Origin: an uncultured Actinomycetes bacterium
GTDB taxonomy: Bacteria > Actinomycetota > Geothermincolia > Fen-727 > JACVIW01
Reading direction: 5' to 3'
Length of the DNA: 64,000 bases
Assembly (NCBI GenBank): GCA_937127245.1
Contig: CAKZLU010000011.1
Coordinates: 62,001-126,000, forward strand
Part shown: positions 1 through 64,000 of the stretch, piece by piece
How positions within the stretch are numbered: position 1 is the first letter of the stretch
Layout: each line of letters begins with the position of its first letter
The notes under the pieces: model-generated
What the model saw: the letters and a program-made list of their open reading frames with translations, nothing else
The model's database searches: none
What the model was told of the DNA's origin: nothing
Program-made: the position numbers and the translations under genes

Positions 1-21
1 ATACTTACTGGAGGAATCTCA

Positions 22-936
22 ATGACCTCCAGACTTCTCGTTGTAGGCTCAGTCGCGCTCGATAGCGTAAAGACACCCTTTGGCGAGGAAAGAGACGCGC
101 TCGGCGGGTCCGCCACATACTTTTCCGTCGCCGCCTCATACTTTACGGACGTTTCCCTGGTAGCCGTCGTGGGTGAGGATTTTCCGGAAGAATACGTGAA
201 ATTTTTAAAAAGCCGCGGCATTGACCTTTTAGGCTTGAGCATCGAGAAGGGCGAGACATTCAGATGGGCGGGTTGCTACGGATACGACCTCAATAGCCGG
301 GACACCATTGAGACCAGACTCAACGTGTTTGAGAATTTCCGCCCCGTTATTCCCGAGAAATTGAGAAGCTCTAAATACGTGTTTCTGGCAAATATTGACC
401 CGGATCTGCAGAGAAACGTTCTCGATCAAGTGGAAAAGCCGGAATTCGTTGCTTGCGACACCATGAACTTCTGGATAGAGGGCAAAAAACCTTCGCTACT
501 TGAGACCATCTCGAGAGTTGATTCGATAATTCTTAACGACTCAGAATGCAGAGAATTGGCGCAAGAACCCAATCTAATAAGAGCCGCAAGGATCGTGAGC
601 GAAATGGGTCCGAAGATTGTCATCGTTAAGAAGGGGGAGCACGGAGCGTTAATGTTCGCCCTGGACAAATGTTTCAGCGCCCCCGCCTTTCCCTGTGAGA
701 CGGTCTTCGACCCTACAGGAGCCGGGGATTCTTTCGCCGGCGGGTTTATGGGACACCTTGCCAGAACCGCCGACATATCCCCGGAGAACATGCGGCGCGC
801 CATAATCTACGGAACCGTTATGGCTTCGTTTTGCGTTGAAGATTTCAGCGTGAGGGGAATTTCATCACTAACCAAAAGACAAATAGAGGACAGGTTTAAG
901 ACGTTAAGAGAAGTCTCTCACTTTGAACTCCCGTAG
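22..936 (+). CDS. PfkB-family carbohydrate kinase
   Basis: 304 aa; GGSATYFSVAAS N-terminal motif and C-terminal DPTGAGDSFAGGF PfkB signature. Confidence 0.9.
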   Translation: MTSRLLVVGSVALDSVKTPFGEERDALGGSATYFSVAASYFTDVSLVAVVGEDFPEEYVKFLKSRGIDLLGLSIEKGETFRWAGCYGYDLNSRDTIETRLNVFENFRPVIPEKLRSSKYVFLANIDPDLQRNVLDQVEKPEFVACDTMNFWIEGKKPSLLETISRVDSIILNDSECRELAQEPNLIRAARIVSEMGPKIVIVKKGEHGALMFALDKCFSAPAFPCETVFDPTGAGDSFAGGFMGHLARTADISPENMRRAIIYGTVMASFCVEDFSVRGISSLTKRQIEDRFKTLREVSHFELP

Positions 937-1038
937 CTTTCCAAATCCGAACAGCGCTGTCTGAGGTCAGTTCTTTTACGTCCGATCAAGCCTTCTGTGA
1001 TACATATCAATCCGATTTGATGTATCTTATGTCTAAAA

Positions 1039-2265
1039 TTGACAGAGGAATACGGAGATTTTGGTTGTTCGGTTACGACATTTAAGGTGAGAATATTGTT
1101 TCCCAAAAGTGGGTTCAGGATTGGGAAAATACTCGGAATCGAGATCGCCATTAACGCGAGCTGGCTTGTCATCTTCATACTCGTGTCAATAACTTTCGGG
1201 AGTATATTTAAAAACCCCATCGACATTTTCCCTGAACTTGACAGCTACCTTCATGTTCATCCCATCCCGAGCGGTCCATGGGTGTGGATCGCAGGATTTC
1301 TAACGGCGCTGGTCTTTTTCGCGTGCCTGCTGCTGCATGAGGTGTCCCATAGCTTTGTTGGAAAAAGAAACGGAGTTCCAATTAACAGGATCACCCTTTT
1401 CCTTTTCGGCGGTGTGGCGGAAATGGGCGAGGACGTCAAAGATCCAGTGACGGAACTGAAAATGGCTGTCGCAGGTCCGTTTGCCACTTTCATCATTTCG
1501 GGCGCCTTCTACGGGTTCTACAGGCTTGCTAAGACAATTAAAGCGGGGGGGATTCTCGTAGTGCCATTTCTTTATCTTTCCCTCGTGAATCTCGCCATCG
1601 GCATCTTCAATCTCCTTCCCGGTTTTCCGCTGGATGGCGGCAGGATACTGCGTGCATTTTTGTGGAAAGCAACGGGGAATCTGGAGAAAGCCACAAAGAT
1701 TGGCAGCTTTTGCGGTCAGGTTGTTGCCTTGTTTCTGATTGGCGGAGGGGTCTATTCGGTGCTGATCGATAATGTCGCGGGCGGATTCTGGCTTGTAATA
1801 ATCGGCTTCTTCTTGTACCGGCTCGCTCAGATAAGCTACCGTCAAACCGTCTTCAGGCTCGCATCGGAAGGAATCACAGCATCAGATTTGATAACCGTGA
1901 GGCTTCCCGAAATCGATGCCGAAACGCCGCTCACACCACTGCGCGATTACTACTTCGCATGGTATAAAGTTCCGGCGTTTCCCGTGTACAGGGGAGGAGA
2001 ACCAATCGGCTTCGTTTTCCGCGATGACCTAAGAAGAGTGGCGGGGTCAGAATGGGACCTGCTTAACGCCGGACGTCTATCAAGACCGCTTCAGTCAATA
2101 GAATTCGTCGAAACCACAACAGCTCTCGATCAGCTTCTTAGACGCACCTTAAAGGGAGCAAGGCTTTTCGGGATACTGGAGGGCGGAAGAATAATCGCGG
2201 TCTTATCAAGCGATGACATCCTGAAATTCATGGACTCGAGAATAAGGTCCGCACGCCGGAGGTGA
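1039..2265 (+). CDS. Site-2-protease-like M50 membrane metalloprotease with C-terminal CBS-like region
   Basis: HEVSH zinc motif, NLLPGFPLDGGRILRA second motif, multiple hydrophobic segments; start codon uncertain (alternative near 1087). Confidence 0.88.
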   Translation: MTEEYGDFGCSVTTFKVRILFPKSGFRIGKILGIEIAINASWLVIFILVSITFGSIFKNPIDIFPELDSYLHVHPIPSGPWVWIAGFLTALVFFACLLLHEVSHSFVGKRNGVPINRITLFLFGGVAEMGEDVKDPVTELKMAVAGPFATFIISGAFYGFYRLAKTIKAGGILVVPFLYLSLVNLAIGIFNLLPGFPLDGGRILRAFLWKATGNLEKATKIGSFCGQVVALFLIGGGVYSVLIDNVAGGFWLVIIGFFLYRLAQISYRQTVFRLASEGITASDLITVRLPEIDAETPLTPLRDYYFAWYKVPAFPVYRGGEPIGFVFRDDLRRVAGSEWDLLNAGRLSRPLQSIEFVETTTALDQLLRRTLKGARLFGILEGGRIIAVLSSDDILKFMDSRIRSARRR

Positions 2266-2277
2266 GTTCTCGCAGAG

Positions 2278-2517
2278 GTGAAAGTAAGAGTCAGAGTGGC
2301 GGCAATTCTTCTCAAAAAGGCTGACCCCCCTCTACAATCACCAGAGTTCGAAATCCACCTGGAGGAAGGGTCATCCGTGGAAAGAATCATAGAAAAACTG
2401 CGCATCCCTGAGAAACTGGTGGGGTCTGTGACGGTTAACAAGAGAAGGGTTCCTCGAGATCATGTTCTCAGTGAGGGTGACTTCGTTGCGATTCTACCCG
2501 CAATTTCGGGCGGATAA
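2278..2517 (+). CDS. MoaD/ThiS-family ubiquitin-like small protein ending in Gly-Gly
   Basis: 79 aa, GTG start, beta-grasp-like pattern, C-terminal ILPAISGG; 12 bp after the preceding CDS. Confidence 0.85.
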   Translation: MKVRVRVAAILLKKADPPLQSPEFEIHLEEGSSVERIIEKLRIPEKLVGSVTVNKRRVPRDHVLSEGDFVAILPAISGG

Positions 2518-2538
2518 CATTTTGCTTAGGAGGCATAT

Positions 2539-3396
2539 ATGTCAAACGCAATCCTAGACGAAATCATCTCACATTCCTTTAAAAAAGCGGAATATGGAAA
2601 ACTCTTAACCTGCGTTTCCTCGCTGGAATTAGACCGCCTGGCTGTCTTGCAAAAAGTTAGAAGAAAAGAACTTAGCCTTCTCGCGCTCGAAAACGGCATC
2701 ATACCCTTGAGATACCTCAAGAACGTGGGAACTCTCGGAATTGAAGGTCAAAAATCGCTTTTGAGTTCAAAAGCGGCGATCGTTGGCGCGGGAGGGTTAG
2801 GGTCCAGGGTCGCGGAAATCCTTGCGAGGACGGGCGTCGGGGAAATCACTATTGCCGACCCGGACGAATACGAGGAGTCCAACCTTAACCGCCAGGCTTT
2901 CTCAGCTGAAGACAACCTTGGCAAGCCAAAGCTCGCCGTCGTTAAGGAGGAATTGGATAGAATCAATAAAGATGTTGATGTATTTACGTTTGAATCCGAA
3001 GCAGACGAAAAGAATCTGACAGAGATAATTGATGGGGCCAAAGTCGTAATTGATGCGCTCGACAGTATCGAGGACAGGCTTACCCTCGAGGAAGCGTGCC
3101 GGAAAGCACTCGTCCCGCTCATTCACGCCGCCATCGCCGGTTCGTATCTTCAGGTCACGACGATTTACCCGGATGACCCCGGTCTGAGGTACATATATCA
3201 GGACAAAGCCGAACGGGGTAAGACCCATGGTATAGAGGAAGAAACAGGTAATCCCGCCGTGACTCCCGCAATCGCTTCAGCAATCCAAGCAAATGAGGCG
3301 GTACGTATCCTCACCGGGAAAGAACCGCTGCTCAGGAACAAGATGCTTTTCGTTGACCTTGAGGAGATGGTTTTTGAGATGATTGATTTTTCCTGA
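2539..3396 (+). CDS. ThiF/MoeB/HesA-family E1-like adenylyltransferase
   Basis: GAGGLGSRVAEILARTGVGEITIADPDEYEESNLNRQAF nucleotide-binding motif, KVVIDALDSIEDR, C-terminal AIQANEAVRIL. Confidence 0.9.
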   Translation: MSNAILDEIISHSFKKAEYGKLLTCVSSLELDRLAVLQKVRRKELSLLALENGIIPLRYLKNVGTLGIEGQKSLLSSKAAIVGAGGLGSRVAEILARTGVGEITIADPDEYEESNLNRQAFSAEDNLGKPKLAVVKEELDRINKDVDVFTFESEADEKNLTEIIDGAKVVIDALDSIEDRLTLEEACRKALVPLIHAAIAGSYLQVTTIYPDDPGLRYIYQDKAERGKTHGIEEETGNPAVTPAIASAIQANEAVRILTGKEPLLRNKMLFVDLEEMVFEMIDFS

Positions 3397-3572
3397 GCGA
3401 ATCATTAAGGACCCGGCGTGAAAACCCTCCAATCTCTAAGCTCACAAGAGCGATTCTCCGCCGGCGAAAGGCAGGCCTCATATTTGACAAGGATTTGATT
3501 AAGAGTTATGCTTGTATTGCTTGGCTTGTGTTGCGACCGGTTTGGACCGTCTCATCTCTCAGCAATCTATTC

Positions 3573-4214
3573 ATGAGAACCAAGAAACATTTGAAAATCA
3601 CAGTTGGGTTTTGCCTGACTCTCTTATCGATGCTTCTGCTTATTGACTATATAAACGCGCATAAACACTTCAACCCAAGCGGGGTTGTTACCGTCTTTAT
3701 AAGCAACACAGATATCCCTGAAGGCGCAATAATTTACCCTGAAATGCTAACAAAACGCGAAATTCCTAAAGAATTCGCGGTGCCCGGATCAATAACGAAC
3801 CGGTCTCTGATTGAGGGCTGTCGCGCCGCACGACCGATCGGCAAGGGTGAGCCTTTCACGAAGCTCTCCACAGGACGTGAAAAAGCCCCGTCTCTTGCCC
3901 GATACATTCCCGAAGGATTTAGGGCTTTCACGCTGGAGATATCCAAACCGCACACTATTGCTGAAATACGGCCGGGAAATCTCGTAGACGTTATAGCCGC
4001 TTCAACCAGTCCGGAAAGCGCTCTGACCATTCTAAGGGAAAGGCTTGTTCTTTCTGTGGGCGCAGGGTGCTATTACGGAAGCGACGGCCACCAAACCGAA
4101 GAGACGCCGAACATTTGCCTTCTCGTCACACCTCAGGAGGCTGAAATCCTCGCCAAAGCTTCGGCTGAATCGGAGATATCCGTCTCGCTTTGCCCTGACC
4201 AACCTCGGCGTTAA
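3573..4214 (+). CDS. SAF-domain protein, CpaB/RcpC-like
   Basis: N-terminal TM, DIPEGAIIYPEMLTKREIP SAF pattern, RPGNLVDVIA; start taken at internal Met of ORF 3495..4214. Confidence 0.7.
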   Translation: MRTKKHLKITVGFCLTLLSMLLLIDYINAHKHFNPSGVVTVFISNTDIPEGAIIYPEMLTKREIPKEFAVPGSITNRSLIEGCRAARPIGKGEPFTKLSTGREKAPSLARYIPEGFRAFTLEISKPHTIAEIRPGNLVDVIAASTSPESALTILRERLVLSVGAGCYYGSDGHQTEETPNICLLVTPQEAEILAKASAESEISVSLCPDQPRR

Positions 4215-4297
4215 GACAAGGGTTATTCTCTTACCCTAAATCAAAGAGAGGCTCGTTAAACTCCTTCGGCTGAAATTTCAGGCTTCAAATAGTCGAT

Positions 4298-5776
4298 TTA
4301 TTCGATTCTTTTGTTTTTTTCCGAAAGCCTGCCGATTTTCAGCGCCGGCGCCGAAAGCCTCCCGTAAAATGAAACAAGGTTTTCAGGAACGAAACCCTGG
4401 CGCAGGACAACCACAATGGGTGAGTTATTGGCGGAAGTCAATTCATCGCTTAACACAAGCTCGGCACCCGACAAATCAGGAAGTGACGATTTTATCCCCA
4501 AGCTCGCTCTCTTTGCTTCCTTCCTGTGATAGATTGTCGTGGTATTTACAGGATATCTCGCGATGCCCTCAAAAACTTTCTCATGCCCGAGAAGTCTGAG
4601 TTTTTCTGCGATAATTGAAACAGCGTAAATTGAATTCCTCCCACTTCCTAAAACCTTTATCACGTCAGCAGTAGGCGAATAGAGCTCCTCAACAACCGTT
4701 GACCCGCCGGAGGAGGCTTTTATGGAAGCAAGAATTTTTTCGGAAACCTGCGTGTTTTTCTTGACCTCACTTATAAGCTCAGCGAGTTTAGTCGTGTCCG
4801 GAACGTAATAACTCGCCCCTGCTATATTTTTAGGGACTCCAGGAATGGTGACAAATTGAACGCTTTGAACAGGAAAAGCCCTCAGCTCCTCAACGAGTTT
4901 CATTATTTCCCCCGCCGTATAGTCCATCTTGCATGAGGACGCGAGAATATCCACTATTTGTTTCGCTTTCCAAACGCTCTTCGTCGAGTGGATTTTGTTG
5001 ATAAGCGCCCTCAGAAACGCGTGCTGACTCTTGATGCGATCAAGGTCACCGCCGGGTAGCTTCCTGCTCCTGACAACCACGAGAGCCTGCTCGCCGTCGA
5101 GAAGAAGGTCACCGGCGGGGAGATATCCAGCATGAGGATCCCTTATTGGTCTGGTCAAATGGACTGGCACACCGCCCACCGCATTGACTATTTTCTTAAA
5201 ACCTTCGAAATCCATACTGATGTAATGGTGGACATCCATCCCGAGGAGATTTTTTACGATGTCTATCGCCGAAGACGGTCCTCCCAAAGCGTGGGCCGCA
5301 TTTATCTTTTCCGTGCCGTGACCCGGTATAGTTACTCTTGTGTCACGTGGAATTGAAATAACAACGGCTCGCTTGTCCCGCTCGTGCAAGCAAACGAGCA
5401 TCATTACATCGCTGCGGCACCAGCCCGTCTCGCCCCTATTGCTACCTTTGTCGCTCCCAAGTATGAGTGTGTTAACGCTTTTGTTGGGATCTTTCGAGAT
5501 TACACTCAGTGACTTACTTACCTCCACCTTTTCCTTTGCGTCAGGTTGCCATTGACCCTGTTTGAAAGAAAGATACAGTTTCGCGGCGAATTTCCCTATC
5601 TGTTTCGCGTAAAAGCCGAGGGCACCCCCAACAAGGAAACCGAGAATGAAAGCAATGACAAGCCACCGCTTCTTCAGCGTTCTCGGCTGCTTTTTATGCT
5701 TAACTTTTTTCCTGAGGTCCCGCCGCCTTCTGCGGGCCTCCCAATATGAGATTTTTCCTGAAGAATGCTTTCCCAT
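4298..5776 (-). CDS. LCP (LytR-CpsA-Psr) family cell-wall ligase with LytR_C-like domain
   Basis: SDVMMLVCLHERDKRAVVISIPRDTRVTIPGHGTEKINAAHALGG LCP core, N-terminal TM. Confidence 0.9.
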   Translation of the reverse strand: MGKHSSGKISYWEARRRRRDLRKKVKHKKQPRTLKKRWLVIAFILGFLVGGALGFYAKQIGKFAAKLYLSFKQGQWQPDAKEKVEVSKSLSVISKDPNKSVNTLILGSDKGSNRGETGWCRSDVMMLVCLHERDKRAVVISIPRDTRVTIPGHGTEKINAAHALGGPSSAIDIVKNLLGMDVHHYISMDFEGFKKIVNAVGGVPVHLTRPIRDPHAGYLPAGDLLLDGEQALVVVRSRKLPGGDLDRIKSQHAFLRALINKIHSTKSVWKAKQIVDILASSCKMDYTAGEIMKLVEELRAFPVQSVQFVTIPGVPKNIAGASYYVPDTTKLAELISEVKKNTQVSEKILASIKASSGGSTVVEELYSPTADVIKVLGSGRNSIYAVSIIAEKLRLLGHEKVFEGIARYPVNTTTIYHRKEAKRASLGIKSSLPDLSGAELVLSDELTSANNSPIVVVLRQGFVPENLVSFYGRLSAPALKIGRLSEKNKRIE

Positions 5777-6184
5777 TTCTTACGTTTAATTTACCTTACC
5801 GAAAATCTCTTAAGAAGTTATGAGTTATCATACATTTCGCCCCGTGATACAGGCAATCCTGTTTGTTGCCACTAAGGTCTCCAAGGCTTAATACGCCCGA
5901 TACAGTACGAAAAAGACCCGAACCTCACCGCCGCCTTTACGCAAGCTGGGCATCTCTGAGGTCTTGCGACAAAAAGGCTTGAAAAAGAGCCCAACCCGAC
6001 CGGCGCGTTTAGGATAATTAAACAAAATTCCAGGTCTAAACATTACCTTAATGTTATATAAAACTTTAAGCACAATAATTAACTAAAATTAAAATTAGTC
6101 ACAATACTCACAATTTTCCAAAAAATTTAGCGAAAAATGAAGGAATAACCTTGTAAATCATCATATAGTATATTAGCATTGAAT

Positions 6185-6203
6185 CCACAACAATATATTG
6201 TGG
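6185..6203. promoter_or_regulatory. Short inverted repeat CCACAA-N7-TTGTGG overlapping CAATATATTG palindrome
   Basis: Read directly; about 36 bp upstream of the 6239 start. Confidence 0.35.
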
Positions 6204-6238
6204 CGTTGCGTCGGTAATCGAGCAGTCGGGGACAGGTT

Positions 6239-6712
6239 TTGGAGTTTCTCATATTATTACTTTTGGTAATCATTTTATCTGCCCATTACCTGCCGGAGTT
6301 TTTAAGACAGCGGGCGCTGGATTCACCCCTCGAAACAATCAATGAGTTTCACCGCAGCATGAGTGCCCTTGAGTTCAGTACAGCAAACCTTAAAACCGGA
6401 ATTCAGTTACAAGGTGCTCAATACCAGAGCAATCGCCCCGCTGGCCGTTATTTACGACAGGGCTATCCTGGTTACGACGATTCACTCTACGAAGGCGATT
6501 TTATCCCTTACCCGAGAAACAGAGCCCAAATCGAAATGAGAATAAGAAGACAGAGAGTACTCGCGGTGCTTTTTCTCATACTTTTTGGAACTCTGATACC
6601 CTGTCTAATGGGAGCCGCCCGATGGTTTATTTTCCTCCATGCCGGGGTTTTTCTTCTGACCTCTGTATACACTTTTCTCGCTCTGTTTATTTGCGAAAGA
6701 AAAGAAATTTAA
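6239..6712 (+). CDS. Small membrane protein, one N-terminal and two C-terminal TM segments
   Basis: 157 aa, TTG start; hydrophobic N-terminus, Arg-rich middle, paired C-terminal TM. Confidence 0.65.
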   Translation: MEFLILLLLVIILSAHYLPEFLRQRALDSPLETINEFHRSMSALEFSTANLKTGIQLQGAQYQSNRPAGRYLRQGYPGYDDSLYEGDFIPYPRNRAQIEMRIRRQRVLAVLFLILFGTLIPCLMGAARWFIFLHAGVFLLTSVYTFLALFICERKEI

Positions 6713-6773
6713 GAGTCAATACACGAATGCCGGATCAGCCTAAAATCCCAAACCTCGTTTCTGAAAAGATAAT

Positions 6774-9386
6774 CTAAACCTCCACTTGCTCCTCTTCGAG
6801 CGCTGGTTCGACCTGGAAAACTATCTCCCCGTCTTTCGCGTCAACAACCACATAATCGCCTTCCTTTATCTCACCGTTAAGAATTTGAAAAGCAAGCCGA
6901 TCCTGAATTTCCCTCTGGATGACCCTCTTGAGCGGGCGGGCTCCATATGTTGGGTCAAATCCCTTCTCAGCAAGCAAGTCTTTGGCCTCGTCAGTAAGAG
7001 AGATTCGTATCTTCCTATCCTCAAGGCGCTTCTCGAGCAACCGCGTCTGTATCTCCACTATCTTCCTGATTTCACCCTTGCCCAGAGGATTGAAAACAAT
7101 GATTTCATCAATCCTGTTAAGAAATTCGGGTCTGAATCTCTGTTTGAGCGCTTCCTGAACCCTCCTCTCCACTTCCTGTCTTGCGTCCAAATCCAGGGTT
7201 TCAAGCGAGTGGCTCCCGATGTTTGACGTCATTATTATGAGTGTGTTTTTGAAATCGACCGTTCTGCCGTGACCGTCAGTAAGACGACCGTCCTCAAGCA
7301 CCTGGAGCAGAATGTTGAAAACGTCGTCGTGCGCCTTCTCTATTTCATCAAGAAGCACCACCGTATATGGCCTCCTCCTAACCGCCTCGGTTAGTTGACC
7401 TCCCTCCTCATACCCGACGTAACCTGGAGGCGCACCGATGAGTCTTGAGACAGTGTGTTTCTCCATATACTCGCTCATGTCAAGACGAACCATAGCCCTT
7501 TCATCATCAAAAAGAAAATCAGCGAGCGCCCGGGCGAGCTCAGTCTTTCCAACCCCCGTTGGTCCAAGAAAAATGAAAGACCCCAAAGGTCGGTTAGGGT
7601 CCTGAAGACCCGCGCGTGCCCTGCGAATCGCATTAGAGATCTTTTCAATCGCGTGGTCCTGTCCCACCACACGGCTACGGAGCCTGTCTTCCATCTTCAC
7701 AAGTTTCTCCACTTCACCTTCCATCAGTTTTGAAACAGGGATGCCCGTCCACTTGGCAACAACCTCAGCGATGTCCTCCTCGTCAACTTCCTCTTTCAGC
7801 ATTCTTTTGTTTTTCTGTAGTTCAGCGAGTCTCGCGTTTTCGCTGGCGAGTTCTTTTTCCGCCTCTATCAAACTTCCATATCTTATCTCTGCCGCCTTCT
7901 CAAGGTCTCCGACTCTCTCCGCTTCCTGCTCTTCCATCTTGAGTCTTTCAATCCGTTCTTTGATTTCCCTGATCCTCGAGATCGCGTCCTTTTCGTTTTT
8001 CCAGTGGGTTAGAAGTTCATTGCTTTGCTCTTTCAAATCGGCAAGCTCTTTCTCAAGTTTTGCAAGCCTTTCCCTGCTCGATTCATCTTTTTCTTTCTTT
8101 AGCGCCTCTCTTTCTATCTCCAACTGCTTGATGCGCCTTTCCACCTCATCAACCTCAGTAGGCATGCTGTCTATCTCGATTCGCAATCTGCTCGCCGCCT
8201 CATCAACAAGGTCTATCGCTTTATCGGGCAGAAATCTGTCCGTAATGTACCTATCAGACATCACAGCCGCAGCAACAAGCGCGGAGTCCTTAATTCTCAC
8301 TCCATGATGAACCTCGTATCTTTCTTTAAGCCCCCTTAGTATCGAAATCGTGTCCTCAACCGATGGCTCCCTCACAATGATTGGCTGGAATCTCCTCTCG
8401 AGGGCGGCATCCTTCTCAATGTACTTACGGTATTCGTCAAGCGTGGTAGCGCCGATGCAGTGGAGTTCGCCCCTCGCAAGGGCTGGTTTGAGCATATTGG
8501 ATGCGTCAACGGCTCCCTCGGCGCCGCCCGCTCCAACCACAGTGTGCAGTTCGTCTATAAAGAGGATTATCTCGCCCTCAGACTTGCTGATTTCTTTGAG
8601 CAGCGCTTTGAGCCTGTCCTCAAATTCCCCCCTGTACTTAGTCCCTGCCACAAGTGCCCCGATATCCAGAGCGAGCAACCTTTTATTCTTAAGGCTTTCA
8701 GGAACGTCTCCGTTTACTATTCGCTGCGCCAGACCCTCGACGATCGCTGTCTTTCCCGTACCCGGGTCACCGATAAGGACTGGATTGTTTTTGGTCCTCC
8801 TTGACAGAACTTGGACCACTCTTCGTATTTCGTCATCCCTGCCTATGACAGGGTCAAGCTTTCCTCGTTTTGCCTCTCCCGTAAGATCGCGGGTAAATTT
8901 CTCCAAAACCTGATATTTTCCCTCGGGCTCCTGGTCAGTAATTCGCTGGGTGCCCCTGATGTCCGCGAGTGCTCTTAATACGCTATCATTGCTCACGCCA
9001 GCTTCCAAAAGAATCTGTGCCGCCGGTCCACCGGCATCAAGTATCGAAAGCAAAAGGTGCTCGGTGCTCACAAACTCATCTTTTAACCCCTGCGCTATCT
9101 CCCAGGCTTTATCCAGTGCCCTGTCCAGTCTTGTTGAAAGATACTGACGCGTAGCTCCCTGAACCTTCGGTCGCTTCGAGATCTCAGCCTGAAGCCTGTC
9201 CTCTATCATCTCAGGACGCGCTCCCACCTTCCGTAGAAGAGGTGGGACCACACCATCACTCTGCCTTATCAGCGACATCAAAAGATGCTCAACATCTACT
9301 TCCTGGTGGCTCATAGACTGGGCAAGCGCCTGCGCCTGACCAAGTGCCTCTTGAGCTTTTACTGTCATCCTTTCAGGATCGATCAT
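6774..9386 (-). CDS. clpB: ATP-dependent chaperone ClpB
   Basis: 870 aa, two Walker A motifs ([30 protein letters not shown]), long coiled-coil middle domain, Clp N domain. Confidence 0.96.
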
Positions 9387-9750
9387 CTAATATCCCTCCG
9401 CTTCATACAGCGATTGCTAAATCGGGGTAAGAGACTGGTTTGCCACCCCGCAATTTCTTAGCGCATTAAATTATATATTACTAATCCGCCTTCATTTTTC
9501 CCTCATGCGCTTGAAATAGAAGCGTTATAGGTTCATGAATCTATAGTTAAACGAGTTAATCAGGCGGAGCTGCTTGATAAAAATTTTTGCAATAGAACTG
9601 GATTAGAAAGGCAATCGTCAGTGCTCTTCGCATATTTTATGACTCTTAAGAAACCGCTTGAAAGAATAACGGGAAAATAAGTTATTTAAGGAGACTATTT
9701 CCAACGCTCTTTTGAATAAAATAATCAAATGAGCGCAAGAAAGGGCGGGC

Positions 9751-11160
9751 ATGGGCTCAGAAAATGAACGGGTTGACATCAAAACCGAATTCACCCTCCT
9801 TCGCCAGGATTTCATGCACCTGATGAGGAACAGGAATTTTACCAGGCTCTTTTCGGCGCAGCTCATTTCCTCTCTCGGCGACTGGGTTGCCACTCTCGCT
9901 TTGATGTCAGCAGCCTGGAAAATCAGCGGTTCCTCCCTCGCGGTGGGCGGTATGCTCGCTTTCCGCATCCTGCCAGCCCTGTTCAGCGGACCCGTTGCCG
10001 CCGCCATAGCAGACCGCATCGACAGAAAGAAAATTCTTATCACCTGCGATGTCCTGAGGGGTCTAGTTGTAATGATGATGCCCTTTTTAAAAGCGTTGTG
10101 GAGCTTGTATGTGGGGCTATTCTTCCTCGAGTCTCTTTCAATCGTTTGGCTTGCGGCTCGAGACGCAAGTGTTCCCAACATAGTTGAAAGGCAACGTCTG
10201 ACAATGGCGAACTCTCTTTCAATGGCAACAAGTTACGCCACAATCCCGTTCGCCGCCGCCCTTTTCTCCCTTACAGTGTTTCCCGCCAGCAGGCTGATGA
10301 AAGGGAGCTTCCTTGCAGAACACCCGACACTGTTTGCTTTCATCCTCGACTCTCTCTCATTCTTTGTTTCCGCTCACCTCTTCAGCAAGATAGCATTCAC
10401 GCAGGAGAAATACTCACCGAAAAGCGGGGAATCATATGGATTTTTTGAGTCCATTGGGTTCGCCCTCAAGCATCCTTTCGCAAGATCTCTCCTTTTGGCC
10501 GCCGCTATGGGCTGTCTCGGAGGGGGAAGCCTTTATGCGGTGGGGATCGGCTATGTCAGGGAGGTACTTGGCGCGAAGAGCGACGTCGCTTTTGGTTTCT
10601 TGATGGCGCTCTTCGGGCTGGGTATGTTAGTCGGCGTAGTGCTCCTACAGATCCTGGTGAAGAGGCGCGAGAAACCGTATATGCTCAGAATATCCCTGCT
10701 CGTGACCGGGGGCATTCTTATCGGAATGTCAGTGGTCAACTGGCTTCCTGTCGCTTTTCTTCTTGCAGGATTTTTCGGCGGCTCATTCGGAATTCTGTTC
10801 CTTGTCTCCGTGACAATGGTTCAGGAGAGGATTGAGGACAGAGATAGAGGGAAGGCGTTTGCGGCTTTCCATGCGGTATCGAGAATTTTCCTGGTAACCG
10901 GTGCTGGTATCGCCGGAGGTATTGCCTCGGTCGTTGACACAAGAACGCTCAAGATTTTAGTTTTCACGTTCCACATAAATGGAATCTCAATTGCGATGTT
11001 TATTGCCGGGTTCTTGATAGCAGCCGCTTCTCTATCGCCGCTCGGCGAGAAAAAGAAGCCCTACAAAGAATACTTCGCAAGAAACAAATCTCTCTTAGAC
11101 GCTGTTGAGCCTCAAAAGGAAACGCCATTGCCAAAAAAAACCGCTGAGCCCAACGAATAA
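9751..11160 (+). CDS. MFS transporter
   Basis: FTRLFSAQLISSLGDWVATLAL and IADRIDRKKILITCDVLRG, about 12 TM segments. Confidence 0.88.
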   Translation: MGSENERVDIKTEFTLLRQDFMHLMRNRNFTRLFSAQLISSLGDWVATLALMSAAWKISGSSLAVGGMLAFRILPALFSGPVAAAIADRIDRKKILITCDVLRGLVVMMMPFLKALWSLYVGLFFLESLSIVWLAARDASVPNIVERQRLTMANSLSMATSYATIPFAAALFSLTVFPASRLMKGSFLAEHPTLFAFILDSLSFFVSAHLFSKIAFTQEKYSPKSGESYGFFESIGFALKHPFARSLLLAAAMGCLGGGSLYAVGIGYVREVLGAKSDVAFGFLMALFGLGMLVGVVLLQILVKRREKPYMLRISLLVTGGILIGMSVVNWLPVAFLLAGFFGGSFGILFLVSVTMVQERIEDRDRGKAFAAFHAVSRIFLVTGAGIAGGIASVVDTRTLKILVFTFHINGISIAMFIAGFLIAAASLSPLGEKKKPYKEYFARNKSLLDAVEPQKETPLPKKTAEPNE

Positions 11161-11240
11161 TCCGCAAGCAAAACGATTTCGAAGAAATTGTCGCCGTCTC
11201 AGAAAATGTTTCTTCTTTGAGGTTAAAATATTGTAAATCC

Positions 11241-11633
11241 TTACAGGTTAAGGCGTCTTCTCGCTTCACGAAAGCATTCGTTTATGTCATCAGCGATCTC
11301 TTTCGGCGTCCATTTGCCCTCGACGACCGCCCTTCCGCCCCGCTCATTTCTTGATCTGGCCTCAGCCCAAACCACAACCCTCGCTTCATTGAACACAGCC
11401 TCCGGATCAGCGCTTCGAAGCTTTTTCTTTATGAAAGAAGCGCTCCTGGGAAAGTGATTGGTAAGAATATCCTCAAGTTCGTTTACGAGCGCCGTTGGGT
11501 CATGACCCTTCGAGATTTTTTCCATCAGCAAAAGTTCAAGCGTGAGATACCGGATAAAAAGCATTCGTGAATTCTCATCCGGCCATGGGATTCCCATTCC
11601 GCCTCCGAGCGACCGGTATTTTGTTATCGACAC
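11241..11633 (-). CDS. Hypothetical protein
   Basis: 130 aa ORF with plausible composition; no recognised family. Confidence 0.5.
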   Translation of the reverse strand: MSITKYRSLGGGMGIPWPDENSRMLFIRYLTLELLLMEKISKGHDPTALVNELEDILTNHFPRSASFIKKKLRSADPEAVFNEARVVVWAEARSRNERGGRAVVEGKWTPKEIADDINECFREARRRLNL

Positions 11634-11954
11634 ATAAATCTATTCGTGGCGTTGAAGGAATCAGCACCAAGATAAGATAATACCCCACTTCATGCCACGT
11701 ATCACCCAATAGATGCCGCATCTGAGAGTCATACTGCCTGCATTTTCCCGTGTCCCTCACAAAATCGACCCGAGCGCTCTGCTCCGCTTCTATTTCAATA
11801 CGCCTGCACATTGAGCGCTTCCCCCTATACCTGGTAAAGGCGCTTGAAACCTAATGATAGAAGATTGAATTTTCTTCTTTTACCCGGATAAACATCGAAA
11901 ACGCTGGGTGAAGGTTAAGTTAAACGCGAACCATGTGCCCGATTGACAGCAGAG

Positions 11955-12051
11955 CGTAACAGAAAGTTTTCGCTCAAGCAATGACTTCACGGCCAAAATT
12001 GGGAACCGATTCGAGACGGTTATCTAACCGTAACAGAGAATTTTCGCCCAA
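11955..12051. repeat. Imperfect direct repeat (cgtaacagAaaGttttcgcTcaa / cgtaacagAgaAttttcgcCcaa), copies at 11955 and 12029
   Basis: Two copies 74 bp apart upstream of the Veg-like gene. Confidence 0.5.
12016..12031. promoter_or_regulatory. Inverted repeat ACGGTTA-TC-TAACCGT
   Basis: Perfect 7-bp arms upstream of the Veg-like gene; overlaps start of second direct repeat. Confidence 0.4.
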
Positions 12052-12165
12052 TTAATCATCTCAGTGAGGAGAAAATACGCAACATGAAGATTGACAATTT
12101 TTGCCAAAGCAATTATTATATTAGCAGTTCTAAATATTTAGCAAGAAGGTCAGAAAGGAGATAAT

Positions 12166-12456
12166 TTGAGAGGTTCCGAACGGCAAAATTTTAATGTCAC
12201 CCAGAGAATCCGCGCAGACCTCAATCAGTGCATAGGAGAAAAGCTTCGTGTCAGGGCAAACAAAGGTCGTAAAGTTGTTATCGAAAACACCGCTGTTCTC
12301 GAGGAAACCTATCCGCACGTTTTTGTTGTCAGGGTCCTGACGAAGACATCGTCCTCTCAAAGGGTCTCTTACTCCTATGCGGATGTTATCACCAAGACTG
12401 TCGAGCTGATGCACTGCGACACAAATGAAACTCTTTTCCCCTGGCTAAATAGTTAG
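12166..12456 (+). CDS. veg: Veg-family protein
   Basis: GEKLRVRANKGRKVVIENTAVLEETYPHVFVVRV...RVSYSYADVITKTVEL matches remembered Veg pattern; TTG start after aaaggag. Confidence 0.85.
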   Translation: MRGSERQNFNVTQRIRADLNQCIGEKLRVRANKGRKVVIENTAVLEETYPHVFVVRVLTKTSSSQRVSYSYADVITKTVELMHCDTNETLFPWLNS

Positions 12457-12474
12457 AGAAAAACAAAGGTTTGT

Positions 12475-12502
12475 AAAACGGCGCCGTTTGGCGCCGTTTT
12501 TT
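12475..12502 (+). terminator. Rho-independent terminator
   Basis: AAAACGGCGCC-GTTT-GGCGCCGTTTT perfect 11-bp stem followed by TT, just after the Veg-like stop. Confidence 0.9.
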
Positions 12503-12730
12503 GTTAAATGTGATTCACCCGAAAGACAATCAGGCCAACTCAAGAAAATTCCAGCTAAACCTTTCCGCTAAATCTCTTTTCCGGCTATATATTCTTTTTT
12601 CAGCCACACTCACCCAAGAAAATTACAGACAAGTTCTCCTGTGACGGTTGATAAGTGCCCCCCTGAATTAATAAAATGTCACGAAATATTTTCCTTAGTA
12701 GGTGCAACAAAGACGGAAAGGGAGGAAGGA

Positions 12731-13909
12731 TTGGAAAACGTTGTAATAGTCTCCGGCGTTAGAACAGCCTTTGGCACATTCGGCGGAACGCTTAAGGACG
12801 TTATGCCCACTCAAATGGCAAAAGAGGTAATTATCGAAGCGATAAGAAGGGCAGGAATCGAGAAAGAAGCGGTAGATGAAGTGATTTTCGGGCAGGTGAT
12901 TCCGAGAACGGACGAAAATAATCTTGTCCCCAGGGGCGCCGCCCTGGCCGCTGGAATCCCCGAGACAGTCCCCGCTCACACAACAATCAGGGGATGCGGC
13001 TCTGGAATGCAATCCATAATATCCGGGGCGCGCCAGATCATGATCGGAGAAAGCGAGATAATCGTAGCTGGTGGCGTGGAGAGCATGAGTTCCGCCCCGT
13101 ATCTCTCAAAGCATACTCGGTTCGGGGCAAGGTTAAGGGACACGCTTCTCGTGGATAGCCTCTGGGAAGTGCTTCATGACCCACACACAGGTCTCATAAT
13201 GGGTCAGACCGCGGAAAACATCGCGGAACGACACGGCATCACGAGGGAAGAACAAGACGAGCATGCGCTCTTATCGAACATGAGAGCGCTTAAGGCCATA
13301 AAAGAAGGAAAACTGAAATCGCAAATACTCCCACTCCAGATCAAGACAAAGAAAGAAACAATAGTTTTCGACACTGATGAACATCCGAAAGACACTTCGC
13401 TTGAAAAGCTTGCCAAGCTCCCGCCTGTCTTTAAAGAGGGAGGCACCGTAACCGCAGGAAACGCGTCCGGAATAAATGACGGAGCCTCGGCGGTCGTAAT
13501 AATGAGCGAATCGCGCGCGAAATCTGAGGGCATAACCCCGCTCGCCAAGATTATTTCCTGGGGAGTCGCCGGAGTTGATCCAGCCTACATGGGCTATGGT
13601 CCAGTGCCATCATCGAGGATGGCACTTGAAAGAGCCAGGATGAAGGTCAGCGACATTGAACTGTGGGAAATAAACGAGGCGTTCGCCGCTCAGTATCTAT
13701 ACTGCGAAAGGGAGCTCGGGTTGGATAAAGAAAGAACCAACATATGGGGTGGGGCGATAGCATACGGTCACCCTGTCGGAGCATCCGGAAACCGGCTCGT
13801 CGTAACCCTGATCGAGGAACTTAAAGACGTGGACGCGACCATAGGGCTCGCCACTATGTGCATAGGGGGCGGACAGGGGTGTGCGATGATTCTTGAAAGG
13901 ATGTCGTAA
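12731..13909 (+). CDS. Thiolase / acetyl-CoA acetyltransferase family
   Basis: TTG start (MENVVIVSGVRTAFG) after ggaggaagga; RGCGSGMQSI, AYGHPVGASGNR, MCIGGGQG motifs; provided ORF begins upstream at 12641. Confidence 0.92.
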   Translation: MENVVIVSGVRTAFGTFGGTLKDVMPTQMAKEVIIEAIRRAGIEKEAVDEVIFGQVIPRTDENNLVPRGAALAAGIPETVPAHTTIRGCGSGMQSIISGARQIMIGESEIIVAGGVESMSSAPYLSKHTRFGARLRDTLLVDSLWEVLHDPHTGLIMGQTAENIAERHGITREEQDEHALLSNMRALKAIKEGKLKSQILPLQIKTKKETIVFDTDEHPKDTSLEKLAKLPPVFKEGGTVTAGNASGINDGASAVVIMSESRAKSEGITPLAKIISWGVAGVDPAYMGYGPVPSSRMALERARMKVSDIELWEINEAFAAQYLYCERELGLDKERTNIWGGAIAYGHPVGASGNRLVVTLIEELKDVDATIGLATMCIGGGQGCAMILERMS

Positions 13910-14099
13910 AACCCAAGCGTGTTTGCCTCGGGCAGAAATACGAATATACGTTTCGGGGTCGTAGGCTTCCTTAAGTTTCGTTTGACGCCGCATCTTCCCC
14001 GAAAGTGATGCGGAAATTTTTCCATTTTTCTTGGCGAGAAAGAGTCTTCTGCTCAAAGTGGCATCCCAAACGAGAATTCTAATTTTCATCCTTCCTGCA

Positions 14100-16319
14100 T
14101 CATTTTTTCCGAAGCCGGCGCCCACCCATCCTCGAAATGCGGGTGCGCAAATCCTGCGCGAAATCTTTGAATCGCTCAAGTTCCTCCCGAGTGGGAGATT
14201 CCGCCCTGTATCTTAAAGCTGTAAATGTTTCGCTAAATGGGACCATTGACTCAAGACCAATCTTTGAGCTGACCTCCCGCCCGTACTCAAGCGCGGTCAG
14301 CCACGGACGCCTGGGGATTCCTTTTTTCCCAAGAGCGTCCTCAACCTTCGTGAAGACCTCGGAAATTTCTTCTCTCGGACTTTTCTGAAGTAATGAAATC
14401 GCAAGCCTCTTCCTCCGCAGAGAAATCATTCGAAGCGCCCCAAAAATAAACCCGAATATAATCAAGAGCAGGACCCCGGAGATAAGAATGCCTCTCCAAG
14501 CTTCAGACACAAGACGACCGAAAGATTTGAAGAGACTTGAGGCGCTTGTGAGCGTTTTGGAGACCCAACGAGTAAGACTTGGGGGTAAAACACGTGAAAT
14601 TCCTTGCCTGAGGTAATCGAAAAATTTCAATCCCGCCCAAACATCCTCTCCGTCTGGTGCGGTCAACCTGTCCGTAAAACCCGGGGTTGGGTCAAAAGAA
14701 ATCCAACCGAATTGGGGGAAGTAAACCTCAACCCAAGCGTGGGCATCCCTCGCGCTCACCTCGTAGTAACCTGTTAACGGGTTGAATGAACCAGTGGCGT
14801 AACCAACCGCGAGTCTTGAAGGTATCTCGAGATATCTGCACATTACAGCAAGCGCAGTGGCGAAATGCTCGCAATATCCCTTCCTCGCTTTGAACAAAAA
14901 GAACTCCACGGTATTCTCGTCCTTACCCTGCGGCGGGCATTTTAGGTCATATTTATAAGTAGTCTGGAGATAATTCATCAGCGCCAGTACTTTGTCGTAA
15001 TTGTTCGACCTACCGGCAACAATTGAATCAACGAGCTTCTTGAACCTCTCCGACATGGAAGGAAGCTGGCAGTATTTCTGGACATAACCTTTTGGGTAGT
15101 TGACGGGCGCATTCCTCAACATGCTTGCGGTTGCCGAGCTTACCTCCGAAATCACGGTGTATATGAGCCCCTTATCCAGCATGATAGGAACGATGACAGT
15201 TTTTTGCGCATCAACCTTATAGGCCTGAGACGGAAAATACAGGCTGACAGGGTTATAAGCCGCGAAAACTGTGTTGGGAAGTTTCGATTCAATAAAGAAA
15301 GTCTGGATCAACTCACGGGTAAGCTCTGGAAGGACATCACCTTCATGAGCGATCTCAACGGGTAAATCTTCAGAGTATATCTCCGAAGGTTTCCTGTCTG
15401 AATTTTCCCAACCATTGCCCAAGAAGACATCGAAGGCGGTTGATCTCCAGTAGACTGGTAACGAGGACCTGACCTTCATAACAATTTTATCCGCCGGTAT
15501 ACCTCTTACTCTCAAATCGAGGAATCGACTAAAACCGTGATAGGTGTATGGGTTGTAGGGAAGCGGTGTTTCCGGAAAGCTCTCATATGAGCCCGAATAT
15601 TGCGGGTTTCTTACCAGCCCCTCGAATCTTTTCACCTTACTTAAAAGCGAAGATACGGGAAGCTGGCTTTGCGGAATACCTGGAAGACGCGGCATAAAGA
15701 TAAACAGAATTGTTGCGACCGCACCGAGGATACCCGCCCCGAACACCACGCCCACGGCATTTCTTACGGGGCTGCTTTTAATGATAATTTGAGAATCCCT
15801 TTCAAGGCTTGAGCGATGTCCGAGATAGAATGCGGCAACCCCGACCGCGACAAAAGGAACCAAAAGGAACAGAAAATCCGTCGAAATGCTCAAAGACCCG
15901 GCAAAAGCCATGAGAATGACCGAGCTTATCAGCGAGAAATCGAGGTCACGCCTCATTGGAAGGTCAAATGAATGTAAAACCTGTACCCAAAGAAACAGCC
16001 GGACAAGCGGGTATCGCATGTCGTGCAGTGAGGCAGACAAGTCGCTCCAAAACAGAGCAAAAACAACGGTCAAAAGAATTGAAAGTAAGATTTTGACCCA
16101 TACTTTCGATCTATGGAGCGTCAGGTAAGAAAAGACAAACCCGGCGGTTACCCCCGCGACAACCAGACAGAACACGACAACTGATATCCCTGCGCAAATA
16201 AAAGCGGCAATTACGCTGATAATCACTTCGATATACACAGCAACCCTGAAGGACACTGATTCCTCAAAAACAGCTGGCTTACTTATGCGGCTGTAATATG
16301 CAACGGCTCGTTTAAACAA
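14100..16319 (-). CDS. TgpA-like transmembrane transglutaminase-like protein
   Basis: RKGYCEHFATALAVMCRYLEIPSRLAVGYATG, DAHAWVEVYFPQFGWISFDPTPG; N-terminal TM bundle. Confidence 0.9.
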   Translation of the reverse strand: MFKRAVAYYSRISKPAVFEESVSFRVAVYIEVIISVIAAFICAGISVVVFCLVVAGVTAGFVFSYLTLHRSKVWVKILLSILLTVVFALFWSDLSASLHDMRYPLVRLFLWVQVLHSFDLPMRRDLDFSLISSVILMAFAGSLSISTDFLFLLVPFVAVGVAAFYLGHRSSLERDSQIIIKSSPVRNAVGVVFGAGILGAVATILFIFMPRLPGIPQSQLPVSSLLSKVKRFEGLVRNPQYSGSYESFPETPLPYNPYTYHGFSRFLDLRVRGIPADKIVMKVRSSLPVYWRSTAFDVFLGNGWENSDRKPSEIYSEDLPVEIAHEGDVLPELTRELIQTFFIESKLPNTVFAAYNPVSLYFPSQAYKVDAQKTVIVPIMLDKGLIYTVISEVSSATASMLRNAPVNYPKGYVQKYCQLPSMSERFKKLVDSIVAGRSNNYDKVLALMNYLQTTYKYDLKCPPQGKDENTVEFFLFKARKGYCEHFATALAVMCRYLEIPSRLAVGYATGSFNPLTGYYEVSARDAHAWVEVYFPQFGWISFDPTPGFTDRLTAPDGEDVWAGLKFFDYLRQGISRVLPPSLTRWVSKTLTSASSLFKSFGRLVSEAWRGILISGVLLLIIFGFIFGALRMISLRRKRLAISLLQKSPREEISEVFTKVEDALGKKGIPRRPWLTALEYGREVSSKIGLESMVPFSETFTALRYRAESPTREELERFKDFAQDLRTRISRMGGRRLRKK

Positions 16320-17650
16320 TCGGCGACTCCCCTGTCTTTCCGAACAACATAAAGATTTGAAAAGCGGGACGCGGCAAGTATTTTTAGCTTTTCAATCAGA
16401 CTGGATTCTTCCTCAGGTGTTAAGCCATCCCCGTAAGACTCCTCGAGTATAAGAACAAACGTCAGATTTTCAGCGGACGGAATCGATTTTAAGAAATCCT
16501 CAAACTCACCGGCGGGCATGTTCGTGATTACTGTGATCGAAGAGCCAGAAAAATGAACCCTGCGACCGAAATCAATAGCATCAAAGAGTATGTCAGACAT
16601 TCTTCTCCCATGTGTTGCGTTGGCTTTCTCATCAGGCTCAAACAAAGCGAGCGCCTCGAAGCAATCCTCAACATGCTCGGGGACCAATACATCAGATCCT
16701 CCGTCCCGCGCGAATATCATCTTCGGCAAGCAACCCATCTCAGCGTAAAAATTCGCTATCGAAGAGGCGGCGCGTAAACCGTCCTCAAGCGTGTTTTTGT
16801 GTCTCGTGCCTGAGTTGGGGGCGCGAAGCGAGATGATTAAACCAGCGGATGGTTTGAACTCCTGCTGATACTCTTTAACTATAAGAGTGTTGTGTTTAGC
16901 GCTCAACCTCCAGTGAATATGTCTCAGTGAATCGCCCCTCGCATATTCCCTTACCCCAAAATAATCTTGCCCAATCCCCTTTCGCGTCCATTCATGGTAT
17001 TCCGCGCTCGCGAAAGGGTCAGCCGACTCAAAGGGAAACCAGGAAATCTTATACACGGACGGAAAAACAATGATCCCGGTAGGAATAATTATTTTCCTGG
17101 TGTAACCCGCGTTGCCGGTGATCGAAGCGGATGAGACGCGCATAACCGCAAAAGGGTAATAGCCCCGCAAAGGATAGCTACTTTCGTAAGAAATCTCGAG
17201 CGTTTTACCCGCGGCGATAGCCTCAAGCGCCAATACGGGGGGGTTGTCTGTTATACCCCTTCGCCAATCTCTCGCTGCACCGAAACCCTCTTTTAAGAAT
17301 TTCCAATAATTCCCGAGCCATCGAATTGAGCCGCGTATTGGACCTGCCGTTTGCAAAAAAGCGGAATCCGGAAAGTATGGCTGTTCTCGGATTGTGACCA
17401 TTCTTGCGCAGAATCGACCATTGTTTCTCACGGTGAGATCAACTTTGAAGGGCTCAGTTTCGAACGCTTTTGAGGGGAAACGCAGATCGAGAGCGACTCT
17501 TTGTACGTTCATCACGGCGGATAGAACGCCCAGCAAAACGGAGGCGAGCAGTATGCTCGAGAAGAGGTAAACCCATCCAGACCTTATGTTCGTGGCAATT
17601 GCAAAGAGCGCGATAGAAAGGAGAAGTGCAATCAAATTGCGTCTTGTCAA
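16283..17650 (-). CDS. DUF58 domain protein
   Basis: GIGQDYFGVREYARGDSLRHIHWRLSAKHNTLIVKEYQ DUF58 signature, two N-terminal TM. Confidence 0.9.
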   Translation of the reverse strand: MTRRNLIALLLSIALFAIATNIRSGWVYLFSSILLASVLLGVLSAVMNVQRVALDLRFPSKAFETEPFKVDLTVRNNGRFCARMVTIREQPYFPDSAFLQTAGPIRGSIRWLGNYWKFLKEGFGAARDWRRGITDNPPVLALEAIAAGKTLEISYESSYPLRGYYPFAVMRVSSASITGNAGYTRKIIIPTGIIVFPSVYKISWFPFESADPFASAEYHEWTRKGIGQDYFGVREYARGDSLRHIHWRLSAKHNTLIVKEYQQEFKPSAGLIISLRAPNSGTRHKNTLEDGLRAASSIANFYAEMGCLPKMIFARDGGSDVLVPEHVEDCFEALALFEPDEKANATHGRRMSDILFDAIDFGRRVHFSGSSITVITNMPAGEFEDFLKSIPSAENLTFVLILEESYGDGLTPEEESSLIEKLKILAASRFSNLYVVRKDRGVADCLNEPLHITAA

Positions 17651-18615
17651 TTCTGATCCTCTCCAGAGGCGCGCGCACTGACAGGCACTGGGACTTCCCT
17701 TAGAACATCATCGATTATGTGCGCCTGATTGGCTATACCTTTAGCCCTTTCCTTTGTTATGAATCTATGGGGCAAAACCCAGCGCGCCATTTGCTTCACA
17801 TCATCAGGAACCACATAGTCCCTACCCTCACAGAGCGCCATTGCCTGGGATGTCCTCAAAAGGGCGAGACTTCCCCTCGGGCTTGCGCCGAGAAGGAGCT
17901 CTGGGTGGTTTCTCGTTGAATGAACAATAGAGACGATGTAGTCCAAAATGGAATCCTCAACAGCTACCTCTTTTACCGCGTTTTGTATTTTTTTGAACTC
18001 CTCCAGGGAAATGACAGGAGCCAAATCCTCAATGGGGTGCCTGACCATCTGGTCGAGCGCGATCTCTTTCTCGACATTGAAAGAAGGATATCCGAGTCCT
18101 ATGGCCATTAAGAATCTGTCCCTTTGCCCTTCCGGCAGCGGGTAAGTCCCGTAGAACTCGATTGGATTTTGGGTGGCCATGACAAAGAACGGGTCCGGTA
18201 GCTCGTATGTTATTCCATCCACACTCACCTGCTGTTCAGCCATTGCCTCAAGTAGGCTCGATTGCGTACGGGGCGTGGTTCTGTTTATTTCGTCGATGAG
18301 AACGATATTGGCGAAAATAGGTCCTGGCTGAAACTCGAAAACTCCCGTTTTCTGGTTAAAAACTGATACCCCGGTAACGTCGGATGGCAGTAAATCAGGC
18401 GTGAATTGAATTCTCTGGAATTTGGCGTCAATGGACTTTGCAAGAGCGCGCGCAAGCATCGTTTTGCCTACACCTGGAACATCTTCAATCAGTAGATGCC
18501 CGCCCGCAAGCAAGGCGACTATTGCAAGTCTCACCGTTTGAGGCTTGCCCTTAATCACTCTTTCCACGTTCTCCGCTACGCGGGCAATTCTTTCCCGGCA
18601 GTATTGTGGGTCCAT
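17647..18615 (-). CDS. MoxR-family AAA ATPase
   Basis: GHLLIEDVPGVGKTMLARALAKS, NRTTPRTQSSLLEAMAEQQVSVDG, FFVMATQNPIEFYGTYPLPEGQRDRFLM. Confidence 0.95.
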   Translation of the reverse strand: MDPQYCRERIARVAENVERVIKGKPQTVRLAIVALLAGGHLLIEDVPGVGKTMLARALAKSIDAKFQRIQFTPDLLPSDVTGVSVFNQKTGVFEFQPGPIFANIVLIDEINRTTPRTQSSLLEAMAEQQVSVDGITYELPDPFFVMATQNPIEFYGTYPLPEGQRDRFLMAIGLGYPSFNVEKEIALDQMVRHPIEDLAPVISLEEFKKIQNAVKEVAVEDSILDYIVSIVHSTRNHPELLLGASPRGSLALLRTSQAMALCEGRDYVVPDDVKQMARWVLPHRFITKERAKGIANQAHIIDDVLREVPVPVSARASGEDQN

Positions 18616-18801
18616 TTCTGCTCAAGATATGCAATCCGCAGTCAGATTCTCGACGCCAATTATATTCGGTTTGAATTTTATCAGAACCAACATGCCAGAG
18701 CCTTGAGCAATCTCATTCTCCGAAAAGAACTGATATACTCAAATAAGTTTGAGGAATCACTTAAAATCCTGGAGATTTTCGTGCGGGGTAATAAGAAACC
18801 A

Positions 18802-19473
18802 ATGAAAGTTTGCTCCGAAGTTTATCAGGTTGCCGGACCCGACATGACATCAGGTCAAGACTGTTGCGTTTACCTCCTCGACGGCAAAAAAGAATTGGCT
18901 CTGATTGACGCCGGCTGCGGTCCAGCATATAAATCCATGATTCTTAACATCATAAGACTTGGCTTTGAGCCGGAAAAAATAAAGACCGTTCTGCTCACGC
19001 ACTGCCACATTGACCATGTTGGCGCAGCCCCGTTTTTGAAAAAAGATTATGAAGCGAGACTCATTGCGCACGAAGCCGACTGCGACCCGCTAGAATCCGG
19101 TGACCGGATAACGACCGCCGCTTTCTTGTACGGCGTTCGCTTCGAACCAATTGAAATAGACCACAAGATACGGGGAGAAACCGAGATACTCGAAGTTGGG
19201 GACCTGCGCCTTAATGTGCTGCACACCCCTGGACACACTCCGGGTTCCGTTTCGGCTTTCGTTGACACGGGAAAAGTAAGAGTGCTTTTCGGTCAGGATA
19301 TCCATGGTCCCTTTCACCCGGAGTTTGGATCGGACCTCCAAGCTTGGCGGGAATCAATGCGCAAAATTCTTCAACTCGAAGCTGACATCCTTTGCGAGGG
19401 GCATTTCGGCATATACACGACCAAAGAAGCCGTAAAAAATTACATAGATGGTTATCTCAGGCATTTCTCCTGA
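18802..19473 (+). CDS. MBL-fold metallo-hydrolase
   Basis: LTHCHIDHVGAAPFL, HTPGHTPGSVSAFVDT; ORF start 18496 overlaps moxR, so Met at 18802 preferred. Confidence 0.88.
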   Translation: MKVCSEVYQVAGPDMTSGQDCCVYLLDGKKELALIDAGCGPAYKSMILNIIRLGFEPEKIKTVLLTHCHIDHVGAAPFLKKDYEARLIAHEADCDPLESGDRITTAAFLYGVRFEPIEIDHKIRGETEILEVGDLRLNVLHTPGHTPGSVSAFVDTGKVRVLFGQDIHGPFHPEFGSDLQAWRESMRKILQLEADILCEGHFGIYTTKEAVKNYIDGYLRHFS

Positions 19474-19547
19474 CATAAACCGTCCTCCAGATAAATATTT
19501 CGGACCGAGAAGCTCCTCATTCCCCATTTGAAATAGGTTGAACTTGC

Positions 19548-19600
19548 AAAAATATCAAATCGATATATACTTGATTTAAATATATCGATTTGATATTTTT
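19548..19600. promoter_or_regulatory. Perfect 21-bp inverted repeat, 11-bp spacer, candidate PadR operator (or bifunctional terminator)
   Basis: aaaaatatcaaatcgatatat / atatatcgatttgatattttt, ends 25 bp before the PadR start. Confidence 0.7.
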
Positions 19601-19624
19601 TTCCGCAACAACTGGAAAGGGCGA

Positions 19625-20233
19625 TTGGCTTTGCTGAAACTTGCGATACTCGGCTTGTTAAAAGAAAAGCCTATGCACGGCTACGAACTTAAAAAGAAGC
19701 TTTCCTACTTGCTCGGAAGCTTCTGGACCGTGAGTTACGGTTCACTTTACCCTGCCCTAAAGAAGATGGAGAAAGCAAAGGAGATTGAGTGTGCCTACTC
19801 GATCAAAGAGAAAACCAGAAACAGGAACGTGTACAGGATTACGCCGAAAGGTGAGCGGGAGTTCATAAGACTTCTGTCAGACGTAAGACCCGATTCCGCC
19901 CTTTCGGACACCGAGAAATTCGACGTGAGAATGGCTTTCTTCCAGTATCTTGACCCCGAAACAAGACTAATGGTCCTTGAGAAAAGGCAGAAAATTCTTC
20001 AAGAGCAAATAGCGAAATTTAAGAAATACAAAAGCCTTAACAAAAGCCAGGACAGATATCAGAAGGGTCTTTTAAGACACAAGCTCGAGCAGATCAAAAG
20101 CGACATGAAGTGGCTGGAAAGACTTATTGCCCAGGAGAAAGAAGCTATAACCGCGCGGGAAAACACGGCAAAAGCGGGCGAATTGGTCAAAGATGAGGGC
20201 AAAGGAGAGATCACTGCCGCTTCGGGAGTATGA
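19625..20233 (+). CDS. PadR-family transcriptional regulator
   Basis: ILGLLKEKPMHGYELKKKLSYLLGSFWTVSYGSLYPALKKMEKA winged-helix signature. Confidence 0.93.
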   Translation: MALLKLAILGLLKEKPMHGYELKKKLSYLLGSFWTVSYGSLYPALKKMEKAKEIECAYSIKEKTRNRNVYRITPKGEREFIRLLSDVRPDSALSDTEKFDVRMAFFQYLDPETRLMVLEKRQKILQEQIAKFKKYKSLNKSQDRYQKGLLRHKLEQIKSDMKWLERLIAQEKEAITARENTAKAGELVKDEGKGEITAASGV

Positions 20234-20273
20234 AAACAGGAACGACGTGTCACCCTTTAAGGAGGAGTAAAAA

Positions 20274-21413
20274 ATGTCAGAAATCAGGGTTGCAATAGTA
20301 GGTGTCGGTAACTGCGCGTCTGCTCTTCTTCAGGGAATAGAGTATTACCGAAACGCAAGCGAAGAGGAAAAAGTTCCGGGAGTGATGCATGTCAAGATAG
20401 GTCCTTATCATATCAGCGACATTAAAGTGGTGGCAGCCTTCGATGTGGATGCCAATAAGGTGGGGAAAGACGTTGCCGAGGCAATATTCTGCCCTCCCAA
20501 CAACACGGCGGTGTTCAGTCAGGTGCCCGAAACGGGGGTCCGTGTCAGCAGGGGTCCGACTCTTGACGGTCTCGGCAAATACTACAGAGAAACGGTGAAA
20601 GAAAGTTCCGAGCCTGTCGTTGATGTTTCCGAACTGCTATCGGATACCGAATGCGACGTTCTCATCAACTACTTACCTGTGGGAAGCGAAGACGCAACCC
20701 GTTTTTACGTCAGCGAAGCTCTCGAAGCGCGCTGCGGGGTCGTTAACTGCATTCCGGTTTTCATCGCAAGAGAGCCGGTGTGGCAAAGCAAATTTCTTAA
20801 AAGCGGGGTACCCATCGTCGGGGATGACATAAAAAGTCAAGTAGGCTCAACAATTGTCCACCGAGTGCTTGCCAGACTCTTGAATGAGCGAGGAGTATTC
20901 CTCGAACGGACAAGCCAGCTGAATATCGGCGGCAACATGGACTTTAAGAACATGCTCGAGAGAGAACGCCTCGAGTCAAAGAAGATATCTAAGACCAACG
21001 CTGTAAGGTCTCAGCTCGATCACCATATTGAAGACGAGGACATCCACATCGGTCCCTCCGATTATGTTCCCTGGCTCAAAGATAGAAAATGGGCTTACAT
21101 AAGATGCGAAGGCAGAGGCTTTGGAGATATACCTCTCAACATCGAGTTCAAGCTCGAAGTATGGGATTCGCCCAACTCGGCCGGAATCGTGATTGACGCG
21201 GTCAGATGCTGCAAACTCGCAATGGACAGGGGGATAGCCGGAGCGCTTATCGGACCTTCCGCATATTTCATGAAATCACCACCCGTCCAGTATTGCGACG
21301 GCGAGGCCCGCGAGCTTGTGGAGGCATTCATCAGAGGCAATAGCATAGACACGATTGCAGCTGAGTGCGAGGCGAGTTTAGAGTTCGAAGATATGGGAAA
21401 TCCCCTGACCTGA
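20274..21413 (+). CDS. ino1: Inositol-3-phosphate synthase
   Basis: [50 protein letters not shown]; preceded by aaggaggag. Confidence 0.93.
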
Positions 21414-21433
21414 GTTTAAGCGAAAAAATAAAA

Positions 21434-21664
21434 ATGTTGGTCACCGTTATTGAATACAGCAGCTCCCGCTACGCGCAGGAGCCGCGGGTGTTCTCTGTGC
21501 ATGGTCAAGCACTCAGGGTAAAACGCGTTGTTAGGACCTGGCTTGAGGAAGAAAAAGACGCCCGTTCGAGGAAGGAGGTTTGGAAGGTCGAAGCGGACGA
21601 CGGGCGCATTTATGTGCTTGTGCACCACCCGGAAGCGGACCTCTGGGAAATCCCGGATTCATGA
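21434..21664 (+). CDS. Small hypothetical protein (possibly DUF6504-like)
   Basis: 76 aa from internal ATG of ORF 21365; basic/Trp-containing beta-rich pattern. Confidence 0.5.
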   Translation: MLVTVIEYSSSRYAQEPRVFSVHGQALRVKRVVRTWLEEEKDARSRKEVWKVEADDGRIYVLVHHPEADLWEIPDS

Positions 21665-21672
21665 AAGAGTCA

Positions 21673-22125
21673 TCAATCGATTTTCATCAATTTATACGTA
21701 CCTGTGCATCTCGCAATTAGTCTTTTCTCCCCGTCATAGACATCCATATCGCAAACCGCGATATTCCTTCCCTTGTGCACGACCTTTCCTCTGGCCTCGA
21801 GAATTCCATCTCTAAGCGGGAAAAGAAAATTAACCTTCATTTCAACAGTCACCGGTCTTGCGGTTCTGAGATCAAGAAGAGTCGCAAGGGCAAGGCTTCC
21901 CGCAGTCTCCGCGGCCGATGCGATAGCTCCGCCATGAACCACGCCGCCAACATTCCAAAGGCGATGTCCGACAGATATCCTTATCGTCGCCGCCCCTCTG
22001 GAAAGCGAGTGAATCTTCATTCCGAGATGTTTGAAGTACGGCGAATTCGCCCTGCCGCCCAAAATTTCATCAAGTCTTTCCTCCTCAAGGGAATGAGCCG
22101 ATTTGAAATCCACCTTCTCATCCAT
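21673..22125 (-). CDS. PaaI-type hotdog thioesterase
   Basis: NVGGVVHGGAIASAAETAGSLAL, TVEMKVNFLFPL. Confidence 0.88.
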   Translation of the reverse strand: MDEKVDFKSAHSLEEERLDEILGGRANSPYFKHLGMKIHSLSRGAATIRISVGHRLWNVGGVVHGGAIASAAETAGSLALATLLDLRTARPVTVEMKVNFLFPLRDGILEARGKVVHKGRNIAVCDMDVYDGEKRLIARCTGTYKLMKID

Positions 22126-22132
22126 GATGTGC

Positions 22133-23095
22133 CTACGCAGATTCCCTATCTTTAACCCATTCGATAAACTCTTCGAGCCCAGCAGCCAGTGGAACTCTGG
22201 GATGCCAGCCTAAAATTTCTTTAGCTTTGGTAATATCGGGCTTCCTCTTGGTGGGGTCATCCTCGGGTAGTGGTTCAAAAACAACCTCAGAGCAAGAATG
22301 TGTCATTTCGATAATCATACTGGCAAGATCGATTATACGCACCTCATCGGGGTTGCCTATGTTGAGCACTTCTCCCACCGCCCTTTCAGATAAAGCGGCT
22401 TGAACAAGTCCACTAACCATATCAGAGATATGGCAGAAACTTCTTGTTTGCGTCCCGTCTCCGTATACGGTGAGCGGCTTTCCCGATAGAGCTTGGGAAA
22501 CGAAATTCGGTATGACCCGCCCGTCATCTTTACTCATTCTGGTCCCATATGTGTTGAATATTCTGACTATGACTATCTGGGCGCCTTTGGCTCTCTCATA
22601 CGCCTTGCAGAGAGCCTCTGAAAATCTCTTTCCTTCATCGTAACAGGAGCGAATTCCGACCGGATTGACATTTCCGAAGTAGCTTTCAGGCTGAGGGGAG
22701 ATAGCTGGATCCCCGTAAACCTCCGATGTTGACCCGAGTACCATTCTTGCCCCGTTCTTCAGCGCCGTCTCAAGACACCTCATCGTACCAATCGAGTTGG
22801 CCATTAGGGTTTCCACTGGCATCATCGTGTAATGTACGGGGCTTGCTGGACTCGCAAGATGGAATACAAGGTCAACATCAAACCCCAGCTCCTCGCAAAC
22901 ATCGCTTTCTATAAACGTGAAGCGGGGATTCTCAAGCGCGGCAGACAGATTCTCTATTTTTCCCGTGACAAGATTATCCACACAGATTACCTCATCACCC
23001 TCCGTAAGAAAGTAATCGCAGAGGTGAGAACCGATGAATCCCGCGCCTCCTGTTATCAATATCCGCTTATTTTCCCTTTTAATCGCACAGTTCAT
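22133..23095 (-). CDS. NAD-dependent epimerase/dehydratase, UDP-glucuronate decarboxylase-like
   Basis: ILITGGAGFIGSHLCDYFL, HLASPASPVHY, YDEGKR, RIFNTYGTRM. Confidence 0.9.
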   Translation of the reverse strand: MNCAIKRENKRILITGGAGFIGSHLCDYFLTEGDEVICVDNLVTGKIENLSAALENPRFTFIESDVCEELGFDVDLVFHLASPASPVHYTMMPVETLMANSIGTMRCLETALKNGARMVLGSTSEVYGDPAISPQPESYFGNVNPVGIRSCYDEGKRFSEALCKAYERAKGAQIVIVRIFNTYGTRMSKDDGRVIPNFVSQALSGKPLTVYGDGTQTRSFCHISDMVSGLVQAALSERAVGEVLNIGNPDEVRIIDLASMIIEMTHSCSEVVFEPLPEDDPTKRKPDITKAKEILGWHPRVPLAAGLEEFIEWVKDRESA

Positions 23096-23381
23096 CTTAG
23101 AATCTCCAATAAGAAATCGCTTGCGGCATGTAAAACTTAACCTAAAAGCCCTTATTTGTCATCTTCCGCCACCATCCGGGTATCCCGGCGAAGTAACATA
23201 TCAGCCAGCCTGCCCATGACCAGTTATTCATGAATGTTCACCCATTTTCCTCTAAGCCACTGGCTCAAAACTTAAACTTTGAAAACCTGCCCGAATGCTG
23301 GCTGTAACTCTTACCGCATAATAAACAGGCTAAGCAACCGAATCAGTATGCCGAAACCCCTGTGATAGAATTTCAGCCAGA

Positions 23382-24662
23382 ATGAAGCGAAATAAAACCA
23401 AGCAAGGGAAAAGAATAGCAAGAAATTCTGTCACAGGTATTCTAATTCTCTTGGCCGCATCACCTTTTCTGACTTGCATTTCATTAACGCTAAGATTGTT
23501 CGCCAAATACTGGTTGAGAGGAGGCAAACGGTCTTTCGACTTTGAGCATAAGCAAAAGCGCATAGGGGCGGGCACTATGTCCGACTTGATGAATGAAATA
23601 GAGAAGATACCGTTCGGGAGACCCACACCGGGCACCCTTGGAGAGCTTTTCGGATTGGTTGTTGATTTTATACCATCGATATTGAATACGATTCCACAAA
23701 CAGCGGGGCTTCTCTATCCTTACCCCCCCGTATTCGAGCCCGTCGTAATCGAATCCCGCGACGGCACTCCCATATGCGGTCTTGTCGCCCTTCAAGACGC
23801 CGATTCTCCCAGACCCGCCCTGCTGATCGTCCACGGTCTTTTCTCCAGTAAGAATTCATACCCCATAGCGACGTTAGCGCTGCACGCTTTCTTTGAGTGG
23901 GGATTCAATGTCATGGTCATCGATCTCCGAAACTTCGGCGACTCGGCGAGGTTCTCAAAAGCACCAACCACCTGGGGGTACCGGGAGAGCGATGACATTC
24001 TGGCTGCCTCAGCCTTTCTGGCATCTTTGAAGAAAGTCAGCACAGTTGGAGTCCTCGGAATAAGCATGGGAGCGGCCTCATCATTAATAGCGGGCGCACT
24101 ATCAGGATTGGAGGGTCCCATAAACGGGGGGATCGTGGCGCTTCATAGTTACGCTGATTCGAAAAGCATCATAAAATACTTAACCGAACAACCTGCCGGA
24201 CGTCTCAAGACAAACTTAATCCGTATCATTTTCAAGTTAATGATTCTGCTCAACACCGTTTGCCATGGACCGAGGCCTGTTTCTGACCTGAGGTCATACA
24301 CCCGCGATATTTCCTCTCAATACTACGAAATGAGGGAAGACGAGATATTGAGGAAAGCAAGCCCTCTAAAACACCTACCAAACACTGAGGTGCCATGTTT
24401 GGTAATACACTCGCAAGACGACCTTATAGTACCCGCTGATCACGTGGAAAGACTCGCGAATGCCGGCGCCAATAACCCTATGGTCGGGTTCGTTATCAAC
24501 CGAACCGGAGGGCATGCCACATACATTTATACCAATAGAAAGTGGCTTCTCGACACTCTAAGGACCTTCTTCAGTTCATGGTCTGGAAACTTGAATTACG
24601 ATTATACCGGACGGGAAAATGACATAAACATACCGGGGAACCTGGGCAACCAAGATAATTAA
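23382..24662 (+). CDS. Alpha/beta hydrolase
   Basis: LLIVHGLFSSK, GVLGISMGAASSL nucleophile elbow, CLVIHSQDDLIVP, GGHA; start may be internal. Confidence 0.82.
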   Translation: MKRNKTKQGKRIARNSVTGILILLAASPFLTCISLTLRLFAKYWLRGGKRSFDFEHKQKRIGAGTMSDLMNEIEKIPFGRPTPGTLGELFGLVVDFIPSILNTIPQTAGLLYPYPPVFEPVVIESRDGTPICGLVALQDADSPRPALLIVHGLFSSKNSYPIATLALHAFFEWGFNVMVIDLRNFGDSARFSKAPTTWGYRESDDILAASAFLASLKKVSTVGVLGISMGAASSLIAGALSGLEGPINGGIVALHSYADSKSIIKYLTEQPAGRLKTNLIRIIFKLMILLNTVCHGPRPVSDLRSYTRDISSQYYEMREDEILRKASPLKHLPNTEVPCLVIHSQDDLIVPADHVERLANAGANNPMVGFVINRTGGHATYIYTNRKWLLDTLRTFFSSWSGNLNYDYTGRENDINIPGNLGNQDN

Positions 24663-24688
24663 AGCTCAAACAGAGTCAGGAGGCTAAA

Positions 24689-25516
24689 ATGAAAAACGAA
24701 GGAAATCAATCGGCGATGCCTGGATTTGAAACTCTCAGAATCCCTCCGGGCCTTTCGGTAATGGAAGAAGGCAAACCTTTTTTCATTCAAGGCGATAGCC
24801 AGGCGGGCTGTCTTTTGATTCATGGTTTTACAGGAACATCATCGAGCATGCTCCCGATGGGGGAATACCTGTCATCTTTTGGAATAACCGTCCTTGGGCC
24901 GAGAATTCCCGGACACGGGACTAACGTAAAGGACATGTCCCTATACTCCCATTCAGACTGGATTAAAACGGTGGAAAAAGCCCTCGATGAGCTCGCCTCC
25001 GTATGTGATCGGGTATTTGTGGCTGGACTTTCGATGGGAGGGACACTCACCCTTTACCTCGCCGAACATCATCCTGATAAAATCTCCGGCATAATTCCAA
25101 TATGCGCGCCGGTATCAAGGCTTGCCGCCGGGATGCAGCAATACGCGCTTTTTCTCGTTCCAGTTTTGAAGCATCTTATTCCTTTCATGCCCGGACCGGG
25201 AAATGACCTCAAAGACCCGAACGCGAAAGAGACCGCCTATGAGAAAATGTCCACCAAGGCGCTGCATGAGCTTGTCAAACTCGTAGACACCGTCAAGAAA
25301 AACATCACCAGGGTAAAGGCACCAGCAAGAGTTTTTGAAGCACGCGATGACCATGTTGTGCCCCCCGAAAACGCCACATATATATACGAGAACATAAGTT
25401 CCAAAGACAAGAAGCTCATCTGGCTGGAAAACTCTTATCATGTGGCAACCCTTGATTTCGACAAAGAACTGATTTTTAAAGAGGCGGTTGATTTCATCAA
25501 GCAATATTCTCAATAG
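24689..25516 (+). CDS. Carboxylesterase/lipase, alpha/beta hydrolase
   Basis: CLLIHGFTGTSSSMLPMGEYL, VAGLSMGGTLTLYLAEHHPD; RBS aggaggc. Confidence 0.9.
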   Translation: MKNEGNQSAMPGFETLRIPPGLSVMEEGKPFFIQGDSQAGCLLIHGFTGTSSSMLPMGEYLSSFGITVLGPRIPGHGTNVKDMSLYSHSDWIKTVEKALDELASVCDRVFVAGLSMGGTLTLYLAEHHPDKISGIIPICAPVSRLAAGMQQYALFLVPVLKHLIPFMPGPGNDLKDPNAKETAYEKMSTKALHELVKLVDTVKKNITRVKAPARVFEARDDHVVPPENATYIYENISSKDKKLIWLENSYHVATLDFDKELIFKEAVDFIKQYSQ

Positions 25517-25532
25517 CCAAGTGAGGTGAGAT

Positions 25533-26594
25533 TTGATTTACTGCCCCATTTGTGGGACTCCATGGATACTGCCCAGGGTGTTCTCATGGAACTCTAACGG
25601 AACTTTAACGTTAGCCGAAAAAGAGGGCATTCGGTTTTGCATACTGGACACAAATGCGGTCATTTCAGCAGTTGAAAATATTTCCAGTGGGCTTTCAGAA
25701 ACAGGAGATATTGTTTTCAAAGCGACGAAAATTTCAGGCAAGTCCCTGTTTAACAACCTCTCGGAGAATTTTCCTTTCATGCTTCTCAAGTTCTTGGGTA
25801 AACATTTGAAACAATTAAAACATCAAATCATTTCTGATATCACCTCGACATTGGGATACGGCAGACCGCATGAAATAACGGAGCGCGGCCATGGGGAGAT
25901 AGAGCTTGTAATCTCGAACCCTTTTTACCCCCACGCTTCGGCCGGACTAATCACCGGAATGCTTGAGAGTCTTACGCGTTTGCCTCTTGAGGCGCGATAT
26001 GAATATCGAAATCGCAAAGACCTCGTCGTTTCGGTTTTTCCTTCCGCGAAAAAATCCTGCACTTTAGCGCTGGAACCCGCCCTTCCTACGGTTAGCGGCA
26101 GAAACGTTTTTGAACTTTGCACCGCGTGCAAAACTCCATGCGATCTATCTTTTCGGTTCTTTTTTGACACGGAACAAGGCGAGATCCAGGAAATCCGCAA
26201 TTCTGGCCGAGTCGCGTTCATAGATGTCGCATGTCTGCGAACGATATTGACCGAGTTCGGCAAGAAAACGGACCGTGACGTTGGAGGGCTTGTGTTAGGG
26301 CTTGAGAAAGAACGTGTAAGAAACATATTCGCACGCGAGAAGGCTGAGATTTCATCCACCGCAGACGAATACATGAAGTACGCGCGCACCCTCAGGATAA
26401 GAGGCATGGGAAACGTCTCATCAGCATCTGTTTCGGGCAGAACAGCAAAAATTCGCGTTGATAATCCTTATCAAGAAGCTCTTGTAGCGGCATTCATAGC
26501 TGGTTTTCACGAGGCTGTTACTGGCGATGAGTCAGTTGTAGAATGGACGCCTCCCGTACGCGGCACAACTTACGTAAGTGTCTTTCCGAAATAA
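25533..26594 (+). CDS. Uncharacterised protein with two tandem zinc-ribbon plus hydrocarbon-binding-like repeats
   Basis: CPICGTP near N-terminus and CTACKTPC mid-protein; each half ends NPF/NPY...VSVFPS/K. Confidence 0.65.
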   Translation: MIYCPICGTPWILPRVFSWNSNGTLTLAEKEGIRFCILDTNAVISAVENISSGLSETGDIVFKATKISGKSLFNNLSENFPFMLLKFLGKHLKQLKHQIISDITSTLGYGRPHEITERGHGEIELVISNPFYPHASAGLITGMLESLTRLPLEARYEYRNRKDLVVSVFPSAKKSCTLALEPALPTVSGRNVFELCTACKTPCDLSFRFFFDTEQGEIQEIRNSGRVAFIDVACLRTILTEFGKKTDRDVGGLVLGLEKERVRNIFAREKAEISSTADEYMKYARTLRIRGMGNVSSASVSGRTAKIRVDNPYQEALVAAFIAGFHEAVTGDESVVEWTPPVRGTTYVSVFPK

Positions 26595-26725
26595 CGCCCC
26601 GAAAAGCAACAAGTCTGGGACCCATCAGCTAAGCTATTAGGTAAAGCATTAATATTTGACATATACGCGAACAATTGAACACTGGATAATGTTTCGAAGT
26701 AATGTTTCGAAGGGCGGAATCCTGA

Positions 26726-28204
26726 ATGGACGAACTCAAAAAGAACACGCTTCTTGTCGCAATTTCAATCGCCGCCGCCCTGTTAATGGTGGCAATATGC
26801 ACCGTCGGTACGCCGACTCTCACCTCTTTTGTCATCATCACAGGCGTAGGAGTGGTTGCCTTTTTTGCTGTTCTGGGATGGAGCCTATGGGGATATTTCA
26901 CCGCCTTTTTGCTTGCCTGTTTGATCACTCTGACACTCGTTTTTAACCGAGAAAGCGGCCTTAGCACGCCAAGCGTCATGCACATAAGTTCAGTGCTTTT
27001 AAGATTTCTCGTAACCACACTTTTCGTTGGGTATTTCGGAAGAAGATTAAGCCTTGCCTCACAAAGTCTATATACCGACATGAAATTCTTTGCCGCCCTC
27101 AAAGAGGCCGCTCTCTCGGAATCCAGAAAGACAATAGCGAGGATCAACGCATTGGTGAGCGTGGTCACGTCCATTAGCAAGAAGACGAGCCTCGATAAGA
27201 TATTCAAAGCAGGACTTGAGGAATCGAAAAAAGCTCTAAACGCTGACTCAGGGCTGATTTATCGAGCGGACAAAGACGGAAAGCTGACAATTATGGGGTC
27301 TTTTGGCTATGAAGAGAAGGATCTGAGGAAAATGTCTGAGAGGCGCATAGAAACCGAATCGTGCGCCGCTTGCAGGACTCTTGAGCCCGAGATCGTTGAC
27401 AATCTATCCTCACCCCAGAAATGCCCGAACCTTGCGCCTATAAAAACCGGGTCCTCCATTTGTCTTCCCATCATAAGCGGGACAAGGCTTTGGGGTGCTT
27501 TACACCTACGAAGAAAACAACCGGAATCTTTCAGCGCTGGCGATATACAACTCGCTAGCGCAATAGCCTATCAATTTGCAATTGCCATGCAGCGCGCCGA
27601 GCTCTTTGAGGAAATATCAACGCTTGCCGTCACCGACCCGCTGACAAGTGTTTTTAACTATCGCAAGCTCACCGCTGACCTTGAAATGGAAATCATGAGA
27701 GCACAGCGATATGAAAGAAATTTTTCTTTCCTCATGGCTGACATCGACCACTTCAAAATTTTTAATGACAAATACGGACACCAGGCAGGTGATGAGCTAC
27801 TACGATTTGTCGCCCAAACAATGGTAAAAATGTCCCGGAAAACGGATCGCGTTTACAGATACGGGGGCGAGGAGTTTTCGATTATCCTCCCTGAGACCGG
27901 GTTGGATGCAGCCATGACCGTAGCCGAAAAGATCCGCGAAAGCATATCGAGCGAAAGCAGCAAGGCTGGGGATTTGGTCCCCGAAAGCGTCACCGTCAGC
28001 ATTGGGGTTGCCTCTTTCCCAGATGACGCGAAAGACATGAGGAAACTTATCTCTTGCGCAGATATTGCTCTTTATACTGCAAAGGACTTGGGGCGAAACA
28101 GGGTTGTTGCATATCGAGAGATCAACAGCGGCGATGAGGAGAGCATCAGCGAATCGCCAGCTTTTCCTCGACGGGAAGGCCCATTTGCTTGGCCATTAGA
28201 ATGA
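26726..28204 (+). CDS. GAF-GGDEF diguanylate cyclase with N-terminal TM region
   Basis: RKTDRVYRYGGEEFSIILPETG: GGEEF with RxxD I-site spacing; GAF-like segment upstream. Confidence 0.9.
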   Translation: MDELKKNTLLVAISIAAALLMVAICTVGTPTLTSFVIITGVGVVAFFAVLGWSLWGYFTAFLLACLITLTLVFNRESGLSTPSVMHISSVLLRFLVTTLFVGYFGRRLSLASQSLYTDMKFFAALKEAALSESRKTIARINALVSVVTSISKKTSLDKIFKAGLEESKKALNADSGLIYRADKDGKLTIMGSFGYEEKDLRKMSERRIETESCAACRTLEPEIVDNLSSPQKCPNLAPIKTGSSICLPIISGTRLWGALHLRRKQPESFSAGDIQLASAIAYQFAIAMQRAELFEEISTLAVTDPLTSVFNYRKLTADLEMEIMRAQRYERNFSFLMADIDHFKIFNDKYGHQAGDELLRFVAQTMVKMSRKTDRVYRYGGEEFSIILPETGLDAAMTVAEKIRESISSESSKAGDLVPESVTVSIGVASFPDDAKDMRKLISCADIALYTAKDLGRNRVVAYREINSGDEESISESPAFPRREGPFAWPLE

Positions 28205-29243
28205 AATCGTGCGGCTGATTGGATGCCTTAAGCGCAATCTGGAAGTCAATCAAACCATCAGCGTAAAGGGAAACAAGGGATTGATTGAATGTCTGCATTC
28301 CGTAAAAATCACCATCGGCTATTATTTCCCTCATTATCGATGTTGGTTCTTCGTTTAATATGCATTCAGCGAGTCTTCCGTTCATTATCATGACTTCCAC
28401 CGCAGGCACCCTTCCCTTGCCATCGGCACGCGGAAGAAGTATTTGGCTTATCACGCCAGCAAGCGTGCTGGTAAGAGTTATTCTGACCTGTCTTTGCTGG
28501 GTCGGGGGGAAGAAATCAATGATGCGGTTGACGGTCTCGGTGGTGTCCTGAGTATGGAAAGTCGAGAGAACAAGATGCCCTGTCATGGCGATGTTCATCG
28601 CGGATGTCACCGTTTCGACGTCGCGCATCTCGCCTATCAGTATCACGTCAGGATCCTGCCTCGTGATGTGCCTTAGAGCCTCACGATAAGAATTTGTATC
28701 GCTGCCTATCTCCCGCTGATGGACTATGCTTTTCTTGTCATAATGAAGAATTTCTATCGGGTCCTCGATCGTGATGATATTCAGCCTCTTGTTCTCGTTA
28801 AGCCAATCAACCATGGCGGCAAGCGTGGTCGTCTTCCCGCAACCCGTCGGACCGGTAACAAGCACCAGCCCTCGCGCCTCATCTGCAAGTCTTTTCAGCA
28901 CGGGAGGTAGCCCGAGTTCCTCAAATGATGGAATTTTTGTGGTGATAACCCTTCTTATGGAGATTCCTATCGTCCCCCGCTGCTTGAAAATGTTCGCTCT
29001 GAATCTCCCCAGACCCGGGACTGTATACGCAAAATCAGCTTCATTTGTCTCATGAAAGATCTTCGCCTGTCTTTCGTCCATGAGGGAAAAAGCGATTTCG
29101 ACAACATCCCTCGGCGAAAGCTTCGGGAACTCGGTCTCCATAAGCGAGCCATCAATCCTCAAATAAGGCGGACTGCCGGCTTTGATGTGAATATCCGAAG
29201 CTTTCGTCTCGACGCAAAGCTGAAGAAGTTCTTTGATTTCCAC
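28146..29243 (-). CDS. pilT: PilT twitching-motility ATPase
   Basis: DIHIKAGSPPYLRIDG, GPTGCGKTTTLAAMVDWLN, HQREIGSDT, RDPDVILIGEMRD, GHLVLSTFHT. Confidence 0.95.
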   Translation of the reverse strand: MEIKELLQLCVETKASDIHIKAGSPPYLRIDGSLMETEFPKLSPRDVVEIAFSLMDERQAKIFHETNEADFAYTVPGLGRFRANIFKQRGTIGISIRRVITTKIPSFEELGLPPVLKRLADEARGLVLVTGPTGCGKTTTLAAMVDWLNENKRLNIITIEDPIEILHYDKKSIVHQREIGSDTNSYREALRHITRQDPDVILIGEMRDVETVTSAMNIAMTGHLVLSTFHTQDTTETVNRIIDFFPPTQQRQVRITLTSTLAGVISQILLPRADGKGRVPAVEVMIMNGRLAECILNEEPTSIMREIIADGDFYGMQTFNQSLVSLYADGLIDFQIALKASNQPHDFILMAKQMGLPVEEKLAIR

Positions 29244-29355
29244 TTCTCAATCCTCCAGTTTCTTTCTTATTTAGAAATCGGCAAAAAGACCGTATTATTT
29301 AACAATCATTTAGCAAGAACAGGACGCCTACAAACCATCTGCTGACTTTAATGGC

Positions 29356-30384
29356 TCAAGCTCTCAAGTTCTTCGCTTGCTCGATTATTGAAAATGCCCT
29401 GTCAGAATAAACCGTCCCGGGCGGCTCTCCGTCTTTCGCCTCTACGTCAGCACCAATAAGGCCTGAGATGGTTTGAACAATCGAACGAGCTTGAGCCTCG
29501 AGATTATAACCACCCTCAAGGGTCACCAGAATTTTACCACCGCAGCATTCATTCGCCATTTCGACAATCATGTCTGTCATTTTTCTGTAAGAAGAATCAA
29601 CCAGCCCCATGCTGCAGAGAAGATCGAGGGCGTGTCCATCGTAACCTGCCGAAATCATTACAAAATCTGGGTTGAATTGTTTTCCCACAGGAATTATCAC
29701 TTCCTCAAAAGCCTTCAGGTAAACATCCTCTCCCGTTCCCGGGGGAAATGGAAAGTTTATTGTGGTACCCCTTGCCTGGCCGCTACCGATTTCATCTACC
29801 CAGCCCGTGCCAGGGTAGTGAGGATACTGGTGAAGGGATACGTACAAGACCGAAGGGTCCTCATAGAATATGTCCTGCGTGCCGTTCCCGTGATGCGCGT
29901 CCCAGTCAATAATCATTACTCTTTCGAGCCCTTTCTTGCTAACTGCGTATTTCGCCGCAATGGCCACATTGTTAAAAAGGCAGAATCCCATCCCCCTGGA
30001 TGGCAGCGCATGGTGTCCGGGCGGCCTTACAAGACAGAAAGCTCTGCCAATATCACCCGATAAGATTCTGTCCACGCTCTCAAGCAGAGCACCCGCAGCC
30101 CTTAGTGCGGCATCATAAGAGGAGCGCGAAAGAGCCGTATCCATGTCAAGATGTCCACCCCCTGATTCGGCGACCCTTTTCACCAAATCAATGTAGGAAG
30201 TCGTGTGGACAAGTTTTATTTCCTCCCTTAAAGCATCCCTCGGGGACTTAGTTTCAAGTTGGCTTTTGAGGCCGGATTTCTCTATCTCGCTCAACGCGAC
30301 CGGCAGCCTTTCAGCCCTCTCTGGATGACCTATCCCTGTATTGTGCTCAACGTATATATCATCATAGTAAAGCGTGGTTTTAAT
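29356..30384 (-). CDS. Histone deacetylase / acetoin utilization family protein, N-terminus extended to a rare ATT start
   Basis: RPPGHHALPSRGMGFCLFNNVAIAA, DWDAHHGNGTQDIFYEDPSVLYVSLHQ; upstream in-frame MKTTLYYDDIYVEHNTGIGHPERAERL. Confidence 0.85.
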   Translation of the reverse strand: MKTTLYYDDIYVEHNTGIGHPERAERLPVALSEIEKSGLKSQLETKSPRDALREEIKLVHTTSYIDLVKRVAESGGGHLDMDTALSRSSYDAALRAAGALLESVDRILSGDIGRAFCLVRPPGHHALPSRGMGFCLFNNVAIAAKYAVSKKGLERVMIIDWDAHHGNGTQDIFYEDPSVLYVSLHQYPHYPGTGWVDEIGSGQARGTTINFPFPPGTGEDVYLKAFEEVIIPVGKQFNPDFVMISAGYDGHALDLLCSMGLVDSSYRKMTDMIVEMANECCGGKILVTLEGGYNLEAQARSIVQTISGLIGADVEAKDGEPPGTVYSDRAFSIIEQAKNLRA

Positions 30385-30404
30385 GAGTTTTCGCCTCTTT
30401 CAGA

Positions 30405-30430
30405 TGTAAAAGCCCCCATCGGGGGGGTGC
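30405..30430 (-). terminator. Possible hairpin terminator
   Basis: Minus strand CCCCC-GAT-GGGGG followed by CTTTT, between NlpC/P60 stop and HDAC-like start. Confidence 0.45.
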
Positions 30431-30471
30431 CTGGGAATTATCTAAACATCATGGTTTGCCCGTTAGGAAAG

Positions 30472-31503
30472 CTACGGCCTTACAGCTCCACAGAAATTAC
30501 GGCGCGACGCCAGCGAATCAATCCTAACAACAGCGCCAGTGTGGGGGGCGTGGATATATTGTCCGCCACCTATGTATATTCCCACGTGCCCCCATCCTCG
30601 GAAACCAAGAATATCGCCCGGTTGTAGTTCGCTCACACTCACAGGAGTACCGCAATAGGCTTGCGCATATGAACTGTGAGGTATGTAGATGCCCGCTCCG
30701 ACCCTGTAACAATACTGAGTCAACCCCGAACAGTCAAAAGCATTTGGACCAGCGGCGCCCCAGACATAAGGTTTGCCCAATTGGGCGTAGGCCACGCCAA
30801 CCACTCCACTGTGCGGTGCGCCCGGAGGCCTCGTCCTTCTCCAAACCGGTGATATGGTGGGAACACGGCTGTAATTTCCTGATCTGCTCACAGACTCGGC
30901 AGTTCGCCTCGCCAGCATCTGCCTTATCTCTTCTTCCACGCCTGCAAGCTTGCCCTTTGCCGCGCGCAACTGCCGCTCTACTGCCGCCTTGCTCTCGGCA
31001 AGATTCCTCTTGACTGCAGCCTGCTCCGTTTCCCGCGCTTTAAGCCCTTCCTCAGCAGCTTTAAGACGAGCCCTCGCGTCTTTCACTTTCCGAACCAGCT
31101 CGGCATCATTCCTGCCTATCTTTTTGGTCAGGTCCAACCCTATGAGAAACTCGTCAAAGCTACCCGCGTTGACGACAACGTCCAGGAACTGGTTGTGGCG
31201 GGTAACGTACATGGCCCGGATGCGGCTGTTTAACCTCTCCTGCTTTTTCTTGAGTTCAGCCTCGGCTTTCGCAAGTTCCGCTCTCGTTTCTTCGAGTTCC
31301 GCCCTCGTCCTCTCCAGTCTGTAACAAGCGTATTTGTAGCGTTCAACCGCGTCTTCAAGCCTTTGCTGAGCCTCTTCGACTTCGCGCTGCGCCTGCGTGC
31401 GCCTTTCCTCGAGAGGAACAGCCCCTGCCGGAAATCTGATAAGCGCAACTGAAAGGAGTGCAACAAGCGCTATTACTAACGTAAGCTTTCTGCCTTGCGT
31501 CAT
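30472..31503 (-). CDS. NlpC/P60 (C40) peptidase with N-terminal coiled coil
   Basis: NAFDCSGLTQYCYRVG, GHVGIYIGGGQYIHAPHTG; signal-like MTQGRKLTLVIALVALLSVALIRFPAGA chosen as start. Confidence 0.9.
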   Translation of the reverse strand: MTQGRKLTLVIALVALLSVALIRFPAGAVPLEERRTQAQREVEEAQQRLEDAVERYKYACYRLERTRAELEETRAELAKAEAELKKKQERLNSRIRAMYVTRHNQFLDVVVNAGSFDEFLIGLDLTKKIGRNDAELVRKVKDARARLKAAEEGLKARETEQAAVKRNLAESKAAVERQLRAAKGKLAGVEEEIRQMLARRTAESVSRSGNYSRVPTISPVWRRTRPPGAPHSGVVGVAYAQLGKPYVWGAAGPNAFDCSGLTQYCYRVGAGIYIPHSSYAQAYCGTPVSVSELQPGDILGFRGWGHVGIYIGGGQYIHAPHTGAVVRIDSLASRRNFCGAVRP

Positions 31504-32020
31504 AATCTTATTGATAGTATCAAACCCCCGGTAACCTATATCATAAACGACGATATTATATGGAAAGGGTTTAAGTCGCGCAACCATCGCTGGCAATAAT
31601 TGGCAGTAAATGAAAGGCGAATGTAAGAATCCTCTTTTATTAAGCGTTTCTTCCTTGCCATGCTGAATGCCCACAATCTAATTGGTTTCCAAGTAATCCC
31701 GTTTAATAAATCACCCAAAATCTCTGCTATCAAGCGTTCCCGTCCCTCACAGACTCGTTCGCTTTTTTGAAAACATTCAAAAATTCTTGCGTAACAACTC
31801 ACTCAGGTTCGCAAGTCTCATCAATTTTGCTGGTTCTTCAGGTTGAAAATGTTATTCAGAACAGATAGGAGTTCTCGCCTTTTGCTGTATTTATGTATAT
31901 AAGGCATTTTTATAAGTTTATTCTCCCTAAAGATCCCGCCTCCCTTCAAGGGATGGCGCCGCCAAAAGCAAAATTATTAATGAGACCTCATTCGTTATCG
32001 TTTTTAGGAATCGGAAGAGC

Positions 32021-34333
32021 ATGGTTGTCAGCAACGTATTCCCGTTTAGCGCGGTATTCGGTCAGGACGAAGCCAAGCTCGCTCTGCTCATTAATGCGGT
32101 GACACTTGACGCGGGCGGTGTGCTGATACGCGGACCGAGAGGAACCGCTAAATCAACGCTCGCCAGAGGTCTTGCCGAGTTGCTCCCAGAGATTTACGTT
32201 GTTAAGAGCTGCCCTTTTAACTGCGATCCGGATGACTATGAATCATTATGTCACGCATGCGAACAAGAGCTTGCAGCCAGAAGAACGCTCGAGCGGGCCA
32301 AGACCAGAGTCGGTATGGCAACCCTTCCCCTGAACGCCACGGAGGAAATGGTCGTCGGCACTATCGATATCCAAAAGGCTTTGCGCAACGGAGAGAAGTC
32401 CTTCCAGCCCGGAATTCTTGCGCGCGCTAACCGAGGAATCCTTTATGTGGATGAGGTGAATCTCCTCGATGACCATGTCGTGGATATTCTGCTCGACGCC
32501 TCCGCCATGGGAGTCAATACAGTGGAAAGGGAGAGCATCTCTTTTCAGCACAGCTCGCGTTTTATCCTGGTCGGCACGATGAACCCCGAAGAGGGCGATC
32601 TGAGACCTCAGCTTGAGGACAGGTTTGGTCTTTGCGCTGAGATCGACTATGACGTTTCGCGGGAGGTAAGGCAGGAGATACTGAAAAGAAATATGGAATT
32701 CCGATTAAACCCTTTGGAATTTGAGGCGAGATGGCAGCCTCAACAGGAGGAGCTCAGGGAACTAATAAAGCGCGCAAGGGAAATCTACCCGGAAGTTCAC
32801 GTGCCTGAACAATTCACTTGGGCGATATGCGAAGCGGCTCTGGCCGCTGGCGCCGCCGGACATAGAGCGGAGATAGCTGCTCTTATAGCATCCAGGGCAA
32901 TTTCCGCTCTGGAGGGAAAAACCACTCTCGAGATGAAGCACGCCGCAGTCGGAGCCCGTCTCGCGCTCAGGCACAGAACGCAGAAGGGAATACACAGATA
33001 CACCGGGGAAAGCGATCGCTCCCTCGATGAAATCATCCGTAATGTTTTTTCAGCCAATCACTCAATTAAATCTTTTGCATTTTTGACCCCCAATGAAGAA
33101 AACAAAAGCGGCATCTCCTCAGGCAGTCACCCACCCGGGGATAACAAGCAAAAACGGGGTGGGGCAGTTTTTTCGGCACCGAGGGGTGAAAGAAGGTCAC
33201 TGTCAAATAGGGGTATCCAGATTGGAGACTTTCATGAATCACCGGCTCAAGTGATGAGCGCCGGCTTGACTCGCGCTTCGCTTAGAAAATCTGAAATTAA
33301 CATCAACGAGACTCCCCTCAGGAGTCCTGCCCGCCACGAAGCCATGCGAGAAAGCAAGCATTCCCAACCGACTGAATCAGTCACCGAGAAAGACGCAAGC
33401 CTTGCGAAATTACATTGCCCCATATTAAACCACAGGGATACGAAAGGAGAGACACCTGCGAATAGAATAGCCATTGTCCCTCCCGGTCGTTCTGAGCCCC
33501 TTGCCCTACCGCGAAACCATAAGGAGGGTAAACACTTTCCAGGGCAATCAACGATGAAACGTGGTCGCTACTACAAAAGCGCGCTCCCCGAGAAAGGCCG
33601 CTTCCCCTCTTCTCCATCCGACATAGCCATCGACGCGACAATCCGAAGCGCAGCGTCCCGTAATCCAACATCAACGAATGAGAGAATTCGTCCGGAAGAT
33701 GTAAGGGTCAAAGTCAGGAGAAACAGGCGCTCCGCAATTATTCTCTTTGTAGTTGACACAAGCGCTTCAATGGGGGCGGAAAAGAGAATCGAGATTGCCA
33801 AAACAACGGCTCTGGAAGTACTAAGCGACGCCTACAGGAACAGGGACAAGGTAGGAGTCATCACCTTTAGCAATGACGAAGCCAGGTTGTTGCTGAGCCC
33901 CACTTCTAAGTACGAGCGCGCGAACAGAATCATCTCCGAGGTAAAAACTGGCGGAGCCACTCCGCTGTCAAAAGGTCTGGGTTTGGCGCATAAAGTCTTG
34001 GGCGCCGAAGCAAGAAAAAGCAGGGCAAGCGTTCCAATTCTCGTTCTCATCTCCGACTGCAACGCTAATGTGGCATGCGGCGGCGCGGATCCCACCTTTG
34101 AAGCACTGGAGATAGCCGCCGCCATAAGAAGCAAGGGCATATATTCGGTGGTAATAGACGGAAGAACAAGCGCCGGGTGCATATCAAACGAGAGCAAAGC
34201 AATCAAAATCGCAAAGGCGCTGGGCGGCGAATATATCACGCTGAGAGAAGCGAAGAGCAAAAACCTTGCAGCGAAACTGACTTCTCTTGCGCCTCTTTTG
34301 ACGGACACGGGGAAAAACATTCAAATTCACTAA
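32021..34333 (+). CDS. Fused magnesium-chelatase-like ATPase and VWA protein
   Basis: GVLIRGPRGTAKSTLARGLAELLP, YVDEVNLLDDHVVDILLD, C-terminal VVDTSASMG MIDAS. Confidence 0.92.
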   Translation: MVVSNVFPFSAVFGQDEAKLALLINAVTLDAGGVLIRGPRGTAKSTLARGLAELLPEIYVVKSCPFNCDPDDYESLCHACEQELAARRTLERAKTRVGMATLPLNATEEMVVGTIDIQKALRNGEKSFQPGILARANRGILYVDEVNLLDDHVVDILLDASAMGVNTVERESISFQHSSRFILVGTMNPEEGDLRPQLEDRFGLCAEIDYDVSREVRQEILKRNMEFRLNPLEFEARWQPQQEELRELIKRAREIYPEVHVPEQFTWAICEAALAAGAAGHRAEIAALIASRAISALEGKTTLEMKHAAVGARLALRHRTQKGIHRYTGESDRSLDEIIRNVFSANHSIKSFAFLTPNEENKSGISSGSHPPGDNKQKRGGAVFSAPRGERRSLSNRGIQIGDFHESPAQVMSAGLTRASLRKSEININETPLRSPARHEAMRESKHSQPTESVTEKDASLAKLHCPILNHRDTKGETPANRIAIVPPGRSEPLALPRNHKEGKHFPGQSTMKRGRYYKSALPEKGRFPSSPSDIAIDATIRSAASRNPTSTNERIRPEDVRVKVRRNRRSAIILFVVDTSASMGAEKRIEIAKTTALEVLSDAYRNRDKVGVITFSNDEARLLLSPTSKYERANRIISEVKTGGATPLSKGLGLAHKVLGAEARKSRASVPILVLISDCNANVACGGADPTFEALEIAAAIRSKGIYSVVIDGRTSAGCISNESKAIKIAKALGGEYITLREAKSKNLAAKLTSLAPLLTDTGKNIQIH

Positions 34334-34555
34334 CTCTTTATAAAAGTAAAAACAGGACGGGCAATTCACTGCCGATGCGTTCATTGAACAATATCACGCA
34401 AATGTGTGTCTGGCCTCAAAAAGCATTTTCCCCATAACATCGGTGCTCAAGGCTCAGATCCGAGTCTTTGCCTAGAGAAAAGGATTTTTGTCGTTGCCAA
34501 CTGTCTTCATGTCGCTTAAAATGGTTTCACCTTTCGGGCAGGAGGAATTTCTGAG

Positions 34556-35068
34556 GTGATAATAGCGAGCAGACTGATCAACACAATTGAAAAAAACGCA
34601 GAAATCATAGCTGAGAGTTGGGCTGATGATGTCACAACTCTCCCATACACGAGATCTTATTGGAACGTGCCCCGCGATGAGCTCATTGAAAGAGCCTTAA
34701 GCGTTTGTAGGAGAATGGGTTATTTCCTTAGTAAGCGGCTGCCCAAAGAAAAGCTCGCCTCTTTCTACAGAAGGCTAGCTCAAACAAGAAGGGCTCAAGG
34801 CTACCAAGTTGAAGAGGTAGTAATGGCGCTTCTACTCCTCAAGAGGCATGTGTGGCTGTTCGTTTTAAGGGAAGGACTGCTTGACACCTCAATCGCGCTT
34901 TCTCAAGCCCTTGTCCTGAACAACCGTGTCGTGCTTTACTTCGACCGCGCGATTTATTACGTGACCCAAGCATATTATGAGCTCGATGAAAAGGAAGCTC
35001 TGGAGAGTTCAACGTTCATGCCCAAGTTAAATAGCGCCCCGAGCGTGGAAGAAGAGAGCACAACTTAG
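34556..35068 (+). CDS. RsbRD N-terminal-like helical sensor protein
   Basis: AEIIAESWADDV...YRRLAQTRRAQGYQVEEVVMALLLLKRHVW. Confidence 0.6.
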   Translation: MIIASRLINTIEKNAEIIAESWADDVTTLPYTRSYWNVPRDELIERALSVCRRMGYFLSKRLPKEKLASFYRRLAQTRRAQGYQVEEVVMALLLLKRHVWLFVLREGLLDTSIALSQALVLNNRVVLYFDRAIYYVTQAYYELDEKEALESSTFMPKLNSAPSVEEESTT

Positions 35069-35437
35069 GCGAACCAATCCCGCTTTCCATCCTCGGCTTT
35101 CCTGGTTGAATCTGGAATAACATAATCTCCCGCAGGTAGCGTCTTAATCTGTGAGTCGCGCGCTTGGGCGCTCGAAACAAACTATAAGGAAGGAAATTGA
35201 GCGGTTGAAAAAACCCAGGGACATGAAATATTCTATTTTCTGGTATTAGAGATCACATAACACCTTTGGTCCTTTCAGTGACTAAAATCGCCTGGGGGAA
35301 AGCACAAGAAAGATTATGATAGAAAACGTGACCACAAAATCTCTTTTCAGGATAAAATATCATAGGTTCATCAAACGACTGTTCTGCCCAAATGGGCAAC
35401 CTGGATACTCTTAGGGAATGCGGCAATTTTTCGCAAA

Positions 35438-36403
35438 ATGATTTTAATTTACGATACGGAGGTCCTGGTGACGGAAAAAATCCTTCTCATAGAAGATGAG
35501 GAACCTATCGCGGAGCTAATCGCCCTGAACTTAAGAATGGAAGGGTATGAAGTAAGCGTTGCGTACACCGGATACGATGGATTCGACAAAATATATGAGG
35601 ACATCCCCAATCTCATACTATGCGATTTAATACTTCCCGATATAGATGGTTTTGAACTGTGCAAAAGAATAAAAGCGGACGAGCGGATGCGAAGAGTACC
35701 AATTATTATCCTGACCGCGCGGAAGGGGCTTGAGGATAAAATCGCTGCAATGAAAGCGGGCGCTGATGATTTCATAAGCAAGCCGTTCGAATACGAGGAA
35801 CTGTACGCGAGGATAGAAATGAATCTCTGGCGCTCTCGCAGAACTTATGACATTGATTTTCTGACCCAACTCCCCGGGTTCCTTCCGTTTCTGGACGCAC
35901 TATCGCAAAAGGCGCAGAGCCAGGAGCCGTTTTCGCTCATTTTCGTTGCGATTAAAGGGCTAAAAGAATACAGACAAGTCTATGGCGAGGAAAACTTGGA
36001 GAACGTGCTTAAGTTCGTGGGAGAAACAATCAGGGAAGTCCTGAAAAAAGAGGGCACCAAAAAGGACTTTGCCGCTGTTGTTGGGATAGGAAAATTCGCG
36101 ATAGTTACCGCGCCAGAAAGAGCTGACCATTTCGCGCACTCAATAATAAAAATTTTCAACGAAGGCGTCAGGAGCTTCTACTCACTCGGCGATCTGGAAA
36201 GGGGAGCGATCACGATATTAACAAGAAGGGGCATGGAGCGCACGGCGCCGATAATGACTGTTCATATCGGGGGTTGCTCGAACGCAACCAGGAAGATAAA
36301 CTCCATGTGGGATGCTATTGAAATCGCCGATGAAGTCCTTGAATATTCCATGGGCTTCACAACGAGTTCATATTTTATGGACCGCCGGAAACAGTACTGT
36401 TAG
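35438..36403 (+). CDS. Response regulator with degenerate GGDEF-like C-terminal domain
   Basis: LLIEDEEPIAELIALNL, DLILPDIDGFELCKRIK, KPFEYEELYARIE; GIGKF at GGDEF position. Confidence 0.85.
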   Translation: MILIYDTEVLVTEKILLIEDEEPIAELIALNLRMEGYEVSVAYTGYDGFDKIYEDIPNLILCDLILPDIDGFELCKRIKADERMRRVPIIILTARKGLEDKIAAMKAGADDFISKPFEYEELYARIEMNLWRSRRTYDIDFLTQLPGFLPFLDALSQKAQSQEPFSLIFVAIKGLKEYRQVYGEENLENVLKFVGETIREVLKKEGTKKDFAAVVGIGKFAIVTAPERADHFAHSIIKIFNEGVRSFYSLGDLERGAITILTRRGMERTAPIMTVHIGGCSNATRKINSMWDAIEIADEVLEYSMGFTTSSYFMDRRKQYC

Positions 36404-36412
36404 GAAAGCGAA

Positions 36413-37156
36413 ATGGCTATGGAAAAGAAAAGAGTGCTGCTCGTAGAAGACGACGAACTCATCAGCGAGACCATAATGAAAAGCCTCAGGCTTGAAGGCT
36501 ATGAAGTCGAACGTGCCAAAGACGGGGAAGAGTGCATGGAGAAAGTGAAAGAATCCCCGCCTGACTTAATTCTACTTGATGTCCTCCTACCCCAGGTCGA
36601 TGGGTGGGAAATCCTGTCGAGAATTCGCGATGACCCCACCGGAAGTGATATACCGATTATCATACTTACTGCGCTCGCGGATGAGGTATCCAAAATACAG
36701 GGCTTAAGGGGCGGAGCCGATGACTATGTAACCAAACCATTCAGCTCGCTCGAACTGATGGCAAGGGTTGAAGCGGTCCTGAAGCGAAGCGCCAGAAGAA
36801 TTTCCGCCGGCGCGAAGAGAAGTGTAAACCCGATTCCCGCAAGAAAGGGAGATAAAATAGTTCTGATAGACCCAGACACAATAGTGTTTATAAACATCCA
36901 GCGGGATTCAACTTTCATCCACACGGATGAAGGGAAATTTCTCTCGGACCACACGCTCGGGGAGTTGGAGAATGTGCTCGATAAGGAAAAGTTTTTCAGG
37001 GCTCATAGAAGTTACATCGTCAACCTGCGGCGCGTCAAGGAAATAACGAAGCACGGTACATCCACGTACGAACTGACAATGAACGACAATATAAATAGCA
37101 AAGTCCCGATGAGCAGGCGCCAGAGCATCGAGTTGAAAAAGCTTTTGAACATATAA
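36413..37156 (+). CDS. Response regulator with LytTR DNA-binding domain
   Basis: VLLVEDDELI, LLDVLLPQVDGWE, FFRAHRSYIVNLRRVKEI LytTR motif. Confidence 0.93.
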   Translation: MAMEKKRVLLVEDDELISETIMKSLRLEGYEVERAKDGEECMEKVKESPPDLILLDVLLPQVDGWEILSRIRDDPTGSDIPIIILTALADEVSKIQGLRGGADDYVTKPFSSLELMARVEAVLKRSARRISAGAKRSVNPIPARKGDKIVLIDPDTIVFINIQRDSTFIHTDEGKFLSDHTLGELENVLDKEKFFRAHRSYIVNLRRVKEITKHGTSTYELTMNDNINSKVPMSRRQSIELKKLLNI

Positions 37157-37297
37157 AATCGACGCTGTTCAAAAAGACCACTTATCGTTCAAAGCGAAGC
37201 CGCCACCATTTTTTTACACCGATAGCCCATGTTTGGGTTGAATTTGCTCATCCCGAGTGCCAACATTATTTCTAGAGGTACCGCTTCTCATCCGACA

Positions 37298-37468
37298 GGC
37301 AACCGGTCTAATCCGGTTGACCCGGTCAAACGGTTGCCATCACCAATAAGGACAACCGGGTACGGCTCTGGGTTAAGTATTTGGACCACCCAAATATCCC
37401 CAAGAGTTGCCGCAATAAGGTCTGATACGCCGAGCTAGTCGGAACCCGGTTCCGAAGCCCGGTTGTCC
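37298..37468. other. Structured intergenic element, candidate non-coding RNA or palindromic element
   Basis: Hairpin 37298-37305/37331-37338 and an 11-bp perfect stem 37350-37360/37458-37468 enclosing further hairpins. Confidence 0.5.
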
Positions 37469-37651
37469 TCCCCCATATAATATATGAACTGATTTGTTCA
37501 ACACTTCTGGTTGCTTGGCATTCATCCTGAAAAAAGACACGTAAGACAGGTAGAAGAAAAAGACATCGGGAAACAAGTTCAGAGAGGATAAATGTGCGGA
37601 CTCAGCCAAAAACTCACCCGGTCAAACCTGCCACACCTCAAGCCGAGAAGC

Positions 37652-37837
37652 TCACTTTGAAATCACTATCTTATGGTCGAGGAAGGTGATTTCCTCGATG
37701 GTTCCTTTGACTTCTATCACTTCACCGATTATGTTTGTCAGACGTATGCTGTCTCCATCCGTCTCAACCAGGACAACGTCCTCCATGATAAGATTCTCGC
37801 CTTCCAGAGTTTTTAGAAACGCGTTTGACTCACACAA
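37652..37837 (-). CDS. CooT-like small nickel-binding family protein
   Basis: TTG start after GGAGGT: MCESNAFLKTLEGENLIMEDVVLVETDGDSIRLTNIIGEVIEVKGTIEEITFLDHKIVISK. Confidence 0.8.
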   Translation of the reverse strand: MCESNAFLKTLEGENLIMEDVVLVETDGDSIRLTNIIGEVIEVKGTIEEITFLDHKIVISK

Positions 37838-37893
37838 ATCAATACCTCCATTCCTGTTCAGGATCACCCAGGCTATATCCCAAAGTTCGGACC

Positions 37894-38877
37894 TTAGCGC
37901 TCTCCAAAATCCCCTTTTCCCCTTTTAGTCCTTCTTCTTATGACGAAAAAATAGTATATCGACCACAAAAAAACCGCAATAAGCGCGGCAAAAACCGCAG
38001 CACGTCCGGTGAATCTGACCACAGCGTTGAATCCATCAACAACGCCACGCAGGGCGTCAGCAAAAGCCTCCTTTATACCCCATCCATCCGGCCTGGCGGC
38101 TCCCTCTTCAATCACCGTAACGTTGATCGTCGCAAACTGTATGCGGTTATCAAGATAGTTTTTCCTTCCCGTTAATTGCTCAATTTGCTCCTGCACGGAG
38201 GATATTTCTCTCTGAACCGAAAGAATTTCATCTATGGACTTAGCCTTTTGAAGAAGCGAAAGATACACAGAAATTTGCGCTCTTAGATTGTTGATTCTGC
38301 TTTCCAGGTCAACATATTCCTCTCCGACGTCTTCAGATCTCTCACTTATGGATGTGACTTTCCCGATATTTCTCAAATTTTCCATCACTTTCGAGTAGGA
38401 ATCCGCTGGCACTCTCAAGGTCAACGTTCCGCCGCTGATCCTCGAGTCGGTCGATTCCGCCATCGAGTTTGAGACATAGCCGCCAGAAGCCTCGGCTATA
38501 GAGACAATCCTGGCATACTCCCTGCTGAAAGAACCTTTCTTAATCTCGACAGTTATGTCAGCGGTTCTTATCGCCTTTGCCGCAATCTTCACACCGGCAG
38601 GCGTCCGAGCCGCGCTGCCCCCGACCACGCTTTCAGTTTTCATGTACCCCTTTAGGGCTTCCTCGCCTGAAGCGGGGGGAGCTTCTTCGACTCTTTCAGA
38701 CAAATCTCCATTCTCAGTAGCGCTCCCCACTCCTTTCAAAGTGTCATTCCTGGCTCTTTTTGAATGATATCCCTCCGTGAGAATGCCAATAGCGGCAAGT
38801 AGCAAGAGAATGGCGAATGCTGATAAGATGGCTGCCGCGAGCTTTCTCCGGCGGGAGTTGAGCATTTTCGTTTTCAT
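37894..38877 (-). CDS. DUF4349-type membrane protein
   Basis: ITVEIKKGSFSREYARIVSIAEASGGYVSNS...LTLRVPADSYSKVMENLRNIGKVTSISERSEDVGEEYVDLESRINNLRAQ, C-terminal TM. Confidence 0.85.
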   Translation of the reverse strand: MKTKMLNSRRRKLAAAILSAFAILLLLAAIGILTEGYHSKRARNDTLKGVGSATENGDLSERVEEAPPASGEEALKGYMKTESVVGGSAARTPAGVKIAAKAIRTADITVEIKKGSFSREYARIVSIAEASGGYVSNSMAESTDSRISGGTLTLRVPADSYSKVMENLRNIGKVTSISERSEDVGEEYVDLESRINNLRAQISVYLSLLQKAKSIDEILSVQREISSVQEQIEQLTGRKNYLDNRIQFATINVTVIEEGAARPDGWGIKEAFADALRGVVDGFNAVVRFTGRAAVFAALIAVFLWSIYYFFVIRRRTKRGKGDFGER

Positions 38878-39129
38878 CGCTTTCCCCTTTCAATCGGTTC
38901 TAAAATTGTTTGACGAATCGCTTGAGCCCTTTGTTCCCCCGCCTTCGGTAGGGTTCCGAACTGGTCTTCTGGACCTCTACGGACCTCACCCTCCACATCG
39001 GAGTTTCTTCCTGTGTACAGACAGACCGCCTTGACTTCGCTTCAATGATAGTTAACGAATTATCAAACCGCCTAACCGAGTGCTATATAATAGGTTTGAA
39101 AGCTATCTCTCAGTACGGAGGTGCGACAC

Positions 39130-40056
39130 TTGGCGAGCGCCGTTTCTCTCGAAAACATAAGAAAGACTTATAAATCCCACATGCTGCGCATCAAAAGAAC
39201 GGCCATTGAGAATCTTTCCCTTGATGTCAGAGAAAACGAGATATTCGGGCTTCTTGGACCTAATGGAGCTGGTAAAACCACAACACTGAAAATCATTCTG
39301 GGACTTGTAGCCCCCAACAGCGGCACCGGGCACGTGCTTGGAAAACCACTCGGCAGCAAGAGCGCACGGTCAAGAATAGGTTTTCTCCCGGAGCAACCCT
39401 ATTTCTACGGTTTTATGACAGCGGAAAAAGCTCTCATGTTCTACGGGCATCTGGCGGGACTTGACGCAAACACGATAAGAAAGAGAAGTGAAGAGCTACT
39501 TAATCTCGTTGGACTACCTCAGGGTTCACATCTAACACTTGAGAAATACTCTAAAGGTATGCTTCAGCGTTTCGGGATAGCCCAGGCCCTACTCAATGAC
39601 CCTGACCTCATAATCATGGACGAACCGTCAAGCGGACTTGATCCCGTCGGGCAAAAGGAGATAAGGGACATAATTATTTCCCTGAAAGACCTGGGCAAGA
39701 CCGTTTTCCTTTCCAGCCATCAGCTGTCGGAGGTGGAATCGGTCTGCGATAGCGTCAGCATAATCAACCGGGGAACTACCGTTAGACAAGGTTATCTTGA
39801 CGATCTCCTTGAGGTAAAAGGCGTCTCGCTAATAACGTTTGCCGGCGCAAACGAGCGCGCAGCGGAGGCGCTTGTCCCACCGGCAAAGAGGGTGCGGGAG
39901 GAAAACGGGAGAATCAGCGTGGAAGTGGACTCGGAAAAGATTTACGAAATCATCTCCATGGGTCGGGACCTTGGATTTGAGCTTCAAAGTGTTACCCCGT
40001 TCAGAAAATCACTCGAGGATCTCTTTATTGAAATAGTCAGGGGAGAGAAAATTTGA
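39130..40056 (+). CDS. ABC transporter ATP-binding protein
   Basis: LLGPNGAGKTTTLKIILG, YSKGMLQRFGIAQALLNDPDLIIMDEPSSGLDP; TTG start after cggaggt. Confidence 0.94.
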   Translation: MASAVSLENIRKTYKSHMLRIKRTAIENLSLDVRENEIFGLLGPNGAGKTTTLKIILGLVAPNSGTGHVLGKPLGSKSARSRIGFLPEQPYFYGFMTAEKALMFYGHLAGLDANTIRKRSEELLNLVGLPQGSHLTLEKYSKGMLQRFGIAQALLNDPDLIIMDEPSSGLDPVGQKEIRDIIISLKDLGKTVFLSSHQLSEVESVCDSVSIINRGTTVRQGYLDDLLEVKGVSLITFAGANERAAEALVPPAKRVREENGRISVEVDSEKIYEIISMGRDLGFELQSVTPFRKSLEDLFIEIVRGEKI

Positions 40057-40820
40057 GAAACGTCATTTTTCTCGCGATCAATGTCATAAGAGATTCATTC
40101 AGGAAAAAGATCTTCTACGTGGTGTTCATATTTGGTCTGGCGATGCTTGCGCTTTCTCCCCTTCTGCCGTCTTTCGAACTGGGGCTTCAGGCGCAGTTCT
40201 TGAGGGATGTATCAATCAGCCTGACGTCCCTTTTCGGCGCGGTTCTTGCCGTTATTGTGGCCGTCGGGCAGCTTCCCGTGGAAATAGAGAAAAAGACGAT
40301 TTATAACATCCTGTCCAAGCCTGTTAGCCGCCTTCAATACTTTGCGGGTAAATTTCTTGGAGTCGTCTCAACTCTTGCAATAATACTTCTCGTCATGGGA
40401 ATCGAGATCATAATTCTCATATATCTCAGGCTCAAAGTCTTTTCACCCATCGTCTTCGAGGGCGTGCTTATGGTCTTCCTCGAGTCCTGCATAATAGCGT
40501 CCTTTTGCTATCTCATGACGACTTTCGCCAGCATCCCTGTCGGTGTGCTGGCCGCAATATTCTTTTACGTATTATGTCATGTGAAAACAGGATACCTGCA
40601 TGGGAAACTGATTGAGGGTGTCAGTGGGGCCTGGCGTGTCCTTACATGGAGCCTGTATTACATAATCCCCAACCTGGAGAACTACAACATATCCCAGCAG
40701 GTTGGCTACGGGCACGGGGTACCTGGCGGCTACACCGTACGGGTGCTCTTATACGCGTTACTGTTTGTGGGATTATTTATTTTCATCGGTTATGCCGTAT
40801 TCAGGAGGAAAGACCTTTGA
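40053..40820 (+). CDS. ABC transporter permease
   Basis: Six hydrophobic segments; IEKKTIYNILSKPVSRLQYFAGKFLG. Confidence 0.88.
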   Translation: MRNVIFLAINVIRDSFRKKIFYVVFIFGLAMLALSPLLPSFELGLQAQFLRDVSISLTSLFGAVLAVIVAVGQLPVEIEKKTIYNILSKPVSRLQYFAGKFLGVVSTLAIILLVMGIEIIILIYLRLKVFSPIVFEGVLMVFLESCIIASFCYLMTTFASIPVGVLAAIFFYVLCHVKTGYLHGKLIEGVSGAWRVLTWSLYYIIPNLENYNISQQVGYGHGVPGGYTVRVLLYALLFVGLFIFIGYAVFRRKDL

Positions 40821-41530
40821 GTCCATTTGGAACCGCTGACACGGAGAGGCGAAGTCCAAATCTATGGAGAATCTTTGTAATTTTAGTGATAGTCGCGGGA
40901 CTTGCTGGAGTTATCTTCCTGCAGCATTCGATCGACTCGAGTTCCGCCTCCAGGGCTTCGTGGAGAGAGGCCGCGCCTTTAAGCGCAGGGCAATCCGTTC
41001 TTGATCTACTTGGGGGGGTAAGACAAGCATTAGCCGCTTGGATCTGGACCAAGACTGACACAGTCTTTCACGCTTACGGCATTAATCTTTACGAAAACAA
41101 ATCGATGTATCCTTATTATAAATTGGTGACCAGCCTTGACCCGCGTTTCACAATGGCGTATTACTTCGCGAGTTACATGCTCTTCAGGCTCGGCAAACCA
41201 GAGCAGGGCTATGCCCTCGCGCTTGAAGGTCTGCGCAACAATCCAACCTCATCATTACTCCAGAGAAATCTGGCGGAAATATATCTATTTTTCAAAAAGG
41301 ACCCTCGAAAAGCGAAATACCACTGCGAACGCGCGCTGGCATACGCAAGCGATGAGAAAGATATTGTCTCGACAAACAGCCTCTTAAGCCTGATAAATCA
41401 GGTGCTTGAAGGTAAGAAAAAGATACCTGACCTCATTTCTAAGGAATACATGGAAAAAGCCGGTCAGCACCATCATCAAGAGGAAGGGGAATACTGTCCG
41501 GAGTGTGAAAGAGAGAAACACGGGGAATAG
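40817..41530 (+). CDS. Membrane-anchored TPR-like protein with Cys/His-rich tail
   Basis: TTG start overlapping permease stop, RBS caggagg; TPR-like helices; tail QHHHQEEGEYCPECEREKHGE. Confidence 0.72.
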   Translation: MSPFGTADTERRSPNLWRIFVILVIVAGLAGVIFLQHSIDSSSASRASWREAAPLSAGQSVLDLLGGVRQALAAWIWTKTDTVFHAYGINLYENKSMYPYYKLVTSLDPRFTMAYYFASYMLFRLGKPEQGYALALEGLRNNPTSSLLQRNLAEIYLFFKKDPRKAKYHCERALAYASDEKDIVSTNSLLSLINQVLEGKKKIPDLISKEYMEKAGQHHHQEEGEYCPECEREKHGE

Positions 41531-41625
41531 AAAAGCCGCAGCAGTAAACTGAAAGCCTCATCACGCTAACCGCCCGGGGATTGTTCCAAGTTTAACAGCA
41601 AACTGAAAGACTTTAAGTATATTAG

Positions 41626-43044
41626 TCAATCGGCAATGTCCTTAAGCCGGCGGTCCATTGCCTCAGCACTCCTCTTCCCCGCACCCATCGCCTCTATTAC
41701 GGTCGCCGATCCGTTCACGATGTCTCCCCCGGCGTAAACACCCGGAATGCTCGTCTCGCCAGTTTGTTTGTCCGTCTTTATATAGCCCCTGTCCGTAAGC
41801 TCGAGACCCGGGGTATTCATGGGAAGCAAGGGGTTAGCCCTCGTTCCAATTGCCATGACCAACACGTCCGCTGGTATCGTTACGTACTCCCCGGGAACGG
41901 GGATAGGTCTCCTGCGCCCGGACTCATCCGGCTCGCCAAGTTCCATCTTCTGGCATTTCATCTCATGGCACCAGCCATCGCGACCGATAACCTCAACCGG
42001 ATTTGTCAGCAGATGGAAAATGACTCCCTCCTCCTCGCCGTGCTCAACCTCCTCAATTCTTGCGGGCATTTCCTTTCGGGACCTTCGATAAACTATGTGC
42101 ACGTTCTCGGCGCCTATCCTCAGGGCGGTCCTTGCCGCGTCCATGGCGACATTTCCTCCGCCCACGACAACAAAGTTTCCAGTCCTCTTTACCGGCGTGT
42201 CATATTCCGGGAACTCCCTTGCTCTCATGAGATTGCACCTTGTTAGAAACTCGTTAGCAGAATAAACACCGTTCAAATTCTCACCCGGGATTCCCATGAA
42301 AACAGGCAAACCGGCGCCGATTCCTATAAAAATAGAGCGAAACTCTTTCAGGAGGTCTTCCACTGTCGCCGTGCGACCAACAACAAAGTCGCAAACGATT
42401 TCCACCCCCATTTTCTCAAGTATTTTTATCTCTCTGTCAACGACCCACTGGGGCAACCTGAACTCGGGTATTCCATAGGTTAGAACTCCCCCCGCCACAT
42501 GCAGGGACTCAAATATTGTGACGCGATGCCCTCTTCTGGCAAGCTCAGCCGCCGTGGTAAGCCCAGCGGGTCCCGAGCCGACAACGGCAACAGGGAAACC
42601 CCGCTTGTCGAGAATTTCGGGCACCATTTCGATTTCCTTTTCCGCTTCATAATCAGCCACAAACCTTTCCAATTTCCCGATAGAAACTGGTTCCCCCTTT
42701 TTCCCGAGTACGCAGGTAGCCTCACACTGGTTTTCCTGCGGGCAAACTCTCCCGCACACCCCCGGAAGGAGATTGTCGCGCCTTATTCGCGCGAGCGCAT
42801 CCTCGAACTTGCCGTCAAGAATCTCAGCAATGAAACCCGGAATATCAATTGATACGGGACAACCATCCACGCATTTGGGTTTCCTGCAAGCCAGGCATCT
42901 TTGAGCTTCCCTTTTAGCCTCATCCGCGGAATAACCGAGAGCAACCTCCTCCCAGTTTCTTACCCTTTCTCGCGGAGACTGCCTTCTTACCGGCACCCTC
43001 TCTTTTATGATTTTCTTTCTCTCTTTATCTGCCATTCTCACCAA
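41626..43044 (-). CDS. Glutamate synthase small-subunit-like NADPH oxidoreductase
   Basis: CLACRKPKCVDGCPVSIDIP, VAVVGSGPAGLTTAAELARRGH, VVVGGGNVAMDAARTALR, GVYAGGDIVNGSATVIEAMGAGK. Confidence 0.93.
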   Translation of the reverse strand: MVRMADKERKKIIKERVPVRRQSPRERVRNWEEVALGYSADEAKREAQRCLACRKPKCVDGCPVSIDIPGFIAEILDGKFEDALARIRRDNLLPGVCGRVCPQENQCEATCVLGKKGEPVSIGKLERFVADYEAEKEIEMVPEILDKRGFPVAVVGSGPAGLTTAAELARRGHRVTIFESLHVAGGVLTYGIPEFRLPQWVVDREIKILEKMGVEIVCDFVVGRTATVEDLLKEFRSIFIGIGAGLPVFMGIPGENLNGVYSANEFLTRCNLMRAREFPEYDTPVKRTGNFVVVGGGNVAMDAARTALRIGAENVHIVYRRSRKEMPARIEEVEHGEEEGVIFHLLTNPVEVIGRDGWCHEMKCQKMELGEPDESGRRRPIPVPGEYVTIPADVLVMAIGTRANPLLPMNTPGLELTDRGYIKTDKQTGETSIPGVYAGGDIVNGSATVIEAMGAGKRSAEAMDRRLKDIAD

Positions 43045-43128
43045 ACCTCAAATAAGCAAGTACCAACCCGAACTCTGCAATTTTGCAACACGAAAATTCT
43101 TCGGGATAAGCCTTAATAAAAAGCGGGG

Positions 43129-43617
43129 TCATCCTGAAATTTTCTCAATGAGCGCGACAGCAATCGACGCTATACCTTCTCCACGACCGGTAAAGCCCAT
43201 GCCCTCGGTTGTCTTGCCTTTAATTGACACATCCTCAATTGAAACCCCGCACAGCTTCGCTATATTTTCGCGCATTTCACGGCGGTATTTTGCGATTTTC
43301 GGCTCCTGACAGATTACCACTATGTCAACGCACTTTATGACGTAGCCAGCTTCTCGGAGGCTGTGGACCACACAGGATAGAAGGTCGGTGCTTCTCGCGT
43401 TTTCAAAACCGGGATCCGTGTCCGGGAACTTCTCCCCAATATCACCTTGCGCAGAAGCCCCGAGAAGTGCGTCCATAAGCGCGTGAAGCGCCACATCGGC
43501 GTCCGAATGTCCCGAAAGCCCCTTTTCGTAGGGAATCTCAACGCCCGCAAGATATAATTTTCTACCAGAGGCAAGCATATGGGCGTCAAAGCCGATTCCC
43601 ACTCTCATTCGTACCAC
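43129..43617 (-). CDS. ispF: 2-C-methyl-D-erythritol 2,4-cyclodiphosphate synthase
   Basis: GIGFDAHML, LSGHSDADVALHALMDALLGA, DIGEKFPDTDP, KGKTTEGMGFTGRGEGI. Confidence 0.95.
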   Translation of the reverse strand: MVRMRVGIGFDAHMLASGRKLYLAGVEIPYEKGLSGHSDADVALHALMDALLGASAQGDIGEKFPDTDPGFENARSTDLLSCVVHSLREAGYVIKCVDIVVICQEPKIAKYRREMRENIAKLCGVSIEDVSIKGKTTEGMGFTGRGEGIASIAVALIEKISG

Positions 43618-44293
43618 CCCGATTTAACAATCGTTCGACAATGACCAAATCCTCCGGATAGGTAACTTTTATGTTATGCCTGTCCCCCTGAATGACCCCG
43701 ACCTTGCCACCGATGAACTCAATAAGCGAAGCGTCATCACTTCCTTCAAAACCTTTCTCGAGAGCTTTCTTGTGAGCTTCGTAAAGGCGTGATCTCAAAA
43801 AAGCCTGCGGTGTCTGAACAGAAACCAGTCTGTCCCTATCTAATGTCTTGACAACCCTGCTGTTATCAACTTCTTTCACAGTGTCAGTAACCCTTATTGC
43901 TGTAATAAGCCCGTCAAAACCCTCCGGTATATCACAGACGCTATTTATCGCGAGGCTTGAAACCAATGGTCTTGCACCGTCGTGTACTACCACTATATTC
44001 ACTTCCGCGGGCAATTTCTCTAAGGCGGAAAAGACGGACTGCTGGCGAGTAACTCCTCCTGGAACGATGGTCATCACTTTTGAAAAACCTTCTGTGAGAA
44101 GCCTTTCTCGACTCCAATCCCCGAGACGCTCGCCTGGAAGAACTAAGACAACTCCCTCAACCAGTCTTGAATTCTCAAACGCGGAAAGAGAATAGTAAAA
44201 AAGAGGTTTACCGCTTAAAGGGACTTCGCATTTAAAACAGGGCAGGCTGAGTCTGTTGCCTGAACCCGCCGCGGCGACAATTCCGAAGATCAT
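43586..44293 (-). CDS. ispD: 2-C-methyl-D-erythritol 4-phosphate cytidylyltransferase
   Basis: IVAAAGSGNRL, VVVHDGARPLVS, QTPQAF, GSDDASLIE. Confidence 0.93.
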   Translation of the reverse strand: MIFGIVAAAGSGNRLSLPCFKCEVPLSGKPLFYYSLSAFENSRLVEGVVLVLPGERLGDWSRERLLTEGFSKVMTIVPGGVTRQQSVFSALEKLPAEVNIVVVHDGARPLVSSLAINSVCDIPEGFDGLITAIRVTDTVKEVDNSRVVKTLDRDRLVSVQTPQAFLRSRLYEAHKKALEKGFEGSDDASLIEFIGGKVGVIQGDRHNIKVTYPEDLVIVERLLNRGGTNESGNRL

Positions 44294-44295
44294 GG

Positions 44296-45360
44296 CTAAT
44301 CCTCGGCGCTATCATCAGCAATGTCAGTGAATATCATCTTACCCGCGGGCGTCTGGAGAATGCTTGTCGCAACCACCTTGACCTCTTCCCCAACCCTGTC
44401 CTTGCCTTCCTGAATGACCACCATAGTACCGTCATCCAGATATCCGACACCCTGCCCGGGCTCTTTCCCCTCCCTGATTATTTTAACGGTGAACGTCTCA
44501 CCAGGTAGGATAACAGGCTTAACCGCGTTCGCGAGTTCATTTATATTTAGAATCTTCACACCCTGTATCTCGGCGATCCTATTCAAGTTATAGTCATTCG
44601 TCATCAGAACCATTCCGGTCAGTTTGGAAAGGGCGATCAACTTGCTGTCAACATCTGTCAACTCCGGGAAGTCTTGATCGGTGATTTCAACACGAACATT
44701 GTCAATCTTTTGTAAAGCGTTTAGAGTGTCAAGCCCCCGCCTTCCTCTGTTTCTCTTAAGCGTGTCGGGGGAATCGGCAATCGTTTGTAATTCGTGAAGG
44801 ATGAACCTGGGAACAATCATAGTGCCATCAAGAAAACCCGCTTTGGTTATATCAACAATCCGACCATCGATGATGACGCTGGTGTCAAGAAGCCTCCCAG
44901 TCTGCCCGCCTGTCGTATAGCCACCAAGTCCTGGACCAAGGTTGAACATCGCGGACAATTCTGACCGCTTCACGATACCGACCCTCATGCATATATAACC
45001 GGAGATAAAAAACAAGAAGAGAGAGATTATGTATCCGGGCACGCCGAATCTAAACAATGCGATTGATGGAAGCAAAGCGATTATAAATCCCCCGATTAAG
45101 CCCAGGGCGCCGAAAAAGACGGTCGCTCCCGAAACCCTGAAAACAAGGCTTTCAAGCCTTCCTAAAAGGTCTGCGGCCTTTCTCCCCAAAACGCCGCCGA
45201 GAACATACCCTACAAGGAAACCAAGCACGGTGCCGGTTGCGAGCACAGCGACGCTTAAGACGTGTCCATCGACGTAGCGCCTGTTCAGCAAGTCCGCAAC
45301 TCGATAGCCACCGTATGAACATGCGAAAATCGTCGTGAAACGTATGATGATAACAATCAA
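44296..45360 (-). CDS. PIN/TRAM domain membrane protein
   Basis: LLDTSVIIDGRIVDI, RGRRGLDTLNALQ, MTNDYNLNRIAEIQGVKILNINELANAVKP, C-terminal TRAM. Confidence 0.93.
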   Translation of the reverse strand: MIVIIIRFTTIFACSYGGYRVADLLNRRYVDGHVLSVAVLATGTVLGFLVGYVLGGVLGRKAADLLGRLESLVFRVSGATVFFGALGLIGGFIIALLPSIALFRFGVPGYIISLFLFFISGYICMRVGIVKRSELSAMFNLGPGLGGYTTGGQTGRLLDTSVIIDGRIVDITKAGFLDGTMIVPRFILHELQTIADSPDTLKRNRGRRGLDTLNALQKIDNVRVEITDQDFPELTDVDSKLIALSKLTGMVLMTNDYNLNRIAEIQGVKILNINELANAVKPVILPGETFTVKIIREGKEPGQGVGYLDDGTMVVIQEGKDRVGEEVKVVATSILQTPAGKMIFTDIADDSAED

Positions 45361-45410
45361 GGGTAACCCCCCGACAGGTTTTATTTAATCATGAGGCATA
45401 TCTAAAGATA

Positions 45411-45917
45411 TCAGACGGAGATATCCTGGCTCGTAAGCCTCTGTGAAAATGCTTCCTCAAGCATACTCATCGCTTTGTCATTATCAATATTAAGGACGTA
45501 TATAATCTCGCTCAATAATATCTGCCTTGCCTGATTAAGCATCCTCTTCTCACCCGTCGAAAGCCCCTTTTCCCTCTCTCTGATAGTAAGATTTCTCACC
45601 ACCTCTGCGACCTCATAGATGCTGCCACTGCGCAGCTTATCCCTGTTCTTTTTATACCTGTGATTCCAGTTAGTTGGCATCTGACTCTGCTCCTGCGAGA
45701 GGACCTCTAAGACCATCTTTACTTCTTTTTTGGATATCACACTTCTCAGTCCCACGCTCTGCGTGCTCTCCTCAGGGACCGTGACCTTCAAGTCGCCCCC
45801 GCAAAGACTTAATACGAAAAATGTCTTTTTCTGGCCATTTACGATTTTTTCCTCGATACGCTCGACAATGCCAGCTCCATGGTGGGGATAGACGATTTTA
45901 TCACCTACATTGAACAC
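45411..45917 (-). CDS. carD: CarD-family transcriptional regulator
   Basis: MFNVGDKIVYPHHGAGIVERIEEK; W-N-R-Y-K-K core. Confidence 0.93.
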   Translation of the reverse strand: MFNVGDKIVYPHHGAGIVERIEEKIVNGQKKTFFVLSLCGGDLKVTVPEESTQSVGLRSVISKKEVKMVLEVLSQEQSQMPTNWNHRYKKNRDKLRSGSIYEVAEVVRNLTIREREKGLSTGEKRMLNQARQILLSEIIYVLNIDNDKAMSMLEEAFSQRLTSQDISV

Positions 45918-46651
45918 TTCCCAGCATCTCCCTTCTTATCTCGCCAACCAGACCCCCGCGCATTCTATCTCAACAGAATGCCGGAGACGCGCTGAGGAAG
46001 CGCAATTTTGAACAACAAGTGTTTCTTTCCTGGCAAAGGAGGTAACACCCTCGGCAAGAAAAAGCGCACACATGATATCACAACCCCATCCCCTCTTTCA
46101 AGAAAACTAAGATTATGCGCGACCGGCAGGAGCAGGAAATCCTTTCTTGAACGCATTTGCGCTAAAGTGAGCGCGCCAGCAACACAGACATTCGCGCCGT
46201 TAGTAATTTCTTTTCTGCTGTCTTGCCCTGGCAAAATGCCTAACTGGATGATTTATTCTTATTTTCAACGTGATACACAAAGCGGCAATCGAAAGCAACG
46301 GACATGATTTTCGTCTGTCAGACCAGAATTACCCGCGGCAACTGGAAAAATTTGGATCTCGTCTTCAATACAGGCAAGAAAGGAAGCGCGAAAACAGAAT
46401 CAAACGACTCTTCTTTTTTTTGGATCGTGATGTCTCGAGCGGCCACCCGCTCCTTTTTGCCAGAAACGCTCGATCACTTGTATAAGCCTGGATTCTTCAA
46501 CACATACTCTTAACGCCGGAGGCATTTGAACCCGTTTCACCTTGAATTAACTGACACGCAGGAGTACGCTTCCTTGACACTATTTTTTTAATAAAAATAT
46601 AATTTGAGCTGTAATAAATACGCCCATCAGGCATGACAATGGCGGTGTTTT

Positions 46652-47056
46652 ATGACAAAGGACATTGAGAATACCTGCAAGGACTTCCAGAAGACCGTTT
46701 CTCTTCATCTCATAAGACACAGGAGCATTCTTGACGTAATGACGAAGTATCAAGACGCATGCTCAAGGGTCAACAGAGCGATAGCCAAAGCTGTCACTTC
46801 TTGCGGTTGCTTGCAAATAAAGGCGGGCAAACAGCCCTTGCCCGCAAACGTATCACTCGCTGAAATGAGCGAATATGTCAAAACGCATCTCGAGGGTCAT
46901 CTGTGTCCCAACTGCGCGGAGGTGATCGAAGAGGAGCTTGGAAAGTGCATGTTTTTCCTGGCGGCAATATGCACGCTAACGGGCATTGACCTTTACGAAA
47001 CCATAGAGAAAGAAAACGACAGAATAAAAACGCTCGGGCTCTACAGCCTCACTTGA
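46652..47056 (+). CDS. Hypothetical protein, C-terminus resembling MazG-like helices
   Basis: Cys-rich middle (SCGCLQIKAGKQ, HLCPNCAEV); EEELGKCMFFLAAICTLTGIDLYETIEKENDRIKTLGLYS. Confidence 0.6.
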   Translation: MTKDIENTCKDFQKTVSLHLIRHRSILDVMTKYQDACSRVNRAIAKAVTSCGCLQIKAGKQPLPANVSLAEMSEYVKTHLEGHLCPNCAEVIEEELGKCMFFLAAICTLTGIDLYETIEKENDRIKTLGLYSLT

Positions 47057-47216
47057 GCGCTCGCGCTTCGGAATCCCCATCCCTAACATTTCAGTTCTTC
47101 ATGCTATCTTGCCTTCCGTAGATTAAGCATATATCAATTTGATTTTGATCAATGTAAATTTCCCCGCATCGGTTTAACCTGTCAGAAAATTTGAAAATCC
47201 TTATTGAAAACCGGGG

Positions 47217-47660
47217 ATGAAAATTATGGAGAATAACTCGGATCGGTTCATAGGTAAATACCACAGCGCGGTGGTCAAAGCTCTGGGAAAAGAAACTGAG
47301 AGGGTAAAGGCAAAGATCGCCAATGTGTGGGTGCGGGATTTCCTGAGGAGTTATCCGCAAGAAGGAAAGGGCTTTGATGGCTTCTTAAAAGATTTCAAAG
47401 AATTTCTGGAAAGAGATCTGGGTTTTGCGGATGAAGTTAAAATCACCGCGGAGAACGAAGAGATAATAGTTTCGGTTAACGGATGCAGGATCTGTGCAGG
47501 CAACGAGATACTACGCTCCGAGAACGCCAATACAATGTGCCCAATAATTCATACCGGGCTTTCGGCGATTTTCAAAGCCACAGGCAAAAGCCCCACCTTT
47601 GTTGGTGCCGAAAAGGAAACCGGTAAGGTTGGTTACTGCACGCTCCGATATGTCGTCTAA
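47217..47660 (+). CDS. Hypothetical protein, V4R-like / small-molecule-binding fold suspected
   Basis: GCRICAGNEILR...MCPIIHTGLSAIF...GYCTLRYVV. Confidence 0.5.
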   Translation: MKIMENNSDRFIGKYHSAVVKALGKETERVKAKIANVWVRDFLRSYPQEGKGFDGFLKDFKEFLERDLGFADEVKITAENEEIIVSVNGCRICAGNEILRSENANTMCPIIHTGLSAIFKATGKSPTFVGAEKETGKVGYCTLRYVV

Positions 47661-47703
47661 TTTAAGGATCGCACAAGGTCAAGCTAAGAAGCTTTAAAAA
47701 CGG

Positions 47704-48786
47704 TTACGTATGTGATTCCATGATTATTGATTCCGTGATCCGCTCAAGTCCCTTCTTTATGGCGTGGGCACGCTTTTCGCCAATCCCGTCGACCTCATCG
47801 AGGAGCGCGGGGGAAGCCTTCATGATATTTCTCAGGTTCTCGAATCTTTCCACCAGCTTGTTTATGACGATAGTGGGAATCCTCGGAACCATCGAGAGCA
47901 TCCTGTAACCTTTAGGCCGCACAAGCTTATTGAGAACCTCGGCGCCCCCCGAAAACCCGAGCGCCCGGGCTACTCTCTCATCATCCACGAGTTCCTCCGT
48001 AGTGAGGCTTTCAAGCTCACTGAGAACCATTTCCGGGTTGCGTTCGTCGCGCGGAACGTAATAGTCCTTTATCAGCATTAACCTCGCCCTCTCGACGCCC
48101 GCCATGAGCTCTCCCAGCTGGAGGCTTACGAGCCTTCCGTCCTTGCCCAGTTCGCTCACCTGAAAACTTATCTCATCAGCAATGCGCATGATTGTCTCAA
48201 CCCTCTGAACCACTTTAACAACGTCTCTCAAAGCCACCATATCCTCAACTTCCAATGTGTTGAGGTGATTGAACTCCATGTCGAGTCTTGCCCTGTACCT
48301 GCTCAACGTCTGCAAAGCCTGATCTGCGCGAGCCAACACCAGGGGGATGTTCTCGAGGGTGAAGTGCATATCGCCCACGTATATGGAGACGGTGCGCATC
48401 TTCTCTGAAATAGCCAGCACGAAAGCCGATGTTTGTTTTGCGACCCTTTCCGCTGTGCGATGTTTCATCCCTGCCTCGCTCGAGGGTATTCTCGGATCAG
48501 GCACGAGATGTACATTCGCGGAGTAGATCGTCTTCAAGTCATCGCTTACCACCACAGCCCCATCCATTTTCGAGAGCTCGAACAGTCTGGGCGCGGTAAA
48601 CTCGCAATTTATGTTGAAGCCGCCTGACATGATTGGTCTAAGTTCGGAAATGTTTCCGACAACAATCAGCGCTCCGCTTCCTATCTGAAGAATCCTGTCG
48701 ACGGCTTCTCTCAACTCCGTCCCGGGAGCAACCATCTCAAGGACCTGTATAAGCCTCTCTCTTTGAGAGTCTGACCGGTATTCCAA
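47704..48786 (-). CDS. disA: DNA integrity scanning diadenylate cyclase
   Basis: LSKMDGAVVVSDDL, KHRTAERVAKQT, C-terminal HhH LDEVDGIGEKRAHAIKKGLERI. Confidence 0.95.
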   Translation of the reverse strand: MEYRSDSQRERLIQVLEMVAPGTELREAVDRILQIGSGALIVVGNISELRPIMSGGFNINCEFTAPRLFELSKMDGAVVVSDDLKTIYSANVHLVPDPRIPSSEAGMKHRTAERVAKQTSAFVLAISEKMRTVSIYVGDMHFTLENIPLVLARADQALQTLSRYRARLDMEFNHLNTLEVEDMVALRDVVKVVQRVETIMRIADEISFQVSELGKDGRLVSLQLGELMAGVERARLMLIKDYYVPRDERNPEMVLSELESLTTEELVDDERVARALGFSGGAEVLNKLVRPKGYRMLSMVPRIPTIVINKLVERFENLRNIMKASPALLDEVDGIGEKRAHAIKKGLERITESIIMESHT

Positions 48787-49008
48787 AAGTACTCCCTAAT
48801 TGAAATTTCATATAAAAACGCTTTTTTGGAAATAATAACAGAACAAAAGAACGGTAGACAGATTGCTTTCGAGCACATGAAAAATTCATCCGTAAGAACC
48901 CGCAAAACAGATTATTGTCGGGGACCTACATCAGGTGAATAGAACGGGTATTGGAAAATCGCTGGTTATTTGCTGTCTCAGCCTTACGAGTTTTCAAAAA
49001 CCGTCTGT

Positions 49009-51492
49009 TCAAGCGTTAGAGCCGCGCTTCTTCTTTCCGCCCACGCTGGCGCACTCTCCATCTGGTTGCACCGCGAAGGTAAGGCGGTCGTCTTTCGCGT
49101 CAACCACAATAACACAGCCGGGTTTAAACTCCCCTCGCAGGATTGCCTCGGAGAGAGGATTCTCTATAAGCCTGGTGATTGCCCTCCTCAAAGGTCTTGC
49201 CCCCAGCGAAGGGTCAAAACCCTCTTTCACGAGTATTTCCTTGGCGGCATCGGTAACCTCGAGCTTCATGTCCTGATCAGCAAGCTGCGCCCTTACCCGA
49301 TTTAATAGAAGGTCAGATATCTTCATCACATCGTCATGGGTCAGTTCCTTAAAGACTATGACATCGTCTATCCTGTTTAGAAGCTCCGGGCGGAAAGTCC
49401 TCTTGAGCTCACTCATCACTTTTTCCTTCATATCCTCGTAAGGAAGAGATGAACTTTCGCCGGTCGCGTGGAAACCGAGCGGTGTCGCCTTGTGAATCTC
49501 GGAGGTTCCAATATTGGACGTCATTATGATTATGGTGTTCCTGAAATCAACCGTGTGCCCCTGCGCGTCTGTGAGCCTTCCATCCTCAAGAATCTGGAGC
49601 AGAACATTGAATACGTCGTAATGAGCCTTTTCAATCTCATCGAGCAAAACAACGGAGAATGGCCTTCTGCGAACAGCCTCCGTAAGCTGGCCGCCCTCTT
49701 CATGACCGACATAGCCGGGCGGTGACCCAACTAATCTCGAGACGCTATGTTTCTCCATATACTCGGACATATCTATCTGTATCAGGGCATCCTCAGTTCC
49801 AAAAAGAAACTCAGCAAGCGCCCTCGCAAGTTCGGTTTTGCCAACGCCTGACGGTCCAAGGAAAATGAATGAGCCGCCAGGACGCCTTGGGTCCTTCAGG
49901 CCCGCGCGAGTTCTCCTAATCGCCTGAGAAATAGCCGTTACGGCTTCGTCCTGGCTGACAATTCTCATGTGGAGCTCTTCTTCCATCCGCAAAAGCTTTT
50001 CAGACTCCTCCTCGGTAAGCTGATAGACTGGTATGCCTGTCCATGAGGAGAGTATCTCTGTTATATCGAACTCGGTAACCTCAAGTTGATGTACCTGCTC
50101 GGGACCCTTCCAGTCTTTCTCGAACTCGGCTATCTCGAGAATCAGTTCCTGCTCTTTATCTCGGATCTCCGCAGCCTTCTCAAAATCCTGACCCATTATG
50201 GCTTTTTGTTTTTCTTGCCTGAGCTGCTGGAGTTTCTCCTCTCTTTCGCGAACACTTGGCGGCGCGGTCATAGCCCTCATGCGAAGCCTGCTCGCGGCCT
50301 CGTCTATGAGGTCGATCGCTTTGTCCGGCAAATAACGATCGGATATGTAACGTTGGGCAAGACGCGCCGCGGTAATGATCGCCCCATCCGTTATCCTGAC
50401 TTTATGGTGTTCCTCATATCTTTCCCTTAAACCTTTGAGAATCTCAATGGTATGCTCGACGGTGGGTTCCTCAACTTTTATTGGTTGAAAGCGCCTCTCG
50501 AGGGCCGCATCCCTTTCGAGGTGCTTTCTGTATTCGTCCATTGTCGTTGCGCCAATGGTCTGAAGTTCGCCGCGCGCGAGAGCGGGTTTGAGGATACTCG
50601 CGGCGTCTATCGCACCCTCCGCAGCGCCTGCACCCACAAGGTTGTGTAGCTCATCGATGAAGAGTATTATGTCGCCCCTCGTCCTGATCTCCTTGATTAC
50701 TTTCTTCAGCCGCTCCTCAAAATCGCCCCTGTAACGGGACCCCGCAACCAGAGCGCCTAAGTCAAGGGTATACAGCTGCTTGCCTCTAAGAAGCTCCGGT
50801 ACCAGATTGGATGTTATGCACTGGGCAAGACCCTCCACTATCGCGGTTTTTCCCACGCCGGGTTCCCCTATCAGGACGGGATTATTCTTTGTCCGTCTCG
50901 AAAGGACCTGCATGACGCGCTCAATCTCTTTTTCCCTGCCAATCACAGGGTCGAGCTTATTTTGAGCGGCAAGTTCCGTGAGGTTTCTTCCGAACTGATC
51001 GAGCAAAAGATTCCCCTGTGAGGATTCTCCCGCCCCGGGCTCACCCGAGATACTCGAGGGCGTGGAGATCATCTTAAGAATCTGGTTCCTGAGTTTCTCC
51101 ATGTCCACGCCGAGCTTGACAAGGACTTTCGCCGCAACGCCTTCCCCTTCTCTTATAATCCCGAGAAGTATGTGCTCGGTGCCTATGTAGTTATGACCGA
51201 GCTGTAAAGCTTCACGCAAAGAAAGCTCAAGTACTTTCTTTGCCCTCGGCGTAAAGGGTATATGACCACTAGGTGGGGTCGATCCACGCCCGATAATCTC
51301 GACGACCTGCTGGCGGACAGCCTCGAGCGTGACCTGATAGTTCTCGAGAGCCCTGCAAGCGATTCCCTCCCCCTCCTGCATCAGGCCGAGAAGCAGATGT
51401 TCAGTCCCTATGTAATTATGGTTGAGGTTTCTTGCCTCTTCTTGGGCGAGAACCACAACTCTTCTTGCGCTATCTGAAAACCTCTGAAACAA
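49009..51492 (-). CDS. clpC: ATP-dependent Clp protease ATP-binding subunit ClpC
   Basis: 827 aa; duplicated Clp N motif, UVR-like [30 protein letters not shown], two Walker A motifs. Confidence 0.95.
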
Positions 51493-51554
51493 TTTCCCTT
51501 CCTCCCAGATATATTCTAAATCTCTCGTCTGAAAAATTCATTCTATTTCTTGTG

Positions 51555-52604
51555 TTACAGGTCAAGTATCCTCCTGACGTGCACCGCCCTTTCTTTTTCC
51601 ACTTCTTCTTCGTCCAATTCAAAACCTTTGAGCGCTTTTATGTGCCCGTTGCCTATTCTCATGACGACATCAACAAGATTGAAATCCGAAATCGGTAAAA
51701 TCTCCATGTCAACCCCGAGCTTTACCAATGATAAGAGCTCAACTGCCTCAAGAAATTCAAGTTTTCTCGCTCTTTCTAAAACACCGAGCGTGCGGAAGAC
51801 CCTGTCGCTGATATCGAGCTTGTATTCCTGAAGGAGAATTTTCCGCGCCGTTCTCTCATTTTCCGCAACCTTTCTCGAGACAGTCTCAACCTGAGCGATA
51901 ATATCCCTTTCCGACAGTCCCAGGGTTCGTTTGTTCGATATGACGAAAAGATTTCCGCTAACCCCTGCGCCTCGCCCATGCATGCCCCGGACAAGAATTT
52001 CCGATTGCCCCAGGGCAAGCATTGTCTTGCCTATCTCCCCGGTTATCACAAGGGCAGGGAGATGGAGCATAATCGAAACCCTCAAACCGGTTCCAACGTC
52101 CGTGGGGGATGACGTAAGGTACCCAAGCCTCTGATCATAACTGTAGACCACGTCGCGCTCGATATTGCTATCAATCTTATCGGCAACTTCCCACGCCTTC
52201 ATGAGTTGCGCCCCCGCAAAAATAGCGAATATTTTCGCATGATTCTGGGCATTCACTATGACTCCACGTCCAGAAATCCACCGCGCCGCAACAGCCCTAC
52301 CCTGTGTTTTCTCCACAAAAGAACGGGAGATGAGATGCTGCTCCGCGAGCAAAAGAAGCTGGTCGCGGGACAACTCTTCGGCGAACTTGATGTCCCACTC
52401 CTCGTCATCGGCAACCCTTCGGGCCACCGACTCCAAAACCATTCCCCTCACCCGCTCCAGTTCGTCCTCATCCGCCGCAGGCGGAAAGGGAATCCCCTCA
52501 ATATTCCTCGCAAGCCGAGCCCTCGAGGCAAGGATTACCGGATATCCGGGACCTCTTTGCGACGCCCACTCGGGGCGCACGGTAAAAAACTTATTCCTTC
52601 TCAC
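51555..52604 (-). CDS. mcsB: McsB-family protein (phosphagen-kinase fold), predicted catalytically inactive
   Basis: VILASRARLARN, YLTSSPTDVGTGLRVSIMLHLPAL, LVRGMHGRG...GNLFVISNKRTLGLSE; expected catalytic residues substituted. Confidence 0.9.
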   Translation of the reverse strand: MRRNKFFTVRPEWASQRGPGYPVILASRARLARNIEGIPFPPAADEDELERVRGMVLESVARRVADDEEWDIKFAEELSRDQLLLLAEQHLISRSFVEKTQGRAVAARWISGRGVIVNAQNHAKIFAIFAGAQLMKAWEVADKIDSNIERDVVYSYDQRLGYLTSSPTDVGTGLRVSIMLHLPALVITGEIGKTMLALGQSEILVRGMHGRGAGVSGNLFVISNKRTLGLSERDIIAQVETVSRKVAENERTARKILLQEYKLDISDRVFRTLGVLERARKLEFLEAVELLSLVKLGVDMEILPISDFNLVDVVMRIGNGHIKALKGFELDEEEVEKERAVHVRRILDL

Positions 52605-53136
52605 TCTTAGACCTCTCCGAGTCGAGCATGCTCTCTATTTGTTTGATTTCGTCTCTAACAGCCGCAGCGGCTTCATATTCTTCTTCCGCAATTCTTTTTC
52701 TCAAGCTCCTTTCAAGCTCAGCAAGCTTGAGCCTGAGTCTCGCCTCCCGAGACAACTTCGTGGGAGTCTTGCCGGTGTGCTTGTTAGACCCATGGAAATC
52801 AAAAATCACATTCTCAAGGGGGTCACCCAAAACCCTGTAGCAAGCGGAACAGCCGAGATACCCGAGTTTTTTAAAATCATTGAAAGATGTTCCGCATTCC
52901 TCGCAAACAATCGGTTCACCGGAGAAAACCTCATCCTGTAGGTTACCATCAACCGCAGACTGCATGCCGGATATGATTTGAGGCATTAAAGCTATGAGGC
53001 TCGCCGCCTCCGTAGCCTCATCCATTTTCTTCGAGCACTCTTCACATAGCTGAGCCCTCGAAATCTCGCTACCGGCTACCTTGATCAGAAACACCGTCGC
53101 TATGTTCTTACCGCACTCATCGCAGAATATGCTCAT
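52591..53136 (-). CDS. mcsA: McsA-like zinc-finger / UVR-motif protein
   Basis: MSIFCDECGKNIATVFL, CEECSKKM, CEECGTSFNDFKKLGYLGCSACYRVL, UVR motif; start taken at 53136. Confidence 0.92.
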   Translation of the reverse strand: MSIFCDECGKNIATVFLIKVAGSEISRAQLCEECSKKMDEATEAASLIALMPQIISGMQSAVDGNLQDEVFSGEPIVCEECGTSFNDFKKLGYLGCSACYRVLGDPLENVIFDFHGSNKHTGKTPTKLSREARLRLKLAELERSLRKRIAEEEYEAAAAVRDEIKQIESMLDSERSKSEKE

Positions 53137-53521
53137 CTCTTCTCCAATTAGCAATCCTAAATCATGTCTCGGTAATAAGTATAATGTCAGGCTATGCCAC
53201 CGGGTGATGACATCCGTCAACCTGCGTCATCAGCTGAAAGCAATCCCGCTTCCTGCCTTGCTTTGAACCCCCCATCAATACTCCATTTGATCATCTGTCA
53301 AAAGGTTTCAAAGAAACTTTTTGCCCCGTGCGCTCATTAACCTTTTCGGGAAAAAATTCTCATGGGTTAAACATCCTCCCCCGCCTTTTTCACCTTTTAA
53401 CGCACTGCGGAAACTCTCTGTTTACTCCGAGGAGGGTCTTAAGCCTTTCCTGATTTTTGGTCATTAATAAATTAAGCGGGACCTTAGCGGATATCTCAGA
53501 TCACCCGATTTGAGATAGACT

Positions 53522-55048
53522 TTATTCCCCCTGGCTCTCCCTTCTCAGCTGAGGAAAGAGAATAACCTCTCTTATGCTCGAGCACCCCGTAGCCACCATA
53601 ACAAGTCTGTCAATCCCCACTCCAAGTCCGCCCGCCGGAGGCATGCCGTATTCAAGCGCTGTAAGGAAATCCTCGTCCAGTGGCTGGGCTGCCTCATCGC
53701 CGGCCATTCTCTTTTCCGCCTGAGCCAAGAACCTCGCGCGCTGGTCAATGGGGTCATTTAACTCACTGAAAGCGTTCGCGATTTCATGCCCGGTTGCGAT
53801 GAGCTCAAACCGTTCAGTGAAACCCGGCGCATTGGGATTTTCCCTCGCCAAAGGCGAGATTTCCTCAGGGTAGTCGAGCACTATGGTTGGCTGAATTATT
53901 TTTGGCTCAACAAGCTTCTCAAATATCTCCGCGATGATCCAGCCTTTACCGGCACTCGGATGGATCTCCACCTCATAGGCCTCGGCTATTTCCCTGAGCT
54001 CCTCGAGGTCCATCTCAAGGCTCAAATCGAGGTCCGCATATAATCTTAATGCCTCGAGCATTGTCATCCTCGCCCACGGACGCTCGAATGATATGCGTCC
54101 CTTTGGGTGCTCGATCGTGAGCGTGCCATTAACCTCACTTAAAACGGTAGTTATAAGCTCCTCAAGAAAAATAGCCATGTAACGATAGTCAACGAACGCC
54201 TGGTAAACCTCAAGCATGGTAAATTCTGGGTTATGCTTCGTGCTTATACCCTCGTTCCTGAAGTTCCTGTTGAGCTCATATACCTTGTCGAAACCAGCGA
54301 CCAGCAGCCTCTTGAGGTAGAGTTCCGGCGCGATTCTGAGGTAAAGGTCCATGTTGAGCGCATTGTGGTGAGTGATAAAGGGTTTTGCCGCCGCACCGCC
54401 TGGTACGGGTTGAAGAATCGGGGTTTCAACCTCGAGAAAACCCTTTGAATCAAGAAAATCCCTGAGGGACCTGATAATTACGCTCCTTTTCTCAAAAATC
54501 TTTCTTGATTCGGCATTGACAAGCAGATCAAGGTACCTGCGCCTCATCTTTATTTCCGTGTCCCTCAACCCGTGCCATTTCTCCGGGAGAGGTCTAAGGG
54601 ATTTCGACAGTAGCTCATAGAATTCGACCAGAACGGACAATTCACCCCGCTTTGATCTTATTACTTCACCTGCGACGCCTATCCAGTCTCCCGTGTCCAG
54701 AAAAAGGAGAAATTCATACTTCTCTTTCCCGAGCACATCTTCCCTTGCTATCAACTGCATCTTGCCCGTTGAGTCATGTATATCGATAAAGGAAGCCTTT
54801 CCGTGTTCTCTTTTTGCCATTATCCTTCCGGCGAGGTTCACTTTCTTACCGGAAGAGGCCCCCGGCTGGAGGCTTGAGTAAGAGCGTTGAAGGTCGTCCG
54901 AGTACTCTATCTGCTCAGGGCTTGCGAAAAACGAGGCATAGGGACTTACGCCCATCGAGATGATTTGATTGAGCTTTTCCCTTCTGGCTTTTATGAGTTC
55001 CGCTTCCCTCGAACTCAACTCACCACTCAAATGAGCGCCCTCATCCAA
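53522..55048 (-). CDS. lysS: Lysyl-tRNA synthetase, class II
   Basis: RNFRNEGISTKHNPEFTMLEVYQA, GGLGVGIDRLVM class II motifs. Confidence 0.96.
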   Translation of the reverse strand: MDEGAHLSGELSSREAELIKARREKLNQIISMGVSPYASFFASPEQIEYSDDLQRSYSSLQPGASSGKKVNLAGRIMAKREHGKASFIDIHDSTGKMQLIAREDVLGKEKYEFLLFLDTGDWIGVAGEVIRSKRGELSVLVEFYELLSKSLRPLPEKWHGLRDTEIKMRRRYLDLLVNAESRKIFEKRSVIIRSLRDFLDSKGFLEVETPILQPVPGGAAAKPFITHHNALNMDLYLRIAPELYLKRLLVAGFDKVYELNRNFRNEGISTKHNPEFTMLEVYQAFVDYRYMAIFLEELITTVLSEVNGTLTIEHPKGRISFERPWARMTMLEALRLYADLDLSLEMDLEELREIAEAYEVEIHPSAGKGWIIAEIFEKLVEPKIIQPTIVLDYPEEISPLARENPNAPGFTERFELIATGHEIANAFSELNDPIDQRARFLAQAEKRMAGDEAAQPLDEDFLTALEYGMPPAGGLGVGIDRLVMVATGCSSIREVILFPQLRRESQGE

Positions 55049-55373
55049 TTTAGGGACCTCCTTGCAAATCTCTTAAACTCTCAAAAAGAATAGCATAAAA
55101 GCCTTTCTTTCCTTGAAACGAAAGCCCCCGCGATTCTAAAGGCACGCTCTTTTGCTCAAAGCGCCGATAGATAATCTTTGTTAACGGACCTTTAGCGCTC
55201 CGGCGGGGCATGCCTGAGGATTCGATCTAACACTCAAGCCGATGCAGTGGTTTGAAAATGCCGGTTTGACATTTCTTCCGAATGATTTAGGTTTGATAAG
55301 CCTGGATTTACCGGCCAAGAAAGCAAGCTGGAGCTTACCGAAAAACGAGTGGAAAATCAGAAAGTGCAGGTCT

Positions 55374-55847
55374 TTATTTTTTGATAGCGGTAATTCTGAA
55401 TCTCTTAGATCCGCTCGGCGCCTCGACCGTGATGACATCGCCAACTTTATGACCCATCAGCGCCCTTCCCACAGGGCTCTGGTATGAAATCTTATGGTCT
55501 TCAGGATCCGCCTCAACCGGTCCGACAATGCGGTACGTATGCTTCTTGTGGCTGCCAACCTCTTTCAATTCAACCAGCGAACCGATGTCCACTTCTTTCG
55601 TTTTGACGTGTCTCCTGTCTATAATACGTGCTTTTGCAAGCATCGCCTCGAGTATCTCAATGCGATGCTCAATTCGCGCCTGCTCATTCTTCGCGTCGTC
55701 ATACTCGGAGTTTTCCATAAGATCCCCGTAGCTAATCGCGTTTTTCAGGCGCTCAGCCACTTCCCGTCTCTTTACGGTCTTGAGTTCTTGGAGCTCCGCC
55801 TCGAATCTCTTTTTGCCCTCTTCTGTGAGAATAACTTCTTCCTTCAT
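55374..55847 (-). CDS. greA: Transcription elongation factor GreA
   Basis: ILTEEGKKRFEAELQELKTVKRREVAERLKNAISYGDLMENSEYDDAKNEQ; start at Met 55847. Confidence 0.95.
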   Translation of the reverse strand: MKEEVILTEEGKKRFEAELQELKTVKRREVAERLKNAISYGDLMENSEYDDAKNEQARIEHRIEILEAMLAKARIIDRRHVKTKEVDIGSLVELKEVGSHKKHTYRIVGPVEADPEDHKISYQSPVGRALMGHKVGDVITVEAPSGSKRFRITAIKK

Positions 55848-56191
55848 CCCCGTCCTCTTACTCGAATCCAAACAAAACCCCAACCGATACTTCCTGGCGA
55901 AATTACTCTCCTTCGTCACCGAAGGATTAGGGAGATATTATAAGTTTGAAGATTTGCTATTTCAACAAGTTCAACAAGAAATCAAAATTCCCTTCTATGG
56001 AATGAGCGAAACGAGTTGAATTAGATATATAAGCAAGACACTAAATCGGCGGCAAGAGATTCCTTCACTCAAGCCCAAAGCACTAATCAAGTCCAAGCTC
56101 ATGATAGCGGAAAATCCGGAGATTCCACACGGATATGCCACTGGGGAAAGAGGGAGCGCAAATCACTCCAAGGGTAGGGCGTCCGGTGTGC

Positions 56192-58759
56192 TTAAACTAC
56201 TGTTGATCCGCGGTAAGTGGCTACGCGATTTCCGCCCATCCGCTTAGCCTCGTAGAGGGCCTCGTCCGCTGATCTTACCAGTTCATCAGGAGCGCCTTTA
56301 ACCTCACTGACTGATGAGACGCCGACGCTTATTGTAATGGGCGTGTCCTGCAGTTTTTCCTTTCCCGGGAACATGAACTCGCCAACGGCTCTCCTCAGTT
56401 TCTCCGCGACGACAACCCCCTCTGTAAGGTCCGTCTCGGGAAGAAGCACGCAGAATTCATCCCCTCCATATCGAAAAACCTTGTCCACGTCCCTCGTGTT
56501 TTTATCGAGGATTGACGCGATATTACAGAGAATCATATCCCCATGAGGGTGACCGAAAGTATCGTTCCAGAGTTTAAGCCTGTCAACGTCAATCATCAAA
56601 AAGGAAAGCGGCCTCTGATATCGCTTTGCCCTGCTGAACTCATCTTTAAGGGAGGTCTCCAAGCGCCTGACATTAAAGACCCCGGTCAGAGGGTCGGTTA
56701 TCGCCAATCTGTTTACCTCTTCGAAGAGTGATGCCCTCTGCAGGGCGATGGCAACCTGATCGGCTATTGCAGTAATGAACTGCAAGTCCTCATCGCGGAA
56801 TGCCCATGGTTCAGTGCTCTGAAGATGAAGCAAGCCAAGCGTTTTCTTTTCAGCCCGCAGTGCGACACAGACGCTCGACCCGCTCTTTACTTCTTTCAAA
56901 ACCTGGCAAACATTTGTAGCAGTCGAAAGGTCCTGGACGGTGTGTATTCTCTCCCCGTAGGCGACCACGCACTCATTAACCGGAAGGTACGGGGGAAGAG
57001 CGATTTTTTCGAGCAAATACTCCGGGTAACCGAATGAATCCACGTATCTCAGGGTGCCCTCAGTCTCGTCGATTCTATAAATCAGCCCGTATTTGCAATC
57101 GAACAAATGCCTTGCGGTGTCAAGCGCAAGGGTCATGATAGTCGATAGATTGTTTGTCGAACCAATCGCATTGGTTAGATTCATTAGGCTCGAAAGCTGA
57201 GCTGCATCCGCGGCGATCTTATCGTGAAGTTGAGCGTTAGATATGGCAAGTCCTGCTTCGCTCGCGACTGTCCTGAGCCTTGAGATCTCGTTATCGGTGA
57301 AATATTTTCCCTTTTCGTCGCTCGCGCAGATAACACCCGAAATTCTACCCTCTGCATAGAAGGGAGCCATAGCAACTATTCCTTCGGCCTTTAAGAATGG
57401 GGGAAGGAACTCTGCCTTCTCCGGCTCTTCGATGACCAGAACATCTTGCTCGAAGACGCCAAAGCTTCTTTCAATCTCGTCTGAGGGAATTTCGTTTCCT
57501 ACACTGAACTCCTCCCAGGCAAAACCGCTCGACTCCACCGCGATCGTCGGGGTGAAACATCGGTTTTTCTCGTCCAAAACGAAAAGCGAGCTTCCTCTAA
57601 CGCCCGTCCCGTCGATGACCATCTTGCATGCGCTCAGGGCGACATCCGAAACGGTCAGGGAAGAGCCTAATTTCCTCAGAGTCCTGTAAAGACTGTCAGA
57701 CTCCGCTCTACGCTGTTTCTCCTCTGAGTACTTCAAGCACTTTTCGAGCGCAGCAGAGGTAAGCCAGACTATCGATCTGCACACTTCTACCGCTTCCCTT
57801 TCGAAATTGGCCAACTGCTTCGGGAATCTTGCAATAAATAGGACAGAAAGTTCGCTGTTTACGTCAGCGGGAAACACCATGAATTCTCCATCCTGTCTTC
57901 TTTGGGTAAGCATCCTCTGCGCTTGGGAGGACTCAAGTCCCTTAAGTTCTCTACTCGAAACAACGCCTTCACCGTCGCGCAAAACACCGAGCGAAAGTCT
58001 TTCATCCAAACTGTCTACCTCCAGGTCATCAGAGCAGATATCCATGCCCTGCTCAACTGGGTAGCACTCCGCCATTTTCGCTTTAGCCGTACGTCTGTCA
58101 ACTTTGTAGGCAAGGACATTGGCGCCTTTGAGGATTCTGGCTATTCCCTCGCAGGCAAACCTTAACACCTCCCCAAAATCTAGAGTCGCGCCCATTTTCG
58201 ATGCGCACTCGGAAAAAACTCTTATGCTTTCCAGTTCCCTTAGTTCCCTACTTCTGAAATAGACGATCGCGGCAGCTATGAATGCCATAAACATCGTTCT
58301 TAAAAGAGCGTCAGATGTTACCTTGCTCAAAGAAACAGCATTCTCCTCACCGATAACCATAACAGCCGTATAAAGGGCACAAACGATTAGCGTAACCGGA
58401 AGAGCGACAGCGTATCCAAACCGGGTGGCAACTACGACGACCATCAAGATCAGCACCCAGAATAGATCCGGAATATAGGCTCTCCACATGAGAAGAGCCA
58501 GTAGAACAATGGCAACATCAATAAAAGCCATGTAAGCGACAACACGCCCCGCCCCTCTCTCGGACCTTTTTCGGATAAACAGATACAAGAGGGTCATAAT
58601 AAGGCTCGTGCCGTACAGGAGAGAAATCACAGCAATCCGTGCATGGGCGCTTGCGGGACCATTCTCCACGGAAGGAATTAAGATAAACGGGGTCAGGATT
58701 GCCGAGACTCCCCACTGAAGAATGATAGTGATGTCGTCGCCCTTCAGATTCCTCCTCAA
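56192..58759 (-). CDS. Multi-GAF GGDEF diguanylate cyclase
   Basis: RDVDKVFRYGGDEFCVLLPETD with RxxD I-site; several GAF-like segments; N-terminal TM. Confidence 0.92.
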   Translation of the reverse strand: MRRNLKGDDITIILQWGVSAILTPFILIPSVENGPASAHARIAVISLLYGTSLIMTLLYLFIRKRSERGAGRVVAYMAFIDVAIVLLALLMWRAYIPDLFWVLILMVVVVATRFGYAVALPVTLIVCALYTAVMVIGEENAVSLSKVTSDALLRTMFMAFIAAAIVYFRSRELRELESIRVFSECASKMGATLDFGEVLRFACEGIARILKGANVLAYKVDRRTAKAKMAECYPVEQGMDICSDDLEVDSLDERLSLGVLRDGEGVVSSRELKGLESSQAQRMLTQRRQDGEFMVFPADVNSELSVLFIARFPKQLANFEREAVEVCRSIVWLTSAALEKCLKYSEEKQRRAESDSLYRTLRKLGSSLTVSDVALSACKMVIDGTGVRGSSLFVLDEKNRCFTPTIAVESSGFAWEEFSVGNEIPSDEIERSFGVFEQDVLVIEEPEKAEFLPPFLKAEGIVAMAPFYAEGRISGVICASDEKGKYFTDNEISRLRTVASEAGLAISNAQLHDKIAADAAQLSSLMNLTNAIGSTNNLSTIMTLALDTARHLFDCKYGLIYRIDETEGTLRYVDSFGYPEYLLEKIALPPYLPVNECVVAYGERIHTVQDLSTATNVCQVLKEVKSGSSVCVALRAEKKTLGLLHLQSTEPWAFRDEDLQFITAIADQVAIALQRASLFEEVNRLAITDPLTGVFNVRRLETSLKDEFSRAKRYQRPLSFLMIDVDRLKLWNDTFGHPHGDMILCNIASILDKNTRDVDKVFRYGGDEFCVLLPETDLTEGVVVAEKLRRAVGEFMFPGKEKLQDTPITISVGVSSVSEVKGAPDELVRSADEALYEAKRMGGNRVATYRGSTVV

Positions 58760-58794
58760 GGTATGATCCCCAACCTTTACGAAAGAAGTCGCTT

Positions 58795-59670
58795 CTAAGG
58801 AACGACTTTCCCAAGAGGTATCTCGAGTATTCCGGCAGCGCCCTTTTCTTTCAACCGAGGAATCAGGTCAGATAAAAGCGACTCGTCAACAACAGTCTCA
58901 ACAGCAAACCCGCCATCGGCAAGGGGGCTGACCGTTGGGGACCTCATAGCAGGAAGCATTTGAAGAACCGCATCCTTGTTTTCAGCGCTCACGTTCAGCT
59001 TGAGAAGAACCTTTCCCCTTGCCTCTAACGCTGACATGAGAAGCATCTTTATTTCCTCCATGCATTTTCTTAAATCCTCGTCGGTGTAGCTGTTTCTGTT
59101 CGCAACGAGAATTGTGGTTGTGTAGAAGACGTCGTCTATTATTTCCAGCCCGTGTTGTCTCAACGTGGTACCCGTCTCGGTTATTTCGACAATAGCGTCA
59201 ACAATATTGGGAACTTTCGCCTCAGTGGCGCCAGCCGAAGGAATGACTTTAATCGATAGCCCCTTCTTCTCGAAATACCTCCTGGCTATATTTGGGTATT
59301 CGGTTGCGACTCTCGTACCTGGAGGAAGGTCCTCCGGCTTCCTGATGCCGGAATCTCCTCTAACGGCAAGGACAATTCGGAGTTTTCTGGTTTTACCGGT
59401 CTTGGCGTAAGGGAATTCCGCAAGAATCTCAACGTCCGCGCTTGTTTCTTCTACCCAGTCAAGACCGGTGATGCCAAGATCGAAGATGCCTTCCTCTACG
59501 TACTTGCCTATCTCTTGAGGTCTCAGTATTGCTACTTGCGAAATCCTCTCGTCATCAATCCGGGCATTATATTCCCTATCGCCGCTCCTCCTCACGGGAA
59601 GACCGGCATCTTTTAATAGCGCAAGCGTTTGCTCCTCAAGGCTTCCTTTTGGAATAACGAATTTAAGCAA
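58795..59670 (-). CDS. hisG: ATP phosphoribosyltransferase, long form
   Basis: LKFVIPKGSLEEQTLALLKDAGL, DIVEITETGTTLRQHGLEIID pattern, C-terminal extension. Confidence 0.93.
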   Translation of the reverse strand: MLKFVIPKGSLEEQTLALLKDAGLPVRRSGDREYNARIDDERISQVAILRPQEIGKYVEEGIFDLGITGLDWVEETSADVEILAEFPYAKTGKTRKLRIVLAVRGDSGIRKPEDLPPGTRVATEYPNIARRYFEKKGLSIKVIPSAGATEAKVPNIVDAIVEITETGTTLRQHGLEIIDDVFYTTTILVANRNSYTDEDLRKCMEEIKMLLMSALEARGKVLLKLNVSAENKDAVLQMLPAMRSPTVSPLADGGFAVETVVDESLLSDLIPRLKEKGAAGILEIPLGKVVP

Positions 59671-60046
59671 GACACACCTCCGTTGTTATTTGTAAGTATA
59701 CCAGTACAAAAACCGGATTATCAGCAGTGCGCTGATTTACATAACGGAACGACCGAAAAATGCAGTGCACCGGCTGGAATTGCTAGGCTCCGCGTTGTGC
59801 TCACTCGAAAAAGAAAAAGATTCTTCTTCTCAATTGTGGATGTCACCGCAAAAACGGATATTGACCTCAGGAGCGCGACAATCCATAAGGTTCAATAAAC
59901 AGGAGACTGCCGAACCCTGAGACAAAACCGACACGAAATTCAAATGTTGAATTGGATAGCCGTCTCACCGAGGCGTCCCAGTTTTTAGCCGACGGTAATT
60001 CTAAAGGTCTCGCTTCAATAATGCATCCAGACCACACTGGATTTTC

Positions 60047-60466
60047 TTACGTCAATTCGACCTGTGCCGATCCCCTCGTGAGAACCTGAACACCGTCCTG
60101 GTTTTCCGCTCCCACGTCGAGCACTATGATTTTTTTACCCTCTTCCTCTTTCTTCTCTACCACTCTGCCCCAAAACGTGATGGTATCGCCTGGTCTTGCG
60201 GGAGCAGCGAAGCGAACGGCGAGGCGCTTGAGCGCGCCCGGGTCTTCCACCCAGTCCGTAATGGTCTTGGAAAGCCTTGCCATACTCGAAAGACCATGCG
60301 CTATCGTTCCACCGAGCCCAACCTTTTCGCCAAACTCCTTGTCAACATGGATGAGGTTGAAATCACCGCTTGCCCCCGCGTAAATCCAGAGCATCATTTG
60401 ATTTAGCTCAACGGAGTAACGGGGAATTTCATCTCCCACTTTTATATCTTCAAAAGAAATGCCCAT
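60047..60466 (-). CDS. MaoC-like (HadB-like) dehydratase
   Basis: YAGASGDFNLIHVDKEFGEKVGLGGTIAHGL. Confidence 0.88.
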   Translation of the reverse strand: MGISFEDIKVGDEIPRYSVELNQMMLWIYAGASGDFNLIHVDKEFGEKVGLGGTIAHGLSSMARLSKTITDWVEDPGALKRLAVRFAAPARPGDTITFWGRVVEKKEEEGKKIIVLDVGAENQDGVQVLTRGSAQVELT

Positions 60467-60467
60467 A

Positions 60468-60908
60468 TCAGTTACCCCCTCTTATGACGAAAGTGGCCCG
60501 TCCAACAGTAACCAGCTCGCCATCCTGGTTAAAGGAATTCGCCTCATAAACGACAAAGTCGTTATTTCCTTTTTGGTAAATATCCACAATCTTCCCCCTC
60601 GTCGTTATTACATCACCAGGCTTGACCGGTTTGTGGAATTCGAATTCCTGCTCGCCGTGAACGAGCATCGCCATGTTCAGTTTCAACTCCGGGTCCATGA
60701 ACATCATGGCGCAACCCATGAGGTTATATACAGAAGCAAAACACGGTGGGGCTATGTTGTCCCCGTAGTGGCTATTACGTCCGAATTCCTTGTCGTGATA
60801 ATAAGGGTTCATGTCCTCTACCGCCCGCGCGTACTCGCGCATCTTTTCCCTCCCGATTTCGTATTCAGTTGGAGGGTATTCCTTTCCAATAAAACTTGGA
60901 TCTAACAC
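60468..60908 (-). CDS. FAS1-like dehydratase (HadA/C-like)
   Basis: GTG start after aaaggag; DPSFIGKEYPPTEYEIGREKMREYARAVEDMNPYYHD. Confidence 0.85.
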   Translation of the reverse strand: MLDPSFIGKEYPPTEYEIGREKMREYARAVEDMNPYYHDKEFGRNSHYGDNIAPPCFASVYNLMGCAMMFMDPELKLNMAMLVHGEQEFEFHKPVKPGDVITTRGKIVDIYQKGNNDFVVYEANSFNQDGELVTVGRATFVIRGGN

Positions 60909-60998
60909 GCGCCTCACTCCTTTCCTTCCTCCAAATCTCACAATTCTTAAGAAAGCGTTTAACTTACTGTTACACTGAAAAGATGGATTCTAAAAACC

Positions 60999-62435
60999 TT
61001 ACGAAGGTCTCAAGTCCCTGATTCTTTTAGCTCCTTCCCTTCCGCTTTCAAGCATGTTAGATAACTCCTCATAGGAGGTAACGATTACTGAGTCCACCAT
61101 AATGTCGAGCGAATCTTTGACCTCTTCGACAATCCTCTTTTCAAGACCCTCTGTCTGCCCTATATACGTGGGGCAGACATAGATAAATACTTGATCTATG
61201 TCATCCGGGTCGTCGTTTCTCTTCCTTATCTCCACCAACCAGTCAAGGACGTCAATATTGTTGCTTAAAATTGGGGTGAAGCTATTCAGGTCAATGAGAT
61301 TCCCTTTGACTTTGGAAAGCTCAAACTCTTTCTTTCTGCGCATTCTCCTTATGTCCGAGCCTATTCTGGGCATTTTTCGCCCGCAGTTGGAACAGTGCTC
61401 GAAAGTGATCCCCCCCTGCACAATATCCCCAGTTCTGTACCTTAGGACAACCGAACCACGAGCATCAAGATTGGTGACCACAAGTTCGCCGGTCTCGCCC
61501 TCACCAAGCACCTGACCGGTCTTTGGGTCTATTATCTCAACAACCTCCATGTCCGGGTATATATGATAACCACCGCTCTCATCAAAACCGCAGTCAGCCC
61601 AGGAGTATTTCAATTCCGTGCATCCGTAAGCGGCACACACAACGGGATTGACCGAGCCCATCTCTTCAAGGAGGTAGGAAACCTTTTCTCTTGCCCCTTT
61701 TGTCACCCTGTCACCACCCATTACCACAATCCTTAAGCTCGAAAGGTCCCTTCCTTCCGAAGCGGCATGGCGGAAAAGGTCGTAAGTATATCCGGGCAAA
61801 CCCATGAAAATCTTGGGTTTCATCCTCTCCGCCACATTAAGCACGAGTTCCCTGCTCATGGTGGTTCCACCGCCAGTACTCACGACGGTCATCGGAGCGC
61901 CGAACCCAATGGTCAGTGCCACCCAGTAGGCAAGATGTGTATATCCCGGGAAATTGTTTACCGCTATTAACCCTTCCTCAGCGCCATCCTCAAGAGTCGT
62001 GCAGACAACAGAGGCAAGTCTTCTTCCCGCTTCAAAAAGCCTGTTAAGGTCATAAAGGGTGAAAAAGAACGGGGTCGGCTCGGCGGTTCTCCCTGTTGTG
62101 AACATGGTGATGACAGGCTCGTACTCCTCTTTTATTGACTGAACCTCTCTTATGGCGTCAGGCGGTTTATCGTACTTGTGGCGTCGGAAATAAGGTTCTT
62201 TGATTGCGGTGTCCTCATCCAAAATTTCGGGTCGGAGCACAAAATTCTCTGGCGCGTAAGGGTCCTTTTCCGAGGGCGCGATGTCCTCCTTGTAGGTGAA
62301 AGGAATCCTCTGGAGGTCCGAAACGCCACGTATTGATTCAGGGTCTATCTTATTCTCACGAAAGACACGCCTGTAGTACGGGTGAAACGGAAAAACCTTC
62401 TCCCGTATGAATTTCCTCAGGATGTTCTCCTGCAT
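60999..62435 (-). CDS. Phenylacetate-CoA-ligase-like / AMP-binding family protein
   Basis: RGVSDLQRIPFTYKEDI, MFTTGRTAEPTPFFFT, YGCTELKYSW, VVLRYRTGDIV. Confidence 0.82.
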   Translation of the reverse strand: MQENILRKFIREKVFPFHPYYRRVFRENKIDPESIRGVSDLQRIPFTYKEDIAPSEKDPYAPENFVLRPEILDEDTAIKEPYFRRHKYDKPPDAIREVQSIKEEYEPVITMFTTGRTAEPTPFFFTLYDLNRLFEAGRRLASVVCTTLEDGAEEGLIAVNNFPGYTHLAYWVALTIGFGAPMTVVSTGGGTTMSRELVLNVAERMKPKIFMGLPGYTYDLFRHAASEGRDLSSLRIVVMGGDRVTKGAREKVSYLLEEMGSVNPVVCAAYGCTELKYSWADCGFDESGGYHIYPDMEVVEIIDPKTGQVLGEGETGELVVTNLDARGSVVLRYRTGDIVQGGITFEHCSNCGRKMPRIGSDIRRMRRKKEFELSKVKGNLIDLNSFTPILSNNIDVLDWLVEIRKRNDDPDDIDQVFIYVCPTYIGQTEGLEKRIVEEVKDSLDIMVDSVIVTSYEELSNMLESGREGAKRIRDLRPS

Positions 62436-62721
62436 TATTTTGAATTCTCCCTGCGTGGATGAATCCCATCCGGTCTTACACCGGATCTCCCATCGCCGTT
62501 TAGCCAGATACGTAGCGCCCTCCTTTTAAAGTAAGAATCCGCGCTTGCTGCATCCCGCTTCACGTCCAAAGCGTATTCGAGAACTTTTTGAGGCTGGTAG
62601 AACCTCTGATATTAACGAAACCGGGAATATTTTTAGACAACGGTGAATAGAATTATATGCATATAACTGCCAATGAAGAACTCGATCACACATGACGCTA
62701 AAAAGCCCTGGGGACTTATTC

Positions 62722-63252
62722 TCATTCAGCCCAGCGACGCTCTCTCGCCTTTGATGTAACATCGACAATTCGCGGCTTGAGTGCGTCAGCGACCTCTATG
62801 AATCCTATGGTATTCTTGTCCGTGAAAACCCTGTCAGTCGGACTGCCAGGATTGAAAAGCAAGACGCCATCCCTTTCCTCTATATGCACATCATGCGTGT
62901 GACCGAAGACCACTAAGTGAACGTCCTCAAATTCCTTGAGCACACGGGGTACCATCCCGAGGGGCGGTCCGTAGCCATGTATCAGCCCTATTCTAAATCC
63001 GCAGACTTCTACCACAGTCTTCGAAGGCAGATTCTCGATGACATCCGCATAGTCCATATTACCTTGAACGGCAACCGTTTCAGCTATGCGCGAAAGTTCC
63101 TTAACCACAGACATTTCGAGTATGTCCCCAGCATGCAGTATGAGGTCCACGCCTGTGAGTTCCTCCACCAAGAATTCAGGGAGGCTCTTTCCCGAAATAT
63201 GCGTATCCGATATTACCCCTATAAGCATTTCACGCTCCCTGTCATTATCCAC
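62722..63252 (-). CDS. YfcE/MJ0936-type metallophosphoesterase
   Basis: IGVISDTHI, LILHAGDI, VQGNMDYAD, HGYGPPLG, VFGHTHDVHIEERDGVLLFNPGSP. Confidence 0.93.
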   Translation of the reverse strand: MDNDREREMLIGVISDTHISGKSLPEFLVEELTGVDLILHAGDILEMSVVKELSRIAETVAVQGNMDYADVIENLPSKTVVEVCGFRIGLIHGYGPPLGMVPRVLKEFEDVHLVVFGHTHDVHIEERDGVLLFNPGSPTDRVFTDKNTIGFIEVADALKPRIVDVTSKARERRWAE

Positions 63253-63304
63253 AAGAGAATAGCGGCGGCACGCTTTCTGACATCAATCTAATAGCGTTAA
63301 CATC

Positions 63305-64000
63305 TCATGAAAAAACGGTATCAAGATTCTCTCCCCGCTTTCCCACGGGTATGTCGAGGTAAAAAAGAGTTCCCTTTTCCATTTCCTGAAAACCTATCCC
63401 GCCCCCCATATTTCTCATTATGCTTCTGGCAATCGACAGACCGAGCCCCGCGCGTCCTTCTTTGGTGCTGAAGAAAGGTATGAAGGCAAGGCGTCGAGCC
63501 TGCTCATCCATCCCTGATCCAGTATCACGTATTTCAAGCCTCAATGCGTTATCTTTTCCATTACCGGTCCTTATGGTAACAACCCCGTCTCCTTCCAGGG
63601 ATGCGCTCATGGCATTTTCCAAAACTTGCTCGATCGCTATGCGCACCATTCTTTCATTTCCGAAAACTCGCACTTCAGGTTCGATGAGGATATTTACGGT
63701 AACGCCGTTGAAACCCCATTTTTTCTTCACGTTTTGAACAGCTTCTTCAACCACTTCGCTTAACTCGAACTCCGCTTTGGTTTCCCACTCCCTTTCCGAT
63801 ACGCACTCAAGATATTCCTCAAACCGCCGCATAAGGGACCTGAAAGTCTCCGAACCGGCGTTGAGTATTTGAATCATGTCTTCCTTTGAGCGACTCCAAG
63901 AGCCCTCATCCATATTCTTCACTCTGTCCAAGACACGGGCAAGAGGTTCCATGTAGAGCATTTCAATCCTCGCGCAGAGCGCTCTCAGAAGCAGACGGGT
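63305..64000 (-). CDS. Sensor histidine kinase C-terminal portion, truncated by the window edge
   Basis: QVLENAMSAS, IRDTGSGMDE, FFSTKEGRAGLGLSIARSIMRNMGG; frame remains open through 64000. Confidence 0.88.
   Translation of the reverse strand, partial: TRLLLRALCARIEMLYMEPLARVLDRVKNMDEGSWSRSKEDMIQILNAGSETFRSLMRRFEEYLECVSEREWETKAEFELSEVVEEAVQNVKKKWGFNGVTVNILIEPEVRVFGNERMVRIAIEQVLENAMSASLEGDGVVTIRTGNGKDNALRLEIRDTGSGMDEQARRLAFIPFFSTKEGRAGLGLSIARSIMRNMGGGIGFQEMEKGTLFYLDIPVGKRGENLDTVFS

Follow-up and report, generated by a model that had tools for sequence, protein, structure and literature searches.

Can a bacterial gene for a histone-deacetylase-like (HDAC) enzyme be translated from an AUU codon? 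This question is raised by a locus on the minus strand of the window (the whole stretch of 64,000 nucleotides that was analysed), where the initial annotation had placed the apparent start of such a gene at ATT 30384, upstream of the open reading frame (ORF) that begins at TTG 30294. The locus comprises the following features:

28146 to 29243, minus strand: downstream neighbour, a PilT-like T2SSE ATPase gene (domain match, synteny)
29356 to 30384, minus strand: coding sequence of an HDAC-family (class II-like) deacetylase, 342 aa from the ATT (translation, PF00850, fold matches)
30292 to 30294, minus strand: TTG, the first canonical in-frame start, judged internal (pairing -4.2 kcal/mol; its use would remove invariant residues)
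30295 to 30384, minus strand: codons 1-30 of the ATT-started protein, lost with TTG 30294, with the first strand (residues 3-6) and the H14/G17/HPE/ERL motif
30382 to 30384, minus strand: proposed AUU start codon, the only accepted start codon at or adjoining the start position of the relatives
30394 to 30400, minus strand: Shine-Dalgarno-like AAAGAGG, 9 nt from the ATT (anti-SD duplex -7.8 kcal/mol)
30400 to 30402, minus strand: in-frame TGA limiting any upstream extension (sequence, translation)
30413 to 30427, minus strand: terminator-like hairpin CCCCCCCGATGGGGG followed by CTTTT, between the NlpC/P60 and HDAC genes
30472 to 31674, minus strand: upstream neighbour, an NlpC/P60 peptidase gene with a PcsB-type coiled coil (domain match, synteny)

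The description of the gene as histone-deacetylase-like is borne out by a profile search, in which the product matches PF00850 over the full-length domain (1.6e-98, profile positions 1-296 of 298), by the catalytic motifs RPPGHHA, DWDAHHGNG, SAGYD and EGGYN, all intact in the translation and in a 14-member alignment that keeps the zinc-binding and catalytic HH pair, DxDxHHG, SAGYD and GGY, and by the predicted structure (mean pLDDT 84.9), whose fold matches bacterial HDAH and HDAC6 (TM 0.83-0.91, the value for the P. aeruginosa HDAH being 0.91). Sequence comparison also reveals resemblance to HDAC6 and bacterial HDAH, no NCBIfam match was found for the protein, and the ORF runs without stops down to the stop codon ending at 29356. 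Judged by family and motifs, the gene encodes a complete class II-type HDAC-family enzyme. A distant second HDAC paralogue (30% identity; L002, G000:C11:57559-58344) is located beyond the window, at a distance of about 33 kb, and second copies like this one are found in most of the class.

From 30402 the minus-strand codons read TGA AAG AGG CGA AAA CTC ATT AAA ACC ACG CTT TAC TAT GAT GAT ATA. The codon reading agrees with the earlier claim that neither ATG nor GTG nor TTG occurs in frame between the TGA (30402-30400) and TTG 30294. The ATT-started protein begins MKTTLYYDD..., its predicted N-terminal peptide being (M)KTTLYYDDIYVEHNTGIGHPER, and it was also correctly stated that the ORF from TTG 30294 cuts a conserved N-terminus, given that 30 residues are lost with an invariant motif among them. 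H14, G17, H20, P21, E22, E25, R26 and L27 are invariant in 14/14 class members of the HDAC alignment, and the structural model has a strand at residues 3-6, with a pLDDT of 94 for residues 1-10; the conserved arginine of the H14-L27 loop presumably lies near the active site in HDACs. The relatives (80 GTDB-contig loci, 27 class genomes) likewise encode the stretch before the TTG, which is thus marked as protein-coding. Coding-like extensions of at least 12 codons before the first canonical start were found in 4 of 861 non-overlapping long ORFs (about 1.0 Mb of sampled stretches, 38% of this genome), the HDAC gene being the second strongest case. Two other candidates of this census, the NAD-dependent epimerase-like L170 (5800-6394) and the rhamnosidase-like L179 (1-2109), appear to be frameshifted or broken ORFs, reflecting either errors or pseudogenes.

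In nearly all inspected relatives, ATG, GTG or TTG stands at the ATT position itself, at the preceding codon or within a few codons of it; most same-order orthologues start one codon upstream, where CTC stands here, and a minority exactly at the ATT position. The comparison with relatives supports the proposed start in its position but not in its codon: all the order orthologues inspected with a readable N-terminus use ATG, GTG or TTG, so that the near-cognate start is not conserved there and the ATT rests on one assembly. With relatives starting at it or one codon upstream, ATT 30384 holds as the best available start. Several other candidates were rejected. CTC 30387 occupies the start position of most relatives, yet CTC is not known to serve as a start codon. 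ACG 30375 or ATA 30357 would each cost part of the first strand. If a frameshift is supposed, the closest out-of-frame ATG on the upstream side sits in the terminator-like hairpin and would add about 12 residues absent from the relatives.

The Shine-Dalgarno-like stretch described before the ATT is indeed present at 30400-30394, 9 nt upstream, but its uninterrupted anti-SD pairing core is just GAGG. The duplex energy of -7.8 kcal/mol, calculated like the other values with an assumed 16S tail and not with that of this genome, is better than that of 66% of the sampled first canonical starts (median -5.4) and than that of TTG 30294 (-4.2), and it is weaker than those of infC (-12.4), dtd (-11.6) and lepA (-10.5) in the same genome. 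The folding of the leader RNA is unremarkable (z -1.07).

The gene order NlpC/P60 - HDAC - pilT is found in 13/13 relatives on GTDB contigs and in the 27 class genomes examined, two sets that overlap, and the spacing between the NlpC/P60 stop and the HDAC start is 79-93 nt in relatives vs 90 nt here. A GC-rich terminator-like hairpin occurs at the same NlpC/P60-HDAC site in most same-order relatives, and an equivalent hairpin, GGCCCC...GGGGCC, stands at the same place in relatives L085-L093. The hairpin is kept in the order even though the start of HDAC lies no more than about 30-45 nt beyond it. This HDAC is 53-58% identical to four out-group proteins, vs 52-59% for other lineages of the order; evolution of the gene does not appear accelerated, and its sequence gives no sign of relaxed constraint. 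In the single genus-mate, whose assembly is 86% complete, neither an HDAC orthologue nor a close pilT orthologue was detected.

Near-cognate starts are also found elsewhere in this genome. The comparison with the rare start of infC was apt, since the infC of this genome itself appears to use ATT: the codons read TGA ACT GGG GGT GCA AGG AGG TCA GAA ATT ACA GGG AAT, with ATT after AAGGAGGT; from the upstream stop as far as this ATT no canonical codon occurs. The genus-mate likewise has ATT as its infC start and most of the class has ATA, and a strong Shine-Dalgarno sequence accompanies the start (L159, L157, L136-L164). In lepA (L198, G000:C2, 66475-68274, minus strand) a CTG lies five codons before IRNF, and no canonical codon occurs from the upstream stop to a GTG beyond the P-loop. 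Among the loci compared (L198, L205-L218, L312-L318), most of the order has the CTG again at the same offset. In several genomes a canonical start may also exist further upstream; the CTG is unambiguous in this genome (G000), G003, G006 and G013. The out-group families of the class carry ATG at, or close to, precisely that offset. In dtd, which encodes the D-aminoacyl-tRNA deacylase (L284, G000:C34:9994-10422, minus strand), ATC occupies the very position at which other dtd genes carry ATG. Its start is near-cognate in six order genomes (ATC here, in the genus-mate and in G007; ATT in G013; ACG in G004 and G012), and ATG, GTG or TTG in the others read (loci L279-L289 and L295-L311). Outside the order, the class mostly has ATG in both lepA and dtd.

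These starts do not amount to a mass phenomenon: among 174 orthologue pairs with the genus-mate (0.85 Mb of which was sampled, its lepA and dtd falling outside the sample) only infC was convincing as a conserved non-canonical start, and among the codons after SD motifs in extensions, ATT, ATC and CTG were not clearly overrepresented overall. Since no canonical start stands at the conserved position in infC, lepA or dtd, the lineage apparently uses non-canonical starts sparingly but repeatedly, in translation-related genes. The recurrence of near-cognate lepA and dtd starts at the level of the order, a by-product of this work, is more interesting than the HDAC start itself. It is tempting, if rather doubtful, to see here an order with relaxed start-codon selection or an IF3-responsive gene set (infC, lepA, dtd and, in this genome, HDAC), in which translation from AUU, AUC, AUA, CUG and ACG starts would depend on the level of IF3.

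The reading that we favour, and consider probable from the sequence evidence, is that this chromosomal gene encodes a functional class II-type amidohydrolase of the HDAC family and that, in this lineage, AUU has taken the place of its canonical start. It has to be weighed against the possibility that the ATT is a single-base consensus error, or a minority strain variant, of a draft assembly, and that the population carries ATG or another canonical codon. The gene is known from one assembly of 51 contigs, the genus-mate offers no orthologue for comparison, and the apparently broken ORFs of L170 and L179 point to errors or real pseudogenes in the assembly. Nevertheless, the remainder of the HDAC ORF is clean, near-cognate starts are independently conserved in the order in other genes, and by a rough prior of our own, which assumes 2500 genes and an error rate of 1e-5 to 1e-6 per base, each genome would have about 0.001-0.01 errors from ATG to ATT, fewer than the 0.04 switches per genome expected even at the rate for very close relatives (PMC5622118), so that an error is unlikely.

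Still less probable is a recent loss of the start codon that would have left a dying, hardly expressed pseudogene. The ATT with its moderate SD, the terminator-like hairpin 28 nt upstream of the ATT and the lack of detectable HDAC and close pilT orthologues in the genus-mate would fit such a fate; nevertheless, decay is unlikely, unless the loss is very recent, because the gene shows no accelerated evolution and keeps its catalytic motifs in an open frame; the hairpin, too, is shared with relatives whose starts are normal. Translation of a shortened protein from TTG 30294 is very improbable: TTG is common by count, being the first canonical codon in 284/861 sampled ORFs (spurious ORFs included), but this start has weak upstream pairing and would discard the first core strand and the invariant HPE/ERL residues, which belong to a segment that the relatives encode and with which they start.

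Initiation at AUU therefore stays the best reading, and the near-cognate starts of infC, lepA and dtd in the same genome add support to it. The GAGG core would place the 30S subunit on the HDAC mRNA and the initiator tRNA would pair with AUU, so that the protein would still begin with Met. IF3 discriminates against AUU, for which reason reduced expression and a sensitivity to IF3 greater than usual would be expected of this gene; by analogy, low expression from AUU is likely. That translation begins at AUU, that expression is low and that it responds to IF3 are points that we infer, as is the substrate of the enzyme. The HDAC start is a plausible, though unproven, new instance of a phenomenon that is rare but already known, with its ATT taken from one draft assembly.

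Gene finders usually accept just ATG, GTG and TTG, and genes like this one are consequently truncated in databases. Very few bacterial genes are listed as starting at AUU, and the HDAC gene, if confirmed, would bring a metabolic enzyme among them. Taken with what is seen in lepA and dtd, confirmation would also make this uncultured order a natural test of start-codon strictness, and the order could show whether non-AUG starts form an IF3-controlled set.

In Escherichia coli, infC and pcnB start at AUU, and for the lepA of other bacteria an AUU start has been predicted (PMC1780047); the pcnB start, according to the papers that cite the original work, was shown experimentally and limits translation (Binns and Masters 2002, cited in PMC13009471 and PMC1780047). 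The cvfC1 gene of Staphylococcus aureus starts at AUU, as mapped by ribosome profiling, and the published AUU and AUA starts of this species have extended SDs, their expression being about 10% of that from AUG (PMC13009471). Lineage-specific switches to AUU are rare among closely related genomes, with 1 in 61,358 ancestral AUG and 1 in 5,080 ancestral GUG starts over 36 genome groups (PMC5622118).

The infC of E. coli, with its IF3 autocontrol, and that of the order share with the HDAC gene an AUU that is the sole plausible start and is followed by a conserved N-terminus; however, infC has the strong AAGGAGGT SD and a near-cognate start class-wide, whereas the HDAC gene has ATT in one genome and a weaker SD. 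The E. coli pcnB resembles it as an AUU-started gene outside the autocontrol loop of an initiation factor, although the pcnB start is experimental and that of HDAC is predicted from sequence. In the lepA genes of Borrelia burgdorferi and Bacillus licheniformis, with predicted AUU starts (PMC1780047), only a non-canonical start restores the full length, as in HDAC; the gene is a different one, and those starts are predicted only. The published AUU and AUA sites have extended SDs (PMC13009471), whereas the HDAC SD, at -7.8 kcal/mol, is weaker than those of infC, dtd and lepA in its own genome. The protein itself, although only about 32% identical to the bacterial HDAC-like amidohydrolases (HDAH of P. 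aeruginosa, Kdac1, PrpH) and to HDAC6, has the fold (TM 0.83-0.91) and the zinc and catalytic motifs in common with them.
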